A stretch of DNA of 53,538 nt. It comes from Rhodopirellula europaea 6C. Its GTDB lineage: Bacteria; Planctomycetota; Planctomycetia; Pirellulales; Pirellulaceae. Numbering within the stretch: position 1 is the stretch's first letter; every line of letters begins with the position of its first letter. The notes below the pieces were generated by a model that was given only the letters and a program-made list of their open reading frames with translations, did not search any database and had not been told where the DNA came from. Positions 1-53,538 of the stretch are shown here, piece after piece. The translations under genes were made by a program, and so were the position numbers. The stretch lies in contig NZ_ANMO01000119.1 in the NCBI RefSeq assembly GCF_000338295.1, forward strand, positions 1 through 53,538. The letters are read 5' to 3'.

Positions 1-93
1 TACGCCGTGTGTAAATCAGCCGAAAAGCGGCATCAAAAAACTGCACGACCTCGTAGTTCAAGAAGGTTGCTCCTGCGGTCATGTGACTGATCC

Positions 94-570
94 ATGACCG
101 GACCAGCAAAGCGACGTCTGTTTGTTTGGACCGCGAATGCGATTTGCGTTTGTGTCGCAATCCTGCTCGTATCGGCTTTCTTGCTGACTTCGGCACGATG
201 GAGCGGCCGATTCATGCTTCGGATCAATGTCAAATTGCCACCTGCGATCGAACGGGATTCGCTGATGTACATGCCGTGCCGGGACGAGCAGACTGCGGAG
301 TGGCTTTGCAGTCCTGGCAATCAAGTGACAGAAGGATTTGAGCTGCCGTATCAGCGAACGGTGGACTATGACATCGTGTCCGTGTCGATCGGGGGAAAGT
401 CCAGTGTCCTTCGAATCTTCGATACTTATCACCAGCCTGACTCGGTCGTCGTGCAGTATGACCAGGAAACAAAATCTGGCTTAAAGGACTCGTGTCGAAT
501 TCACTTTCCGGTCCCGATGGGACGCGGTGATCGTTCCGTCGCGATCGATTTGACGCAGGCAGACAAGTGA
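94..570 (+). CDS. Membrane-anchored hypothetical protein
   Basis: The product is 158 residues and I do not recognise the family. A basic start (AKRR) is followed by one hydrophobic segment at about residues 10-32, which fits an N-terminal anchor or uncleaved signal. The remaining 120 residues are soluble and would lie outside the cytoplasmic membrane. Two cysteines flank a Trp-rich stretch near residues 62-72 and a third lies near residue 134. The stop overlaps the GTG start of the next (decayed) gene by 4 bp, so the two were probably an operon. Start chosen at ATG 94, which keeps the charged N-terminus in front of the membrane segment. Confidence 0.6.
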   Translation: MTGPAKRRLFVWTANAICVCVAILLVSAFLLTSARWSGRFMLRINVKLPPAIERDSLMYMPCRDEQTAEWLCSPGNQVTEGFELPYQRTVDYDIVSVSIGGKSSVLRIFDTYHQPDSVVVQYDQETKSGLKDSCRIHFPVPMGRGDRSVAIDLTQADK

Positions 571-1165
571 TCCGATTGCTTTCCGTGCCTGTCTTTCTGT
601 TGTTGGCTTGTGCGCTGTCTGGCGTCGACGGGATGATTCACAATCAGGTTTCGTATTCGATTTCGCCGGAGTATTTCCCGAAGCTCAAATTCGAACAATT
701 TGGAGTTTCGCACAGTACGCCAGAGCGACTTGGAGCAGCCGTTGTCGGATAGCCTGTGTCATGGTGGATGGGGGCTTCATCGGGCTCTTCCTGATCCCGG
801 CTGGAATGCTCGTACGCCGAGATACTGGATACGTGCTTGCGGCGGTCCGTGCATTCGGTTTAGCTCTCGCGACAACGGCGCTGGTCAATGCGACTGGGGT
901 TCCGTCCACTTTATTTGAGGCGAAGATGACGACGGAAGCGTCGGTGGAACAAGTCATCCAGCAATATCGTGTATTGTTGACGCGAAATCCGACGCATGAT
1001 GAGAAGGTCGATCTTCAACCGGATAAGGGACGCTCGGTTTTGTTCCATGACGAGTCAGAGGGACGGCTGTTTGAACTTCTGCTGATTCTGGTGAATTCGG
1101 AGACCACATCGACCACGTTGATTGTCTCGCGAGGAGCGGATGAAGAGCAAACTCAAATCAAATGA
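567..1165 (+). pseudogene. Decayed small membrane protein gene (in-frame stop plus frameshift)
   Basis: From GTG 567 the first frame reads a signal-like N-terminus and an HNQVSYSISPEYF segment, which I recall from small planctomycete membrane proteins. It stops at TAG 750-752. Continuing past the stop gives SWWMGA, and then the expected continuation FIGLFLIPAGML appears in the other frame from about 776, as if one T were missing near 775-778. The second frame stays open to 1165 with further hydrophobic sequence to about 915. The last 80 residues (from ATG 925) are soluble and may come from a different gene joined here. The two lesions within 30 bp suggest a pseudogene; sequencing error is the alternative. 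Confidence 0.55.
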
Positions 1166-1269
1166 GAACAGTACAATTCTTACCCGATCGTCCCCAGCGT
1201 TAATGCTTTCCCTGCAGCTGCTGACGCTAGCAAAGCCGAAAGCAAACAGGTTGTCTTCAAGAAGTGCCA

Positions 1270-1305
1270 ACTTCGGCCTCGTCAGCTACTTCGGCCTCGT
1301 CAGCT
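1270..1305. repeat. Perfect 18-bp tandem duplication
   Basis: The 18-mer acttcggcctcgtcagct occurs twice head to tail, at 1270-1287 and 1288-1305. It ends 13 bp before the ATG of the hydrolase gene at 1319, so it lies in that gene's leader. No function is evident; a recent slippage duplication is the simplest reading. Confidence 0.85.
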
Positions 1306-1318
1306 TAGGAACTCGCGT

Positions 1319-2281
1319 ATGAATTTCTGGACAATGATCGGCTTAGCCGCAGTCACCGTTCTGTACCCAACCAAAGCACATTGCGAAGTCGATCTGGCGG
1401 TGGAAGTGTTGCGATTCGAACCGCTGGATGAGCTTCGAGACCGCGAGGTACCGATCAAAATTTACTGGAACGGTGAACCGGAACCCAAACCGGTTGTTTT
1501 ATTCTCACACGGGCTTGGTGGTTCGCGAGAGAACAATGCTTATTTGGGCGAGTACTGGGCATCGGCTGGCTATGTCGCTGTATTCATGCAGCACGCGGGG
1601 AGTGACGAAAAGGTTTGGAAGACCGCCCGTCCCCTGCAGCGAATGAAGGCACTCAAGTCAGCGGCGAGCTTGCAAAGTTCGCAAGATCGGATCAAAGATG
1701 TTTCCTTTGTGATTGATCAGTTAACGGTGTGGAACAAGACGGCATCTCATCCACTGCACAATCGAATGGACTTGGAACGCATTGGGATGAGCGGTCACAG
1801 CTTCGGCGCGGTCACGACACTTGCAGTGGCAGGTCAGAAGCTTCCGCTGAATCGAAGTTTCGAAGAAGAGCGAATCGACGCCTTTGTGGCTTTCAGCCCT
1901 CAGCCGGGCAAGGGACTTCCCGCGGACCGAGGTTTCGGTCACTTGGCGAAACCGATGCTGTGCATGACGGGGACGAAGGATGCCAGTCCGATTGATCCGT
2001 CTTTCAATCCCGCCAAACGACGAGAGGTGTATGCTGCTTTGCCGAAGGGCGACAAGTACGAGTTGATTTTGGATGGTGCGGAGCACTCAGCATTTGGAGA
2101 CAGCGGTGGCCTGCGTTCCAGGCAAAAAAATCCGAAGCATCACCCCGCGATTCAGCAAATCAGCCTGCGGTTTTGGGACGCTTATTTGAAGGGCGATGAT
2201 TCGGCGAAGCACTGGTTGCAATCCAATCGGCCGCTGTCTGAAACCGGGTTGGGTGATGTCGACGTTTGGGGCTGGAAGTGA
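1319..2281 (+). CDS. Secreted alpha/beta hydrolase (dienelactone/PAF-acetylhydrolase-like)
   Basis: The product is 320 residues with a cleavable-looking signal peptide (residues 1-22). The strand-turn VVLFSHGLGG near residue 60 is the oxyanion-hole HG motif. GMSGHSFGA near residue 160 is the nucleophile elbow with the catalytic Ser. An Asp near residue 220 (TKDASP) and a His in GAEHSAFGD near residue 259 complete a plausible triad. The order and spacing match dienelactone hydrolase and platelet-activating-factor acetylhydrolase-like enzymes that cleave esters. The substrate cannot be told. It would act in the periplasm. The gene stands alone behind an 18-bp tandem repeat. Confidence 0.8.
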   Translation: MNFWTMIGLAAVTVLYPTKAHCEVDLAVEVLRFEPLDELRDREVPIKIYWNGEPEPKPVVLFSHGLGGSRENNAYLGEYWASAGYVAVFMQHAGSDEKVWKTARPLQRMKALKSAASLQSSQDRIKDVSFVIDQLTVWNKTASHPLHNRMDLERIGMSGHSFGAVTTLAVAGQKLPLNRSFEEERIDAFVAFSPQPGKGLPADRGFGHLAKPMLCMTGTKDASPIDPSFNPAKRREVYAALPKGDKYELILDGAEHSAFGDSGGLRSRQKNPKHHPAIQQISLRFWDAYLKGDDSAKHWLQSNRPLSETGLGDVDVWGWK

Positions 2282-2396
2282 CGGCAAGGTTTTATTCGCC
2301 GTCTTCAAACGATCTGTCTTGATCCGGGGGCGGCGACTTTGCTAGCCGTGTACTTCGAGGATCCTCGCACGTCTTCCCGCGAATTTTGGTCGCATC

Positions 2397-2801
2397 ATGC
2401 TGGCTCGACACCACCGTTTTCTAATCGCTTCTCTGTTCGTTTGTCTCGGTTTGGCAATCGCGGACGCACCGTCTGCGATGGCTCAGATCACCACACGCAC
2501 GCAGCTGGGAACGCAGGGCGATTCCACAGCAAAGTTGTACGAGCGGCTGGTCAATCGGTTGCACGCGACGACTCAGCCTCAGCAGGATTACCTGCTGGAG
2601 ATCACAAAGCGAGTGAACGAGCGAAAACTGGATTTGCGATTGGTCGTTGCGATTGAACGATATTCGATCCGCCGCAACTCGCATTATCCGTTTCCGTTCT
2701 TTGAGCGGGCACTGAAATATGAAGCTGCCAAACGCGGCATCACGTTGCCGTCGATCAAGTTGTACCAAGACCAATCGATCGTGACCGTTCCGAACGGTTG
2801 A
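2397..2801 (+). CDS. Small exported hypothetical protein
   Basis: The product is 134 residues with a clear Sec signal peptide: basic MLARHHR, a hydrophobic core, then a PSAMAQ cleavage site near residue 30. The mature part is about 104 residues, mostly helical-looking and charged, with a conserved-looking RNSHYPFPFFERAL segment near the C-terminus. I do not recognise the family. It follows the hydrolase on the same strand after 115 bp and could be co-transcribed with it. Confidence 0.6.
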   Translation: MLARHHRFLIASLFVCLGLAIADAPSAMAQITTRTQLGTQGDSTAKLYERLVNRLHATTQPQQDYLLEITKRVNERKLDLRLVVAIERYSIRRNSHYPFPFFERALKYEAAKRGITLPSIKLYQDQSIVTVPNG

Positions 2802-2974
2802 GGAACCGGACCATTAGGCTTGCACTTCGGTTCCGAGTGCTAGAACGCTGATTTGGGTGAACATTCACCCGCAGAGCCTGATCAATCGGCGTCGGTGCTG
2901 TCCGGAGCCCGCATCCGCAGATATCCTGTGAGCGGTTTCCGTACTTCTTCATCTAAAGCCGACGCATCCGCCAC

Positions 2975-4909
2975 ATGGATTTTTTGATTTACCTCGCCCT
3001 CGTGCCCGCCCTTGGTGTGACGGCACAATGGTTGGCGTGGCGAACGAAGTTGCCCAGCATTCTGTTGCTGCTTCTGTTCGGTGTTTGTTTGGGGCACTTC
3101 GTTGTCCAACCCGATGCCTTGCTGGCTGAATTGACGGGCGGCGACGAAACGGCTGGTCCGAACATCTTGTTTCCTTTGGTGTCGCTGTCGGTCGCGATCA
3201 TCATGTTCGAGGGCGGGCTGACGCTCAAACTTGGCGAGCTTCGCGAATCAGGATCGTCGTCTCTGCGACTGTGTACGGTGGGTGCCGCATTGGCTTTCAT
3301 CGGAAACACGTTGGCGATCCACTGGATACTCGGTTTTGCCTGGCACCTCAGTTTTTTGCTGGGGGCAATTTTGGTCGTAACGGGACCAACAGTCATCGGA
3401 CCGTTGCTGAGACAGGTCAAACCGAGTCGTCGAGTCGCATCGACCTTGAAATGGGAAGGGATCGTCATTGATCCAATCGGTGCGGTGTTGGCCGTGTTGG
3501 TGTTTGAAGAAGTTGTGCTGGCCCAATCGGCACCCCACTTCTCAAGTGCTTTGAAGTCGCTCGCCATCACGGGAGCAATCGGAGTTGGTTTGGGCGTCGC
3601 CGGCGGCGCATTGTTGACACAAGCGCTCCGCCGTTACTGGGTTCCGGACCATTTGCATGGTGTCACGGCACTATCGCTGGCGCTTTTGTTGTTTGCATTG
3701 AGCAACATGATTGCTCATGAGTCCGGTCTGATCGTCGTGACGGTCCTCGGGATTTGGTTGACCAATCAAAAGCACTTTGACGTCGAGCACATCATAGAGC
3801 TGAAGGAGAACCTACGCACACTTTTGATTGGTTGTTTGTTCATCGTGCTGGGGTCTCGAGTCAACCTGACCGACCTGGCGACGATTGGTCTGCCGGGAAT
3901 CGGATTGATCTTCGCGTTGATATTCATCGTGCGACCGTTGTCGGTCTATTTGTCACTGTTACGAAGTCCACTCAATTATCGCGAACAAACCTTTATTGCT
4001 GGCTTGGCCCCTCGCGGGATTGTCGCCGCGGCGGTGAGCAGCGTGTTTGCGTTGTCGATGGAAAGTCGAACGGACCTGAACATTCCGGGAGCCGACCAAT
4101 TAGCGACGGTCACGTTCTTGGTGATCATCGGGACGGTTGCGGTTTACGGAATCGCGGCAGCACCTTTGGCTCGTTTGCTAAAGCTGGCCGAAGAAAGCAG
4201 CCAAGGCGTCTTGATCGCGGGTGCGGACGCATGGGTGCGTGATTTCGCGGCAGAGTTGAAGGCTGCTGGGATTCCTGTCTTGCTGGTCGATACCAACTAC
4301 AACAAAATTAGCCAAGCTCGTATGGCGGGACTTCGAGGCGAATGTGCCAACATCCTGAACGAACACGCCCGCGAAGATTTGGATTTGGCGGGCATCGGCC
4401 GATTGCTCGCGATGACACCCAACGACGAAGTCAACTCGCTCGCTCTTCGTGAATGTCGCACGCTGTTTGATTCCTCTCGTTTGTATCAGTTGACATTTAA
4501 AAGCAAGAATACGGCCGGCCGTCGTGGGCTGACCAAGAACTTGATGGGACGGGAACTGTTCGGCGAAGGTCTGACGTTCACCCGCCTTTCCGAGATGCAT
4601 GCGGCGGGCGCAAGTTTGAAAACGACAAAGTTGACCGAGTCATTCTCGTTTGCCGATTTTCAGGAGAAGTATGGCGAGGTGACGACGGTATTGTGTGCGA
4701 TCACATCGGAAGGCGGCCTCAACATCAACACGGTCGATGCACCGCTGGTTCCCACGGCGGGGCAAACTATCTTGGCTCTGGTAAGCAGCACTCCAGTTCC
4801 AGAGAAGCATGCCGTGAAGGCTTCCAAGAAACGGTCAGAGTCGAGCCAAAATGATATTGTAAAAATTGACGATGAGGCGTCGTCCAGAGATGGGGAGGCG
4901 AACGCGTGA
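2975..4909 (+). CDS. CPA1-type Na+(K+)/H+ antiporter with C-terminal RCK/TrkA-N domain
   Basis: The product is 644 residues. Residues 1-400 hold about 12-13 hydrophobic segments with CPA1 hallmarks: FEGGL near residue 79, VTGPTVIGPLL near 135-145 and EGIVIDPIGA near 159-168, whose Asp is the ion-binding residue of NhaP-type exchangers. From about 408 a Rossmann-like RCK/TrkA-N domain begins (GVLIAGADAWVRDFA, LLVDTN), followed by a smaller TrkA-C-like region. RCK domains in this family gate transport with nucleotides or cations. The protein exchanges monovalent cation for protons across the inner membrane, a useful trait for a marine cell. The stop overlaps the next gene by 4 bp (GTGA), so the pair is translationally coupled. 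Confidence 0.85.
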   Translation: MDFLIYLALVPALGVTAQWLAWRTKLPSILLLLLFGVCLGHFVVQPDALLAELTGGDETAGPNILFPLVSLSVAIIMFEGGLTLKLGELRESGSSSLRLCTVGAALAFIGNTLAIHWILGFAWHLSFLLGAILVVTGPTVIGPLLRQVKPSRRVASTLKWEGIVIDPIGAVLAVLVFEEVVLAQSAPHFSSALKSLAITGAIGVGLGVAGGALLTQALRRYWVPDHLHGVTALSLALLLFALSNMIAHESGLIVVTVLGIWLTNQKHFDVEHIIELKENLRTLLIGCLFIVLGSRVNLTDLATIGLPGIGLIFALIFIVRPLSVYLSLLRSPLNYREQTFIAGLAPRGIVAAAVSSVFALSMESRTDLNIPGADQLATVTFLVIIGTVAVYGIAAAPLARLLKLAEESSQGVLIAGADAWVRDFAAELKAAGIPVLLVDTNYNKISQARMAGLRGECANILNEHAREDLDLAGIGRLLAMTPNDEVNSLALRECRTLFDSSRLYQLTFKSKNTAGRRGLTKNLMGRELFGEGLTFTRLSEMHAAGASLKTTKLTESFSFADFQEKYGEVTTVLCAITSEGGLNINTVDAPLVPTAGQTILALVSSTPVPEKHAVKASKKRSESSQNDIVKIDDEASSRDGEANA

Positions 4910-5565
4910 TCGATCCTTTTGTTCTGACCGTCGTCTTTCTTCCGGTCGTTGGATACCTGTTGTTGCTCTCGTTGATTCGCGTGAGCGGTCGAGTGTTGGT
5001 GACGACCGGTGGGCGTGACCTGTCCGCCCTCTTTTTCGCGATGGCCGGCATGGTAGCCATCGGCCCGATGCAACTTTTCTTTCCCGGTGCCTCGGCGGCG
5101 TTGCTCGGACCTTACGTTTGGTTGCCGATGTTGTTGCTCTACGTGCTCATTTGCGGATTGGTGGTTTTGACACGCGAGCCTCGGTTGGTTGTCTACGGCC
5201 GGACCGCGAATGAACTCTTTCCGGCACTGCTGCGAAGCGCACAAGCGATCGATTCATCCGCTGTCGGCGATGAAAGAAACGCACAGGTTCACCTCCCTCA
5301 ATTCGGGGCACACCTGAAAATTGAAGGTCATCAAGGTTTCGATTGCGTCAGTGTCTTGGCGTTCGAGCCGATGCTACCACTTTCGTTTTGGGCTCACTTG
5401 CTTGGGCAATTGCGAGTCCAAGTGCGCGGAATTGCGCCGCCCTCACCGCGTCGTGGATGGGGAGCACTTTTTGTAGCGTTGGCGATGCTGTTTTTGCTGG
5501 TTCGATCGGTGATGGGACGGGGGGAACAATTTGTCGAAGGTTTTCGCGAATGGCTGATTCGCTGA
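4906..5565 (+). CDS. Polytopic membrane protein coupled to the antiporter
   Basis: The product is 219 residues and starts at GTG 4906 inside the antiporter stop codon. It has about four hydrophobic segments (residues 4-25, 40-60, 64-87 and 185-202) and a soluble domain of about 90 residues between the third and fourth. I do not recognise the family. Strict coupling to the antiporter suggests a partner or regulator of it; that is inference from position only. Confidence 0.65.
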   Translation: MIDPFVLTVVFLPVVGYLLLLSLIRVSGRVLVTTGGRDLSALFFAMAGMVAIGPMQLFFPGASAALLGPYVWLPMLLLYVLICGLVVLTREPRLVVYGRTANELFPALLRSAQAIDSSAVGDERNAQVHLPQFGAHLKIEGHQGFDCVSVLAFEPMLPLSFWAHLLGQLRVQVRGIAPPSPRRGWGALFVALAMLFLLVRSVMGRGEQFVEGFREWLIR

Positions 5566-5743
5566 GCGTTTGAGTGGTCGATCTCGAGCCAAAAACACCT
5601 TTCGTGCAGTTGCTTTTGCAAGGACACGTGCGTCGAAATCGGTTGAGACAGTTTGGCGTGAAGCTCACAAAATTCGAGATTCGTATCAGATCCGCCAAGT
5701 AAATGGCCGATCAACCTTGCTGCATGGGCAACTGAGCCTAAAA

Positions 5744-5779
5744 TGCACACAGCAGACCTTGTGAGGTCTGTTAGGTGCA
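5744..5779 (+). other. Two-tier inverted repeat (possible RNA structure)
   Basis: The inner arms cagacct (5753-5759) and aggtctg (5764-5770) pair perfectly around a 4-base loop. The outer arms tgcac (5744-5748) and gtgca (5775-5779) pair again outside them. No T-run follows, so this is not an obvious terminator of the upstream membrane-protein gene. It could be an operator palindrome or part of an RNA fold. Confidence 0.35.
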
Positions 5780-5915
5780 GTCACATAACACCGGCAGAGG
5801 GTTCATTTTTCGGGCACGCCTGAATCAATCAAAGACTTGTGCAGTAGCACGTCGAGATTCACGCGTTTCTCCCAGCGGCTTCACTCTTGCCGCCGAGTGG
5901 CTGTAACCGAATTGG

Positions 5916-5956
5916 ACCGGCAGGTCGGATCGATGGATCCAGCCTGTCGGTTTTTT
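5916..5956 (+). terminator. Intrinsic terminator or attenuator hairpin with T6 tail
   Basis: The arm accggcagg (5916-5924) pairs with cctgtcggt (5943-5951) with one G-T wobble. A second stem, ggatc/gatcc, lies inside the loop. A run of six T follows at 5951-5956. It lies 350 bp after the preceding gene and 340 bp before the Wzz-like gene, so it may end an unrecognised transcript or attenuate the exopolysaccharide operon. Confidence 0.55.
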
Positions 5957-6297
5957 CATGCGCTCGCAGCAGCGAACGATTCTGAGTTCAGCATTCGCGG
6001 GTCTGCGGCGTGAATTGGCAATCGAAGCCTTCCGGACGGTTTTGAAGGCGATTCCAAGGCGTTTGTCGCCGTTTGCCCGCGAGCGAGGGGCGGAGAATGA
6101 TGCTTCGACTGCTTTTGAAGCAGCAAAAATCGGTGTCGGGCTCGCTTGCCTCTCTCGCTACTCGCACATCGGATTAGACTGGGGCCGTCGGATTCTGGGT
6201 GTGGAATCCCATTTCGAGTCCATGACGACGCTGCCCGGTGCGGTCGTGTTCGTTCAGCTCTTTGCAACCGTTCCCGTATCTTGCTGCATCACGCGAC

Positions 6298-7950
6298 ATG
6301 AATGAACGTTCCTTTGCCGAAGCCGATCACTTTCGACCTTTGCGTCTGAGTGATCTTTGGCGTGCGGTCTATCGCCATCGATGGTCGGTCGTCGTTTGGA
6401 CGCTATTCCTGCTACCCATGTTGGCGTTCTGCGTCTTTCTGATTCCAGCCCAGTTCGATTCCTATTCGCAACTGCTGATCCGGTTGGGACGCGGAGCCGT
6501 TTCGATGGATCAAACCGCGACACTGTCGCCAACCGTTTCGTTGCAGGACAGTCGTGCGTCGCAGGTCAACAGCGTTCGCGAAATGTTGCATTCTCGCGCG
6601 ATCGCTCAGAAGGTCGTCAATGAAGTCGGCGTCGACCGAATTTTGGAACCGCACAGTTTGCTCTCCAAGTCGCTGCACCGTCTCGGTTCACTTATGCCGG
6701 GTGGCGACACCAAACCTATGGGCGACCTGACCGCCGAACAAGTGGAAGCCCAGATCGCAGAAGAAATGGCGATCAACAAGTTTCAGGAGTCAATGAACCT
6801 GTTCATGGCGAAGAACGCTTACACGATTGACTTGGAAGTTCGCACGGAGGATCCATTCCTCTCGCGAGATTTGTTGAAGGCTTTGGTACACGTCTATCGC
6901 GAGCACCACGCGATGGCACACAGCTCGTCGGGTTCGTCAGAGTTCTTCGAAGAGCAATCAAAAATCGCATACAAGCGAGCGATGGATGCAAAGGAAAAAC
7001 TTCGCATCGCGAAAACGGAACGAGGGATCATCGACATTGGTTCGGCTCAGTCAGCACTTCGTTCATTACTCAGCCAAGTCGAAAGCAACCTGGTCGATGT
7101 CGAACACGAACTGGCATCGATGAGTTCCCAGCGAGATCGTTTGGTTGAGCAAATCGAACAGCTACCGGAAACCTTGCAAACACAAACGATTCGCGGGATC
7201 CCTAAGGCGACGGGTGATTCGATGAGGCAAGCGTTGTACGACCTGGAAGTTCGTTACAAGGAACAATCGGTCAAACTAAGTGAAGATCATCCCAAGTTGA
7301 AGGTGCTTCGAGAGCAGCTGGCCGCTGCGACCGAGATTGCTCAAGCGGAACAAGGTGAGCGGCCTCAGACCACCGAGTCGACCAACCCGGTGCGGCAAGC
7401 CTTGATGATGTCGTGGCAGCAAACCAGCACAACGCTCGCCGGGTTAGAATCCAAACGGGACACCTTGAAGTCGCAGGCCGAGTCGCTGCACGAAGAACTG
7501 AAGCAACTCAACCAAGACGAAGTGCATTTGGCTGAACTGAGTTGGGAAAACAATTTGGCCGAAGCCGAGTACATGCGGACGGCGGAAAATCGCGACAACG
7601 CCCGACTGATCGATCAGTTGTCGTCAGGGGCAGTCAGTGAAATTGCGGTGGTACAGGAACCGTCGCTGGGACTAAAGAAGGTCAAACCGAAACGGTCAAT
7701 CCTTCTCGTTTTGGCGGCGATGCTAGCGTTCGGATTTGCCGTCGTTCAGGCATTGCTCCGCGGGCTGCTTTTGTCGCCTCATTCGGCCGATCTGGATGCT
7801 AGCCGCGACCCGCCAACTCGCCGTCGAAGTGACGCGGGACTCGGACGGTATCGGAGTTCAGACGGCGTTCGCGGTTTCAACAAGCCACCCGAATCGGAGC
7901 CCGCATTGGAATCCGAGGAGAATGGTGGATTGACGGCGGTCCCTCGCTGA
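6298..7950 (+). CDS. Wzz/GumC-like polysaccharide chain-length/export protein
   Basis: The 550-residue product has the polysaccharide co-polymerase layout. A first membrane helix lies at about residues 31-50 (WSVVVWTLFLLPMLAF). A periplasmic region of about 400 residues follows, with long Glu/Gln/Lys-rich coiled coils (about 220-300 and 350-440). A second membrane helix lies near residues 462-485 (RSILLVLAAMLAFGFAVV). The short cytoplasmic tail is rich in Arg, Ser and Glu, and there is no tyrosine-kinase domain, so a separate kinase or none is used. ATG 6298 is preferred over the in-frame ATG 6238 because the upstream 20 residues look untranslated. It controls length or export of surface polysaccharide. 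A glycosyltransferase and a deacetylase follow. Confidence 0.8.
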   Translation: MNERSFAEADHFRPLRLSDLWRAVYRHRWSVVVWTLFLLPMLAFCVFLIPAQFDSYSQLLIRLGRGAVSMDQTATLSPTVSLQDSRASQVNSVREMLHSRAIAQKVVNEVGVDRILEPHSLLSKSLHRLGSLMPGGDTKPMGDLTAEQVEAQIAEEMAINKFQESMNLFMAKNAYTIDLEVRTEDPFLSRDLLKALVHVYREHHAMAHSSSGSSEFFEEQSKIAYKRAMDAKEKLRIAKTERGIIDIGSAQSALRSLLSQVESNLVDVEHELASMSSQRDRLVEQIEQLPETLQTQTIRGIPKATGDSMRQALYDLEVRYKEQSVKLSEDHPKLKVLREQLAAATEIAQAEQGERPQTTESTNPVRQALMMSWQQTSTTLAGLESKRDTLKSQAESLHEELKQLNQDEVHLAELSWENNLAEAEYMRTAENRDNARLIDQLSSGAVSEIAVVQEPSLGLKKVKPKRSILLVLAAMLAFGFAVVQALLRGLLLSPHSADLDASRDPPTRRRSDAGLGRYRSSDGVRGFNKPPESEPALESEENGGLTAVPR

Positions 7951-8029
7951 ACGAATTTTTCCGTAGAATAGCGACATGTTCGCTCGTTTGCCCCAACTTC
8001 CTCGCTGACCCACGGCGCCCATCATCGCC

Positions 8030-9424
8030 ATCCGAATCCTAGCCGTTCACAGCTACTACCGCCTTCGTGGCGGTGAGGATGTTGTATTTGATGCGGAGAC
8101 TCAGCTGCTGGAATCGTTTGGCCACGATGTCACGCGATTCACGCGAATGAATGATTCCCTATCGGACGCGGGAGCGTTGGCGAACGCTCGGAAGACGATC
8201 TGGAACCATGGTATCGCGGATGAAATTCGCCAAGTTGTGAAGTCAAAGCAAATTGACTTGGTTCATTTTCACAACACGTTCCCCGCAATGTCCCCGGCGG
8301 TCATCAAGTCTGCTCATGATGCCGGTGCCGCCACCGTGTTGACGTTGCACAACTCGCGAATTTTGTGTCCCAAAGCGGTTTGTTTTCGTGATGGGCAACC
8401 TTGTACAGACTGCATTTCGAAGAGCTTTGCGATGCCGGCTATTCGGAACGCATGTTTCCACGACAGCCGACTGGCCGCGGGAGTTGTTGCGATTCAGAAT
8501 TGGTTGCATCGAACCCGAAAGACATACCTGCGGTCACTCAACCTAGCGATCGCACCAACCGAGTTCGTCAAAAAGCGATACGTGGACTCAGGGCATCCGA
8601 TGCCACCGATCGTTGTCAAACCTCATTTTGTCGAATCAGGTCTGCCATTCGGGCAAGGAGACGGCGGCTACGCATTGTTCGTCGGTCGATTGAGCGAAGA
8701 GAAGGGGTTGAAGGTGCTATTGGACGCTTGGGACCGTTTGACTCAGCCTATTCCGTTGAAGATCATCGGCGATGGGCCGCTGCAGCACTTGTTGAATGTT
8801 TCGCGAGACAACGTCGAGTATCTTGGACGTTTGGATCAAGACGATGTCTACAAAACGATGGCCGACGCGGCGATGTTGATTTTGCCATCGCACTGTGCGG
8901 AGTCATTTGGTCGCGTTGTCGTCGAAGCCTTTGCTTGTGGAACACCGGTTGTATGTGCAAACCAAGGCGGGCAAGCTGAGTTAGTGCATCCTGGCGTTGG
9001 GGCTTTGTTCGAAAGCGGCAATGCGAGTGAGCTGGCTTCGGTGGTTGACCGGTTCGTAGAGAACGCGGAAGAGACCATTGCGATGCGTGATGCGGCTCGT
9101 TCTGAGTTTGTTGCCAAGTATTCTGATGAGATTAATCATGCTCAGCTTCTTGATATCTATTGCCAGGCGCTTACCTTGCGTGGACGGGCCGATGCGAGCC
9201 GGATGAAGGATGTTAATTTGCGAGTCGATCCAAAACACGCGATGACTCCGCCATACTCGGGGATGTCGTCCACCGAATCCGAAGCCGCGAAACTTCCGCT
9301 TGAACCATCATCGGCCCTGACCAGCAACAATGCCTCCGAACCAGAACCGTCCCGTAGCACCGAATCGATGCGTGGTCACGACAAGCTGGGACGACGGGCA
9401 TCCACTGGATCAACGCTTGGCTGA
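8030..9424 (+). CDS. Glycosyltransferase family 4 (proposed ATC start)
   Basis: This is a GT-B fold glycosyltransferase of about 464 residues. The N-terminal domain starts RILAVHSYYRLRGGEDVV and the C-terminal domain has LFVGRLSEEKGL and the GT4 signature ESFGRVVVEAFACGTPVV (E-x7-E). It would transfer a sugar from a nucleotide donor to the growing exopolysaccharide in the cytoplasm. The first ATG in frame (8147) would delete 39 conserved residues including the RGGE loop. The fold begins at ATC 8030, and an in-frame ATG at 7976 is cut off by TGA 8006. The start is therefore non-standard, or the TGA is a lesion. The last 80 or so residues are low-complexity and overlap the deacetylase gene by 95 bp. 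Confidence 0.75.
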   Translation: MRILAVHSYYRLRGGEDVVFDAETQLLESFGHDVTRFTRMNDSLSDAGALANARKTIWNHGIADEIRQVVKSKQIDLVHFHNTFPAMSPAVIKSAHDAGAATVLTLHNSRILCPKAVCFRDGQPCTDCISKSFAMPAIRNACFHDSRLAAGVVAIQNWLHRTRKTYLRSLNLAIAPTEFVKKRYVDSGHPMPPIVVKPHFVESGLPFGQGDGGYALFVGRLSEEKGLKVLLDAWDRLTQPIPLKIIGDGPLQHLLNVSRDNVEYLGRLDQDDVYKTMADAAMLILPSHCAESFGRVVVEAFACGTPVVCANQGGQAELVHPGVGALFESGNASELASVVDRFVENAEETIAMRDAARSEFVAKYSDEINHAQLLDIYCQALTLRGRADASRMKDVNLRVDPKHAMTPPYSGMSSTESEAAKLPLEPSSALTSNNASEPEPSRSTESMRGHDKLGRRASTGSTLG

Positions 9425-10145
9425 TCTATTGGTTCGCTATGAATTGGCGGCCACGTTCTACATTCCTCGCAAATCTCAGATGGAGACGATCCCAGAAGAG
9501 AAAATTCGCGAGCTGAGCCAGCGGTTTGAAATCGGTGCTCATACGATCGATCATCTGGTGCTGACCAGTTTGCCCGATGTGGAAGCCGAACGGCAGATTC
9601 ATGACAGTGGCGTTTGGATTGCCGATGTGACCGGTCAAGCGTGTCGGATGTTTTGTCCACCGCTGGGCAAGTTTCAACGAGAGCACGTCAACGCGATCGC
9701 TCGTCATGGTTTCACCGGATATCGAACGGTGGAATTGTTGCAGTGCGATCCACCCAAACGCCGGGTGCGAGGTGACTACATTCGCGGCGACAAGGGGTGG
9801 GAGTTGTCATCCATGACGACTTCCGTGCAGGCTCATCCTCACCCGAGATCGGCGTATCTTCGCGATGCGATGAAGCGAGCTGCTTGGGGGCCGTTCCAGC
9901 GAGCATGGAAATTCGCAGGAAAAACGAACTGGGTGGAGATGGCCGAGGTGATGCTGGAAGAAGCGGTACAAACGGGTGGTGTGTTTCATTTGTGGGGGCA
10001 TAGCTGGGAAATCGAAGCGAACGACCAGTGGCAGAACCTGGAAACGACGTTTGAAATGCTGGCCGACGCGATTCGGTCGGGGCGAGCTGTCACCGCAACC
10101 AATGGCGAAATCTGTTCGCTGGAAAACCCCGCTTCCCTTTTTTGA
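9330..10145 (+). CDS. Polysaccharide deacetylase (NodB-like)
   Basis: The product is 271 residues. TTSWDDGHPLD (residues 17-27) carries the catalytic base and metal Asp of the NodB homology domain. GAHTIDH near residue 70 is the metal-binding H-x3-H motif, and CPPLGKF near 110 matches the R/PPxG loop. The family removes N- or O-acetyl groups from sugars. No signal peptide is visible, so action on a cytoplasmic lipid-linked intermediate is possible. The gene overlaps the glycosyltransferase by 95 bp in another frame. A later start at GTG 9372, just before VTTSWDDG, is also possible and would still overlap. Confidence 0.8.
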   Translation: MPPNQNRPVAPNRCVVTTSWDDGHPLDQRLADLLVRYELAATFYIPRKSQMETIPEEKIRELSQRFEIGAHTIDHLVLTSLPDVEAERQIHDSGVWIADVTGQACRMFCPPLGKFQREHVNAIARHGFTGYRTVELLQCDPPKRRVRGDYIRGDKGWELSSMTTSVQAHPHPRSAYLRDAMKRAAWGPFQRAWKFAGKTNWVEMAEVMLEEAVQTGGVFHLWGHSWEIEANDQWQNLETTFEMLADAIRSGRAVTATNGEICSLENPASLF

Positions 10146-10263
10146 CAACTCGCATAGAGTTAAATAGGCGACGGGTGAAAACGGATACCCTTTTGGCAGG
10201 TTTCCTCGTCGCCAATTTCGAAGCGACTTCACCGACCGCGAACACTCGACACACCATTCGAAC

Positions 10264-10698
10264 ATGCCGAACGAGCAGGACATTTACGAAGAACACGTGC
10301 TGGATCACTACGAAGACCCGTACCACCGTGGGACTCTGGACACCGCCAGCCACATGCATGAGGGGAACAACCCGCTGTGTGGTGACCGGATCGTGATCAC
10401 GCTGAAATTGGACGATTCGGGGAAAGTCGCCGAGGCTTGGTTCGAAGGCGAGGGGTGCGTTATCAGTCAAGCTTCCGCGTCGATGCTGATCGAGCGGATG
10501 GAAGGCAAGACGATCGAAGAAGTGAAGGCGTTCACCGCCGAAGAGATGCTGGAATTGTTCGGACCCAAGTTGACGCCCAATCGACAGAAGTGCTGCCTCC
10601 TGTCGTGGAAAATTCTGCAATCTGCGTTGCACTCGCCTATCGGCGAAGACGGTGACTCGTCCGCACCGAGCGGCCCTTCGCTCGGGGAAGAACAGTGA
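10264..10698 (+). CDS. sufU: SufU-like Fe-S cluster assembly protein
   Basis: The product is 144 residues, the usual SufU/IscU length. The ligand set is Cys39 and Asp41 (NPLCGDR), Cys65 (GEGCVIS) and Cys110/111 (QKCCLLSW), as in U-type scaffold and sulfur-transfer proteins. In SufU the site holds zinc and accepts persulfide sulfur from SufS. The neighbour supports this: sufS starts at GTG 10695 inside the sufU stop codon. Length and partner favour SufU over IscU. It works in the cytoplasm. Confidence 0.88.
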   Translation: MPNEQDIYEEHVLDHYEDPYHRGTLDTASHMHEGNNPLCGDRIVITLKLDDSGKVAEAWFEGEGCVISQASASMLIERMEGKTIEEVKAFTAEEMLELFGPKLTPNRQKCCLLSWKILQSALHSPIGEDGDSSAPSGPSLGEEQ

Positions 10699-11990
10699 TT
10701 GTGACAACTTCCCCAACCAATCTGGACGTTGCAAAAATTCGGGAAGATTTCCCGATTCTAGGCATTCGCTCTGCCAGTGATCGACCGTTGGTCTACTTTG
10801 ATAACGCTGCAAGTACTCAACGTCCCACATCGGTCATTGAGGCGATGAGCCGTTGCTATCGGGAATACTACAGCAACGTTCATCGCGGAATTCACACGTT
10901 GAGTGAAGCGTCGACGCAAGCCTACGAGAACGCAAGGGCAACGGTGGCATCGTTCATGAATGCTTCGTCGACCAACGAAGTCATCTTTGCTGCTGGAACG
11001 ACAGCCGCGATCAACACTGTCTCACGGAGCTGGGGCGACCAGAACTTATCACAGGGTGATGTGATCTTGTTGTTGATCAGCGAACACCACGCGAACATTG
11101 TTCCGTGGCATCAGCTTGCCGAACGTGTTGGTTGCCGAGTCGAATTTATCTCCGTTGATGAAGAGTTCTTGATTGACGACGAAGCGGTCGCTTCTGCGCT
11201 TCGAATGCACCAACCAAAGTTATTCGCGTTTGGTGCCGCGAGCAACACGCTCGGGACGGAGTATCCCGTCAAACGTTGGACGCGGATGGCTCACGACGCC
11301 GGAGCAACCGTTTTGATCGATGCTGCTCAAGCGGCACCGCACTGGAAGATGGACGTTCAAGATTGGGATGCTGATTTCATCGTCTTCAGCGGCCATAAAG
11401 TCTGCGGCCCCACCGGTATCGGAGTGCTTTGGGGACGCGAAAGTCTGCTGGACTCGATGCCTCCGTTCTTAGGCGGAGGTGGAATGATTCAAACGGTCAC
11501 GACCGACGGATTCACCGCGCACGCGTTGCCGGAGAAGTTCGAAGCCGGAACACCACCGATTGTTGAAGCTATCGGACTGGAAGCCGCCATCGACTATTTG
11601 ACCGATGTAGGCATGGACAACATTCATGCTCATGAACGTTTGCTCGGTACTCGAGCGGATGCGGGGCTTCGCGAAATCAACGGCGTTCGTGTCATCGGTC
11701 CCACTGCGGAACACAAAGGCGGAATCAATAGCTTTGTCATCGATGGCGTGCACGCGCACGATGTTTCGCAGTTTTTGGATGGACAGGGCGTCGCGGTCCG
11801 CGCCGGTCACCACTGCACGATGCCGTTGCACCACGCGATTGGAGTGACGGCGACCTCGCGTGCGAGCTGCTACTTCTACAACACGGTCGAAGAAGTTGAC
11901 GTGTTTTTGCAAGCGGTATCGGATGTACGAGATCGGTTTGCGAAAACAGGTCGACGTCGTCGTTCGCGATCCAGTCGTTCGAATTCATGA
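10695..11990 (+). CDS. sufS: Cysteine desulfurase SufS
   Basis: This 431-residue PLP enzyme of the class-V aminotransferase fold converts cysteine to alanine and a protein persulfide for Fe-S cluster assembly. YFDNAASTQRP near residue 34, the PLP Lys about residue 235 in FSGHKVCGPTG and the catalytic Cys about 374 in RAGHHCTMPLH are all present. The RAGHHC context is that of group II (SufS) enzymes. Start GTG 10695 overlaps sufU by 4 bp, and the stop overlaps xseA by 4 bp (ATGA). The Arg/Ser-rich tail (about 12 residues) looks like a by-product of that overlap. Confidence 0.92.
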   Translation: MIVTTSPTNLDVAKIREDFPILGIRSASDRPLVYFDNAASTQRPTSVIEAMSRCYREYYSNVHRGIHTLSEASTQAYENARATVASFMNASSTNEVIFAAGTTAAINTVSRSWGDQNLSQGDVILLLISEHHANIVPWHQLAERVGCRVEFISVDEEFLIDDEAVASALRMHQPKLFAFGAASNTLGTEYPVKRWTRMAHDAGATVLIDAAQAAPHWKMDVQDWDADFIVFSGHKVCGPTGIGVLWGRESLLDSMPPFLGGGGMIQTVTTDGFTAHALPEKFEAGTPPIVEAIGLEAAIDYLTDVGMDNIHAHERLLGTRADAGLREINGVRVIGPTAEHKGGINSFVIDGVHAHDVSQFLDGQGVAVRAGHHCTMPLHHAIGVTATSRASCYFYNTVEEVDVFLQAVSDVRDRFAKTGRRRRSRSSRSNS

Positions 11991-13315
11991 GTGACAGCAC
12001 CCAGTTTTCGCTGTTCGATTCCAGCGATGACGAGCCGCCAAAGGTCACCGCTTCCAAACGTAAAGTCCCCAGGAAGAAGCGTCGTTCTTCCAGCAGCGAC
12101 GATGCGATTTCGATTAGCGAACTGACGCGTCAAATCAAATCGACGGTCGAATCGGGGTTTCCGGGCGTTTGGGTCGCCGGTGAGATCACCGACATCGCAC
12201 GTCCGCGAAGCGGTCACCTGTATTTCACGCTGAAGGATGAACGTTCGCAAATTCGAGGCGTGATGTGGCGAAGTGTTGCCGAACGTTTGCCCTTTGAACT
12301 GGATGACGGTCAAAGCGTTCTCTGCATGGGCGATGTGGAGGTCTACGCGGCACGAGGCTCTTATCAACTGGTCGTTCGCAAATGCCAACCTCAAGGCATG
12401 GGCTCGTTGCAACTCGCGTTTGCTCAACTGCAGGCGAAATTGCAAGCGGAAGGTTTGTTCGAGCCGGACCGAAAACGCGTACTGCCGCGAGTTCCCCGGC
12501 GTGTCGCGATTGTGACCAGCCCCACCGGTGCCGCGATCCAGGATTTTTTGCAAGCCGCCGCGCAGCGTCACGCGGGCATCGAAATTGTGCTCATCCCGGC
12601 CAGCGTCCAGGGACCGGGAAGCGTCGAGTCGTTGATTGACGGGATGCGAGCGGCCCACCGGATGCGGCCCCAACCCGATGTCTTGATTGTCTCTCGCGGT
12701 GGCGGATCACTGGAGGATCTCTGGTCATTCAACGATGAGCAATTGGTCCGGGCGATTGCGGCATCGAGAATCCCGACTGTCTCGGCGGTTGGACACGAAA
12801 TCGATGTCACCCTGGCGGATTTGGTCGCCGACGTTCGAGCGTTGACCCCGACCGACGCGGCGTCGCGTGTCTTGCCGGATCGCGAATCAATGGTTGCGGC
12901 ACTGGATGCACTTGGTCAGATGATGGCGACCAACTTGTTCCGGCGGATTCACTCCGAACGCCAACGTCTGGAAAACTGGGAGTCTCGTCCGATTTTTCAA
13001 AACCCGTTTGAGATGGTTCATGATCGCAGCCGAGAGCTCGACGATTGGGACGAACGTGGACGATCCGCGATTTGGCGACGGCTGGAACAAGCTGAAGCGA
13101 AACTTGCGACCGTCGCGGCGGCACAATCCGCCTTGTCACCGCTCGCCGTGCTTGCGCGTGGTTACAGCGTGACGCAAACCGATGTAGGTAAGGTCGTTCG
13201 ATCAACGGGTGATGTTCAGCCGGGCCAAACGCTGCGCACGCGGCTGACTGATGGTGATGTCATCTCAGTCGTTTCTCGGCACGAATCGAAACCAGACACA
13301 CCCGAGTCGGCTTAG
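11987..13315 (+). CDS. xseA: Exodeoxyribonuclease VII large subunit
   Basis: The 442-residue product has an N-terminal OB fold (about residues 38-135, VWVAGEITDIARPRSGHLYF) that binds single-stranded DNA. The nuclease domain follows with TSPTGAAIQDF, SRGGGSLEDLWSFND and AVGHEIDVTLAD. The C-terminal coiled coil would bind several XseB subunits. The enzyme degrades single-stranded DNA in both directions in the cytoplasm. No xseB follows in this window although it often does in other bacteria. Translation is coupled to sufS. The first 35 residues are a basic, low-complexity leader. Confidence 0.93.
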   Translation: MSDSTQFSLFDSSDDEPPKVTASKRKVPRKKRRSSSSDDAISISELTRQIKSTVESGFPGVWVAGEITDIARPRSGHLYFTLKDERSQIRGVMWRSVAERLPFELDDGQSVLCMGDVEVYAARGSYQLVVRKCQPQGMGSLQLAFAQLQAKLQAEGLFEPDRKRVLPRVPRRVAIVTSPTGAAIQDFLQAAAQRHAGIEIVLIPASVQGPGSVESLIDGMRAAHRMRPQPDVLIVSRGGGSLEDLWSFNDEQLVRAIAASRIPTVSAVGHEIDVTLADLVADVRALTPTDAASRVLPDRESMVAALDALGQMMATNLFRRIHSERQRLENWESRPIFQNPFEMVHDRSRELDDWDERGRSAIWRRLEQAEAKLATVAAAQSALSPLAVLARGYSVTQTDVGKVVRSTGDVQPGQTLRTRLTDGDVISVVSRHESKPDTPESA

Positions 13316-13355
13316 CCTTCGCCGGTCCAGTCATTCCCACCAACCCAACTCAATC

Positions 13356-14354
13356 ATGATGCGTTCATTGCTCTGCACGCTGTTTTTGTTTTCCTCAGCG
13401 GTGTCGCTCCACGCGGATTCGCCGGATTCCAAAAAGCGTGCTTGGGAAACCATCGAAACGAACGGCCATCCAACCGCGCGTCATGAGGCGGCGCTGGTCG
13501 GTTTTCAGAACAAGCTTTATTTGCTGGGTGGTCGCCGCATCAATCCGGTTGATGTCTACGATCCAGCGACCAACGTTTGGTCGGCGAAGTCCGAAACACC
13601 ATTGGAATTGCATCATTTCCAAGGAGTCGTTGTTGAAGACGCGATCTATCTGATGGGAGCGATGACCGGGCCTTATCCGAAAGAGACTCCCCTTGAGAAA
13701 GTTGTGGTCTATCATCCTTCCGAGGATCGTTTCGATTTTGTTCATTCGATTCCGGAATCACGTCGCCGCGGAGGAGCGGGCGCAATCTTTCACGATGGTT
13801 GGATCTATCTGGTTGGCGGGATTACCAACGGTCATATTGATGGTTGCCGTCGTTGGTTTGATCGCTACGACCCCAAAACGGGCATGTGGGAAATCCTGCC
13901 TGATGCACCGCATGAAAGAGATCACTTTCAAGCCGCAATCATTGGCAATCGTTTGTACGCCGCGGGCGGGCGAGTGACATCAAAACGTGATAACGCGGTT
14001 TTCTCACAAACGATCAGCAAGATCGATGTTTATGACTTTGACGCTGGCAAATGGCTATCGCCCGACCAGTGCCCGGATCTTCCGACCCAGCGTGCGGGCA
14101 ACAGCGTCGTCGCGATCGAAGGAAAGTTGGTCGTCGGTTGCGGTGAGAGTGCCGATCAAAAACAGGCTCATGACGAGGTCGAAGTTTTCGACCCCGAAAC
14201 AAAATCCTGGTCAGCATGGCCGTATATGAACCAAGGGCGACATGGCACAGGATTGGTTCAAATTGGCGAATCGTTGTACACCGCATCAGGCAGTGGCAAT
14301 CGCGGCGGCGGGCCCGAACTTGAATCGACCGAACGGTTGCTGCTTAAGGAGTAG
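13356..14354 (+). CDS. Secreted Kelch-repeat beta-propeller protein
   Basis: The 332-residue product has a signal peptide (MRSLLCTLFLFSSAVSLHA). Repeated Kelch blades follow, each with a GG pair and a downstream Tyr/Trp: LYLLGGRRINPVDVYD, IYLMGAM, IYLVGGITNG, LYAAGGRV and LVVGCGES. About six blades are visible, enough for one closed propeller. Such proteins bind ligands or sugars; an enzymatic role cannot be shown. ATG 13356 is chosen over the in-frame ATG 13251 inside xseA because the signal peptide starts there; ATG 13359 is nearly equivalent. It lies 40 bp after xseA. Confidence 0.8.
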   Translation: MMRSLLCTLFLFSSAVSLHADSPDSKKRAWETIETNGHPTARHEAALVGFQNKLYLLGGRRINPVDVYDPATNVWSAKSETPLELHHFQGVVVEDAIYLMGAMTGPYPKETPLEKVVVYHPSEDRFDFVHSIPESRRRGGAGAIFHDGWIYLVGGITNGHIDGCRRWFDRYDPKTGMWEILPDAPHERDHFQAAIIGNRLYAAGGRVTSKRDNAVFSQTISKIDVYDFDAGKWLSPDQCPDLPTQRAGNSVVAIEGKLVVGCGESADQKQAHDEVEVFDPETKSWSAWPYMNQGRHGTGLVQIGESLYTASGSGNRGGGPELESTERLLLKE

Positions 14355-14412
14355 CTGCAAGTTTCGAAGATCGTACTACGAAAGGCACCCTGGCATTGAA
14401 GAATGCTCGCGG

Positions 14413-15162
14413 TCACTTTCCTTCCGTATCGTACCTATCTTCAGTATCTATCTCATCGAGTTGAAGGATCGAGATGACGACCTCGCCATAGGAGTCAGCG
14501 TCGTCTCCCTTCTTCAAATTGGATTGGGTGTAGCACCCCGCTTTGAAGTAGCACCCATCACGTGACACCGTCCAATCCATCTGCTCTTCGCCGTTGTAGG
14601 AGACTCGGACGTGTCCGTCCCCAGCTTCAATCCGCAGATCGAACTTGGTTCCCAATTGGTAGTGACGATCCATCATCACTTCGCCGAAATCGTTGCGTTC
14701 GACGAACAACTTCTCGCCTTCCAAACGCACCATCATCAAGTCATCTTCCGCGTCGTGAATTTGGGCGCACACGACATGCTGCTTCTTTCGCGGTGTTGAG
14801 GTGATGGCGACCCGCATGGTCATCGTGTGGATTGTTCTGTCGTCCGTGCTCCAGTCTGCCCGGCTGACTCGGTCGGGAGCCATCTCGCGAAGCTCTGAAC
14901 GAGGAAAACTGGAGCCCTTTGTGGTGACGCCGCCGCAGTGAGCGCGGAAGACAACTCCGCGCTGGTCTGTGACGTGAAAATGTTCCGGGTGCGAGAAATT
15001 GGTCAACTCAGGTTGGCGGATCTCCGACGGTGTCCCCCGTTTTATCGACTCGATTGGCAGTGTCAAACGCCACCGCGAGAGATCGAGAACGTCGGCAGGC
15101 GTCTCTGCCACAACCGTTGGCATAGAAACCACAAACAAGCAAACAGCCAGTAGCAAACGCAT
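14413..15162 (-). CDS. Secreted PL7-family alginate lyase
   Basis: The product is 249 residues with a signal peptide cleaved near VVA/ET (residue 19). All three PL7 signature blocks are present in order: RSELREM near residue 88, the catalytic QIH near 133 (CAQIHDAED) and YFKAGCYTQSN near 205. The jelly-roll lyase cleaves alginate (poly-mannuronate/guluronate) by beta-elimination with His and Tyr. Being exported, it would attack brown-algal polysaccharide or a biofilm polymer outside the cytoplasm. It is a compact, single-domain version without a carbohydrate-binding module. It is convergent with the Kelch gene, with a gap of only 58 bp. Confidence 0.9.
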   Translation of the reverse strand: MRLLLAVCLFVVSMPTVVAETPADVLDLSRWRLTLPIESIKRGTPSEIRQPELTNFSHPEHFHVTDQRGVVFRAHCGGVTTKGSSFPRSELREMAPDRVSRADWSTDDRTIHTMTMRVAITSTPRKKQHVVCAQIHDAEDDLMMVRLEGEKLFVERNDFGEVMMDRHYQLGTKFDLRIEAGDGHVRVSYNGEEQMDWTVSRDGCYFKAGCYTQSNLKKGDDADSYGEVVISILQLDEIDTEDRYDTEGK

Positions 15163-15317
15163 ATGTTGACTCGGGTGAGACGACCATTTGGCGAACGAAG
15201 AATGTTCGCCTGAGATCGTTCATGTTACTCAACTGAGAGTCGCGACTGATGCCGGCGATCAATTCTCAACTGCGAGAAACAAGCTGACGCTGTCTGTCCC
15301 GTTGTGAAGGTGCCGAT

Positions 15318-16352
15318 TCACTGGGATCGAAATGAAACGATCAGATGATTTCCGTCAGGCGTCTGGATCGGATCTGACGTGGAAACGTTCTCCGGGATTC
15401 CATCGAACGTTTGCGGTGCTTCGAGAAGGTCGATTGAGACCGCGATCGGCAAGATTCGGTCACCGACTGTGCCGGCCATCAGGAATGAGTCACCGTTTGG
15501 GTTCCAATTGTACGAACTTCCGTGCAGCAGCCCCGCGTCCATCGTGTCACCGGTTCGCACCATCAGGCTCGAGATGCCTTCGTCGACTTGGATCACCCCG
15601 GTCGCCAGTTCCTTCGTGTCTTTGAGGGGTCCGCCAAATACCACGCGACGTGAATTGTCTTTTGCCCACTCGAATTGGACACTCAATTCCCCAAAGGGCG
15701 AGTCATCCGGCGAAAAGATGTTGGTGGTCGTTTCACTTTCAATGTCAAACAGACGCAAGCACGATTTCGGAACTGCGATCCCGTTCTCGTTTTCGCCACC
15801 AAAAAACACAATCGATTTGCCGTCCGGTGACCAACGTCCACCCCACGCTCCTCGATGGGCAACCATCATCCGATTGCCACCATCGATATCCATGATCCAG
15901 ATCGACGTCCCCTCCGCACCATCGGTGTTCGTGTAGCGTCGCGGACGGCTGAAAACCAAACGTTTCCCGTCGGGTGAAAACGACGGCAAAGAACCGTCGA
16001 TGATATTGGTTGTCGTTTGTCCATCAAAGTCGACAATGACGATCTTGGACTCTTGCCGTGTCCTCTTGGGATCGCTTGTCCACGCATCAAAAGCGATCCA
16101 CTTCCCATCGGCCGAGATCTCAGGTTTGCCCTGGCTGTCGAAACGCTCTTTCAGCTTTTCGTCTAAAACCAGCGGTCGAATCGGCGTTCCGTCGGGTTTG
16201 CAGAGATGCAGGATTTGGCGTTCGGGCTGGGTTGGATCAACGTCCAAAGCATCGTTTCCACTCGCGAAGAAAGGTGATGCGAGCAGTCCGAACAGCGAGC
16301 AGCAAATACAAGTAGACTGTCGTAAATCACGCACGATATCCGGCTCCTGCAA
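15318..16352 (-). CDS. Exported TolB-like (PD40) propeller protein
   Basis: The 344-residue product has a hydrophobic N-terminus (about residues 12-31) that looks like a signal peptide with Cys residues. PD40 blades follow, recognisable as PEISADGKWIAF, PSFSPDGKRLVFS and GRWSPDGKSIVFFGG, each with the SPDG turn. The fold is that of TolB and of planctomycete WD40-like exported proteins. No enzymatic motif is visible. It lies 155 bp upstream of the alginate lyase on the same strand and could be co-expressed with it. A role in polysaccharide binding is a guess. Confidence 0.7.
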   Translation of the reverse strand: MQEPDIVRDLRQSTCICCSLFGLLASPFFASGNDALDVDPTQPERQILHLCKPDGTPIRPLVLDEKLKERFDSQGKPEISADGKWIAFDAWTSDPKRTRQESKIVIVDFDGQTTTNIIDGSLPSFSPDGKRLVFSRPRRYTNTDGAEGTSIWIMDIDGGNRMMVAHRGAWGGRWSPDGKSIVFFGGENENGIAVPKSCLRLFDIESETTTNIFSPDDSPFGELSVQFEWAKDNSRRVVFGGPLKDTKELATGVIQVDEGISSLMVRTGDTMDAGLLHGSSYNWNPNGDSFLMAGTVGDRILPIAVSIDLLEAPQTFDGIPENVSTSDPIQTPDGNHLIVSFRSQ

Positions 16353-16533
16353 GTTCGAAATTCAGCCTGGGCCATCATTCAACGCAGCCCGCTGGCGGGG
16401 TTGCTTAATGGCTCCACAGGAGTGCAGTCTATCAACTTGTAGCCCCGTTGAGATGGGGGGATGCGTGTTTTGGTGAGTATTGCTGCAAGCAACTAATCAT
16501 CAGGCGAAATTTGCAGCGGTTCTGTGCCGGTAT

Positions 16534-18372
16534 TCACCTGCTGATCGTCAGAGCAGTTTTGTCGAAGTGGGTCGCTAGGATCTCTTCTGGCGGAATGGGA
16601 CGGCCATAGAGGTAACCTTGAACCTCGGTGAAACCATGTTCCATCACACATCGCATTTGCTGCTCGGTCTCGATGCCTTCGGCGGTGGTTGCCATCCCCA
16701 AGCACTTGCCCAGATTGGCGATGGTGCTGACGATCGCCATCGCGTCGGCTTGATTTAGATTTTGAACAAACGACCGGTCCATTTTCAGTTTGTCGAATCG
16801 GAACCGACGCAGGTAGCTGAGCGATGAATAGCCGGTACCGAAGTCATCCAAAGCGATGCGAACACCCAACGCTCGAAGCGAGCGTAATTGATCCAACGCA
16901 TCCAAGTTTTCCTCCATCAGCACTGACTCAGTGATCTCGATCTCGAGACGTTCGCCGGCGATGCCAGATTGTTCGATCGCATCCGAGACGCTCCTGGGTA
17001 GTGTTCCACCTCGAAACTGGATCGCTGACACATTGACAGCGACCCGAATGTGTTCGGGCCAATTGCAGGCCTCCTTGCAAGCTTCGAGAAGAACCCAATC
17101 ACCAATCTGTCGTATCAGACCGGTCTCCTCAGCCAAAGGAATGAAGTCCAATGGTGGAACAAGTCCGCGTTCAGGATGCTCCCAACGAAGCAACGCTTCG
17201 AACGAGCAGACTTGATTCGTGTTCGGAAGCAACAGAGGCTGAAAATGAAGCACAAACTCGTCGTTCGCGATCGCCGCCCGTAAATTCGCTTCCATTATTT
17301 GTCGATGACGGATCTGCTGGTCCATTCCTTTCTCAAAATAGCGGCAGCAATCGCGTCCGTCTGTTTTGGCTCGATACATGGCAATGTCTGCACTGCGAAT
17401 CAAATCATCGGCATCGCAATTCTCATCCGGAGATCCACAAATGCCAATGCTGGCCGTCACACTGAAAGGCACTCCATCTAATAGCACCGGTTCCGAAATC
17501 GACGATTGGATTCGATCAGCGATTGATTCGATCATTCTTTGAGTCGGATCCCGATCCAGCACAACGGCGAACTCATCACCGCCCAAACGTGCAACCAGAC
17601 CTGCTGTTCCAACGACCGCAGACAATCGTTGTCCGACAATTCGGATCAGCTCATCGCCCGCTGGATGTCCCAACGTGTCATTGATCAACTTGAATTGATC
17701 GAGGTCGATGAGCAGAACCGCTGGCCGTTGCGCGCTCGCATTAACAAGGGAATCGCAAAGGCGGTCATTGAATTTGATTCGATTTGCGAGCCCGGTCAAA
17801 CCATCGTGCAACGCAACGCGTTCCAGCTCAGCAGTGCGGATTCGCACTAGTTCCTCAAGCTCACGTTGCTTCAGACCGGCCGCGCGTGCAGAGTCCCACT
17901 TGCAAGTCAAAGCAACTGCGATCTGGAGGACTTCGACATCATCGAATGGCTTCTTCAGAATCAACAGGTTTTCAGTGTGTCCTAACACCGAAACCGCGTG
18001 TTCCCAAGAATGGTCGCTGTAGGCGGTGCACATGACGACCTGCAGTTCGGGGTCGATCTTCCAAAGCTCCCCAATGGTTTGCAGTCCATCCATGCCGGGT
18101 GGCATTCGCATGTCGACAAAGGCGAGCGAATAGCGATCGTTGTTTTCAACTGCTGATTCGACCATCTTTACCGCGTCCAAACCCTGATGCGCAGAATCAA
18201 ATCGCAGGCCATTTTGCTGAACTGCATCTGGGAGCTCCTCTAGGTCAAAGTCATCGATGTCCGGTAGTTCAGTTGGCCGCGGAGTAAAGATCTTGCGAAA
18301 GTCTGCGTGGATCGACGGATTGTCATCGACGATTAGCACTCGGTGCGATTGGTTCAATTTCAAAGTATTCAT
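16534..18372 (-). CDS. Response regulator with GGDEF and EAL domains (c-di-GMP turnover)
   Basis: The product is 612 residues. A receiver domain (about 10-150) shows IVDDNPSIH, the phospho-acceptor Asp in AFVDMRMPPG and Lys in ILKKPFD. The GGDEF domain (about 190-350) is intact: DGLTGLANR, LLIDLDQFKLINDT and RLGGDEFAVVL. No RxxD inhibitory site stands five residues before GGDEF. The EAL domain (about 370-605) keeps FEALLRW, EITESVL and DDFGTGYSSLSY. It can therefore be both diguanylate cyclase and phosphodiesterase, switched by phosphorylation. The start overlaps the stop of the upstream kinase by 4 bp, so that kinase is the likely partner. Confidence 0.9.
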   Translation of the reverse strand: MNTLKLNQSHRVLIVDDNPSIHADFRKIFTPRPTELPDIDDFDLEELPDAVQQNGLRFDSAHQGLDAVKMVESAVENNDRYSLAFVDMRMPPGMDGLQTIGELWKIDPELQVVMCTAYSDHSWEHAVSVLGHTENLLILKKPFDDVEVLQIAVALTCKWDSARAAGLKQRELEELVRIRTAELERVALHDGLTGLANRIKFNDRLCDSLVNASAQRPAVLLIDLDQFKLINDTLGHPAGDELIRIVGQRLSAVVGTAGLVARLGGDEFAVVLDRDPTQRMIESIADRIQSSISEPVLLDGVPFSVTASIGICGSPDENCDADDLIRSADIAMYRAKTDGRDCCRYFEKGMDQQIRHRQIMEANLRAAIANDEFVLHFQPLLLPNTNQVCSFEALLRWEHPERGLVPPLDFIPLAEETGLIRQIGDWVLLEACKEACNWPEHIRVAVNVSAIQFRGGTLPRSVSDAIEQSGIAGERLEIEITESVLMEENLDALDQLRSLRALGVRIALDDFGTGYSSLSYLRRFRFDKLKMDRSFVQNLNQADAMAIVSTIANLGKCLGMATTAEGIETEQQMRCVMEHGFTEVQGYLYGRPIPPEEILATHFDKTALTISR

Positions 18373-20324
18373 ACAGCTAGCTCAAACTTGTTAACGCTCA
18401 ATTCTTCTTTTTGGACAATGGGTAGTTTCAAGTCAAAGCGGGCACCGCATCCAGGACCATCGCTGAACGCGGTCAACTGACCTCCCATCTCACCGGCGGT
18501 GTTTGCACTGCTGTGCAAACCGAAACCGTGGCCATTCGTCTTGGTTGTGTATCCGTGTTGAAAAATTCGCTGAAGGTTTTCACCCGAAATTCCAATCCCA
18601 TTGTCGATTACAGAGATCGTGTTCGAATCATTGTTTCGAATTGCCCGGATCATGATTTGCGGATCCGAAATCTCGTGTTCAACCAAAGAGTCTTTCGCGT
18701 TTTTGATTAGGTTGATCACGATCTGCAAAAAGCGATGTTTATCAGTCACGATCATTTTGTCCGCCTCTTCCAGATCCAACGAAATAGTGATGTCGTGGTT
18801 CATCAAGGAGGCTTTGTTCGCGGCGAGCGCATCTTCGATCAGGCTTCGCAAATCGAGCTCTTGGATCATCTCGGATGAGCTTGCCATCGATTGCTGAGCC
18901 GCCACAATCTCCTTCATGTGCTCGATGTTTTTGACCAAGTCCGTGAGTTCACAATCGATTGTTTGACGCTCACCACTGAGTGCTTGGGTGACTCGTTGAA
19001 CGTAGGCGGGAATTTTCATTCCGCGTTGATCAGAGGAAACAAACTCTGGAAAAGTATCCTCATGCTCTGCGATGAGGGTAGAAACCTTTTCGAGGTTAGC
19101 CATGGCGCTCTTGGAATACTGGTTGCGGATGACCGAGACTGAAACATTGACACTATTGAGGATGTTCCCCACGTTATGAAGAACACCGGTCGCGATCTCC
19201 GCCATTCCCGCCTGTCGTGAAGCGTCAAGCAGCTCTTGGTTCAAGCGAACTTTTTCTTGTTCTTGTCGAACACGTTCCGTCGCATCCGCTTCGATGGCAA
19301 TGAACCGTCGCACGATACCATCCGCGTCTTGTATAGGGCGGACTTCGATGTCCACCCAATATGGTTCCGAATTCTTCCGATAGTTGACTGTTTGAACGTT
19401 GATCCCCGTCTGGTTCGCGATCGCATCACGCATGATTTTGCAAACCTTCGGATCGGTCTGAGGTCCGTGCAGAAAGTCGGCGCAGCGTTTTCCCACGACT
19501 TCGTCCGCTTCATAGCCGGTGATTCGTGTAAATCCCTCATTTACCCACTCGATGGTCGCGTCCGCATGCGTGATGATGACCGCGTTGTCGGTATAGCGAG
19601 CGACAAGGGAAAGCTTTTCAGTTTCCGCTGTCTTTTGGGCCAGCAAATCATAGGCCTCCGACAGTTCTTTGGTGCGTTCTGCGACCTGTTGATCGACCGA
19701 GCGTTTTGAAAATTCGATTTCGGTTTGACGAACGCATAACTCCCAAACCTCTTTGCGGAGTCGATAGCATCCTGGTGCCAAGAACGACACTTCGAACAAG
19801 ACCCACGCCGCATGTTCAATCCATCGATAGGGACTCTCGGTCAAGATGCCGAACACAGATAAGGGGTAGAACACGCCACGCACGAAGTGATCCAAGGCGA
19901 CCACCACCGTCGCGCTGATAAGAATTCGCCAATCGCGATAGATACTGAGGATTGCGAGTGACGCAAAGACGTGAAAGTGTGTCTCGATCCGTCCGCCTGA
20001 CAGATGAATTAGCAATGCGGACCAAAGCATTTGAATGACCGCGATGACGTGCCGCGTGAATGCTTCGCGAGGGAACTTCCGCATCCAAAGGATTGCGAAA
20101 CCGGACAATGACAATCCAATCAGAAGCGCTGCCCAGACGTGAAAGTGGACCTCGTTGCGCTGTCCAATCCAAGTCAACGGCGACAGGAATGCTGCAAATG
20201 CCAATCCCAGCGCCCATTGCCCGATCATGATCCATGTCATGAATCGGTGGACCCACAAGCATTCATGCTCGTAACGTTTTTGAAACAGATCGTTTGTTGC
20301 AGTGACGCCAGCTGGATTTTGCAT
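18369..20324 (-). CDS. Membrane PAS sensor histidine kinase
   Basis: The product is 651 residues. The N-terminal 190 hold about six membrane segments with two similar motifs, EVHFHVWAAL and ETHFHVFASL, then IYRDWR and ALDHFVRG. A short coiled coil leads to a PAS domain (about 240-355: NAVIITHADATIEWVNE, GFTRITGYE). The phospho-acceptor box reads GVLHNVGNILNSVN near 378. The ATPase domain has NLIKNAKDS, DNGIGI and GHGFGLHSSA. HNVGN-type kinases are a distinct subgroup. The gene starts 2 bp after the thioredoxin-fold gene and overlaps the REC-GGDEF-EAL gene by 4 bp. The signal sensed is unknown. Confidence 0.9.
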   Translation of the reverse strand: MQNPAGVTATNDLFQKRYEHECLWVHRFMTWIMIGQWALGLAFAAFLSPLTWIGQRNEVHFHVWAALLIGLSLSGFAILWMRKFPREAFTRHVIAVIQMLWSALLIHLSGGRIETHFHVFASLAILSIYRDWRILISATVVVALDHFVRGVFYPLSVFGILTESPYRWIEHAAWVLFEVSFLAPGCYRLRKEVWELCVRQTEIEFSKRSVDQQVAERTKELSEAYDLLAQKTAETEKLSLVARYTDNAVIITHADATIEWVNEGFTRITGYEADEVVGKRCADFLHGPQTDPKVCKIMRDAIANQTGINVQTVNYRKNSEPYWVDIEVRPIQDADGIVRRFIAIEADATERVRQEQEKVRLNQELLDASRQAGMAEIATGVLHNVGNILNSVNVSVSVIRNQYSKSAMANLEKVSTLIAEHEDTFPEFVSSDQRGMKIPAYVQRVTQALSGERQTIDCELTDLVKNIEHMKEIVAAQQSMASSSEMIQELDLRSLIEDALAANKASLMNHDITISLDLEEADKMIVTDKHRFLQIVINLIKNAKDSLVEHEISDPQIMIRAIRNNDSNTISVIDNGIGISGENLQRIFQHGYTTKTNGHGFGLHSSANTAGEMGGQLTAFSDGPGCGARFDLKLPIVQKEELSVNKFELAV

Positions 20325-20326
20325 GG

Positions 20327-20920
20327 TCAGGCACCCTCGCTACGTTCAACGATCGCGCATCCAAACACTGGCCATTCAATACGCCTGGTTGAAACACCGT
20401 TGACACTGCGAAGGAAAGCTAAACCGGAGTCGCAGTTTCCCTCGTGACCACGTGAAGGTGTGATGCCACCACTGAAACTTAGCTTTGCGTCGTTATAGAC
20501 CAGCAAATGTCCCGATGTTGCGACATCAAATTGTTGGCATGCTTTCGCGTCGTGATCGGCAACAATGGATACATTGCCAAACGCTCGCAGTTTGTCGGTC
20601 GTTTCTGATTCAATCCAGCCTTCAGTCTTGCCGGTCGGAACGAAAGCGTATGCGACGATCGTCGGTTCTTTCGCGAACGAGGCGATCATCCTTTCCATGC
20701 ATCGGATTGTCGCTCTCGTGCATGGGCAATGCGGGTGATAGAAGATCAAGACGGTTGTTTGATCTGCACTTCGAAATGGTTCGTCGCCTGATAAGCTGCA
20801 AGGCAACAACTGTGGAATGGATTGGCCGACCTGGCCTGGTCGATTGGAATACGACACAAGCTGTGTCAGTCCGACCAATCCCGGCAAAAGGATTAGTGAA
20901 AAAGCAATTTTCCAACCCAT
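20327..20920 (-). CDS. Membrane-anchored thioredoxin-fold protein (RedB-like)
   Basis: The 197-residue product has an N-terminal membrane segment (about 5-25) and then a thioredoxin-like domain. The redox site is HPHCPCTRA near residue 68, a CxC rather than CxxC motif with a nearby third Cys (IRCMER). This resembles proteins annotated RedB in planctomycetes and myxobacteria; that name is from memory. It would face outside the cytoplasmic membrane. ATG 20920 is taken as start; TTG 20935 would add five residues. It is the first gene of a three-gene signalling operon, 2 bp from the kinase. That suggests it supplies a redox or thiol input. Confidence 0.7.
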   Translation of the reverse strand: MGWKIAFSLILLPGLVGLTQLVSYSNRPGQVGQSIPQLLPCSLSGDEPFRSADQTTVLIFYHPHCPCTRATIRCMERMIASFAKEPTIVAYAFVPTGKTEGWIESETTDKLRAFGNVSIVADHDAKACQQFDVATSGHLLVYNDAKLSFSGGITPSRGHEGNCDSGLAFLRSVNGVSTRRIEWPVFGCAIVERSEGA

Positions 20921-21334
20921 GAATGCAATCGACAAAACAACGAGAGACGGTTCGACTCGGGTGGCTTTCGATCATGCCGGTCGCTTCAGATCGATGCATA
21001 CCCAATCTTCTGAACAAGAACGTTGCACGCGACAAACTATCCGGTTGGCATGGATTGAGTTGCAACTATCAGATGGTTCACTTGGAAGGCCGATCTAGCC
21101 GGTCATATCGACCTTGCTAGCTTCGTCGCGGGACAGCACCACCCGCGAAACGGTGCGTGAATGCCGCCGGCCATTCTGTCCAGTTGCAGAGTCGTTTGGA
21201 TGACACCTGGCCCTGCGGCTTGACGCAGAATCAGTTTCGCCTAGTCTGACTGACCGACCGACACATCGACCCACCATGAGCGGACATGGCGTGGCAATGT
21301 GCCTGGGCACTACGCATTTGAAGCTGATTCCCAC
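20921..21334. other. Divergent intergenic region, no gene seen
   Basis: These 414 bp separate the leftward signalling operon from the rightward HPP gene and must carry promoters for both. Short frames on either strand (such as 20923-21120 plus) have no family motif. I could not identify a convincing promoter pair, operator palindrome or terminator by eye. Confidence 0.4.
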
Positions 21335-22150
21335 ATGTTAGGAAGCAGATGGTTGGGCGTTGAACTTGTTGAAGTCAGCCTGCATGAGAAATTGATCTCG
21401 ACGGTTGGATCTGCCTGCGCGATCTACGGTGTATTTTACGTCACCAACCTGTGCCTGCCGAACCTAGCCGCGGCGGGAGTGATTGCGTCGATGGGAGCCA
21501 GCGCCGTCCTGCTATATGCGGTTCCCCATGGACCGTTGTCTCAACCTTGGCCCCTGGTCGCGGGGCATACGCTCTCGGCATGCATTGGCGTGACGTGCTA
21601 TCAATGGATCAGCCACCCTGCACTGGCGACAGCACTCGCGGTCGGAATCTCCATCGGAGTGATGTACCAACTGCGTTGCATTCATCCGCCAGGAGGGGCG
21701 ACCGCGTTCACCGCAGTCATGGGCGGCGAAGCCATTCATGAGCTCGGGTATATGTACGTTCTCAGCCCAATTCTGTTGAACGTTGGTTTGATGCTAGCAC
21801 TCGCGGTTGCGATCAACGCACCATTCCGCTGGCGACGCTATCCGGCCGGTTTGTTTCAGTCTGAAAATGCTGACGACGCTCCACAACGTGTTGGCTCGGC
21901 CCCGTCCCACGAACAAGTGTTGGCAGCCATCCGTTCGCTCGACTCGTTTGTCGACGTGAGCGAAGAAGATCTGATCCGACTCGTGCGTGAGTTGGGCAGT
22001 GCCGATGAATTGCTGTTCAAATCAAACGATCATTTTCAACACCAGGTTTCATTGGGTGAATCAGAGAAACACACGATTGAACTGACCGATGAACCGGATG
22101 AAATTCTGAAGCGAAGGCTATCCAACCACTCAGATCAAATTCTGCGGTAG
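21335..22150 (+). CDS. HPP-family integral membrane protein
   Basis: The product is 271 residues from ATG 21335. Four hydrophobic segments span about residues 20-170. The family signature IHPPGGATA lies between the third and fourth, near 112-120, and SMGASAVLLY near 53-62 is the other conserved loop. HPP proteins are four-helix membrane proteins; some cyanobacterial and chloroplast members have been linked to nitrite transport. A cytoplasmic tail of about 95 acidic residues follows, with an SFVDVSEEDL segment. An upstream in-frame start at 21299 would add 12 unlikely residues. It is convergent with the NtrC-like gene. Confidence 0.82.
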   Translation: MLGSRWLGVELVEVSLHEKLISTVGSACAIYGVFYVTNLCLPNLAAAGVIASMGASAVLLYAVPHGPLSQPWPLVAGHTLSACIGVTCYQWISHPALATALAVGISIGVMYQLRCIHPPGGATAFTAVMGGEAIHELGYMYVLSPILLNVGLMLALAVAINAPFRWRRYPAGLFQSENADDAPQRVGSAPSHEQVLAAIRSLDSFVDVSEEDLIRLVRELGSADELLFKSNDHFQHQVSLGESEKHTIELTDEPDEILKRRLSNHSDQILR

Positions 22151-22331
22151 AGAACACAAACAAGAAGCCAATCGATCAGTGAGCATGCAGGCGAGATCAA
22201 GATCAGGCCACGAAACAAGTCCGAATATCTGTGCATATCCATCAGCCGTTTGGGTTAAACCCCGTTCGCTAAATTGAACAGGCGATCGTCTACCTCGTTT
22301 GCAATGATTGAGCAATCGTATCCAGTAAATA

Positions 22332-23798
22332 TCACTTGCGAAAATCATTCGCGTCGATGTGGTGGCGTTTGAGTAACTTGTTCATGCCTTGGCGTGACAG
22401 CCCTGCTTGACGCGCGGCGCTGGCGATCACCCCGTGATGCTTTCCGAGAAGCTGAATCAGGTACGCACGATCGGCGGTGTCGAGAGCCTCATCGCGAGAA
22501 ACTTCGGCGAGATCCAGCGTTTCGGAAGGTTTCTCGTTGATCGAATCACGAAGCGGTTGGGGCAGGTCACTCGCCTCGATTACAGGGCCTTTTGCAAGAG
22601 CCAATGACCGTTCGACCACATTTCGAAGTTCACGAATGTTTCCGGGCCATCGATAGCTTCGGAAACACTCCAAAGTTTCGTCGGCGAACGAAATGGGATT
22701 GTCACCGGTTGGTTGATGTTTCTGCAGAAACGCATTGGCCAGCAGAATCACGTCATCGCCACGATCTCGCAGCGGCGGCAACTCGATGTGCACTACCGCC
22801 AAACGGTAGTAGAGATCATGCCGAAACCGTTCAGCATCAACTTCCTGCTGCAAGTCACGATTCGTGGCACAAACGAATCGGGTGTCGACCCGGATCGGTT
22901 GACTGTCACCGACCGGCGTGAAAGTTTGCTCCTGAATGACTCTCAACAGCTTGGCTTGCGACGACAACGGCAACTCGCCGAGTTCGTCGATAAAGGCGGT
23001 GCCTCCGTCGCAAGCTCGCAGTAGCCCAGCTTGGTCTTTCACGGCACCGGTGAACGATCCTTTGATATGGCCAAACAGAGCGGACTCGAACAGCGACTCT
23101 GGAATTGAGGTGCAATCGATCACCTGCATCGCATTTTCTCGCCGATGACTCCGGCAATGGATCGCTTTCGCGATGACCTCTTTGCCCGTCCCGCTTTCTC
23201 CGGTGATCAGAACGTTGGTGTCGCTCATCGCCACACGTTCAACGATCTCCAGCACTTCCAGCATCTTGGGACTCTCACCGATGATGCCGAGATCTTTCGA
23301 CCAAACCGGTGAATTCGCAGACGAGTGGTCATCGCTGGGTGACGGAGCCTCGCTATCTTCGATTGCTTTCCGATTGCCCGCCTGAGAGATTGATCGCTGG
23401 ACTGCCGTGAGCAATTCTTCCAGCTTCACCGGTTTCAGCAGGTAGTCCGTCACACCGAGTCGAACACTTTCGATTGCCGATGGCAGTGAAGGGGCTCCCG
23501 TCACGACGATCATGGGCACGTCGGAGTGTTTGGTGCGTCCTTCTTTCAACAGCTCAAACTTCAGATTGCCCGGCATGTTGAGGTCAGAAAGAATTAAATC
23601 GAATTTGTGTTCCTCCAACACCGAGATCGCATCGTTCGCGTCTTCGACGCATAGGCATTCGTACCCTTCTTCGCGAAGGAATTCCGCCGTTGTCTCCCGA
23701 AAGAGCGGTTCGTCGTCCGCAATCAAGATGCGTTGAGCGGTTGTTGTATTCAATTCTCTTCTGGCTCCATCTTCAGGCATCTCGGTAGTTGGACGCAA
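22332..23798 (-). CDS. NtrC-family sigma-54-dependent response regulator
   Basis: The product is 488 residues. The receiver domain (about 24-140) has [10 protein letters not shown], the Asp in [10 protein letters not shown] and Lys in LLKPVKL. The AAA+ domain (about 165-400) has Walker [10 protein letters not shown] near 197. Its sigma-54 loop reads GSFTGA near 246, a conservative variant of GAFTGA. The arginine-finger region [11 protein letters not shown] is also present. A Fis-type helix-turn-helix closes the protein ([19 protein letters not shown]). It activates sigma-54 promoters when phosphorylated. The first 48 bp of the gene overlap the end of its kinase gene. Met at 23780 is an alternative start that keeps the domain intact. 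Confidence 0.93.
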
Positions 23799-24982
23799 AA
23801 CTCAGTTCCTTCATTTGGTTGGCTAGAAACGTCAATCGTTCCTCTCATCGCCTCGATCAGACCGCGGGTGACGGACAGCCCCAATCCCATGCCTTGTCCG
23901 ACGGTCGTTGTCTTGGTGCTGAAAAATGGATCAAAGATCGAATCAATCACATCATCGGCGATCCCGCATCCACGATCGATCACTCGCAAGACCAACGTGT
24001 CGTTGTTCGCGGTCACGACCAACCGGACCTCCTGACCCGGCGATGAAGCCTGGATCGCATTGTGCACCAGGTTCAATAGGATTTGCTTCAGTTCGCCTTC
24101 ACGAAGCAAGACCTCATCCACACCAAGTTCCTTTGTCGCCGGCAGTTCCGCCCGTTCCAGCTTGACCTTCACCTTGAATTTGCGTGACATCGGCAAAGCA
24201 AGCGACATCAGCTCTTCCAAACACCGACGAGCATTGAATACGTCGGCCTTTTGTTGACTCGGACGATAGAGCTGAAACATTTGGTGCGTGATACCACGGA
24301 TTCGTTCAATCTCACCATCGATCAAATCGAGTTTGTCGTAGTGCTTTACATTTGATGGCAGATGCCGTTTCAAGAGTGCAAATGCGTTGCGAATCCCGGC
24401 CAGCGGGTTGTTGATCTCGTGAGCAACGCCGGCCGCAAGTTCTCCCAGCGCGGCCAGCTTCTCCATCTTGAGTCGATGCTTTTCTAGCTGAGCAATCTTG
24501 GCTGTCCGCATCTGCACCAGATGTTCCAATTCGGCGTTCTGTTCCCGCAGTTGTTCACGCATTTGACGACGCTCGGTCACATCGCGAAAACTTGCCCGGA
24601 AGCCAAGTGAATTGCCTTCGCGGTCAGTCATGGGCTGCCAAGATACGGCGACCCAGGAGGTGGATTGATCACGATGCAAGACTTTGAACTCGACGTTGTT
24701 GCCGGTGCTGCCCTTCGATGCTTCCTCCAGGTGACGCCCCATGCGTTCGCGGTCTTCTGCGGCAATCATCGGCAACGGATAGTCATCCATCGCGAGGCAT
24801 TCTTTGGGTGTGTATCCGGTGAATCGCTCGACCGCTTGGTTCACCCACACAACCTGACCGTTGGCGGATTGCCAACTTTCCCAGTCCACCGTGCTTTCGG
24901 CGATTGCACGAAAGAACTCCGGCGGGATCGATTGCCCGCGACGAGGGAGGACTTGTGCCGGTAGGTCGTGTCTTTGCGTCAT
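23750..24982 (-). CDS. Soluble PAS histidine kinase (NtrB-like)
   Basis: The product is 410 residues without membrane segments, so a cytoplasmic sensor. A PAS domain covers about residues 21-135 ([28 protein letters not shown]). A coiled coil (about 138-175) joins it to a HisKA domain with H-box [17 protein letters not shown] near 186. The ATPase domain has [20 protein letters not shown] and GQGMGLGLS. It partners with the sigma-54 regulator encoded directly downstream; their reading frames overlap by about 49 bp. The ligand of the PAS domain is not visible. Confidence 0.92.
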
Positions 24983-25636
24983 GAACTCATCGTAGTTGAT
25001 ATCGAGTCTTCACCGGCAAAATGGCGGGTGAACAAACGCCGTCACTGGATTGTTCCACTTTGCGAGGGAACATGGTTCGCAACAACCTTTCCGCCTAGCT
25101 CAATCGCGACGTGGGGGCGAGATATAGCAATGCAAGCTGACCGAGATCTACCCGGGGCAAGCGGGATTCGAATGAACTTCTACCGCAACATCAGTTCGCT
25201 AAAGCAACGAAACTGGCAACCGAAGTGGACACGCCGGAAACCCCGGTTGACGCTCCAGCTTCTCTCGTTGTGTTTCGAAATCCGGCTCCGAAAAAACAAC
25301 CAGCTTCCGCTCGCGTCGTCGTACGCTTTGATTGCCCGCTTATATCTATGTCAAACATCGCCACCTGGTTCAGGCGGCATCATGGCGATGCTCGGAATGG
25401 TTCTGATCGGCATCCTACCTGCATCAGAGTCTTCGAAAGTGAATCCGGGTTCGGAAATCATTTCGGGAAAGCTCTTCGTTTGGGGCCAAACCGTTTTTCG
25501 AACCGTCGGAGGGAACTCTTACTGGAGGAGAAAGCCGATGCTGCCGGCATTGATTACCAGCCCGACGTCCCCAACGAATGAGGCGAAAGACGCCTCAGAA
25601 AAGACGGTCTATTTCATCGACGAATTAGGACCTGAC
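24983..25636. other. 650-bp region without a confident gene
   Basis: One long open frame (from 24968) runs rightward into the small membrane protein gene, but its first 220 codons look non-coding: basic, Trp-rich and without domains. Another frame at 25225-25581 (118 codons) is more balanced in composition but has no recognisable motif. The region holds the promoter of the leftward NtrB/NtrC pair and probably that of the rightward small gene and nhaA. Confidence 0.4.
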
Positions 25637-25825
25637 ATGTATGACAAGCAAAACACGCCGCCCAGCCAGCTTCTGACGGACGACGATGAAAAGAACTATG
25701 TCGTCGGAGTCATTTGCACCATGCTGGTTTTGCTGTTGCTGCCAGCGGCGATGATGTTTGTCTATCTGATCTTTTCCCCTGACGCATTCACCAACGGGAT
25801 GACCGTGCGTCCTGATCTGCCATAG
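25637..25825 (+). CDS. Small single-pass membrane protein upstream of nhaA
   Basis: The product is 62 residues from ATG 25637. The N-terminus is charged (LLTDDDEKN). One long hydrophobic helix follows (YVVGVICTMLVLLLLPAAMM, residues 21-40, continuing to FVYLIF), then a short polar tail. The frame is open far upstream, but sequence before this ATG does not look coding. It ends 50 bp before nhaA and may be co-transcribed. The family is unknown; a small regulator or accessory of the antiporter is a guess from position. Confidence 0.5.
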   Translation: MYDKQNTPPSQLLTDDDEKNYVVGVICTMLVLLLLPAAMMFVYLIFSPDAFTNGMTVRPDLP

Positions 25826-25875
25826 GTCGTATTCCCGCTCCATTTCTCGCCCAAGAGACCCCTCACACTGCTTGC

Positions 25876-27198
25876 ATGAATCACATCGAAACTAGACTTC
25901 CGCTACCGATTCAACCCATTGATCGGTGGCTGCGTCCGTTTGCACGCTTCTTACACATCGAGGCGACCAGCGGGCTGGTGCTGATTTTGTGTACGGTGGT
26001 CGCCCTTGTCGCGGCGAACTCCTCTTGGGCGGAGAGCTATCTGGCGTTTTGGCACACCGATCTGACGATTGCCATCGGGGACATTGTCTTTCACCACTCC
26101 CTGCACCATGTCATCAATGACGGTTTGATGGCGGTGTTCTTCTTTGTGATCGGATTGGAAGTCAAACGGGAGCTTGCTCATGGTTCCCTTTCGGATTTGA
26201 AAGAAGCAACTCTGCCCATCGCCGCTGCGATCGGTGGAATGATTGTGCCGGCCACACTTTATCTTTCAATGCAGTACGGCCAACCTGGAATGCAAGGGTG
26301 GGGCATTCCGATGGCGACAGACATCGCATTTGTCGTTGGCTGTTTGGCGATCCTCGGTTCTCGCGTGCCACACAGCCTTCGGGTTCTCTTGCTATCGCTC
26401 GCCATTGTTGATGACATCGGTGCAATTCTGGTGATCGCAGTTGGCTACACCGAGTCGCTGGACGGCCGCTATTTGTTCCTCGCTGCGGCTGCCGTCGGCG
26501 TGGTGCATCTGCTTTCGCGAATTGGAGTGCGTCGCTTTCCGCCGTATGTAATCGTCGGAATTCTTGCTTGGATTGCTCTTCACGAATCCGGTATTCACGC
26601 GACTCTGATCGGCGTGATTCTCGGGCTGATGACGCCTGCCACACCCACATTGGTTCCCGAACGTTTTCGTGAGTACTTGCACGAGAAGGAGCACGAATTC
26701 CAACCCAAGAAGTGGCGTCGCCGGTTGCACCGCGCCGAGGTGGTTCGAGAAGTCCAGCAACTCACACGAGAAACGGTCTCGCCGCTGGAGTACTTGGAGT
26801 CATCGCTGCATCCATGGACCGCGTATGTGATCATGCCGGTCTTTGCGCTCGCGAATGCGGGAGTGTTGATTGAACCAGCAAACCTGGGCGACTCGGTTGC
26901 TATCGCGGTCGTGATCGGTTTGGTCGTCGGAAAACCACTCGGGATCGTGCTGTTGAGTTGGTTGGTGATTCGATTGGGCGTGGCACGTTTACCGAGCGGA
27001 CTGAACTGGCCCATTTTGATATCGGGTAGCTTTCTCGCTGGGATCGGATTTACGATGGCATTGTTCATCGACGGCTTGGCGTTCGGAGCCGATGGACTTG
27101 ATACAGCCAAGACGGGTGTATTGGTCGGGTCCGCCATCAGTGCGATCGCTGGAATGGGTCTGCTCTTGTGGACTCTGCCAAAGCCAATTCGCGAATGA
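25876..27198 (+). CDS. nhaA: Na+/H+ antiporter NhaA
   Basis: The 440-residue product has about 12 membrane segments and NhaA signatures: FFFVIGLEVKREL near residue 95, PMATDIAF near 143, the paired ion-binding aspartates in AIVDDIGAI near 176 and FTMALFIDGLAF near 395. It exports Na+ or Li+ in exchange for protons. It is about 50 residues longer than the Escherichia coli protein because of a basic cytoplasmic insert near 265-310 (EHEFQPKKWRRRLHR). A strong hairpin at 27235-27277 follows the stop. Confidence 0.95.
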   Translation: MNHIETRLPLPIQPIDRWLRPFARFLHIEATSGLVLILCTVVALVAANSSWAESYLAFWHTDLTIAIGDIVFHHSLHHVINDGLMAVFFFVIGLEVKRELAHGSLSDLKEATLPIAAAIGGMIVPATLYLSMQYGQPGMQGWGIPMATDIAFVVGCLAILGSRVPHSLRVLLLSLAIVDDIGAILVIAVGYTESLDGRYLFLAAAAVGVVHLLSRIGVRRFPPYVIVGILAWIALHESGIHATLIGVILGLMTPATPTLVPERFREYLHEKEHEFQPKKWRRRLHRAEVVREVQQLTRETVSPLEYLESSLHPWTAYVIMPVFALANAGVLIEPANLGDSVAIAVVIGLVVGKPLGIVLLSWLVIRLGVARLPSGLNWPILISGSFLAGIGFTMALFIDGLAFGADGLDTAKTGVLVGSAISAIAGMGLLLWTLPKPIRE

Positions 27199-27234
27199 AG
27201 GAAGTTGGCGTCTCGCAAAATGATTTGAAATGGC

Positions 27235-27277
27235 GGAACGCTGCGATCGCAGGATCAATCTGCGGTCGCAGCGTTCC
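27235..27277. terminator. Bidirectional hairpin between convergent genes
   Basis: An 18-base arm (27235-27252) pairs with 27260-27277 around the 7-base loop gatcaat, with a single G-T wobble. It sits 36 bp after the nhaA stop and 18 bp after the stop of the small leftward gene. A factor-independent or RNA-stabilising 3' structure for both is likely. No long T-run is present on the plus side. Confidence 0.7.
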
Positions 27278-27294
27278 TACCGAAGGTCAGAGAT

Positions 27295-27447
27295 TTAGAA
27301 TGTCAACGAACGAAGCAGGATCGCAACCAAGAACAACAGCAAGAGAACGGTTTGTCCAAACAGGTAAACCGTTGGTGACTCGCAATTGGGTGCAACCAAA
27401 CTCGTTTTGGTGACAACAATTTCTTCGTGGGGGTTTCGCATCAACAT
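27295..27447 (-). CDS. Small C-terminally anchored membrane protein
   Basis: The product is 50 residues: a polar N-terminal half (MLMRNPHEEIVVTKT) and a C-terminal hydrophobic helix (TVLLLLFLVAILL) ending LRSLTF, the layout of a tail-anchored protein. ATG 27447 is chosen because GGAA lies 8 bases before it; an in-frame ATG 27477 has no such signal. The gene ends just before the strong hairpin shared with nhaA, which supports real transcription. Family and function are unknown. Confidence 0.5.
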   Translation of the reverse strand: MLMRNPHEEIVVTKTSLVAPNCESPTVYLFGQTVLLLLFLVAILLRSLTF

Positions 27448-27675
27448 GGTTTCGATTCCAAGAATGAGAGAAGGCATTGCCCCGTCCGTGGTATCAACCT
27501 ATTTCATTGCAAGCGTGATGCCGTCGCCTGGTATTCTGTGATTTTGCTTGGAAACACCGTGTATTCGCGTCAGAATGCCCTGCTTGCGATTCACCGATCC
27601 TTCCAATGCGTCAATCAACGTTTCCTCGCGTCAACCTTTCGCGACGCTTCTCCCTCCTTTTGTCGAGGCAATCCT

Positions 27676-28272
27676 TTGAGGTCATTCATTCGCACGATCG
27701 CGTTTGCCGGCGCAATGACGCTGGGTTGGTTGCTGACTTCTGAGTTGGCAGTCAGTCAGACAAAGTCAATCGATGCTCCAGCGAAAAATGCGACGACGGT
27801 CCGCACGTCGGACGATGAGTCTTCGCGTGATCATCCGAAAACGACGCTGGTTGAAGCGAGAACCCGTGCGGCCATCCTGCATGAGACGTTGCACGGAACT
27901 CTCCAGGTCATGCACCGCGACTTCTTCCGCGAAGACGAAGGGCTCAGCATCCCGTCTCGTTCCTTGGAAGATGTTTTTGCGGAGCTCGAGAAGAGCCACG
28001 GGATTCAATTGCGATGGATCGCGGTCGATTTAAAAGCGATGAATGTCGACAATGAACCCGAGACAGGCTTTGAAGAGCGAGCGGTGAAATCGCTGAAGAC
28101 TGGCAAGCCGAGTTTCGATGAGACCGAGAAAGACGTCTACCGTTTCGCGGGAAGAATCCGATTGTCAGCGACCTGCCTCAGTTGCCACGCTTCGCGCCGA
28201 TCCAGCAATGACGATCGGGCGGCCGCTTTGGTGATCAGCATCCCGCTATCTCAGGATCCAAGTGATCCATGA
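27676..28272 (+). CDS. Exported DUF3365 (Tll0287-like) c-type haem protein
   Basis: The product is 198 residues from TTG 27676. GAGG stands 7 bases before this TTG, and it opens a proper signal peptide (MRSFIRTIAFAGAMTLGWLL); no ATG gives one. The mature protein has one haem-attachment motif, CLSCH, near residue 172. The SLEDVF and LRWIAVDLKAMN segments and the late CxxCH placement match DUF3365, single-haem PAS-like proteins such as cyanobacterial Tll0287 thought to sense redox or small ligands. It would be periplasmic. A 49-residue membrane ORF overlaps its stop by 4 bp, suggesting a partner or anchor. Confidence 0.75.
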   Translation: MRSFIRTIAFAGAMTLGWLLTSELAVSQTKSIDAPAKNATTVRTSDDESSRDHPKTTLVEARTRAAILHETLHGTLQVMHRDFFREDEGLSIPSRSLEDVFAELEKSHGIQLRWIAVDLKAMNVDNEPETGFEERAVKSLKTGKPSFDETEKDVYRFAGRIRLSATCLSCHASRRSSNDDRAAALVISIPLSQDPSDP

Positions 28273-28418
28273 TTGCTGAACGAATATCGAAGCTGAAAAC
28301 GCATTCAAATCTGGCATGGCTAATAGCGGCTGTTGCAACATCGGTCGTGATGCCAGGTGTTGAGATCGATCGGCTGAACTTACTCGCCGGAAGTGTCAAG
28401 TCACTCAAGCAGAGCTGA
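28269..28418 (+). CDS. 49-residue membrane peptide coupled to the haem protein
   Basis: The ATG at 28269 overlaps the stop of the DUF3365 gene (ATGA), the classic mark of translational coupling. The product begins with a basic amphipathic stretch (MIAERISKLKTH), has one hydrophobic helix (LAWLIAAVATSVVM, residues 16-29), and ends in a short polar tail. Its final 14 bp overlap the 3' end of the convergent transglutaminase gene. Family unknown. It could anchor the haem protein or pass its signal to the membrane; that is inference from coupling. Confidence 0.5.
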   Translation: MIAERISKLKTHSNLAWLIAAVATSVVMPGVEIDRLNLLAGSVKSLKQS

Positions 28419-29247
28419 CTCCGGTTTGCACATTGTCAGGACTCAACCTTTCGTCCGTCGGGTTTGCATCCGTTGCCCACACGCCCATTCCCGTGCAATC
28501 GACTTCACCGCGGATGGTCGCGAAAGCCACGTCGGCGGCATCACGTCCGGTGCCGATTCGAACCAAGCCACCGACTGGTGCCAACCGAGTGGCATCAAAG
28601 AGGAACCAACGTCCGTCCAAGTAGGCTTCCATGAAACCGTGGAAGTCCGGCGGGACCAGATTGACCGCGTACCCGGACACGTATCGGGCAGGGATTCCCA
28701 ACGCACGACACAAGCTGATAGCGACGTGCGCATAGTCTCGGCACACGCCCGCACGTTGCAACAAGACATCGCAAGCGGTCGTCGTGGAATTAGTGCTGCC
28801 GGGGATGTAGGCAAGTTGCTCGAACGTCCAATTGCAAATCGCTGTGACGCGTGAATATCCGGGAACGAGGTGTCCGAACTCGTCAATCGCAAAACGATAG
28901 AGCTTGTCCGATTCGCAATATCGGCTCGGGTTGAGATACGAAAGAATGTCGCCGGGCAGCTTTTCGTAATCGGTTTCCATCAAGTCATTCGAGTCGACGG
29001 ATTCCGTCTGCAGGCCCACGGTCGCCGCGTAGCGAATCTGCAGTTCTCCCGGAGGAGCGTTCAATCGAACGACCCGGTTGCCGAGTGGGCTGACGTCACA
29101 TTCTTCGACCGGTGAAAACGGCAGCACCTCGAGCGACTCTGAAGTCACGATTTGGTGCGGATTTTTGGCGACAGAACAGTTCAAAAGGAAGATCGAGGGC
29201 GACTTCACGAGGTAGTTCAGTTGGCACCCGACATGGACGGTGTTCAT
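28405..29247 (-). CDS. Transglutaminase-like cysteine protease-fold protein
   Basis: The product is 280 residues without a signal peptide. An N-terminal beta-rich region (about 1-115) precedes a transglutaminase core whose triad is visible: Cys169 in RAGVCRDYAHV, His203 in DFHGFMEAYL and Asp218 in LFDATRL. This arrangement (Bacterial_Transglu_N plus Transglut_core) is common in bacterial proteins thought to act as peptidases or amidases. It is often found near ATP-grasp/alpha-E genes, which are absent here. Substrate unknown. Confidence 0.82.
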   Translation of the reverse strand: MNTVHVGCQLNYLVKSPSIFLLNCSVAKNPHQIVTSESLEVLPFSPVEECDVSPLGNRVVRLNAPPGELQIRYAATVGLQTESVDSNDLMETDYEKLPGDILSYLNPSRYCESDKLYRFAIDEFGHLVPGYSRVTAICNWTFEQLAYIPGSTNSTTTACDVLLQRAGVCRDYAHVAISLCRALGIPARYVSGYAVNLVPPDFHGFMEAYLDGRWFLFDATRLAPVGGLVRIGTGRDAADVAFATIRGEVDCTGMGVWATDANPTDERLSPDNVQTGVSSA

Positions 29248-29602
29248 TTCAGATCTTCGACGACGTTGAGAGACATGCGGAATCGCCTTCTATCGTACGA
29301 GGTGGACGAGACCGGCGAAGGAAGAATCCACCGCAGATTTTTGGGATTCGCCCAGGCGGATGGTGTCAATCGATCGCAAGGGGCCAGTCCAGTTCAGCCT
29401 GACTCACCGATGACGGTTTTGAGCGCACTAGCGAACCCCGATGCCACGAGGTTTTTCTCGCGACTTGGTCGTCGAATGGCGGTCCGGCCATTCAAACATG
29501 CATTTTCCAGACACAACCGCAGTGGTTCACGCCCCGAAGGAACATGTTTCCTCTGATTTCCAGATCCCATTTGGACCGAGTGGTCAAAACTGAGGCAAGA
29601 CG
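29248..29602. other. Divergent intergenic region
   Basis: These 355 bp lie between the leftward transglutaminase gene and the rightward carboxymuconolactone-decarboxylase-like gene. Frames within them are out of phase with any motif. A good ribosome-binding site (TGAGGC, 7-8 bases before ATG 29603) marks the right end. No operator or promoter is confidently seen. Confidence 0.4.
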
Positions 29603-30160
29603 ATGACTGATTTTCAAACACACACGATCGAATCCGCTCCTGAAGCCAGCAAACCACAACTGGAACACAGCCAGAAGACATACGGATTTGTTCCGAATCT
29701 GCACGCCGCGATGGCGGAGTCGCCTGCGTTGTTGGAAGCCTATCGAACGATCGCGGGGATCTTTGATACGAAGACCAATCTGAATGCGACTGAGCGTCAG
29801 ATCATCGCGATGACCAACAACCGGCTGAATGGATGCGAATACTGCATGGCCGCTCACACGTCGATCATGCAGTCGCTCAAGGTACCGGTCGACGTGATCG
29901 AGTCCTTGCGAACGGGCACACCGATCGCCGATCCAAAGCTCGAAGCACTTCGCGTCTTCGCTGAAAAGGTCAACGTCCAACGTGGTTGGATGGAAGACGG
30001 AGACATCGAAGCGCTGTTGGCGGCGGGCTACACAAACGCAACCGTTTTCGAGGTGATCGTGGGGACGGCCTACAAGGTGCTCTCGAACTACACCAATCAC
30101 ATCGCGGAAACGCCACTTGATGATGCCTTTTCAAAAAACGAATGGCACGCCGAAGCGTAG
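29603..30160 (+). CDS. Carboxymuconolactone-decarboxylase / AhpD-like protein
   Basis: The 185-residue alpha-helical product carries the CxxC redox motif in GCEYCMAAHTSIM near residue 77, with the His three residues after the second Cys, as in AhpD-like alkylhydroperoxidases. The KTYGFVPNLHAAMAESPALL start is that of the uncharacterised peroxidase-related group. These proteins reduce hydroperoxides or related electrophiles in the cytoplasm. GAGG precedes the ATG. An SDR gene follows in the same direction after 97 bp, a plausible oxidative-stress pair. Confidence 0.83.
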   Translation: MTDFQTHTIESAPEASKPQLEHSQKTYGFVPNLHAAMAESPALLEAYRTIAGIFDTKTNLNATERQIIAMTNNRLNGCEYCMAAHTSIMQSLKVPVDVIESLRTGTPIADPKLEALRVFAEKVNVQRGWMEDGDIEALLAAGYTNATVFEVIVGTAYKVLSNYTNHIAETPLDDAFSKNEWHAEA

Positions 30161-30257
30161 TTTGTGCGGTTGCTCAGCAGACGGAAGATGAAACGCAAAC
30201 AAGGCTGGCGCTATCAAGTGCCGCCGATCAAGCAAACTTGATAAAACAAACACGGAA

Positions 30258-31020
30258 ATGGGTTTCGAGATGAATTTTGAAGTGAAAGACAAAGTCGTGC
30301 TGGTCACCGGAGCGAACCGCGGCATCGGCAAAGTGATTTTGGAAGAGGCCTTGAAACGCGGTGCGTCCAAAGTGTACGCCGCGGTCCGCAACACCGACTC
30401 AGCCGATGACCTTGTGAACGAACACGGCGACCGAGTTGTCCCAGTCCGAGTGGACTTGGAGGATCCGGCATCCATCACCTCCGCCGCGAAAGTTGCAACC
30501 GACGTGGACCTCGTCATCAACAACGCTGGCGTCTTGAAGGTCAAGAATGCGTTGGATGACGACGCGATTGAAGCGTTGCAATTTGAAATGAACGTGAATG
30601 TCTACGGTCTGATTCGTATGGTGCAAGCGTTTGCTCCCGTGTTGAAAGCAAACGGCGGAGGCGCGATCGCTCAACTGAACAGTGTGGCGTCGGTCAAAAC
30701 GTTCGGAGACCTCACCACCTACTGCGCGTCGAAATCAGCCAGCTATTCAGTTACACAAGGGTTGCGTGAAACTTTGCGTGACCAAGGCACACAGGTGGTC
30801 AGTGTGCATCCAGGTCCGATCGCGACCGACATGGGCAAAAAACGCTGGCTTCGAAGACATCGCCGCCTCGCCGGAATTGGTCGCCACGGCAATCTTTGAT
30901 GCACTCGCGGAAGGACGCTTCCATGCTTGGCCCGATCCGATGGCACAACAAATCGGGGAAGCCTACCAAAGCTTTGCCGAAAAAGTCGTGGAAGCAGATA
31001 TGCAAGAGGGCGTGGCTTGA
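30258..31020 (+). pseudogene. Short-chain dehydrogenase/reductase with a frameshift in an A6 run
   Basis: The first frame encodes an SDR with the cofactor motif [16 protein letters not shown], a catalytic Ser region (AQLNSVAS) and YCASK (YxxxK). It reads normally to [10 protein letters not shown], then runs off into basic sequence ending at 30899. The expected continuation, [19 protein letters not shown], is in the next frame and runs to 31020. The switch falls at the homopolymer in ggcaaaaaacgc (30837-30848); removing one A restores one ORF of about 253 codons. Only the substrate-side C-terminal part is lost, so the truncated product would probably be inactive. Sequencing error or transcript slippage are alternatives. 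Confidence 0.75.
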
Positions 31021-31054
31021 GCCACGTCCATTTGTCACTTGATGTCAGCAACTC

Positions 31055-31077
31055 GGGCATGCTTCATTCGCATGCCC
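31055..31077. terminator. Hairpin between convergent genes
   Basis: gggcatgc (31055-31062) pairs perfectly with gcatgccc (31070-31077) around a 7-base loop. It stands between the stop of the SDR gene (31020) and that of the leftward sigma/EF-hand ORF (31084). It probably ends both transcripts, though no T-run follows. Confidence 0.5.
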
Positions 31078-31083
31078 TGTAGC

Positions 31084-31905
31084 TCACTTCCTGCGTGAGG
31101 CATCAAGCTCATCTGGTTGGATCTCGCCGTCGCCGCTCGTGTCGATTTTTTGAAACATCCGCTCCGCATTCGAGATCGCTTCCTTCTTCGAAACGATCCC
31201 GTCATTGTCGCGATCAATCTCTTTGGCGTGTCCCTTCAGAAATCCCGCCATTGCACTACGCGAACCGCCACGGCCAGAAAGTTCTGACTGCGTGAGTTGT
31301 CCATCGTCGTCGGTATCATAGCCAGCGAACGCTTTGCTCGCTCCTGCGTCGCGACGTCCTTCACCACCGCCCCGCTGTTGTGGCGTGTAGTGTTCTGTTT
31401 CAGTTTCTTGAGGAGTCACGAACTGGAACGTCGCCGCGGCGTGATAGTGACACTTGTCATCAGGACCTTTGTGCCTGTCAAAGTAGCGGCCCCGGATGAC
31501 ATCCATTTGGTGAGCGGGTAGTGCATCAACACATTCATGTAGAGCGGCAAGTATGTCGTCCCACGTGTCGCCCGCCAGCATATTGATCGCTTCAAAGTGG
31601 CGATCATCGACTGACAGCACCGATTCCTGCATCTCCAACGGGATGGTTTTCTGCTTTCGGTAGTGGGCCATCACAATGCGAGAAGCAATCCCACGAAGCC
31701 ATGGGCCAAATGGACGCTCTAGATCGCACTCATCCAACTTTTGCCAAGCCACAATCATCGATTCCTGGAACAGGTCATCGATGATCGCTTCATCGCGAAA
31801 CAGGCTGCGCAGATAGACCATCAGCATCCGCGAATTTTCGCGGGCCAGGATCTCAAACGCCAATCGTGTTTTCTGCTCTGTCAGTAACCGTTCGGTGAAG
31901 TGCAT
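31084..31905 (-). CDS. Chimeric ECF sigma factor fused to YHYH/EF-hand sequence, 5' end replaced by IS66
   Basis: The present ORF is 273 residues from ATG 31905. Residues 10-142 are an ECF sigma factor of the planctomycete type: region 2 (LRSLFRDEAIIDDLFQESMI, WLRGIASRIVMAHYRK) and the start of region 4 (ALPAHQMDVIRGRYFD). The helix-turn-helix of region 4 is then missing. From about residue 145 the sequence changes to KCHYHAAATF and EHYTPQQRGGG, like exported YHYH-domain proteins. Three EF-hand loops follow, near 197, 231 and 255 (DTDDDGQLTQSEL, DRDNDGIVSKKEA, DTSGDGEIQPDEL). The first five or so residues are encoded by the IS66 terminal repeat. It probably cannot recognise a -35 element and may be a relic. 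Confidence 0.75.
   Translation of the reverse strand: MHFTERLLTEQKTRLAFEILARENSRMLMVYLRSLFRDEAIIDDLFQESMIVAWQKLDECDLERPFGPWLRGIASRIVMAHYRKQKTIPLEMQESVLSVDDRHFEAINMLAGDTWDDILAALHECVDALPAHQMDVIRGRYFDRHKGPDDKCHYHAAATFQFVTPQETETEHYTPQQRGGGEGRRDAGASKAFAGYDTDDDGQLTQSELSGRGGSRSAMAGFLKGHAKEIDRDNDGIVSKKEAISNAERMFQKIDTSGDGEIQPDELDASRRK
31876..31883. repeat. Left target-site duplication of IS66 element
   Basis: CTCTGTCA flanks the left terminal repeat and is repeated exactly at 34253-34260. Eight base pairs is the duplication length expected for the IS66 family. Confidence 0.92.
31884..31900 (+). repeat. IS66 left terminal inverted repeat
   Basis: gtaaccgttcggtgaag; identical to the reverse complement of 34236-34252. 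Read leftward it also encodes residues FTERLL of the sigma ORF. Confidence 0.92.
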
Positions 31906-31964
31906 CTTGCATGGTGGTTTAGCTTGGGTGGATTGATTTTGTTTCGCTTCAGAAAGGTGATTCG

Positions 31965-32267
31965 ATGGCCGCGAGTTTTGGGCGTGATTTTTGGGAAGAG
32001 GCTTTTGATCGGTTCGAGCGGTCAGGCTTGACGGTGGCGGAGTTCTGCGAAGTCGAGGGTTGCTCCGTGCCAACTTTCTACGCTTGGCGGAAGAGGATTG
32101 GGGCCCAGGGCCAGCCGAAGTTCACCGAGCTCGTTGTCGAGCGTGCAGCTGAATCAAGTTCCATTGAGATCGAACTGTCCGGTGGCGAGCGTCTTCGGTT
32201 GACCGGCGTTGTAGATGCGGACAACCTTCAAACCGTGCTGCGATGCCTGGAACAGGCGTCATGCTGA
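31965..32267 (+). CDS. tnpA: IS66 accessory protein TnpA
   Basis: The 100-residue product opens with a helix-turn-helix (SGLTVAEFCEVEGCSVPTFY, then AWRKRIG) typical of IS66 OrfA, which binds DNA. The C-terminal half is a small beta-rich region (SIEIELSGGERLRL). The end overlaps tnpB by 7 bp. All three IS66 proteins are thought to be needed for transposition. Confidence 0.88.
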   Translation: MAASFGRDFWEEAFDRFERSGLTVAEFCEVEGCSVPTFYAWRKRIGAQGQPKFTELVVERAAESSSIEIELSGGERLRLTGVVDADNLQTVLRCLEQASC

Positions 32268-32614
32268 GTATTGCCGCAAACACTCGGATCTTCGTTTGCA
32301 GTGAGCCGACTGATATGCGGAAGAGCTTCGATGGGCTCTGCGGACTGGTCACCGACTCGTTGGGCCAAGATCCGCTTTCGGGAGCCCTCTTCCTGTTTGC
32401 CAATCGTCGGCGTGACCGCATCAAGCTGTTGGTTTGGGACGGCGACGGATACGCACTTTGGTACAAGCGACTCGAAGCAGGCACGTTTCAAATCCCACAA
32501 GCCAAAGCACTGCAGTCGAGCGTCATCATCTCGCAAGGTGAACTGGCGATGCTGCTCGATGGCATCGACCTGACATCGGTCAAGCGACGGAAGCGATACA
32601 AACGGGCTGCGTGA
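32261..32614 (+). CDS. tnpB: IS66 Orf2-like protein TnpB
   Basis: The 117-residue product starts at ATG 32261 within the tnpA end (ATGCTGA). It has the hallmark TDMRKSFDGLCGLV followed by ALFLFANRRRDRIKLLVWD and GYALWYKRLEAG, the conserved core of IS66 Orf2 proteins, whose biochemical role is unknown. An upstream in-frame ATG (32243) lies inside tnpA and is less likely. Confidence 0.92.
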   Translation: MLSIAANTRIFVCSEPTDMRKSFDGLCGLVTDSLGQDPLSGALFLFANRRRDRIKLLVWDGDGYALWYKRLEAGTFQIPQAKALQSSVIISQGELAMLLDGIDLTSVKRRKRYKRAA

Positions 32615-32694
32615 TTGGAGATCCGCCATCGAGGTGAAATGGCAATTCGTTATAATGTCATCGTTCACTTCATTCTCTCGTCAGCGCCGAAACC

Positions 32695-34230
32695 ATGACG
32701 GACATGGACGTCGAATCGCTTCCCGATGACGCAGCTCAGCTGAAGTCAATGATGAAGCAATTGATCCGTGAACATCAACTCGACAAAGAACAGCTCGAGC
32801 ATCGCTTGGCGATGCTACTGCGAAGTAAGTATGGTCCTCGCAGCGAGAAGCTTGATCCTGACCAGTTGAAACTCTTTGACCTCGGTCGTGAGGATGTGGA
32901 CGAGACCGGCGACGAACCGGCCGAAGAAGATGACAAACCAAGACCACCACGTCTTGGTCACGGGCGCCGTCGACTTCCCGCCGATTTACCTCGCACTCGC
33001 GTGGAGCATGAGCTTCCCGAAGGCGATCAGCAGTGCCCCTGCTGTGGAAAAACCCGAAAGCGGATTGGCTGGGAGACCAGCGAACAGGTCGAATACGAAC
33101 CGGCGAAGCTCTATGTCATCGAGCACGCTCGGGCCAAGTATGCCTGTGGCGATTGCGAAGAGAACGTCGTGACTACTCCCAAGCCGGCTCAGCCAATCGA
33201 CAAAGGCCTGGCCGCCCCGGGACTGTTGGCGGCGATCGCGGTGGGCAAGTACGGCGATCACTTGCCACTGTACCGAATGGAAGAAATCCTCGGCCGCAGT
33301 GGCTTGTCGGTCTCGCGGAGCACGCAGTGCGATTGGATGCGTCGGATCGCTGAGCTGGTCAATCCAGTCGTGTCACGGATGAAGTCGGAGATTCTGGCCA
33401 GCCGTGTGATCTGGACCGATGACACGACCGTTCCGGTGCTCGATCCGACTCAAAGCAAAACCAAAACAGGCCGAATGTGGGTCTACATTGGCGATCTTCG
33501 CCATCGTTATGCGGTGTTCGATTACACGCCGGATCGGAAAGGGGCTAGGCCGCGAGAGTTCTTGGGTGAGTACTCCGGTTACCTGCAAGCCGACGCGTAC
33601 TCGGGCTACGACCAACTGTGCGATCATGGCAACATGACCGAGGTGGCTTGCTGGGCACACGCACGTCGCAAGTTCCACGAAGCGAAAGACTCGGCGCGGG
33701 TCGGTGCTACGCACGCGCTCAACCTGATTGGTCAGCTGTATGGTCTCGAACGCAAGGCTTCCAAGCTGGATGCTGCGGCGCGACGGCAGCTTCGTCAAAA
33801 ACATGCGGTGGGAAAGTTGGAGGCGTTTGCATCATGGCTGGATCAACAGTCGGTCGAAATCTTGCCCAAGAGCCCGCTTGGCAAGGCGATCAACTACGCT
33901 CGTAATCAATGGACGGCGTTGTGTCGTTACACCGAAGACGGAGAGCTATCGATCGACAACAACTTGTCCGAGCGAACGATTCGATGTGTTGCGATCGGTC
34001 GTAAGAACTGGATGTTTGCCGGGAGCGACCGAGGTGGACAAACCGCCGCGACGCTAATGAGCTTGATCGCGACTTGCAAGCTGCTTGGTGTGGATCCCTA
34101 TCGGTACCTTCGTGTTCTGCTGACAGAACTGCCACGTCGCCAAACCGACCACCTGGAAGAATTCCTTCCCGACCGCTGGCTGCAAGCTCACCCCGAAGCA
34201 AAACTCACCGACCACGGCAAGCAGAAATAA
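32695..34230 (+). CDS. tnpC: IS66 transposase TnpC
   Basis: The product is 511 residues, full length for the family. A leucine-zipper-like start (about 15-45) is followed by a zinc-binding segment (CPCCGKTRKR near 114, with a second Cys pair at YACGDCEEN). The DDE catalytic core has WTDDTTVPVL near 240, ADAYSGYD near 299 and the Glu in DNNLSERTIR near 424. The C-terminal block LLGVDPYRYLRVLLTELP closes it. It cuts and joins the element ends. The gene is separated from tnpB by 80 bp. Confidence 0.95.
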   Translation: MTDMDVESLPDDAAQLKSMMKQLIREHQLDKEQLEHRLAMLLRSKYGPRSEKLDPDQLKLFDLGREDVDETGDEPAEEDDKPRPPRLGHGRRRLPADLPRTRVEHELPEGDQQCPCCGKTRKRIGWETSEQVEYEPAKLYVIEHARAKYACGDCEENVVTTPKPAQPIDKGLAAPGLLAAIAVGKYGDHLPLYRMEEILGRSGLSVSRSTQCDWMRRIAELVNPVVSRMKSEILASRVIWTDDTTVPVLDPTQSKTKTGRMWVYIGDLRHRYAVFDYTPDRKGARPREFLGEYSGYLQADAYSGYDQLCDHGNMTEVACWAHARRKFHEAKDSARVGATHALNLIGQLYGLERKASKLDAAARRQLRQKHAVGKLEAFASWLDQQSVEILPKSPLGKAINYARNQWTALCRYTEDGELSIDNNLSERTIRCVAIGRKNWMFAGSDRGGQTAATLMSLIATCKLLGVDPYRYLRVLLTELPRRQTDHLEEFLPDRWLQAHPEAKLTDHGKQK

Positions 34231-34235
34231 CACCG

Positions 34236-34252
34236 CTTCACCGAACGGTTAC
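34236..34252 (-). repeat. IS66 right terminal inverted repeat
   Basis: cttcaccgaacggttac, the exact reverse complement of the left end. It starts 6 bp after the tnpC stop. Confidence 0.92.
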
Positions 34253-34260
34253 CTCTGTCA
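34253..34260. repeat. Right target-site duplication of IS66 element
   Basis: CTCTGTCA, identical to 31876-31883. On the minus strand it covers the codons just after the proposed original TTG start of the sigma gene (TTG ACA GAG). Confidence 0.92.
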
Positions 34261-34574
34261 AACTTATCGCTCCCGACGAGTGAACACCAATACTGTCGAT
34301 AGGGGACCGATTGGTGGCAAAAATCCGTTCCGTTTTCCCGGATTGTCTTGGCTATTTGCAGTCCGACGAACCTCGATGTTCAGGCCGCACGTCTCGACAC
34401 GCGGGTTGTGTAGAATGCGATCGGCTTTGCTGGATGCGAACAAGTCCCGTTCGATTTGGGAGCTATCTCGGCCTGGCAACGCTCACGGTTAGCGAGCGTC
34501 AATCGCGATACGAAATCGCTACGGTAAAAAGTTGCCGATATCGGCTAGCACCATCACTTCATAGAGAGACAACA
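34261..34574. other. Former divergent promoter region of sigma gene and DUF1080 operon
   Basis: These 314 bp originally separated the leftward sigma gene from the rightward DUF1080 gene. The stranded sigma ribosome-binding site reads GGGAG on the minus strand at 34274-34270. The right end carries AGAGAGA about 5 bases before ATG 34575. Open frames here are short and without motifs. Confidence 0.5.
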
Positions 34575-35861
34575 ATGAAAACGTGTTTTGCATTGACAAT
34601 CACGACTTGGCTTTGCGCCACCATTGCCGTGACTGCGACGGCGAAGGAATCAGAGGACGGATTCGTCTCCCTGTTTAACGGCAAGGACCTGAGTGGCTGG
34701 GTCAAACGTGGTGGTTCAGCGAAGTATCGCGTTGACGATGGTGCGATTGTCGGCGAATGCGTGCCCGACACGCCGGGCAATACATTCCTGTGCTCTGAGA
34801 AAGAATTTGGCGATTTTGTCTTGAAGCTTCGCTACAAATTTTTGGAAAGCGGAAATTCCGGCGTTCAATTCCGTTCTGCGTCGCGTGAAGAAGGAGAGCG
34901 TCAGCGGGTCTTTGGCTATCAGGCTGAAATGCGGCCCGGAGGCGACATGACCGGCCGGATCTACGACGAAGGCCGTCGTGGGCACAAGCACGGAATCATT
35001 TGGCTGGACGCCTTCACACCGCAAGACCGTCTCGATGTGGCTCAGGAAAGCTGCCGAGAAGGTGAATGGAACGAGCTCGAAATCCAGTGCGTGGGTCCAT
35101 CGATCAAGACTTGGCTGAACGGGAAATTGGTCGTCGATCTGTTTGATAGTTTCTCGATGAAAGGCTTCATCGGACTACAAATCCATTCGGGCAAATCGGG
35201 TTCGGTGGCGTGGAAGGACATCCGCATCAAAGACTTGGGCGAAAGCCGTTGGCAATCGTTTTTCGTCAAGAACGACGGAGGTTACGAGCTCGATGGTGCG
35301 AGGTTCGTCCTTCCTGAAGAATGGTCGTTCACTGAAGACGGCATCTTGCATGGCGTTCATTCGAAGAGCCAGGGGAAAGACGGTCTGGTCATTTCCGATG
35401 ACAACTACGACAACTTCATCGCTCGAGTGACGTATCGAATGCATGGTGGCAACAGCGCGTTGTACTTTCGAGCAGAGGAAACCAGTGCCCCGTGGGTGTT
35501 GCGTGGTTTTCAAAATGAAATCGCAAACAATGGCAAGGACTCTGCTCTCTGGCATACCGCCGGAATCATCGAGGGGAAGACCATCCCAGGCCGCGGCTGG
35601 ATCGTTACCAATGATGAGTTGGTCGAGAAGGTGCGCAACAAAGATGACCAATGGAATACAACCTGCACCGCCGCTTACGGCGATCGACTCGTTCAAACGC
35701 TCAACGGATTCTGCACGTCGGACATCATCGATGAAGAATGTGAGAAGACAGGCAAGCTCGGATTGCAAATGCATGGTGGCACCGACTGCGAAATGTTCTT
35801 CAAGGACTTTGAAGTCATGCCAATCACGAAGGAGATGGCCAAGCTGATCGAGCGAGAGTGA
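34575..35861 (+). CDS. Exported protein with two DUF1080 (3-keto-disaccharide hydrolase-like) domains
   Basis: The 428-residue product has a signal peptide (MKTCFALTITTWLCATIAVT, cleaved near TATA/KE). Domain 1 (about 28-205) has the DUF1080 opening FVSLFNGKDLSGWVKRGG and a concanavalin-like end (GSVAWKDIRIKDLG). Domain 2 (about 215-425) repeats the layout with DGILHGVHSKSQ, GNSALYFRAEE and FKDFEVMPI. DUF1080 proteins are laminin-G-like sandwiches, some of which hydrolyse 3-keto-glycosides. ATG 34575 is chosen for its signal peptide and AGAGAGA site over the long upstream open frame. It leads a three-gene run with an SGNH hydrolase and a lactonase-like propeller. Confidence 0.82.
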   Translation: MKTCFALTITTWLCATIAVTATAKESEDGFVSLFNGKDLSGWVKRGGSAKYRVDDGAIVGECVPDTPGNTFLCSEKEFGDFVLKLRYKFLESGNSGVQFRSASREEGERQRVFGYQAEMRPGGDMTGRIYDEGRRGHKHGIIWLDAFTPQDRLDVAQESCREGEWNELEIQCVGPSIKTWLNGKLVVDLFDSFSMKGFIGLQIHSGKSGSVAWKDIRIKDLGESRWQSFFVKNDGGYELDGARFVLPEEWSFTEDGILHGVHSKSQGKDGLVISDDNYDNFIARVTYRMHGGNSALYFRAEETSAPWVLRGFQNEIANNGKDSALWHTAGIIEGKTIPGRGWIVTNDELVEKVRNKDDQWNTTCTAAYGDRLVQTLNGFCTSDIIDEECEKTGKLGLQMHGGTDCEMFFKDFEVMPITKEMAKLIERE

Positions 35862-35943
35862 CATAACAACTCGCAGTTCATTCGCGTCTGTATCCTTTCC
35901 CGCATCATCAAGGAATCTCACCATTTCAACTACCAATCTCAAA

Positions 35944-36696
35944 ATGCACGGCTTCCTAGGCATGCGTTGGCTAGTGGCCGCGTCATCGTTGCTCGTCTCG
36001 AGCGTCGTCGTAGCACAGACGGATCGAGTCGCTGCTTCACCTTCGTCTGAAAATGCCTCGATCACCATCGCTTTGATTGGTGACTCGACCGTCGAGGACT
36101 ATTCTGGATGGGGCGTGGCTTTTCGGAAGCGATTCGGCGACCAAGCGGAGGTACTCAACTTCGCAAAAGGCGGAGCGAGTTCGAAAAGTTGGTATGACGG
36201 CAATCGTATGCCGCCGGTCTTGGACGCAAATCCGGACTACGTGCTGATTCAGTTCGGACACAATGACCAGCCAGGAAAAGGTCCGAAGCGAGAAACCGAT
36301 CCCGCCACGACCTATCGCGACCAGCTGAAACGCTACGTCGCGGAAGTGAAGTCAATCGGCGCAATTCCAATCATCGTCAGTTCGGTGACGAGACGTCGTT
36401 TCGATGAGAACGACCAGATTCGAACGACGCTGGGTCCATGGGCCGCCGCAGCGCAGGAGGTTGCAACGGATTTGGACGTGCCGTTCGTTGATTTGCACAA
36501 AAGAAGCATTGAACTTCACAACAAAATCGGACCGGAGGCCAGCATGGAGTTCAATTTTAAGGAAGGCGACCTGACCCACTTCAACGAAAAGGGTGGCGAA
36601 GCGATGGCCGACCTCGTCATCGACGAGCTGCAATCCGCGGTGCCCAGTTTGACCAAGTATTTGAAAACGTCGTCATCCCATACAGACAAACAATGA
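35944..36696 (+). CDS. Exported SGNH/GDSL hydrolase (rhamnogalacturonan-acetylesterase-like)
   Basis: The 250-residue product has a signal peptide (about 1-24). Block I is ALIGDSTVEDY with the catalytic Ser, block II has Gly in FAKGGASSKSW, block III is FGHNDQPGKG with the oxyanion Asn, and block V is DLTHFNEKGG with the Asp-x-x-His pair. GDST and this spacing match the rhamnogalacturonan acetylesterase branch, which removes acetyl groups from plant or algal polysaccharide. Its stop overlaps the next start by 4 bp (ATGA), so it is coupled to the lactonase-like gene. Confidence 0.87.
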   Translation: MHGFLGMRWLVAASSLLVSSVVVAQTDRVAASPSSENASITIALIGDSTVEDYSGWGVAFRKRFGDQAEVLNFAKGGASSKSWYDGNRMPPVLDANPDYVLIQFGHNDQPGKGPKRETDPATTYRDQLKRYVAEVKSIGAIPIIVSSVTRRRFDENDQIRTTLGPWAAAAQEVATDLDVPFVDLHKRSIELHNKIGPEASMEFNFKEGDLTHFNEKGGEAMADLVIDELQSAVPSLTKYLKTSSSHTDKQ

Positions 36697-38711
36697 ATCG
36701 CCAGATCCTGTTCCTTCGACCGTCTCGCCGCCCGATGTTCCGAATCGTTGTGCTGCTGATTGCGTTTGTGTGCTCCGGTACGCTGCGAGCTGAGGATGAG
36801 CCGAACGGATCGCCCGCAAATCGACCTCTGATGGCCTACGTCGGAACGTTTAGCTCACCACTTGGCGATGTTCCACCAACGCAAGTTGATCTACCTGCTG
36901 GCAACGGTCGAGGAATTCACCTTTTTGAAGTTGATCGCAATAGCGGTGCTTTGAAGGCGGCCGGGACGTTTAGTTTGGGCGTCAGTCCGGATTGTTTGGT
37001 GGTCAATGCGGCTGGGAATCGATTGTACTCAAGCAATGAAACGGATCGCTTTGGAGACGCGGAGCAAGGATCCGTCAGTTCCTTCGCGATTGATCCTCGC
37101 GATGGTCAATTGACGTTGTTGAATACGGTTGCTTCGGAAGGCGACGGGCCCACGTATGTCAGCATTCATCCGTCGGGACGCTATCTCTTCGTCGCGAATT
37201 ATTTCAGTGGATCGATCGCGGTGTTGCCCATTCTTTCGGACGGACGTTTGGGCAACGCGACTGATGTCCAACACGGCGAAGGAAACGTCGGGCCCACCAA
37301 GGCAACCAATGCTCCGCCGGGAAGCTTCGCAATTAGCGGTCACGATGGCTCGCATGCACACATGATCGAATCCGATGCAACGGGACGCTACGTCCTGCAT
37401 GTAGATTTGGGAATGGACCGAATCTTTGTTTGGAAGTTCGACGCTACCACAGGGAAGCTATCCGCCAACACGCCAGCAAGCGTGTCCTTGCCTCCGGGAG
37501 ATGGACCACGGCATTTTGATTTTCATGCAAATGGCCGGTGGATGTATTCGATCCAAGAAGAAGGATCCACGATCGTGTTGTTTGACTACGACTCGGACGC
37601 TGGGCGATTGACACAGCGTCAAACCATATCCTCCTTGCCGCCTGGCTTCCAAGGCAGCAACTTCTGCTCCGAGATTTTGGTTTCTGACGACGGACGTTTT
37701 GTCTACGCCGGCAATCGACTTCACGACAGCATCGGAATTTTCGCGATCGAGTCAGATGGAACACTGCGGCAGGTTGGCAACGAATGGACTCGTGGTGACT
37801 ACCCCCGCAGTTTCCACTTTGATCCTAGCGGTCGTTTTCTTTACGTATGCAATCAACGTGCGGACAACGTCACGGCATTTCGGATCGACCGAGACTCTGG
37901 GTTGCTGGAGTTCACCGGGAACTATGCCTCGGTCGGCAATCCGTCTTGCATCACCTTTGTAGATCTCGCTGAAAATCATCAATCGGTTCACGAGATACGT
38001 CGTGTTGCCGCACCCGAAGCCCATCAGGCGGTGGCGGTGGATGAGTCTTCGATTTATGCGATCTCCAATCGAGCGATCGCTCGATACGACAAACAATCCG
38101 GCAAGCGTGTCGCTCGCTGGGATGCTCCTGACGGATCAGAAATCAAGCATCTCAACAGCGGAATCGTCAAAGATGGAAGGCTGTATTGTGCGAATTCCAA
38201 TTGGCCGACCAAGCCGCTGAAGAATTCGATTGAGATATTTGACGCCGAACGCATGGAGCATTTGCAGTCGAAGCTATTCGCTGAAACGGAAGGAGCGATC
38301 AACTGGGTCGATCGGCATGAAGGAGCTTGGTGGGTTGCTTTCGCGTTTTATGGCGAAGCGGAAGTTCGTCGGACCAAGTTGGTTCGATACGACAAACTGT
38401 GGAGAGAAACCGGCGAATGGACATTTCCCGAATCGGTGATTCAGCGGTTTTTGCCAATGAGCAATTCAGGTGGCTGCTTCGGGCCGAATGGAGATTTGTA
38501 CGTCACCGGCCATGATCACGCTGAACTTTATCTTCTCGACATTCCGACCAACGGAAACGAACTCAAACACGTGGCGACTGTGCCAGCACCGATCGCCGGA
38601 CAGGGAATTGCTTGGGATTTTGATGATTTAGGAGTCTTATTGGGGATAAATCGTGCCAGCCATGAAGTCGTCTTTATGCGTGCCACCGGGGCGATTGAAC
38701 CGCTTCGGTGA
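36693..38711 (+). CDS. Exported lactonase-family propeller with second C-terminal propeller-like domain
   Basis: The product is 672 residues with a signal peptide (about 10-30, ending LRA/ED). Residues 38-420 match the seven-bladed lactonase (6-phosphogluconolactonase YbhE) family: YVGTFSS, GNRLYSSNE, SIHPSGRYLFVANYFSGS, PRHFDFHANGRWMYS and PRSFHFDPSGRFLYVCNQ. From about 435 a second repeat region (SSIYAISNRAIARYDKQSG, GDLYVTGHDHAELYLLDI) adds roughly 240 residues, unusual for plain lactonases of about 350-400 residues. It may open a sugar lactone made by the same pathway; the role of the second domain is unknown. Confidence 0.8.
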   Translation: MNRQILFLRPSRRPMFRIVVLLIAFVCSGTLRAEDEPNGSPANRPLMAYVGTFSSPLGDVPPTQVDLPAGNGRGIHLFEVDRNSGALKAAGTFSLGVSPDCLVVNAAGNRLYSSNETDRFGDAEQGSVSSFAIDPRDGQLTLLNTVASEGDGPTYVSIHPSGRYLFVANYFSGSIAVLPILSDGRLGNATDVQHGEGNVGPTKATNAPPGSFAISGHDGSHAHMIESDATGRYVLHVDLGMDRIFVWKFDATTGKLSANTPASVSLPPGDGPRHFDFHANGRWMYSIQEEGSTIVLFDYDSDAGRLTQRQTISSLPPGFQGSNFCSEILVSDDGRFVYAGNRLHDSIGIFAIESDGTLRQVGNEWTRGDYPRSFHFDPSGRFLYVCNQRADNVTAFRIDRDSGLLEFTGNYASVGNPSCITFVDLAENHQSVHEIRRVAAPEAHQAVAVDESSIYAISNRAIARYDKQSGKRVARWDAPDGSEIKHLNSGIVKDGRLYCANSNWPTKPLKNSIEIFDAERMEHLQSKLFAETEGAINWVDRHEGAWWVAFAFYGEAEVRRTKLVRYDKLWRETGEWTFPESVIQRFLPMSNSGGCFGPNGDLYVTGHDHAELYLLDIPTNGNELKHVATVPAPIAGQGIAWDFDDLGVLLGINRASHEVVFMRATGAIEPLR

Positions 38712-38868
38712 GATGGCGGCCGAGGAAATTTCAATGAATTACCGATTGGTCCCCACTTTATGCCCGTTAGGTGAGCAACATCTGTTACGATGCCCGCGGC
38801 AGTCGACAAGCTAAGACAACTTCGTCTCCGGCATCGGCTGCCAAGAACTCTTTTGAATAGATTGAAAA

Positions 38869-39066
38869 ATGGCAGAAGGTACGATCAAACGTCTCACCGA
38901 CAAAGGCTTCGGTTTCATTGACGTTGGCAGCTCGAAGGACTTGTTCTTTCACTCGTCCAGCGTTGAAGGCGTGAACTTCGATGACCTCCGCGAAGGTCAA
39001 CAAGTCACGTTCAACGAAGCACGTGGCGAAAAAGGGCCTTGTGCAGAAAACGTCCAAGTTCAGTAA
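38869..39066 (+). CDS. Cold-shock-domain RNA-binding protein
   Basis: The 65-residue product is a single cold-shock OB fold. GTIKRLTDKGFGFIDV carries RNP1 (KGFGFI) and DLFFHSSSVEGV carries RNP2 (LFFHSS), the aromatic patches that bind single-stranded RNA or DNA. The usual Trp of CspA (KGFGFI preceded by W) is replaced, as in many planctomycete and cyanobacterial forms. A 157-bp leader precedes it and a strong terminator follows at 39162, so it is transcribed alone. Confidence 0.92.
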   Translation: MAEGTIKRLTDKGFGFIDVGSSKDLFFHSSSVEGVNFDDLREGQQVTFNEARGEKGPCAENVQVQ

Positions 39067-39161
39067 GTGACTCGGGTTAGTCACCCAGCTTCCTGTTCTG
39101 TCGTGAGCGCATTCCGCGGACGACATTCGAGCGGGAACACACCAAGACTGTAAAATACACA

Positions 39162-39199
39162 ACGGCATTTGGCTTGATGAGCCAAATGCCGTTTTTTTT
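39162..39199 (+). terminator. Strong intrinsic terminator of the cold-shock gene
   Basis: The 13-bp perfect stem acggcatttggct / agccaaatgccgt (39162-39174 and 39180-39192) with loop tgatg is followed by eight T (39192-39199). It is the clearest terminator in the window. The rest of the 320-bp gap to the leftward oxidoreductase (39067-39388) shows no gene. Confidence 0.93.
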
Positions 39200-39388
39200 G
39201 CGTGTTGGTTTTCTGCAAACTTCGCGGCAAACGATCGATTAAAAACAGGCTGAATGCCGCGTGTATTTGCCACAATCCTTTACCGGCCAACCAACTGTCC
39301 GTTCGTCACTCCAAGAGAATGGAAACCCCGCAGCGGTTGATTCTGCGGACACCGAGCAGCTGGTTGGGCCGATTCGTTGGAGGCTTTC

Positions 39389-40741
39389 CTACACGGTGTA
39401 GTACTCTTCCCAGCCTTTTCGTGGGGCATTTCCCTTCAAGAGTTCGTTGGCTCGTTCGTTGTTGGTGATCTCTCGCTTTTCAGCGTCGAACTTCAGGGTG
39501 CCGCCGAGACGTTGAGCGATGCAGCCCAGCATAAATACTTGCGTCAACGGACCTGATACCGCGAACTTCGAGTTGCATTCCTCTTTGCCCATTGCTGCGA
39601 GCAAGAAGTTCTTCATGTGGCTATGGTTCGTTTCGCCGGCTGGGATCTCTGGAGTTTTGACAGAGTCGGACAAAATGCTGAGCTTGGCGTTGTGAGTGCC
39701 GCCCAGGAAAGTCCGATCGTCGCTGTACATCACCTTGCCACATGCCGGCATGGATTTGCCTTCGCCAAGTTCCTTTGGACGCGGTGGCTGGTTTTTGACA
39801 CCGTCGTACCAGTTGATTGACATCGCGGGCATTCCCGGACCACGTTCGGCAAACTCGAATGCAATGGTGGTTGCCATTGGGTAGATGAAATCGTTCGGGC
39901 CTTCCAATTTGTCCGCGCGAATCTCGTACGGCAGTCCCAAGTCAAGGAAACGATGGATGCTGTCCAACGTGTGAGGCCCCCAATCACCGAAGGCACCGTT
40001 GCCGTAGTCGTACCAACCACGCCAGTTGCCATTGTCGAGTCGATCACTGTAGCTCTGCATCGGTGCGGTTGCGGTCCACACATCCCAGTTCATTCCGGCG
40101 GGCATTTTCTCCGCAGCGGGATATCCGGTCACGTTTCCCCATGGATGCCAACGTCGTCCTTTGTTCATGCAAGCGTCGACACGGCGGACGTTTTTGATAA
40201 TGCCTTCTTCCACCCATGTTTTGAACTGCATGCGTTGTGAAGAGGAGTGACCTTGGTTGCCCATTTGGCAGATGCCGTTGTGCTTCTTTTCAGCCGCAAT
40301 CAGCAGTTCGCATTCTTCGAATGTGTGCGCAAGCGGTTTTTCGACGTAGACCGCAACGCCTTCCGAGATGGCTCGCATTGAAATTGGAAAGTGCGTGTGG
40401 TCGGGTGTACCGACCGTGCAGGCGTCAATCTTGCCACCCATCTCATCGAACATCTTGCGGAAGTCGTCATAGACCTTCGCTTCGGGATGTTGTTGTTTGA
40501 AACGATTGGTGCGTGACGGGTCGGCATCGCAAAGAGCAACGACGTTGACCATGCCAGATTTGACCGCATCGTTGCCAATGGCGGCTCCCCGATTGGTGCA
40601 ACCGATGATTGCCAAGTTCACCTTGTCATTGCTCTCAGCGGCCTGCGTCGATTGAATGCCAAGAGTCCCGATGCCGGCGGTTGCGACGGTGGCCTTTTTC
40701 AAGAAAGAACGACGGCTCGCGTTTGTCATCGTGTTGGTCAC
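39389..40741 (-). CDS. TAT-exported Gfo/Idh/MocA-family oxidoreductase
   Basis: The 450-residue product has a twin-arginine leader (SRRSFLKKATVATAGIG) cleaved near TQAAES, so it is exported folded with its cofactor. The Rossmann part has LAIIGCTNRGAAIG, and EKPLAHTFEEC carries the catalytic-site EKP motif near residue 135. The C-terminal alpha/beta part has GDWGPHTLDSIHRF. Family members oxidise or reduce sugars and cyclitols with NAD(P). Exported forms of this type are abundant in planctomycetes and usually sit near DUF1080 or sugar genes. In-frame ATG 40729 is an alternative start. Confidence 0.88.
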   Translation of the reverse strand: MTNTMTNASRRSFLKKATVATAGIGTLGIQSTQAAESNDKVNLAIIGCTNRGAAIGNDAVKSGMVNVVALCDADPSRTNRFKQQHPEAKVYDDFRKMFDEMGGKIDACTVGTPDHTHFPISMRAISEGVAVYVEKPLAHTFEECELLIAAEKKHNGICQMGNQGHSSSQRMQFKTWVEEGIIKNVRRVDACMNKGRRWHPWGNVTGYPAAEKMPAGMNWDVWTATAPMQSYSDRLDNGNWRGWYDYGNGAFGDWGPHTLDSIHRFLDLGLPYEIRADKLEGPNDFIYPMATTIAFEFAERGPGMPAMSINWYDGVKNQPPRPKELGEGKSMPACGKVMYSDDRTFLGGTHNAKLSILSDSVKTPEIPAGETNHSHMKNFLLAAMGKEECNSKFAVSGPLTQVFMLGCIAQRLGGTLKFDAEKREITNNERANELLKGNAPRKGWEEYYTV

Positions 40742-41024
40742 TGCAGTGGGGTCCGAATTGATGGAGAATGGTGGGACGGGAGTTCCAATTTAGTGTCGAC
40801 CATGATACCTGAACGGCGGCAGACTTGCTGTCGATTGGTTTCAAGGCAAAGCCACGGCAACGCTGTAGGAACGGCCGCTGAGAAAGCGGGAGAACAACCT
40901 CGGGGAACAAAAATTGGACTCATCGCATCCGATTCTGTGGAACAATTGAATCCGAAGCAGCAGTCGACCAGACGAGTACTTAAATCTAGAACGCCAACCA
41001 ACTTGGATCGTAAAATTGATTGAG

Positions 41025-44000
41025 ATGAACGATTTTCGAATTGCTAGTCGCATTGCATTGGTTTTGGTGACCTCGCTGGGCGTTTGCCAAACAGTCGGCG
41101 CACAGGAGTCGAAGAATGCAAAGCCGATTATTCTCGACGGCGGGACGATCGCGATGCGTCATGAGGATGGTCCGGTTGCGATTCATTTGACCAACAATGG
41201 ACGGGCGGTGGCTTGCGAGTACGGCGCTGTCGTCAACCGCATGCGAAACTCTCAAGCGAAGGCGATCCTCGTGGTCGAACTCGAATCCGGACGCGTTATC
41301 AACCGGATGCCATATTCCGAATCGTTCACAGCAAGCCGATCTGCGTGTTCACCTGATGGCCGATACTTCGTCGTTTGTGAAAAAAAATCAGCGAAGCTAT
41401 TTGATCTTGAGACAGGGAGGCTCATAAAGTCCTGGCCCTGGAGCAATCCGAATTCGTTTCTGGTGGCGAGCCCCGAAGGCAACGCGTTTGCTATCTGCGA
41501 TCAACGGGATGTCTCTGTCTGGAATTTTGCAACGGGCGAGGAAATTGTGAAATTGCCACCACATCCAACGTCGGTTGCCAGCGTGTCGTTTGACCAAAGT
41601 GGAACGTTCCTACTTTCGAGTTGCAGGGAACTGACTCGGAAATGGGACTTCCAGTCAGAGAGTGCGACCAACATTCCGGTAACGCACTCAATGCGGTACA
41701 TGGCTATTGACCCTGAGAGTTCGAACTTCTACGGGACCTTCGTCGGATTGATGGAAGGCGGTGCAGCGAGTTACGACATGCAATTGGGAAGGCGAGGACT
41801 CTTCTTGCGGGAGCATCAAGCGATGCAAATCGACTTTGAATCGCAACACCTGTTCACTGTCAAGATTTCGGGTATTTCTGGGGACAAGGGACCTCTTGCA
41901 GTTCAATTGCGAAGCTTGTCCAACTTGGATGACGTCAAGTATCTGCCGCTTGCACCTCGCCTACGAGAGAGTCTTCAACGACTTAATGCCGTTTTTGTCG
42001 ACGATCTTCGCCTATCGCCCGACCGCCAATACTTATTAATTCGTCTCGACTATGGACGTCTTTCGCAAATCTGGAGACTCGACGAAAACCTGAACGATCT
42101 CTTGATCGCTTCCGCATCGCACCTCGAACACACCTACGTTCCGGAGCCTCCTAAGAAAACAGCGAAAACTAAGGAAGAACTATTTCAAGAACGAATCGAT
42201 GCAATCCAAAGAAAGGTTAGTGATCTGGTTGGCAGAGATAAAACCGACCAGGCTGTTCAGGAGATTGAGTCACTCTTGTCGGCGGGGGAGCGACGGTTGC
42301 AACGCGCGCCGAGACGACACCAACGGCTGCTTACGAATTGCGGTCTGGCTTATGAGACCCCACTGTCGTTACCCGAAAAAGCGCTCCCGTTGTATGAGAA
42401 AGCACTCGAGTTGTCTGAGTCGGGGAATCGATACGATCTGAGATGGAAGGGTTTGCTTGAAAGAATCTCATGGATGCAGGAAAAGCTTGGGGATCGTATT
42501 TCTGCGGCAAAGACCCTGCGCAGAGTAGTCGACCATCAGCTCAAAAATGATCGAAACGTTCATGGAACCACTTATGCTCGGCTCGGTCAGCTCATTTTTG
42601 ATCCGGAAGTTCCGGATGCCGCTTCTGATGGGTTGAAATGGTTCATCAAAGCGTGGCATCAATCGACATCAGACGCCGGAACGCTAAGCAATGAAACGCG
42701 TCAAATTTACGATCAATTGGTCACTCACGCAAAACAAGCAGATATTTGGGAACCGATCGAAGACGTTTTGATCGAGCAAGTCTCCCAACATGTGCGATAT
42801 CTTGGGCTCAACCATCCTCATACCGCAAAGGCGACGCTGCAACTCGCCCAACTTTATGAACGTCTCGGAAAAGACACCGAAGCGTTGCGGACGATGGACC
42901 GAAGTCAGCGAGCTTTGAAGGACCATGTTGCACGCGTTCTGCCGTTGATGTCAGAACAGGAGCAAAGTGACTTCCTTCGAGAACAGTTTCAGCCGGCGGT
43001 CAATGCTGCGTTGATGATGGCGGTGCGACTTGAACAGCATCCAGACGCGGCAAAGTACTCGTGCGAATGGATCCTAAATTCGAAGGGCACGGCAACCAGG
43101 GTGCTCGCCGAGCGAACGCGGATGGCGGCGTCGACAAAGGATCCGCAAGTTCGCGCGATTGCCAAAGATTTGGCTCAGGTGCGAAACCAAATCTCCGAAA
43201 TCGGCTTGCGTTCAGTCACTGCACTGGAACGATCATCTGAATCGAGTGGTTCTCTTGTGAATCCACAGAGCGAATTGGATCGACTTCGGCGGCGTGAATC
43301 AGATCTCTCGTGGCAACTCGGAAGTGCTGGTTGGACCGAAATGAGGCTTGATCCATGGGTGACCCTCGAACAAGTTCGAAAGAACATTGCCGATGACACA
43401 GTCTTGATCGAGTTGGCGGTTGTCGGATTGAGGACGAAAATACGGAGCGCCAATTGGGATCGTGCTGGCCGAGTATCGAAGATTGGAATTGAGCCTGCCG
43501 ATCCAATGGTTGTTGCCTGGGTTGTGCCTTCCACCGGGCAGGGGAGTGTCCGATTGAGTATTGTCTGCCGGGATTGGAACCAGCTTGCGACGCCAATCAA
43601 TCACTTTCAAACGGTCCTGCGGGGGCAGTTGGTCGGAAACGGCGTGGCTTCGTCCCCTCAATATCTTTTGACTGAGATCGCGTCACATCTATCCCAGCGG
43701 TTGCCCAGTGAGGTGTGGAATGCAAAGAAGCTGTTGATTTCACCTGACCATCAACTGTGGATGGTACCCTGGGCCGCTCTCCCGGACGAGGAAGGACGTT
43801 TCTTAATTCATCGACATGAATTTCAATACCTACTCAGCGGCCGTGACTTGCTGAACCAGGCATCGCTCGAACCGAAGTCCGCTCCTTTGGTTGTCGCAAA
43901 CCCCGATTACGGAACCGTTGCGAACCAGGACGCCCAGGTGGTTCCATTTGCACCTCTTCCAGGTACAGCCGAGGAAGCACGTGGCATCCTTCCGTCGCTA

Positions 44001-44795
44001 AAGGTATTAGCGACCGGTGATCCCGAAGTCTATTTGGGAGCGGAAGCGACAGAATCAATCGTTCAATCGGCACGACGACCTAAGGTAGCCGTTTTTAGCA
44101 CACACGGTTTTGCTGAACACCGGGACGGTCAGCATCCCCTCGCGACTTGCGGATTGGCTTTTTGTGACGCAAATTCGGCGATCAAGGGGAGCGGGGAAGG
44201 CGTGCTGACCGGGTTGGAAGTATTGGCGGCCGATTATCGAGGAACAGAACTGGTTGTATTGAGCGCGTGCCAAACAGGGCTCGGAACTGCCAACAGCGGC
44301 GAAGGTGTCACCGGATTGCGTTATGCATTCCAACTCGCGGGAGCTCGCAATGTCGCCGCCACGCTTTGGTCCATCCCCGACCGAATCACCGCCGAAATGA
44401 TGACTGACTTCTTCCGGCACTATGCTGCTGGCGAAACGGGAGGGGCCGCACTACGTCACGCACAACTCTCCATCATCGAAAAGCTGGAAGATGCAGGCTA
44501 CTATGCTGCACCACAGCTATGGGCTGCCTTCACCATCGCCGGTCCTCCACCTAAAAATGATTTAGATGAATTGAACTCGGAAGACGTTTCATCCACTCAA
44601 ACCGCAAGTGTTGTTCGCACGTGGCGAAGCGCCGATGGGAAATTTTCGGTGCGGGCGAAGTTCGTTTCTGCGGATGATCAGCACGTTGTCTTGCGAAGAG
44701 AAGACGGAATGCTAAGCAAGGTCCCGCTAATCAAACTGCATTCGGATGATTTGGACGCGATCCGGAAGCTACGCCAAACAGACTCAGCTCGATGA
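41025..44795 (+). CDS. Large secreted propeller-TPR-CHAT protease-like protein with SHD1-like tail
   Basis: The product is about 1256 residues from ATG 41025; TTG 41016 is a possible earlier start. A signal peptide (IALVLVTSLGVCQTVGAQ) leads to WD40-like blades (about 30-370), then a charged linker and TPR-like helices (about 385-640, LPEKALPLYEKALELSE, ATLQLAQLYERLGKDTEAL). The CHAT domain (about 780-1170) has the caspase-like pair: His in VAVFSTHGFAEH near 1026 and Cys in LVVLSACQTGLG near 1081. The last 55 residues (RTWRSADGKFSVRAKFV, REDGMLSKVPL) resemble SHD1. CHAT enzymes cleave partner proteins in signalling or death pathways; an exported one is unusual. Confidence 0.82.
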   Translation: MNDFRIASRIALVLVTSLGVCQTVGAQESKNAKPIILDGGTIAMRHEDGPVAIHLTNNGRAVACEYGAVVNRMRNSQAKAILVVELESGRVINRMPYSESFTASRSACSPDGRYFVVCEKKSAKLFDLETGRLIKSWPWSNPNSFLVASPEGNAFAICDQRDVSVWNFATGEEIVKLPPHPTSVASVSFDQSGTFLLSSCRELTRKWDFQSESATNIPVTHSMRYMAIDPESSNFYGTFVGLMEGGAASYDMQLGRRGLFLREHQAMQIDFESQHLFTVKISGISGDKGPLAVQLRSLSNLDDVKYLPLAPRLRESLQRLNAVFVDDLRLSPDRQYLLIRLDYGRLSQIWRLDENLNDLLIASASHLEHTYVPEPPKKTAKTKEELFQERIDAIQRKVSDLVGRDKTDQAVQEIESLLSAGERRLQRAPRRHQRLLTNCGLAYETPLSLPEKALPLYEKALELSESGNRYDLRWKGLLERISWMQEKLGDRISAAKTLRRVVDHQLKNDRNVHGTTYARLGQLIFDPEVPDAASDGLKWFIKAWHQSTSDAGTLSNETRQIYDQLVTHAKQADIWEPIEDVLIEQVSQHVRYLGLNHPHTAKATLQLAQLYERLGKDTEALRTMDRSQRALKDHVARVLPLMSEQEQSDFLREQFQPAVNAALMMAVRLEQHPDAAKYSCEWILNSKGTATRVLAERTRMAASTKDPQVRAIAKDLAQVRNQISEIGLRSVTALERSSESSGSLVNPQSELDRLRRRESDLSWQLGSAGWTEMRLDPWVTLEQVRKNIADDTVLIELAVVGLRTKIRSANWDRAGRVSKIGIEPADPMVVAWVVPSTGQGSVRLSIVCRDWNQLATPINHFQTVLRGQLVGNGVASSPQYLLTEIASHLSQRLPSEVWNAKKLLISPDHQLWMVPWAALPDEEGRFLIHRHEFQYLLSGRDLLNQASLEPKSAPLVVANPDYGTVANQDAQVVPFAPLPGTAEEARGILPSLKVLATGDPEVYLGAEATESIVQSARRPKVAVFSTHGFAEHRDGQHPLATCGLAFCDANSAIKGSGEGVLTGLEVLAADYRGTELVVLSACQTGLGTANSGEGVTGLRYAFQLAGARNVAATLWSIPDRITAEMMTDFFRHYAAGETGGAALRHAQLSIIEKLEDAGYYAAPQLWAAFTIAGPPPKNDLDELNSEDVSSTQTASVVRTWRSADGKFSVRAKFVSADDQHVVLRREDGMLSKVPLIKLHSDDLDAIRKLRQTDSAR

Positions 44796-45073
44796 ATTTT
44801 GCGGCGGTCGTTTCAGCCAGGACCATTGTTAACAGTGCAACGAGAGTATGTCGCTTGGCAAACAAGGGGGTTTCTCAGTGGGATGGTCTTGGACGTATCA
44901 TGTGCTGGCGGGACTGCATCGCCGGCCATGCGGGAGCAGTTCGTCGACTGAGAGCGTCTCATCGGCCATCCGGACTCAACATTGAAACCGTGTTCAATGT
45001 GGAAAGGCTATGACGCTCTGTAGTCTTCCTCGCCCGCCTCACTGAATACACCAAGCTTTTGTGGGAAGTTGCA

Positions 45074-46066
45074 TTGTTGGAATTGAAGCATCGTGCGATG
45101 GCGTGCGACTTTGTGGTGCTGGTGCCGGACGAGAATCAACGTGTGGGCAATCGGTCGGCCGCTGATGCGGTGCTGCGTCACTTGGAAGCGATTGAAGAGA
45201 TCGAGAATTCGCTGACGGTCTATCGGGGCGACAGCGAAATCGCTCGCGTCAATGCGTTGGCGTATGAAAAGCCTGTTCATTTGAAGCCCGCCACGTTCGA
45301 GCTCCTGCAGAAAGCAAACGCCCTCGCTGAACGCACCCAGGGAGCATTCGACATCACGGCAGGACCTCTCGTGGAGACTTGGGGGTTCACCAAGCGTGAA
45401 GGTCGAAAGCCAAAACCGGACGAGATCGAATCGGCTCGCGCACGCGTTGGTTGGAAGCACCTAATTTTGGATGTTGAAAGTCGCACTGCAAGATTCGCCG
45501 TCGAGGGCATGTCGCTGAACATGGGGGCGATCGGCAAAGGGCACGCGATCGATGTTCTTGCCGCAGCGTTGCGGGCCGAAGGCATGCGTGACTTTCTCGT
45601 CCATGCTGGGCACAGCAGCGTTCTGGCGGCGGGCGATCAACAACCAGTGGCGGAGCCAGAAGAGGATGAGCTTGATGATGACGCAGAACGCCCCAAGGGA
45701 TGGCTGGTTGGCGTCTCTCATCCGACCCGACCGGGGAAACGCATGGGCGGACTTTGGCTTCGCGACGAGGCGTTGTCGACCAGTGGAAGTGGGAAACAGT
45801 TTTTCCATCATCAAGGCAAACGATACGGGCATGTCATTGATCCACGGACGGGGTACCCGGCTGGCCAGTGGCTGTCGTTGACGCTGACGACGACTCACGC
45901 GGTGGACGCGGATGCCCTTTCAACGGCTTTGTTTGTCATGGGAAAAGACGACGCAGAAGCGTATGCTACCGAGCACGGGATCGGATTGATCTTGGTCAGT
46001 GCCGGGAAACGCAAGGAGGAGGTCCTGTTGGACAAGTCGGGCCCCTTGATCTGGCACAACACTTGA
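45074..46066 (+). CDS. FAD:protein FMN transferase (ApbE family)
   Basis: The product is about 330 residues. HRAMACDFVV, QGAFDITAGPLVETWGF, NMGAIGKGHAIDVLA and LVHAGHSSVLAAG are the FAD-binding and metal-binding blocks of ApbE, and THAVDADALSTALFVMG near the end carries the metal Asp. It attaches FMN to Thr/Ser of target proteins, typically NqrC/RnfG-like subunits. No ATG fits. GGGAAG at 45063-45068 is well spaced for TTG 45074 or 45077; TTG 45059 is also open. An acidic insert (EPEEDELDDDAE) near 195 is unusual. No signal peptide is seen, so it may act in the cytoplasm. No target gene is in the window. Confidence 0.85.
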   Translation: MLELKHRAMACDFVVLVPDENQRVGNRSAADAVLRHLEAIEEIENSLTVYRGDSEIARVNALAYEKPVHLKPATFELLQKANALAERTQGAFDITAGPLVETWGFTKREGRKPKPDEIESARARVGWKHLILDVESRTARFAVEGMSLNMGAIGKGHAIDVLAAALRAEGMRDFLVHAGHSSVLAAGDQQPVAEPEEDELDDDAERPKGWLVGVSHPTRPGKRMGGLWLRDEALSTSGSGKQFFHHQGKRYGHVIDPRTGYPAGQWLSLTLTTTHAVDADALSTALFVMGKDDAEAYATEHGIGLILVSAGKRKEEVLLDKSGPLIWHNT

Positions 46067-46265
46067 GCACCCCCGGGATTCATTCGGGTGGGAATTTCCC
46101 GTGGCCAGCGTTTGATGCTTCGGGCTGGTTCGGCGCTCAGTGAAAAGGCGTCGCGTTTCATTGCGATGACACTGATACGTTGTTCGCACCGGCGCCCGAA
46201 TCGAAATCACGCCACAAAATCGTTGACACTTCCTACGTCTGCTTTGTTTTCGCTGATACGTCTTC

Positions 46266-46787
46266 ATGTCTGATTCTTCAACCAACAGCAACGCGACAAC
46301 CGTTCCTGAGCCTGATAGCAATCAGGCAGTCCATGAGCCACCGCGGTCGATCGCGCCGACACCCCAGCTTTCCACCCGCGGGTTGTTCATTGCTCTCGCG
46401 ACGGTTTGTTTTGTCCCGCTGTTTGGGCTCAGTATTTACGCGGTGATCTTTGGAAAGGCGAGCGAGCATGAATTGCCAGTCGAGATCCTGATCGACCGAC
46501 GTCCGCTGATGACCGTCGAGGGCAACTCGCAGTTGATGGACGATGTGGTTGTCGTCACCAACGAAGCTGATTTCGAGATCCCCAATATCACGATGAACCT
46601 GAATGGACAGTACTTTCTGTACCAGGACAAACCGCTCGCGGTGGGAGAAACGTTGGTGCTGCGTCAGGCGGCTTTTGCGACCAAGAGCAGCCAGTTTTGG
46701 GTACCAGGACGCTATCCGATCACAGAAATTACCGTAACTGGGAAGTTGCCCACTGGTGCAAGAGGCGTGAAAGAGGTGCAATTCTGA
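46266..46787 (+). CDS. Single-pass membrane hypothetical protein
   Basis: The product is 173 residues. A Ser/Asn/Pro-rich cytoplasmic N-terminus (about 1-37) precedes one membrane helix (LFIALATVCFVPLFGLSIYAV, about 40-60). The C-terminal domain (about 65-173) is beta-rich and probably periplasmic, with PNITMNLNGQYFLYQ and PGRYPITEITVTGKLP. I do not recognise the family. It lies only 31 bp before speA on the same strand and may be co-transcribed with it. Confidence 0.65.
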   Translation: MSDSSTNSNATTVPEPDSNQAVHEPPRSIAPTPQLSTRGLFIALATVCFVPLFGLSIYAVIFGKASEHELPVEILIDRRPLMTVEGNSQLMDDVVVVTNEADFEIPNITMNLNGQYFLYQDKPLAVGETLVLRQAAFATKSSQFWVPGRYPITEITVTGKLPTGARGVKEVQF

Positions 46788-46818
46788 ATCTGACGTTTCA
46801 AACGCAAACCTCTTTCAC

Positions 46819-48837
46819 ATGGAATTCTGGGTGAGCTCGGTTTTGGATCCCAAATGGACTCGCAGCGACGCGTCCGATATTTACGACATCGACCGCTGGG
46901 GCGCTGGATACTTTTCGATCTCTGACGCCGGCACAGTGCTGGTTTCACCCGATCGGGATCCGTCCCAAAGCATCGACTTGAAAGAGTTGGTTGACCGTTT
47001 AGGGCAGCGGAACCTGGACCTTCCGATTCTGCTGCGTTTCAACGGGATTTTGCGTGATCGACTGCGCGAGCTCGATCGTTGTTTCAAAAACGCGATTCAT
47101 GATCACAAGTATCAAAGCCGCTATCGCTGCGTCTTTCCAATCAAAGTCAACCAGCAACGCGAAGTGGTCCAGCAGATTGTCAGCGAAGGCGCCCGGTTGG
47201 GGTTTGGCATCGAAGCGGGGAGCAAGCCGGAGTTGGTTGCTGCCGTGGCGATGGGCGATTCCAACGTGCCGGTCGTTTGCAACGGATTTAAAGACGAAGA
47301 ATTCATTCGGTTGGCATTGCTCGCACAGCGATTGGGCCGAAACGTTCTGCCCGTCGTCGAAAAGGTCAGTGAGCTGGATTTGATTTTGGACGTCGCGAAG
47401 GACATCGGCGTGCGTCCGACGATCGGGATGCGAGTCAAACTGGCGACTCGCGGAAGTGGACGCTGGCAAGCGAGCGGTGGATACCGCAGCAAGTTCGGTC
47501 TCACCGTCGCCGAACTGTTGGCTCAATTGGATCGTTTGATCGCGATGGACATGGGCGATTGCCTTCAGTTGCTGCACTTTCATGTCGGCAGTCAGATCGG
47601 AAACATTCGTCAGCTCAAATCGGCCATCTTGGAAGCAGCTCGAATCTATGTCGACTTGGTTCGCCGAGGTGCCGGAATGCGTTACCTCGACGTGGGCGGT
47701 GGACTCGGAGTCGACTATGACGGTTCGCGCAGCGACAGCGAATCGAGCATGAACTACACGATGCAGGAATACGCCAACGACGTCGTTTACCACACTCAAA
47801 CGGTGTGCGACGAAGCGGGTGTCCCGCACCCGGAATTGATTTCGGAATCAGGTCGCGCCGTCGCTGCTCACCACAGCGTGTTGGTGATGGAAACATTGGG
47901 AGTGACATCTCAAGGCGTTGCCAACTTGCCGGCATGGGCCAAAGTCGAAGGCGAACCGGTCTCGCCCGATCACGGCGGGATCGAAATGGATTCCGTGGGC
48001 GCGATCGAAACTTCTGAAATGGAAGGTCCACCGGAATCGTACGAGCAACCGGTGCATGACTTGTGGGTGGGCTACGTCAACATGACGCAGGCCAACATGA
48101 TGGAAACATTTCACGATGCGCAGGTGGCACTGGATTTGTGCATGAACCTGTTCAGCGGTGGCTACTTGCCATTGGAACAACGCGTCGCGGCGGAGAATTT
48201 GTACTTTGCGATTTGCCACCGAGTCCGTGAGTTGGCGGAATCGATGAAGGATCGTCCCGATGATTTGAAGCATCTCGATCGGATGTTGTCAGACATCTAC
48301 TTCGCGAATTTTTCGTTGTTTCAATCGATGCCTGATTCCTGGGCGATTGACCAGTTGTTCCCGATCATGCCGATCCATCGTTTGCTGGAGAAGCCAACGC
48401 GGCACGCTGTTTTAGGCGATATCACATGCGACAGCGATGGCAAGGTCGACGCGTTTGTATGCGGCGGCGGACGTCAACGGACTCTGATGCTTCATCCGCT
48501 GAAGTCCGGTGAACCGTATCAGTTGGCGGTCTTCATGGTCGGTGCTTACCAGGAGATCTTGGGTGATTTGCACAACCTGTTTGGTGACACGCATGCCGTG
48601 CACGTGGACATCGAAGATGGCGTGACCAAAGTCCGTTCGATCGTCAAAGGCGACACGGTCTCAGAAGTGTTGGGTTACGTCCAATACGAAGATCGAGAGT
48701 TGATCGAGAACCTGCAAGAGTCGGTGGAATCCGCGATTGGAAACGGGCACATCGATCATCAACAAGCAGGCGAGACGGTTGCGGCGTACGAACGCGCACT
48801 CAGTGGCTACACGTATTTGTCGACGCGGACGAAATAG
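46819..48837 (+). CDS. speA: Biosynthetic arginine decarboxylase
   Basis: The 672-residue product has the length of SpeA. The PLP-binding Lys lies in CVFPIKVNQQREVV near residue 109. The alanine-racemase-like barrel has LLHFHVGSQIGNIRQ and YLDVGGGLGVDYDG. The C-terminal beta domain has the QSMPDSWAIDQLFPIMPIH segment. It converts arginine to agmatine and CO2, the first step of the agmatine route to putrescine. The next gene encodes a GNAT-nitrilase fusion, whose nitrilase half belongs to the superfamily that includes N-carbamoylputrescine amidase. No agmatine deiminase is in the window. Confidence 0.95.
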   Translation: MEFWVSSVLDPKWTRSDASDIYDIDRWGAGYFSISDAGTVLVSPDRDPSQSIDLKELVDRLGQRNLDLPILLRFNGILRDRLRELDRCFKNAIHDHKYQSRYRCVFPIKVNQQREVVQQIVSEGARLGFGIEAGSKPELVAAVAMGDSNVPVVCNGFKDEEFIRLALLAQRLGRNVLPVVEKVSELDLILDVAKDIGVRPTIGMRVKLATRGSGRWQASGGYRSKFGLTVAELLAQLDRLIAMDMGDCLQLLHFHVGSQIGNIRQLKSAILEAARIYVDLVRRGAGMRYLDVGGGLGVDYDGSRSDSESSMNYTMQEYANDVVYHTQTVCDEAGVPHPELISESGRAVAAHHSVLVMETLGVTSQGVANLPAWAKVEGEPVSPDHGGIEMDSVGAIETSEMEGPPESYEQPVHDLWVGYVNMTQANMMETFHDAQVALDLCMNLFSGGYLPLEQRVAAENLYFAICHRVRELAESMKDRPDDLKHLDRMLSDIYFANFSLFQSMPDSWAIDQLFPIMPIHRLLEKPTRHAVLGDITCDSDGKVDAFVCGGGRQRTLMLHPLKSGEPYQLAVFMVGAYQEILGDLHNLFGDTHAVHVDIEDGVTKVRSIVKGDTVSEVLGYVQYEDRELIENLQESVESAIGNGHIDHQQAGETVAAYERALSGYTYLSTRTK

Positions 48838-48926
48838 TTCGTGGATCTGCTGTGGTTCCGTGGCAGGACAATTGCACGGTTCGTTGTTGAGTCGTTATCT
48901 CCTCTTCGGTTCTTTGACTGGCCTTT

Positions 48927-50492
48927 ATGTCGACACCCACACCTGACTTTGATGTTTCCAATTTTGAACGTGAGCTGATTCTTCGGAACATGCGCATCGA
49001 GGACTATGACTCGATGGTTGCCATGCAAAAGGCGTGCTTCCCAGACATGCAACCATGGACGAAGGAGCAGGTCGAAAGCCAGTTGGCACATTTTCCAGAA
49101 GGGCAGATCGTCATCGAGTGTGACGGCAAGCTGGTCGCCAGCAGCAGTAGCTTGCTGTTGCACTACGACGATGACCTGGAATGGCACGATTACAAGAAGA
49201 TCGCCGACAGCGGTTTCATTCGAAACCATCAGCCGACCGGCGACACGTTGTATGGCATCGAGATCATGGTGCATTCCGATTTTCGCGGGATGCGACTGTC
49301 TCGGCGACTTTACGATGCTCGAAAAGAGCTTTGTCGTTCGCGAAACATCGAGCAGATGATCGTCGGCGGCCGTATTCCCGGCTATCACTTGCACGCGGAG
49401 GAGATGAAGGCGTCCGAGTATATCGACCGCGTCATCGATAAAACGTTCTTTGATCCAGTTCTGACAGCTCAAATTGCGAACGGTTTTTCGCTGCAAGGTT
49501 TGATCCCAAACTACTTGCCGACTGATTTGCAAAGCTGCGGTTACGCGACGTTCTTGGAATGGAGGAACCTGGATTATGTCTCGGCTGGAAAACGGCGGTT
49601 CCGCCGGACGGTTCGGCCGGTGCGAATTGGCTCCGTTCAGTACCAAATGCGAGCGGTGAAGGACTTTGAAGAGTTCGCTCAGCAGGCTCGCTATTTCGTG
49701 GATGTGGCCGGCGACTACAAATGTGACTTTCTGTTGTTCCCAGAATTATTCACCACGCAGTTGCTTTCCTTTTTGCCGAACGAACGGCCGGGACAAGCCG
49801 CTCGAACGTTGGCTGAGTACACGCCGCAGTATTTGGAGTTGTTCAGTCACTTGGCGGTGAAATTCGACACCAACATTGTCGGTGGTTCGCACTTCGTGAT
49901 CGAAGACGAAAAACTATACAACGTCGCATTCTTGTTCCACCGGGACGGCAGAATCGACAAGCAGTATAAGCTGCACATCACGCCGAGCGAACGTAAATGG
50001 TGGGGCGTCGCAGGCGGCCCTGGGATCGAAGTCCTTCAAACGGACTGCGGGCCGATCTGCATCCAGGTTTGCTATGACATTGAGTTTCCTGAACTCTCGC
50101 GTCTCGCGGTGGAGAAGGGAGCCCAGATCATTTTCGTGCCATTCAACACCGACAACCGACATGGCTACATGCGAGTTCGCACCTGCGCCGCTGCCCGTTG
50201 CGTCGAAAATCACGTGTATGTCGCGATCGCCGGTTGCACGGGCAATCTGCCGTTCTGCGAGAACGCGGACATCCACTACGCTCAATCAGCCGTGCTGACG
50301 CCGTTGGATGTGACGTTCGCTCGTGAAGGGATTGGGGCGGAGGCCAACCCAAATATCGAGACCGTTGTGATCTACGACGTCGATCTTGAGTTGCTGCGTC
50401 GACATCGTGAACAAGGCAGCGTTCAAAATTGGAACGATCGACGCCTGGACTTGTATCGTCTGACTGAGACGAAAACCGACTCGGGCGAGTAG
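48927..50492 (+). CDS. GNAT acetyltransferase fused to carbon-nitrogen hydrolase
   Basis: The product is 521 residues. The GNAT half (about 17-215) has [15 protein letters not shown] and the acetyl-CoA segment [17 protein letters not shown]. The nitrilase half (about 228-505) has the Glu-Lys-Cys triad: FPELF near 271, YKLHITPSE near 346 and [10 protein letters not shown] near 381. Such fusions occur in several phyla as bifunctional acetyltransferase/amidohydrolases with unknown substrates. It lies 89 bp after speA on the same strand, which hints at a polyamine or agmatine-derived substrate. A perfect 15-bp hairpin follows the stop. Confidence 0.88.
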
Positions 50493-50535
50493 CCGGGATG
50501 AGCTTCTTTGAAACAGCTCGCGGTATTCATGAAGA

Positions 50536-50569
50536 AAGAGCGTGTGCGAAATGATTCGCACACGCTCTT
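50536..50569. terminator. Perfect 15-bp hairpin between convergent genes
   Basis: aagagcgtgtgcgaa (50536-50550) pairs without mismatch with 50555-50569 around loop atga. It is 44 bp after the GNAT-nitrilase stop and 70 bp before the stop of the leftward exported protein. It can serve both strands. A loose T-rich stretch follows on the plus strand. Confidence 0.8.
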
Positions 50570-50639
50570 GATCGTTTGATTGTTTTGTCCGATGTGATTC
50601 AGGTTGTCTCGATGATGAATCGCGTCGGCGTTGTTGGCT

Positions 50640-51353
50640 CTAGTAGAGCAGCAACTCGAAGCCGGCCTTCAGCACGACCGCATCATCGAAGCCCATGTTG
50701 GCTCCATCCCAAGTTGCGTAATCGCTGAGGTAGTCGATTCCGAGAACGGTTCGACCAGGGATTCCGCACACGGTGATGTCATGTTTGACGTCAACACCGA
50801 ACGTCGTGGTGAACTTGTTGTTCGTTCCGGTGGTCACACCATCGTTGCCAACGTACTTGCCATCGAGATCATACAGCCCCAAACGCAAGTCGACCCAAAC
50901 TGGACGACGACCGAACACTGTTTCCCAACCAGCGACGACCAGGGCACCGCGATACGAGTTGTCCAGCTCGTTGTCGCCAATCTCTTGTTTCCATTCCATT
51001 TGGCTGTAACCAGTACCGGCGGACAGATCGTGAACGCCGAATGTCCACGTGTCACGCATGATCGCATCGAAGCCATACATTTCTGTGTTGTCAGAAACGG
51101 CGTAGGTGAAATTGCCTTCCACGCTGGTTCGATAGCCCTCAAAGCGATGGTGTCCGCGAATGTCGGTCAGGAAGCCAACGGAATCGCCTGAGTCGCCTTG
51201 GTAGGTGGGCAACAATGGAGCCCAGATCGCTTTGCGACTGGTCAGCTCGGTACCGTCGACAGCCTGGGCCGAGGATGCCGACCAGGTCACCGATGCGAAG
51301 CCGAGCACGGCCACCGCAATCATCAAAATGGAATCAAATCGTTTCTTTGTCAT
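50640..51353 (-). CDS. Exported beta-barrel-like protein
   Basis: The 237-residue product starts at ATG 51353, which opens a signal peptide (MTKKRFDSILMIAVAVLGFA) cleaved near AQA/VD. The mature part alternates polar and aromatic residues in strand-like runs (RTSVEGNFTYAVSDNTEMYG, TWTFGVHDLSAGTGYSQMEW) and ends in hydrophobic FELLLY, a pattern seen in outer-membrane barrels with about eight strands. The family is not recognised. In-frame ATG 51470 would add 39 residues without a signal and is rejected. Confidence 0.65.
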   Translation of the reverse strand: MTKKRFDSILMIAVAVLGFASVTWSASSAQAVDGTELTSRKAIWAPLLPTYQGDSGDSVGFLTDIRGHHRFEGYRTSVEGNFTYAVSDNTEMYGFDAIMRDTWTFGVHDLSAGTGYSQMEWKQEIGDNELDNSYRGALVVAGWETVFGRRPVWVDLRLGLYDLDGKYVGNDGVTTGTNNKFTTTFGVDVKHDITVCGIPGRTVLGIDYLSDYATWDGANMGFDDAVVLKAGFELLLY

Positions 51354-51568
51354 CGCGTCGCTCAGATTGGCATTGGGAGGATGCACAGGAACGAACATGC
51401 CGTGGCTTGTCCGATATGACGCGAGGACCGCCTCACGCGTCTGTCTGAGTTGACTTCGGCTGGGATCCATTGGACGCGACCAGAAAGTTTGAAGAATGGT
51501 CTCAAGTCCTGATCAGAAGTCGACGCGTGACCCGTTTGTCGAAATCACAACGACGGATGCATTTTTCC

Positions 51569-52963
51569 TCAAGTCGCGGAAACGATGACCGCTGTCGCCG
51601 ATCCGTGAGAGGTATGCGACAGGGCAATCACGTGAGGTCGCTTGAGCGGCACCGATTTCTCAACGATATTCAGCGTGTCTGGACAATCCGACGCGTGTGC
51701 GACGGGCGGTGCCGTGCCTTGCTGAGCCGCAACCACCGCGGCGGTCAGTCCCAGCATTCCTGTCGCTGCACCGGTGTGACCCAACAACCCAATCGGCAGA
51801 GTCACCGGAATACCCGGCAGAGCTTTCGCAATCGCTTCGGCTTCTTGAGCATCAATGACCGGGTCACCCATCCCGTGGCCGACGACCAATCCGATGTCAT
51901 CGGCGGTCAGTCCAGCGTCAGACAATGCGCCCGCGATAGCGGCTTCGATGGCGGCGGCCGAACCCCGACCAGCATTCTCTTCGGACGAACTGGTGAATCT
52001 GCCCTCCGCGAAAGCGGCTGAGGGGACGAATCGCGATGCCATTCCCACAACCTTCGCGATTGGTTTGCGGTTTCCCTGTTCAGCGGATTCGGCGGTTTCC
52101 AAAATGACACAAGCCGCTCCTTCGCCACGCACGATTCCCTTGGCGTCTTTCGCGTGAGGTCGGCTGCTTCGTTCCACTTGTTCCGACGCACCGGTGAGTG
52201 GCTGATCTTCAGTGAACATGGTTCGCGTCGTATTCATTCGCGAACCGGCCGCCGCGGCGACCATGATGTCCGCGATTCCACGTCGCAGGTAACCACACGC
52301 TTCCAATACCGCATTGGGGCCGGACACATCGCCGACCGTCAGAGTGTTGTTGGGTCCGTGAGAATTGACCGCAATGCCCACATGACACGCGGGCATGTTG
52401 GGAAGGTATTTCAGCATCCACAGCGGAGTGATCGAACGCATCGCAGCGTTGCCAAACTTCGATCGATCGATTTCGTTGTCTTCGGTTTTGCAAGCGGCAA
52501 AGGCATCCGCCAATTCTTCGGGATCGCCGTACAACATTTCGCTGCCAAAGACGGTACCGATCCGATCGACCACGATGCGACCGGAAATTTTGGCTTGGTC
52601 AGCAGGCTCGGCTGGCAACAGCGATGACAGTCCAGCATCCTCAATTGCCATTTGCGAAGCTGCGAACGATGTTTGAATTTCGCGACACATCACCTTCAAA
52701 GCTTTTCGCGGTTTGACGAAGAGCTTCGGATCAAAGCCGGTGATCGGTGCTCCGATTTCCACTGGCGACTCTTGCGTTGTATCGCCCTCGGATCCCTGAA
52801 CAAACTTGTATCGTGCCGTCGCGTTTCGATCGCCAACGGTGGAGTCGACCAGTTCGATGACGCCACTGGCCGCGTTCAGCAGAGATTCCGTGAAGGCTTC
52901 CCGCCCCAAGCCGATTGATGAGACCACGCCGACGCCGGTGATCACGATGTCACTGCGGTTCAT
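51569..52963 (-). CDS. Ketosynthase-family (FabF-like) protein without the catalytic Cys
   Basis: The 464-residue product has the thiolase-fold start IVITGVGVVSSIGLG and the late motifs VVGHGMGDPVID and LLGHTGAATG, which keep the two active-site His regions of beta-ketoacyl-ACP synthases. The nucleophile region reads TVGDVSGPNAVLEA where active enzymes have TACASG. The Cys position is Asp212 (or Gly211). Such homologues act as chain-length factors or decarboxylating partners rather than condensing enzymes. No ACP, ketoreductase or active ketosynthase is adjacent here. ATG 52963 places the family start directly at the N-terminus. Confidence 0.82.
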   Translation of the reverse strand: MNRSDIVITGVGVVSSIGLGREAFTESLLNAASGVIELVDSTVGDRNATARYKFVQGSEGDTTQESPVEIGAPITGFDPKLFVKPRKALKVMCREIQTSFAASQMAIEDAGLSSLLPAEPADQAKISGRIVVDRIGTVFGSEMLYGDPEELADAFAACKTEDNEIDRSKFGNAAMRSITPLWMLKYLPNMPACHVGIAVNSHGPNNTLTVGDVSGPNAVLEACGYLRRGIADIMVAAAAGSRMNTTRTMFTEDQPLTGASEQVERSSRPHAKDAKGIVRGEGAACVILETAESAEQGNRKPIAKVVGMASRFVPSAAFAEGRFTSSSEENAGRGSAAAIEAAIAGALSDAGLTADDIGLVVGHGMGDPVIDAQEAEAIAKALPGIPVTLPIGLLGHTGAATGMLGLTAAVVAAQQGTAPPVAHASDCPDTLNIVEKSVPLKRPHVIALSHTSHGSATAVIVSAT

Positions 52964-53050
52964 GAAAGAAATCGGTCAAAACAAGAGAAACGGGACAAGC
53001 GGGTGGCAGCAGTATGATCCGAGCGATGGAGTGAAACCAGACCGTGCCTG

Positions 53051-53470
53051 TCAATCTAGGTCGACAAAGTCGATTGGTGCATCAATGTCTGGATGCAAAC
53101 TTTGATGAACGGGGCACTTCCTCGCCGCGGCGACCAGTCGATCTCGCATCTCAGGTTGCAAATCCAACCCAGCTGGGAATGTGACCTTCGTTTTCAGGCT
53201 CGCGATTCGCCGAACGGGGGTGCTCGCCATTTCCTTTTCGACGCGAATGGTGGTCCCACTCAAGTCCAGCTCGTGTCGATCAGCAACCAATCCCATGATT
53301 GTCATCACGCAGGTTCCCAAAGCGGTCGCAACCAAGTCGGACGGCGAAAACGAGGAGCCTCGACCTCCATTGTCCGTGGGAGCGTCGGTGACCAATTTGG
53401 TGCCGCTCGGCCCGTGAGTCGCTTCGCAATGAAGTTGACCTTGGTAAACCGCTGTGATCTCGACTGACAT
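53051..53470 (-). CDS. OsmC/Ohr-family peroxide-reducing protein
   Basis: The product is 139 residues, full length for the family. The two redox cysteines are Cys54 in ALGTCVMTIMG and Cys119 in ARKCPVHQSL; the PSDLVATALG stretch before the first is the family signature. These dimeric proteins reduce organic hydroperoxides in the cytoplasm using a thiol donor. The KCPVHQ motif places it in the OsmC/YhfA-like branch rather than classic Ohr. It lies 87 bp upstream of the ketosynthase-like gene on the same strand. Confidence 0.9.
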   Translation of the reverse strand: MSVEITAVYQGQLHCEATHGPSGTKLVTDAPTDNGGRGSSFSPSDLVATALGTCVMTIMGLVADRHELDLSGTTIRVEKEMASTPVRRIASLKTKVTFPAGLDLQPEMRDRLVAAARKCPVHQSLHPDIDAPIDFVDLD

Positions 53471-53538
53471 TAGTCACTTTCGAATGAGATGGGCAATCAC
53501 GGACAATCGTTCGAGCCGATTGTCCAACAAAAAAACGC

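Follow-up and report, generated by a model that had tools for sequence, protein, structure and literature searches.

The window, a stretch of 53,538 nucleotides from Rhodopirellula europaea 6C (genome G000), carries on its reverse strand a single open frame that runs from an ATG at 31905 to a stop at 31084, as given by the listing of open reading frames, and that would extend to 329 codons if counted from a TTG at 32073, the earliest possible start, which lies within an adjoining IS66-family element (Table 1). From N- to C-terminus the encoded protein (P0001) consists of region 2 and the start of region 4 of an ECF sigma factor (to residue 143), two scraps of a YHYH protein and three EF-hand loops.

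Table 1. Features of the locus in window coordinates; identities and missing lengths are relative to the related genome G005
Feature	Position	Strand	Details
Chimeric ORF	31084..31905	-	273 codons + stop
ECF sigma remnant	31477..31883	-	Region 2 and first part of region 4, -35-binding helix-turn-helix gone; 81% over 136 aa to the G005 sigma factor, 76% DNA identity
Join 1, sigma gene to YHYH gene	31477..31484	-	5352 nt (~5.35 kb) missing
Scrap 1 of YHYH gene	31427..31484	-	Around HKGPDDKCHYHA; 84% over 58 nt
Join 2, within YHYH gene	31427..31442	-	225 nt missing; short imperfect repeat CGACGACGTTTCC / CGGCGACGTTCCA
Scrap 2 of YHYH gene	31344..31442	-	ATFQFVTPQ...GEGRRDA; 92% over 99 nt
Join 3, within YHYH gene	31342..31344	-	252 nt missing
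EF-hand tail of YHYH gene	31087..31342	-	To native C-terminus; 95% over 85 aa to the G005 protein
EF-hand loops in tail	31317-31282, 31215-31180, 31143-31108	-	Canonical loop pattern
Target-site duplication, left copy	31876..31883	.	CTCTGTCA, 8 bp; contains last two bases of native TTG start
IS66-family element	31884..34252	+	2369 bp; perfect 17-bp inverted ends (31884-31900, 34236-34252)
IS66 ORFs (three)	31965-32267, 32243-32614, 32695-34230	+	TnpA/TnpB/TnpC-like
Target-site duplication, right copy	34253..34260	.	CTCTGTCA, 8 bp
Old upstream flank of sigma gene	34261..34330	-	Now ~2.4 kb off, beyond the IS66 element; by-eye resemblance to the sequence before the G005 sigma start

Domain content of the chimeric frame

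Region 2 of sigma factors binds the RNA polymerase core and the -10 element, and region 4 supplies the helix-turn-helix that binds the -35 element. Pfam analysis of the chimera identified Sigma70_r2 (PF04542) at residues 20-86 with 40.8 bits (cut-off 24), and EF-hand families exceeded their cut-offs at the C-terminus, the best being PF13405 at 42.5 bits. For region 4, PF08281 and PF04545 gave no match at E-values up to 0.1, the intact sigma protein of G005 scoring 45.4 bits with PF08281; likewise, PF14240 (YHYH domain) had no match in the chimera and 53.3 bits in the G005 protein. The best NCBIfam match, TIGR02989 (Sig-70_gvs1), covers residues 16-144 with 81.9 bits, below its cut-off of 124.55. 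With the members of this ECF family, from Rhodopirellula/Verrucomicrobium, the chimera shares region 2 and the start of region 4, but lacks the rest of region 4 and its helix-turn-helix. Homology to the G005 sigma protein ends at residue 143 (window position 31477), and when the window was searched with that protein for an intact region 4 in an overlooked frame, only chance-level matches were obtained, the best of those reaching region 4 having an E-value of 0.88 (28332-28520). The chimera therefore stands, and the earlier sequence-only reading of one open frame of more than 270 codons, beginning as a sigma factor and continuing as YHYH/EF-hand sequence, is borne out by its length and by the Pfam matches at both ends. 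That reading placed a single change of identity near 31480, but the YHYH part comprises two scraps and the frame contains three joins.

With the YHYH/EF-hand proteins (PF14240 plus EF-hand families) the chimera shares the EF-hand tail, but it lacks their N-terminal part, retains scraps only of the YHYH region and has one EF-hand-like loop fewer, a loop that, by eye, was taken by the 252-nt deletion. The three remaining loops (residues 197-208, 231-242 and 255-266) are canonical 12-residue calcium-binding loops, and the tail is predicted to bind calcium. A search against the sequences of solved structures returned partial matches to expected relatives only (lanmodulin, other EF-hand proteins, CnrH and SigW). 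Sigma factors of the ECF41, ECF42, ECF56 and CorE types also combine a sigma part and an extra domain in one chain; their regulatory C-terminal extensions, however, are added to the sigma factor, whereas the EF tail of the chimera replaces most of region 4. The extension of SigG1, for example, is reported as an addition to the sigma2-sigma4 core (PMC7730460; see also PMC8103513, PMC8999054). Among the papers retrieved by literature searches, none describes a sigma/EF-hand or sigma/YHYH fusion in its title or the opening lines of its abstract.

Separate genes in relatives and the joins in the chimera

In G005, a genome of the same genus, the two halves are separate genes on the same strand about 4.5 kb apart, the sigma gene at 7777-8325 of locus L041 and the YHYH gene at 12850-14406. 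They are the first and last members of a row in the order ECF sigma factor, probable anti-sigma factor, metallophosphatase, unknown protein, redoxin-like protein and YHYH/EF-hand protein. The second gene has no Pfam match and owes its probable assignment to its position, and the gene order and common strand suggest that the row is an operon. The order sigma, anti-sigma, metallophosphatase and, at the end, the YHYH gene recurs in G010, G001, L048, L049, L050, L053 and G235; some of the middle genes are undetected or spaced apart in several of these rows, and among them the redoxin-like gene was seen in G010 (including L047) and G001 only. Thus, the proposal that a sigma gene had fused with its neighbour is upheld in that relatives carry separate genes, but these are not adjacent, with four genes between them in G005. 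Compact rows were observed in two further genomes: in G261 (L100, 1201-3125) a sigma gene, an anti-sigma gene and a gene for a short EF-hand protein whose EF tail is the same, and in G169 (L101, 551-2845) a similar row with one TGA stop within the tail match. No YHYH-domain match was found in the 4 kb read for these two rows. The EF tail may be what is tied to this sigma system.

A match at an E-value of up to 1e-25 was obtained in 58 of 241 family genomes, G000 being one of the 58, as counted by eye from the search list with up to 10 candidates scored per genome. Besides G000, 13 genomes carry both halves unfused within a single contig and on the same strand, separated by 1.3-9.8 kb, and G000 is the only one with the halves in one frame.

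DNA alignment of the chimera with G005 resolves it into four collinear blocks, the sigma block at 31483-31878 (76%), two blocks at 31427-31484 (84%) and 31344-31442 (92%), and the tail, which falls within a longer block at 25509-31342 (95.8%). The lengths missing at the three joins are relative to G005, rather than to the intact row of the window's own lineage. The reading frame is kept across all three joins, for which the odds are 1 in 27 by chance in the absence of selection. As assessed by eye, a short imperfect repeat coincides with join 2, and joins 1 and 3 show slight similarity only. These collinear blocks, together with the separate halves in relatives, lend strong support to the earlier suggestion that deletion fused two genes and left a relic. 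We propose that a conserved planctomycete gene row, taken as an operon, collapsed by deletions, one of about 5.35 kb that would have brought codon 143 of the sigma gene up against the YHYH region of the terminal gene, and two others of 225 and 252 nt that would have taken away a further portion of the YHYH protein as well as the linker preceding the EF-hands. The deletions are evident from the comparison with G005, and their order is our reconstruction; illegitimate recombination involving short repeats is their probable origin, most clearly at join 2.

Genome-wide searches of G000 with the G005 proteins revealed no counterpart of the anti-sigma, metallophosphatase or unknown genes (for the putative anti-sigma factor, no match anywhere at E-values up to 0.01), a single weak match to the redoxin-like protein (29% identical) and no match to the YHYH protein outside the chimera. 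The next-best match to the sigma half beyond the chimera is 29% identical. Several row genes have distant copies elsewhere in G004 and G005 but not in G000. For the anti-sigma, unknown and YHYH genes, such copies cluster at G004:C1:6204948-6208536 and 5244939-5247691 and at G005:C3:76683-79501, with 32-35%, 64-72% and 59-61% identity, respectively, to those of the G005 row. In G004, which outside the tract described below is the closest relative for most of the stretch compared, about 420 bases lie between the aligned flanks, and a search of this interval for remnants of the row gave chance matches of 18-20 bases only.

A tract of some 7 kb (~24.4-31.34 kb; 24400-31342), with the EF tail at its edge, shares 92.4-98.6% identity with G005 in bins of 500 bases, a range that holds for 14/14 bins across 24501-31500, one of which has 98 aligned bases only; outside the tract, most bins of the 20-44 kb compared are 72-87% identical. 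The two halves of the chimera differ correspondingly from G005, with dS of 1.85 for the sigma half and 0.21 for the EF half. Both observations would fit a variant, compatible with a relic, in which foreign DNA recombined in, the join is the illegitimate end of that event and the sigma half alone is native. We consider this variant unlikely, though worth keeping in view. The comparison with G004 leans the other way, since the closeness of G005 to G004 tends to be greater inside the tract than outside, albeit with bins that overlap in range. This would imply transfer from a G000-like lineage into G005, leaving both halves, and hence the EF tail, native to G000, in which case plain deletion suffices. 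We also rejected the conclusion that the sigma half evolves faster, as drawn from the G005 comparison alone, because the EF half appears young as a result of the recombination tract.

A second fused protein and the IS66 insertion

The same fusion is present in a metagenomic protein from ENA (P0002; 266 amino acids, 11 member sequences, 3 contigs), which is 94% identical to the chimera over 97% and, in the alignment, carries the same three joins. Since the genome of the window is a draft in 273 contigs, an assembly error might have been suspected as the source of the fusion; the occurrence of all three joins in P0002 rules this out for practical purposes, and we give it negligible weight. The closest intact relatives (P0003-P0005, among the best 120 of 169 matches) align with half of the query at 79-96% identity, and P0003 and P0004, intact sigma factors of 182 amino acids that are 95-96% identical to the sigma half, represent the unfused state in near kin. 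According to Pfam assignments, there are no other proteins with both sigma and EF-hand domains among the best 120 of 169 matches.

The sequence-only reading made no mention of the IS66 element that adjoins the gene and contributes its first seven residues. The ORFs, inverted ends and 8-bp duplication of this element place it in the IS66 family, for which we take a target duplication of this length to be the rule; its TnpA-like ORF has only weak helix-turn-helix matches, below cut-off. It is the only copy of this element found in G000, and no close full-length copy was found in 12 other genomes of the genus, the best-scoring match being 84% over 279 bases (G002). Closing the site on paper restores a native TTG start like that of G005, the element having entered behind the first base of this codon. 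Residues 1-7 (MHFTERL) and one base of codon 8 derive from the IS66 end, such that MHFTERLL precedes the native TEQKTR, and the ATG at 31905 is within the element. This ATG could still start translation. No sigma-70-like promoter was found in 31000-32200, which is weak evidence as the chance expectation is only 0.6. P0002 begins at the native position (MTEQ) and hence seems to lack the element, and for this reason we place the insertion later than the fusion. The element would then have entered the TTG start of an already fused gene, parting it from its upstream region.

Sequence change and possible function

Compared with G005, the ratio of amino-acid-changing to silent change is 0.07 for the sigma half and 0.10 for the EF half (4 amino-acid-changing and 10 silent differences), and four neighbouring genes range from 0.016 to 0.28. 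The EF half shows no excess and is no looser than its neighbours, and the ratio of the sigma half must mostly reflect the time before fusion. P0001 and P0002 share 265 aligned positions and differ at 16 of them, of which the sigma half accounts for 7, the scraps for 5 and the tail for 4. In an alignment of homologues (117 of the best 120 of 169 protein matches), residue 100, which is V, I, L or M in 117/117, is Asp in the chimera, and residue 118, K or R in 117/117, is Ile; Leu62 is the common residue of the family (109/117), and is Arg in P0002-P0004. P0001 and P0002 each retain an open frame and the canonical pattern in every one of the three EF loops. On balance, the radical substitutions suggest that the sigma half is decaying, and the EF half appears to be without an excess of changes.

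The loss of functional domains, native start and upstream region leads us to conclude that the chimera is very probably a decaying relic of deletion and fusion, most likely without function. The chimera no longer has the greater part of region 4 and of the YHYH domain, the N-terminal segment of the exported protein, or the native start with its upstream region, and given the known roles of the lost parts it is very unlikely that the protein is a working promoter-recognising sigma factor or an exported calcium binder. Fusion pseudogenes form when internal deletion in an operon joins the first and last genes with loss of the middle, the frame staying open by chance or because the event is recent. 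The chimera is the same in kind, but its three in-frame joins and its presence in a second lineage seem unusual.

Several features favour a working protein, in which sigma region 2 would bind the RNA polymerase core and the cytoplasmic EF-hand tail would make it a calcium-responsive decoy or competitor: the frame was kept through three deletions and in two lineages, the EF loops are intact and the EF half evolves no faster than neighbouring genes. Against this, the IS66 element in the start codon severed the old upstream region, conserved sigma sites have undergone radical changes, the row partners were not found in G000, bar the redoxin-like match, and the fusion is absent from the other 240 of the 241 family genomes searched. 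Moreover, a protein database contains only those copies that are still open, which biases the evidence for function that P0002 provides. We consequently regard a working protein as highly improbable, and the calcium-responsive decoy or anti-sigma-like protein envisaged by the sequence-only reading finds little support, the same open fusion in P0002 notwithstanding. More improbable still is its most specific form, a new small protein kept by two related lineages that titrates the core in response to calcium and for which the IS66 end supplies the start codon in G000. Were such a protein produced and retained, it would represent a naturally occurring decoy built on sigma region 2 with a calcium-binding tail. 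Taken as a decaying relic, the chimera offers a worked case of how a regulated row of genes may die, in which the end genes fuse, the frame survives for a while and a mobile element hits the start, and it serves as a warning that a chimeric frame may be a relic even when it is open and scores well for domains at either end.

The gene adjoining the chimera, which encodes an SDR-family dehydrogenase (30258-31020), contains one extra base relative to G005 at a run of six A residues (~30837-30842), resulting in a frameshift that is either a true mutation or a homopolymer sequencing error.
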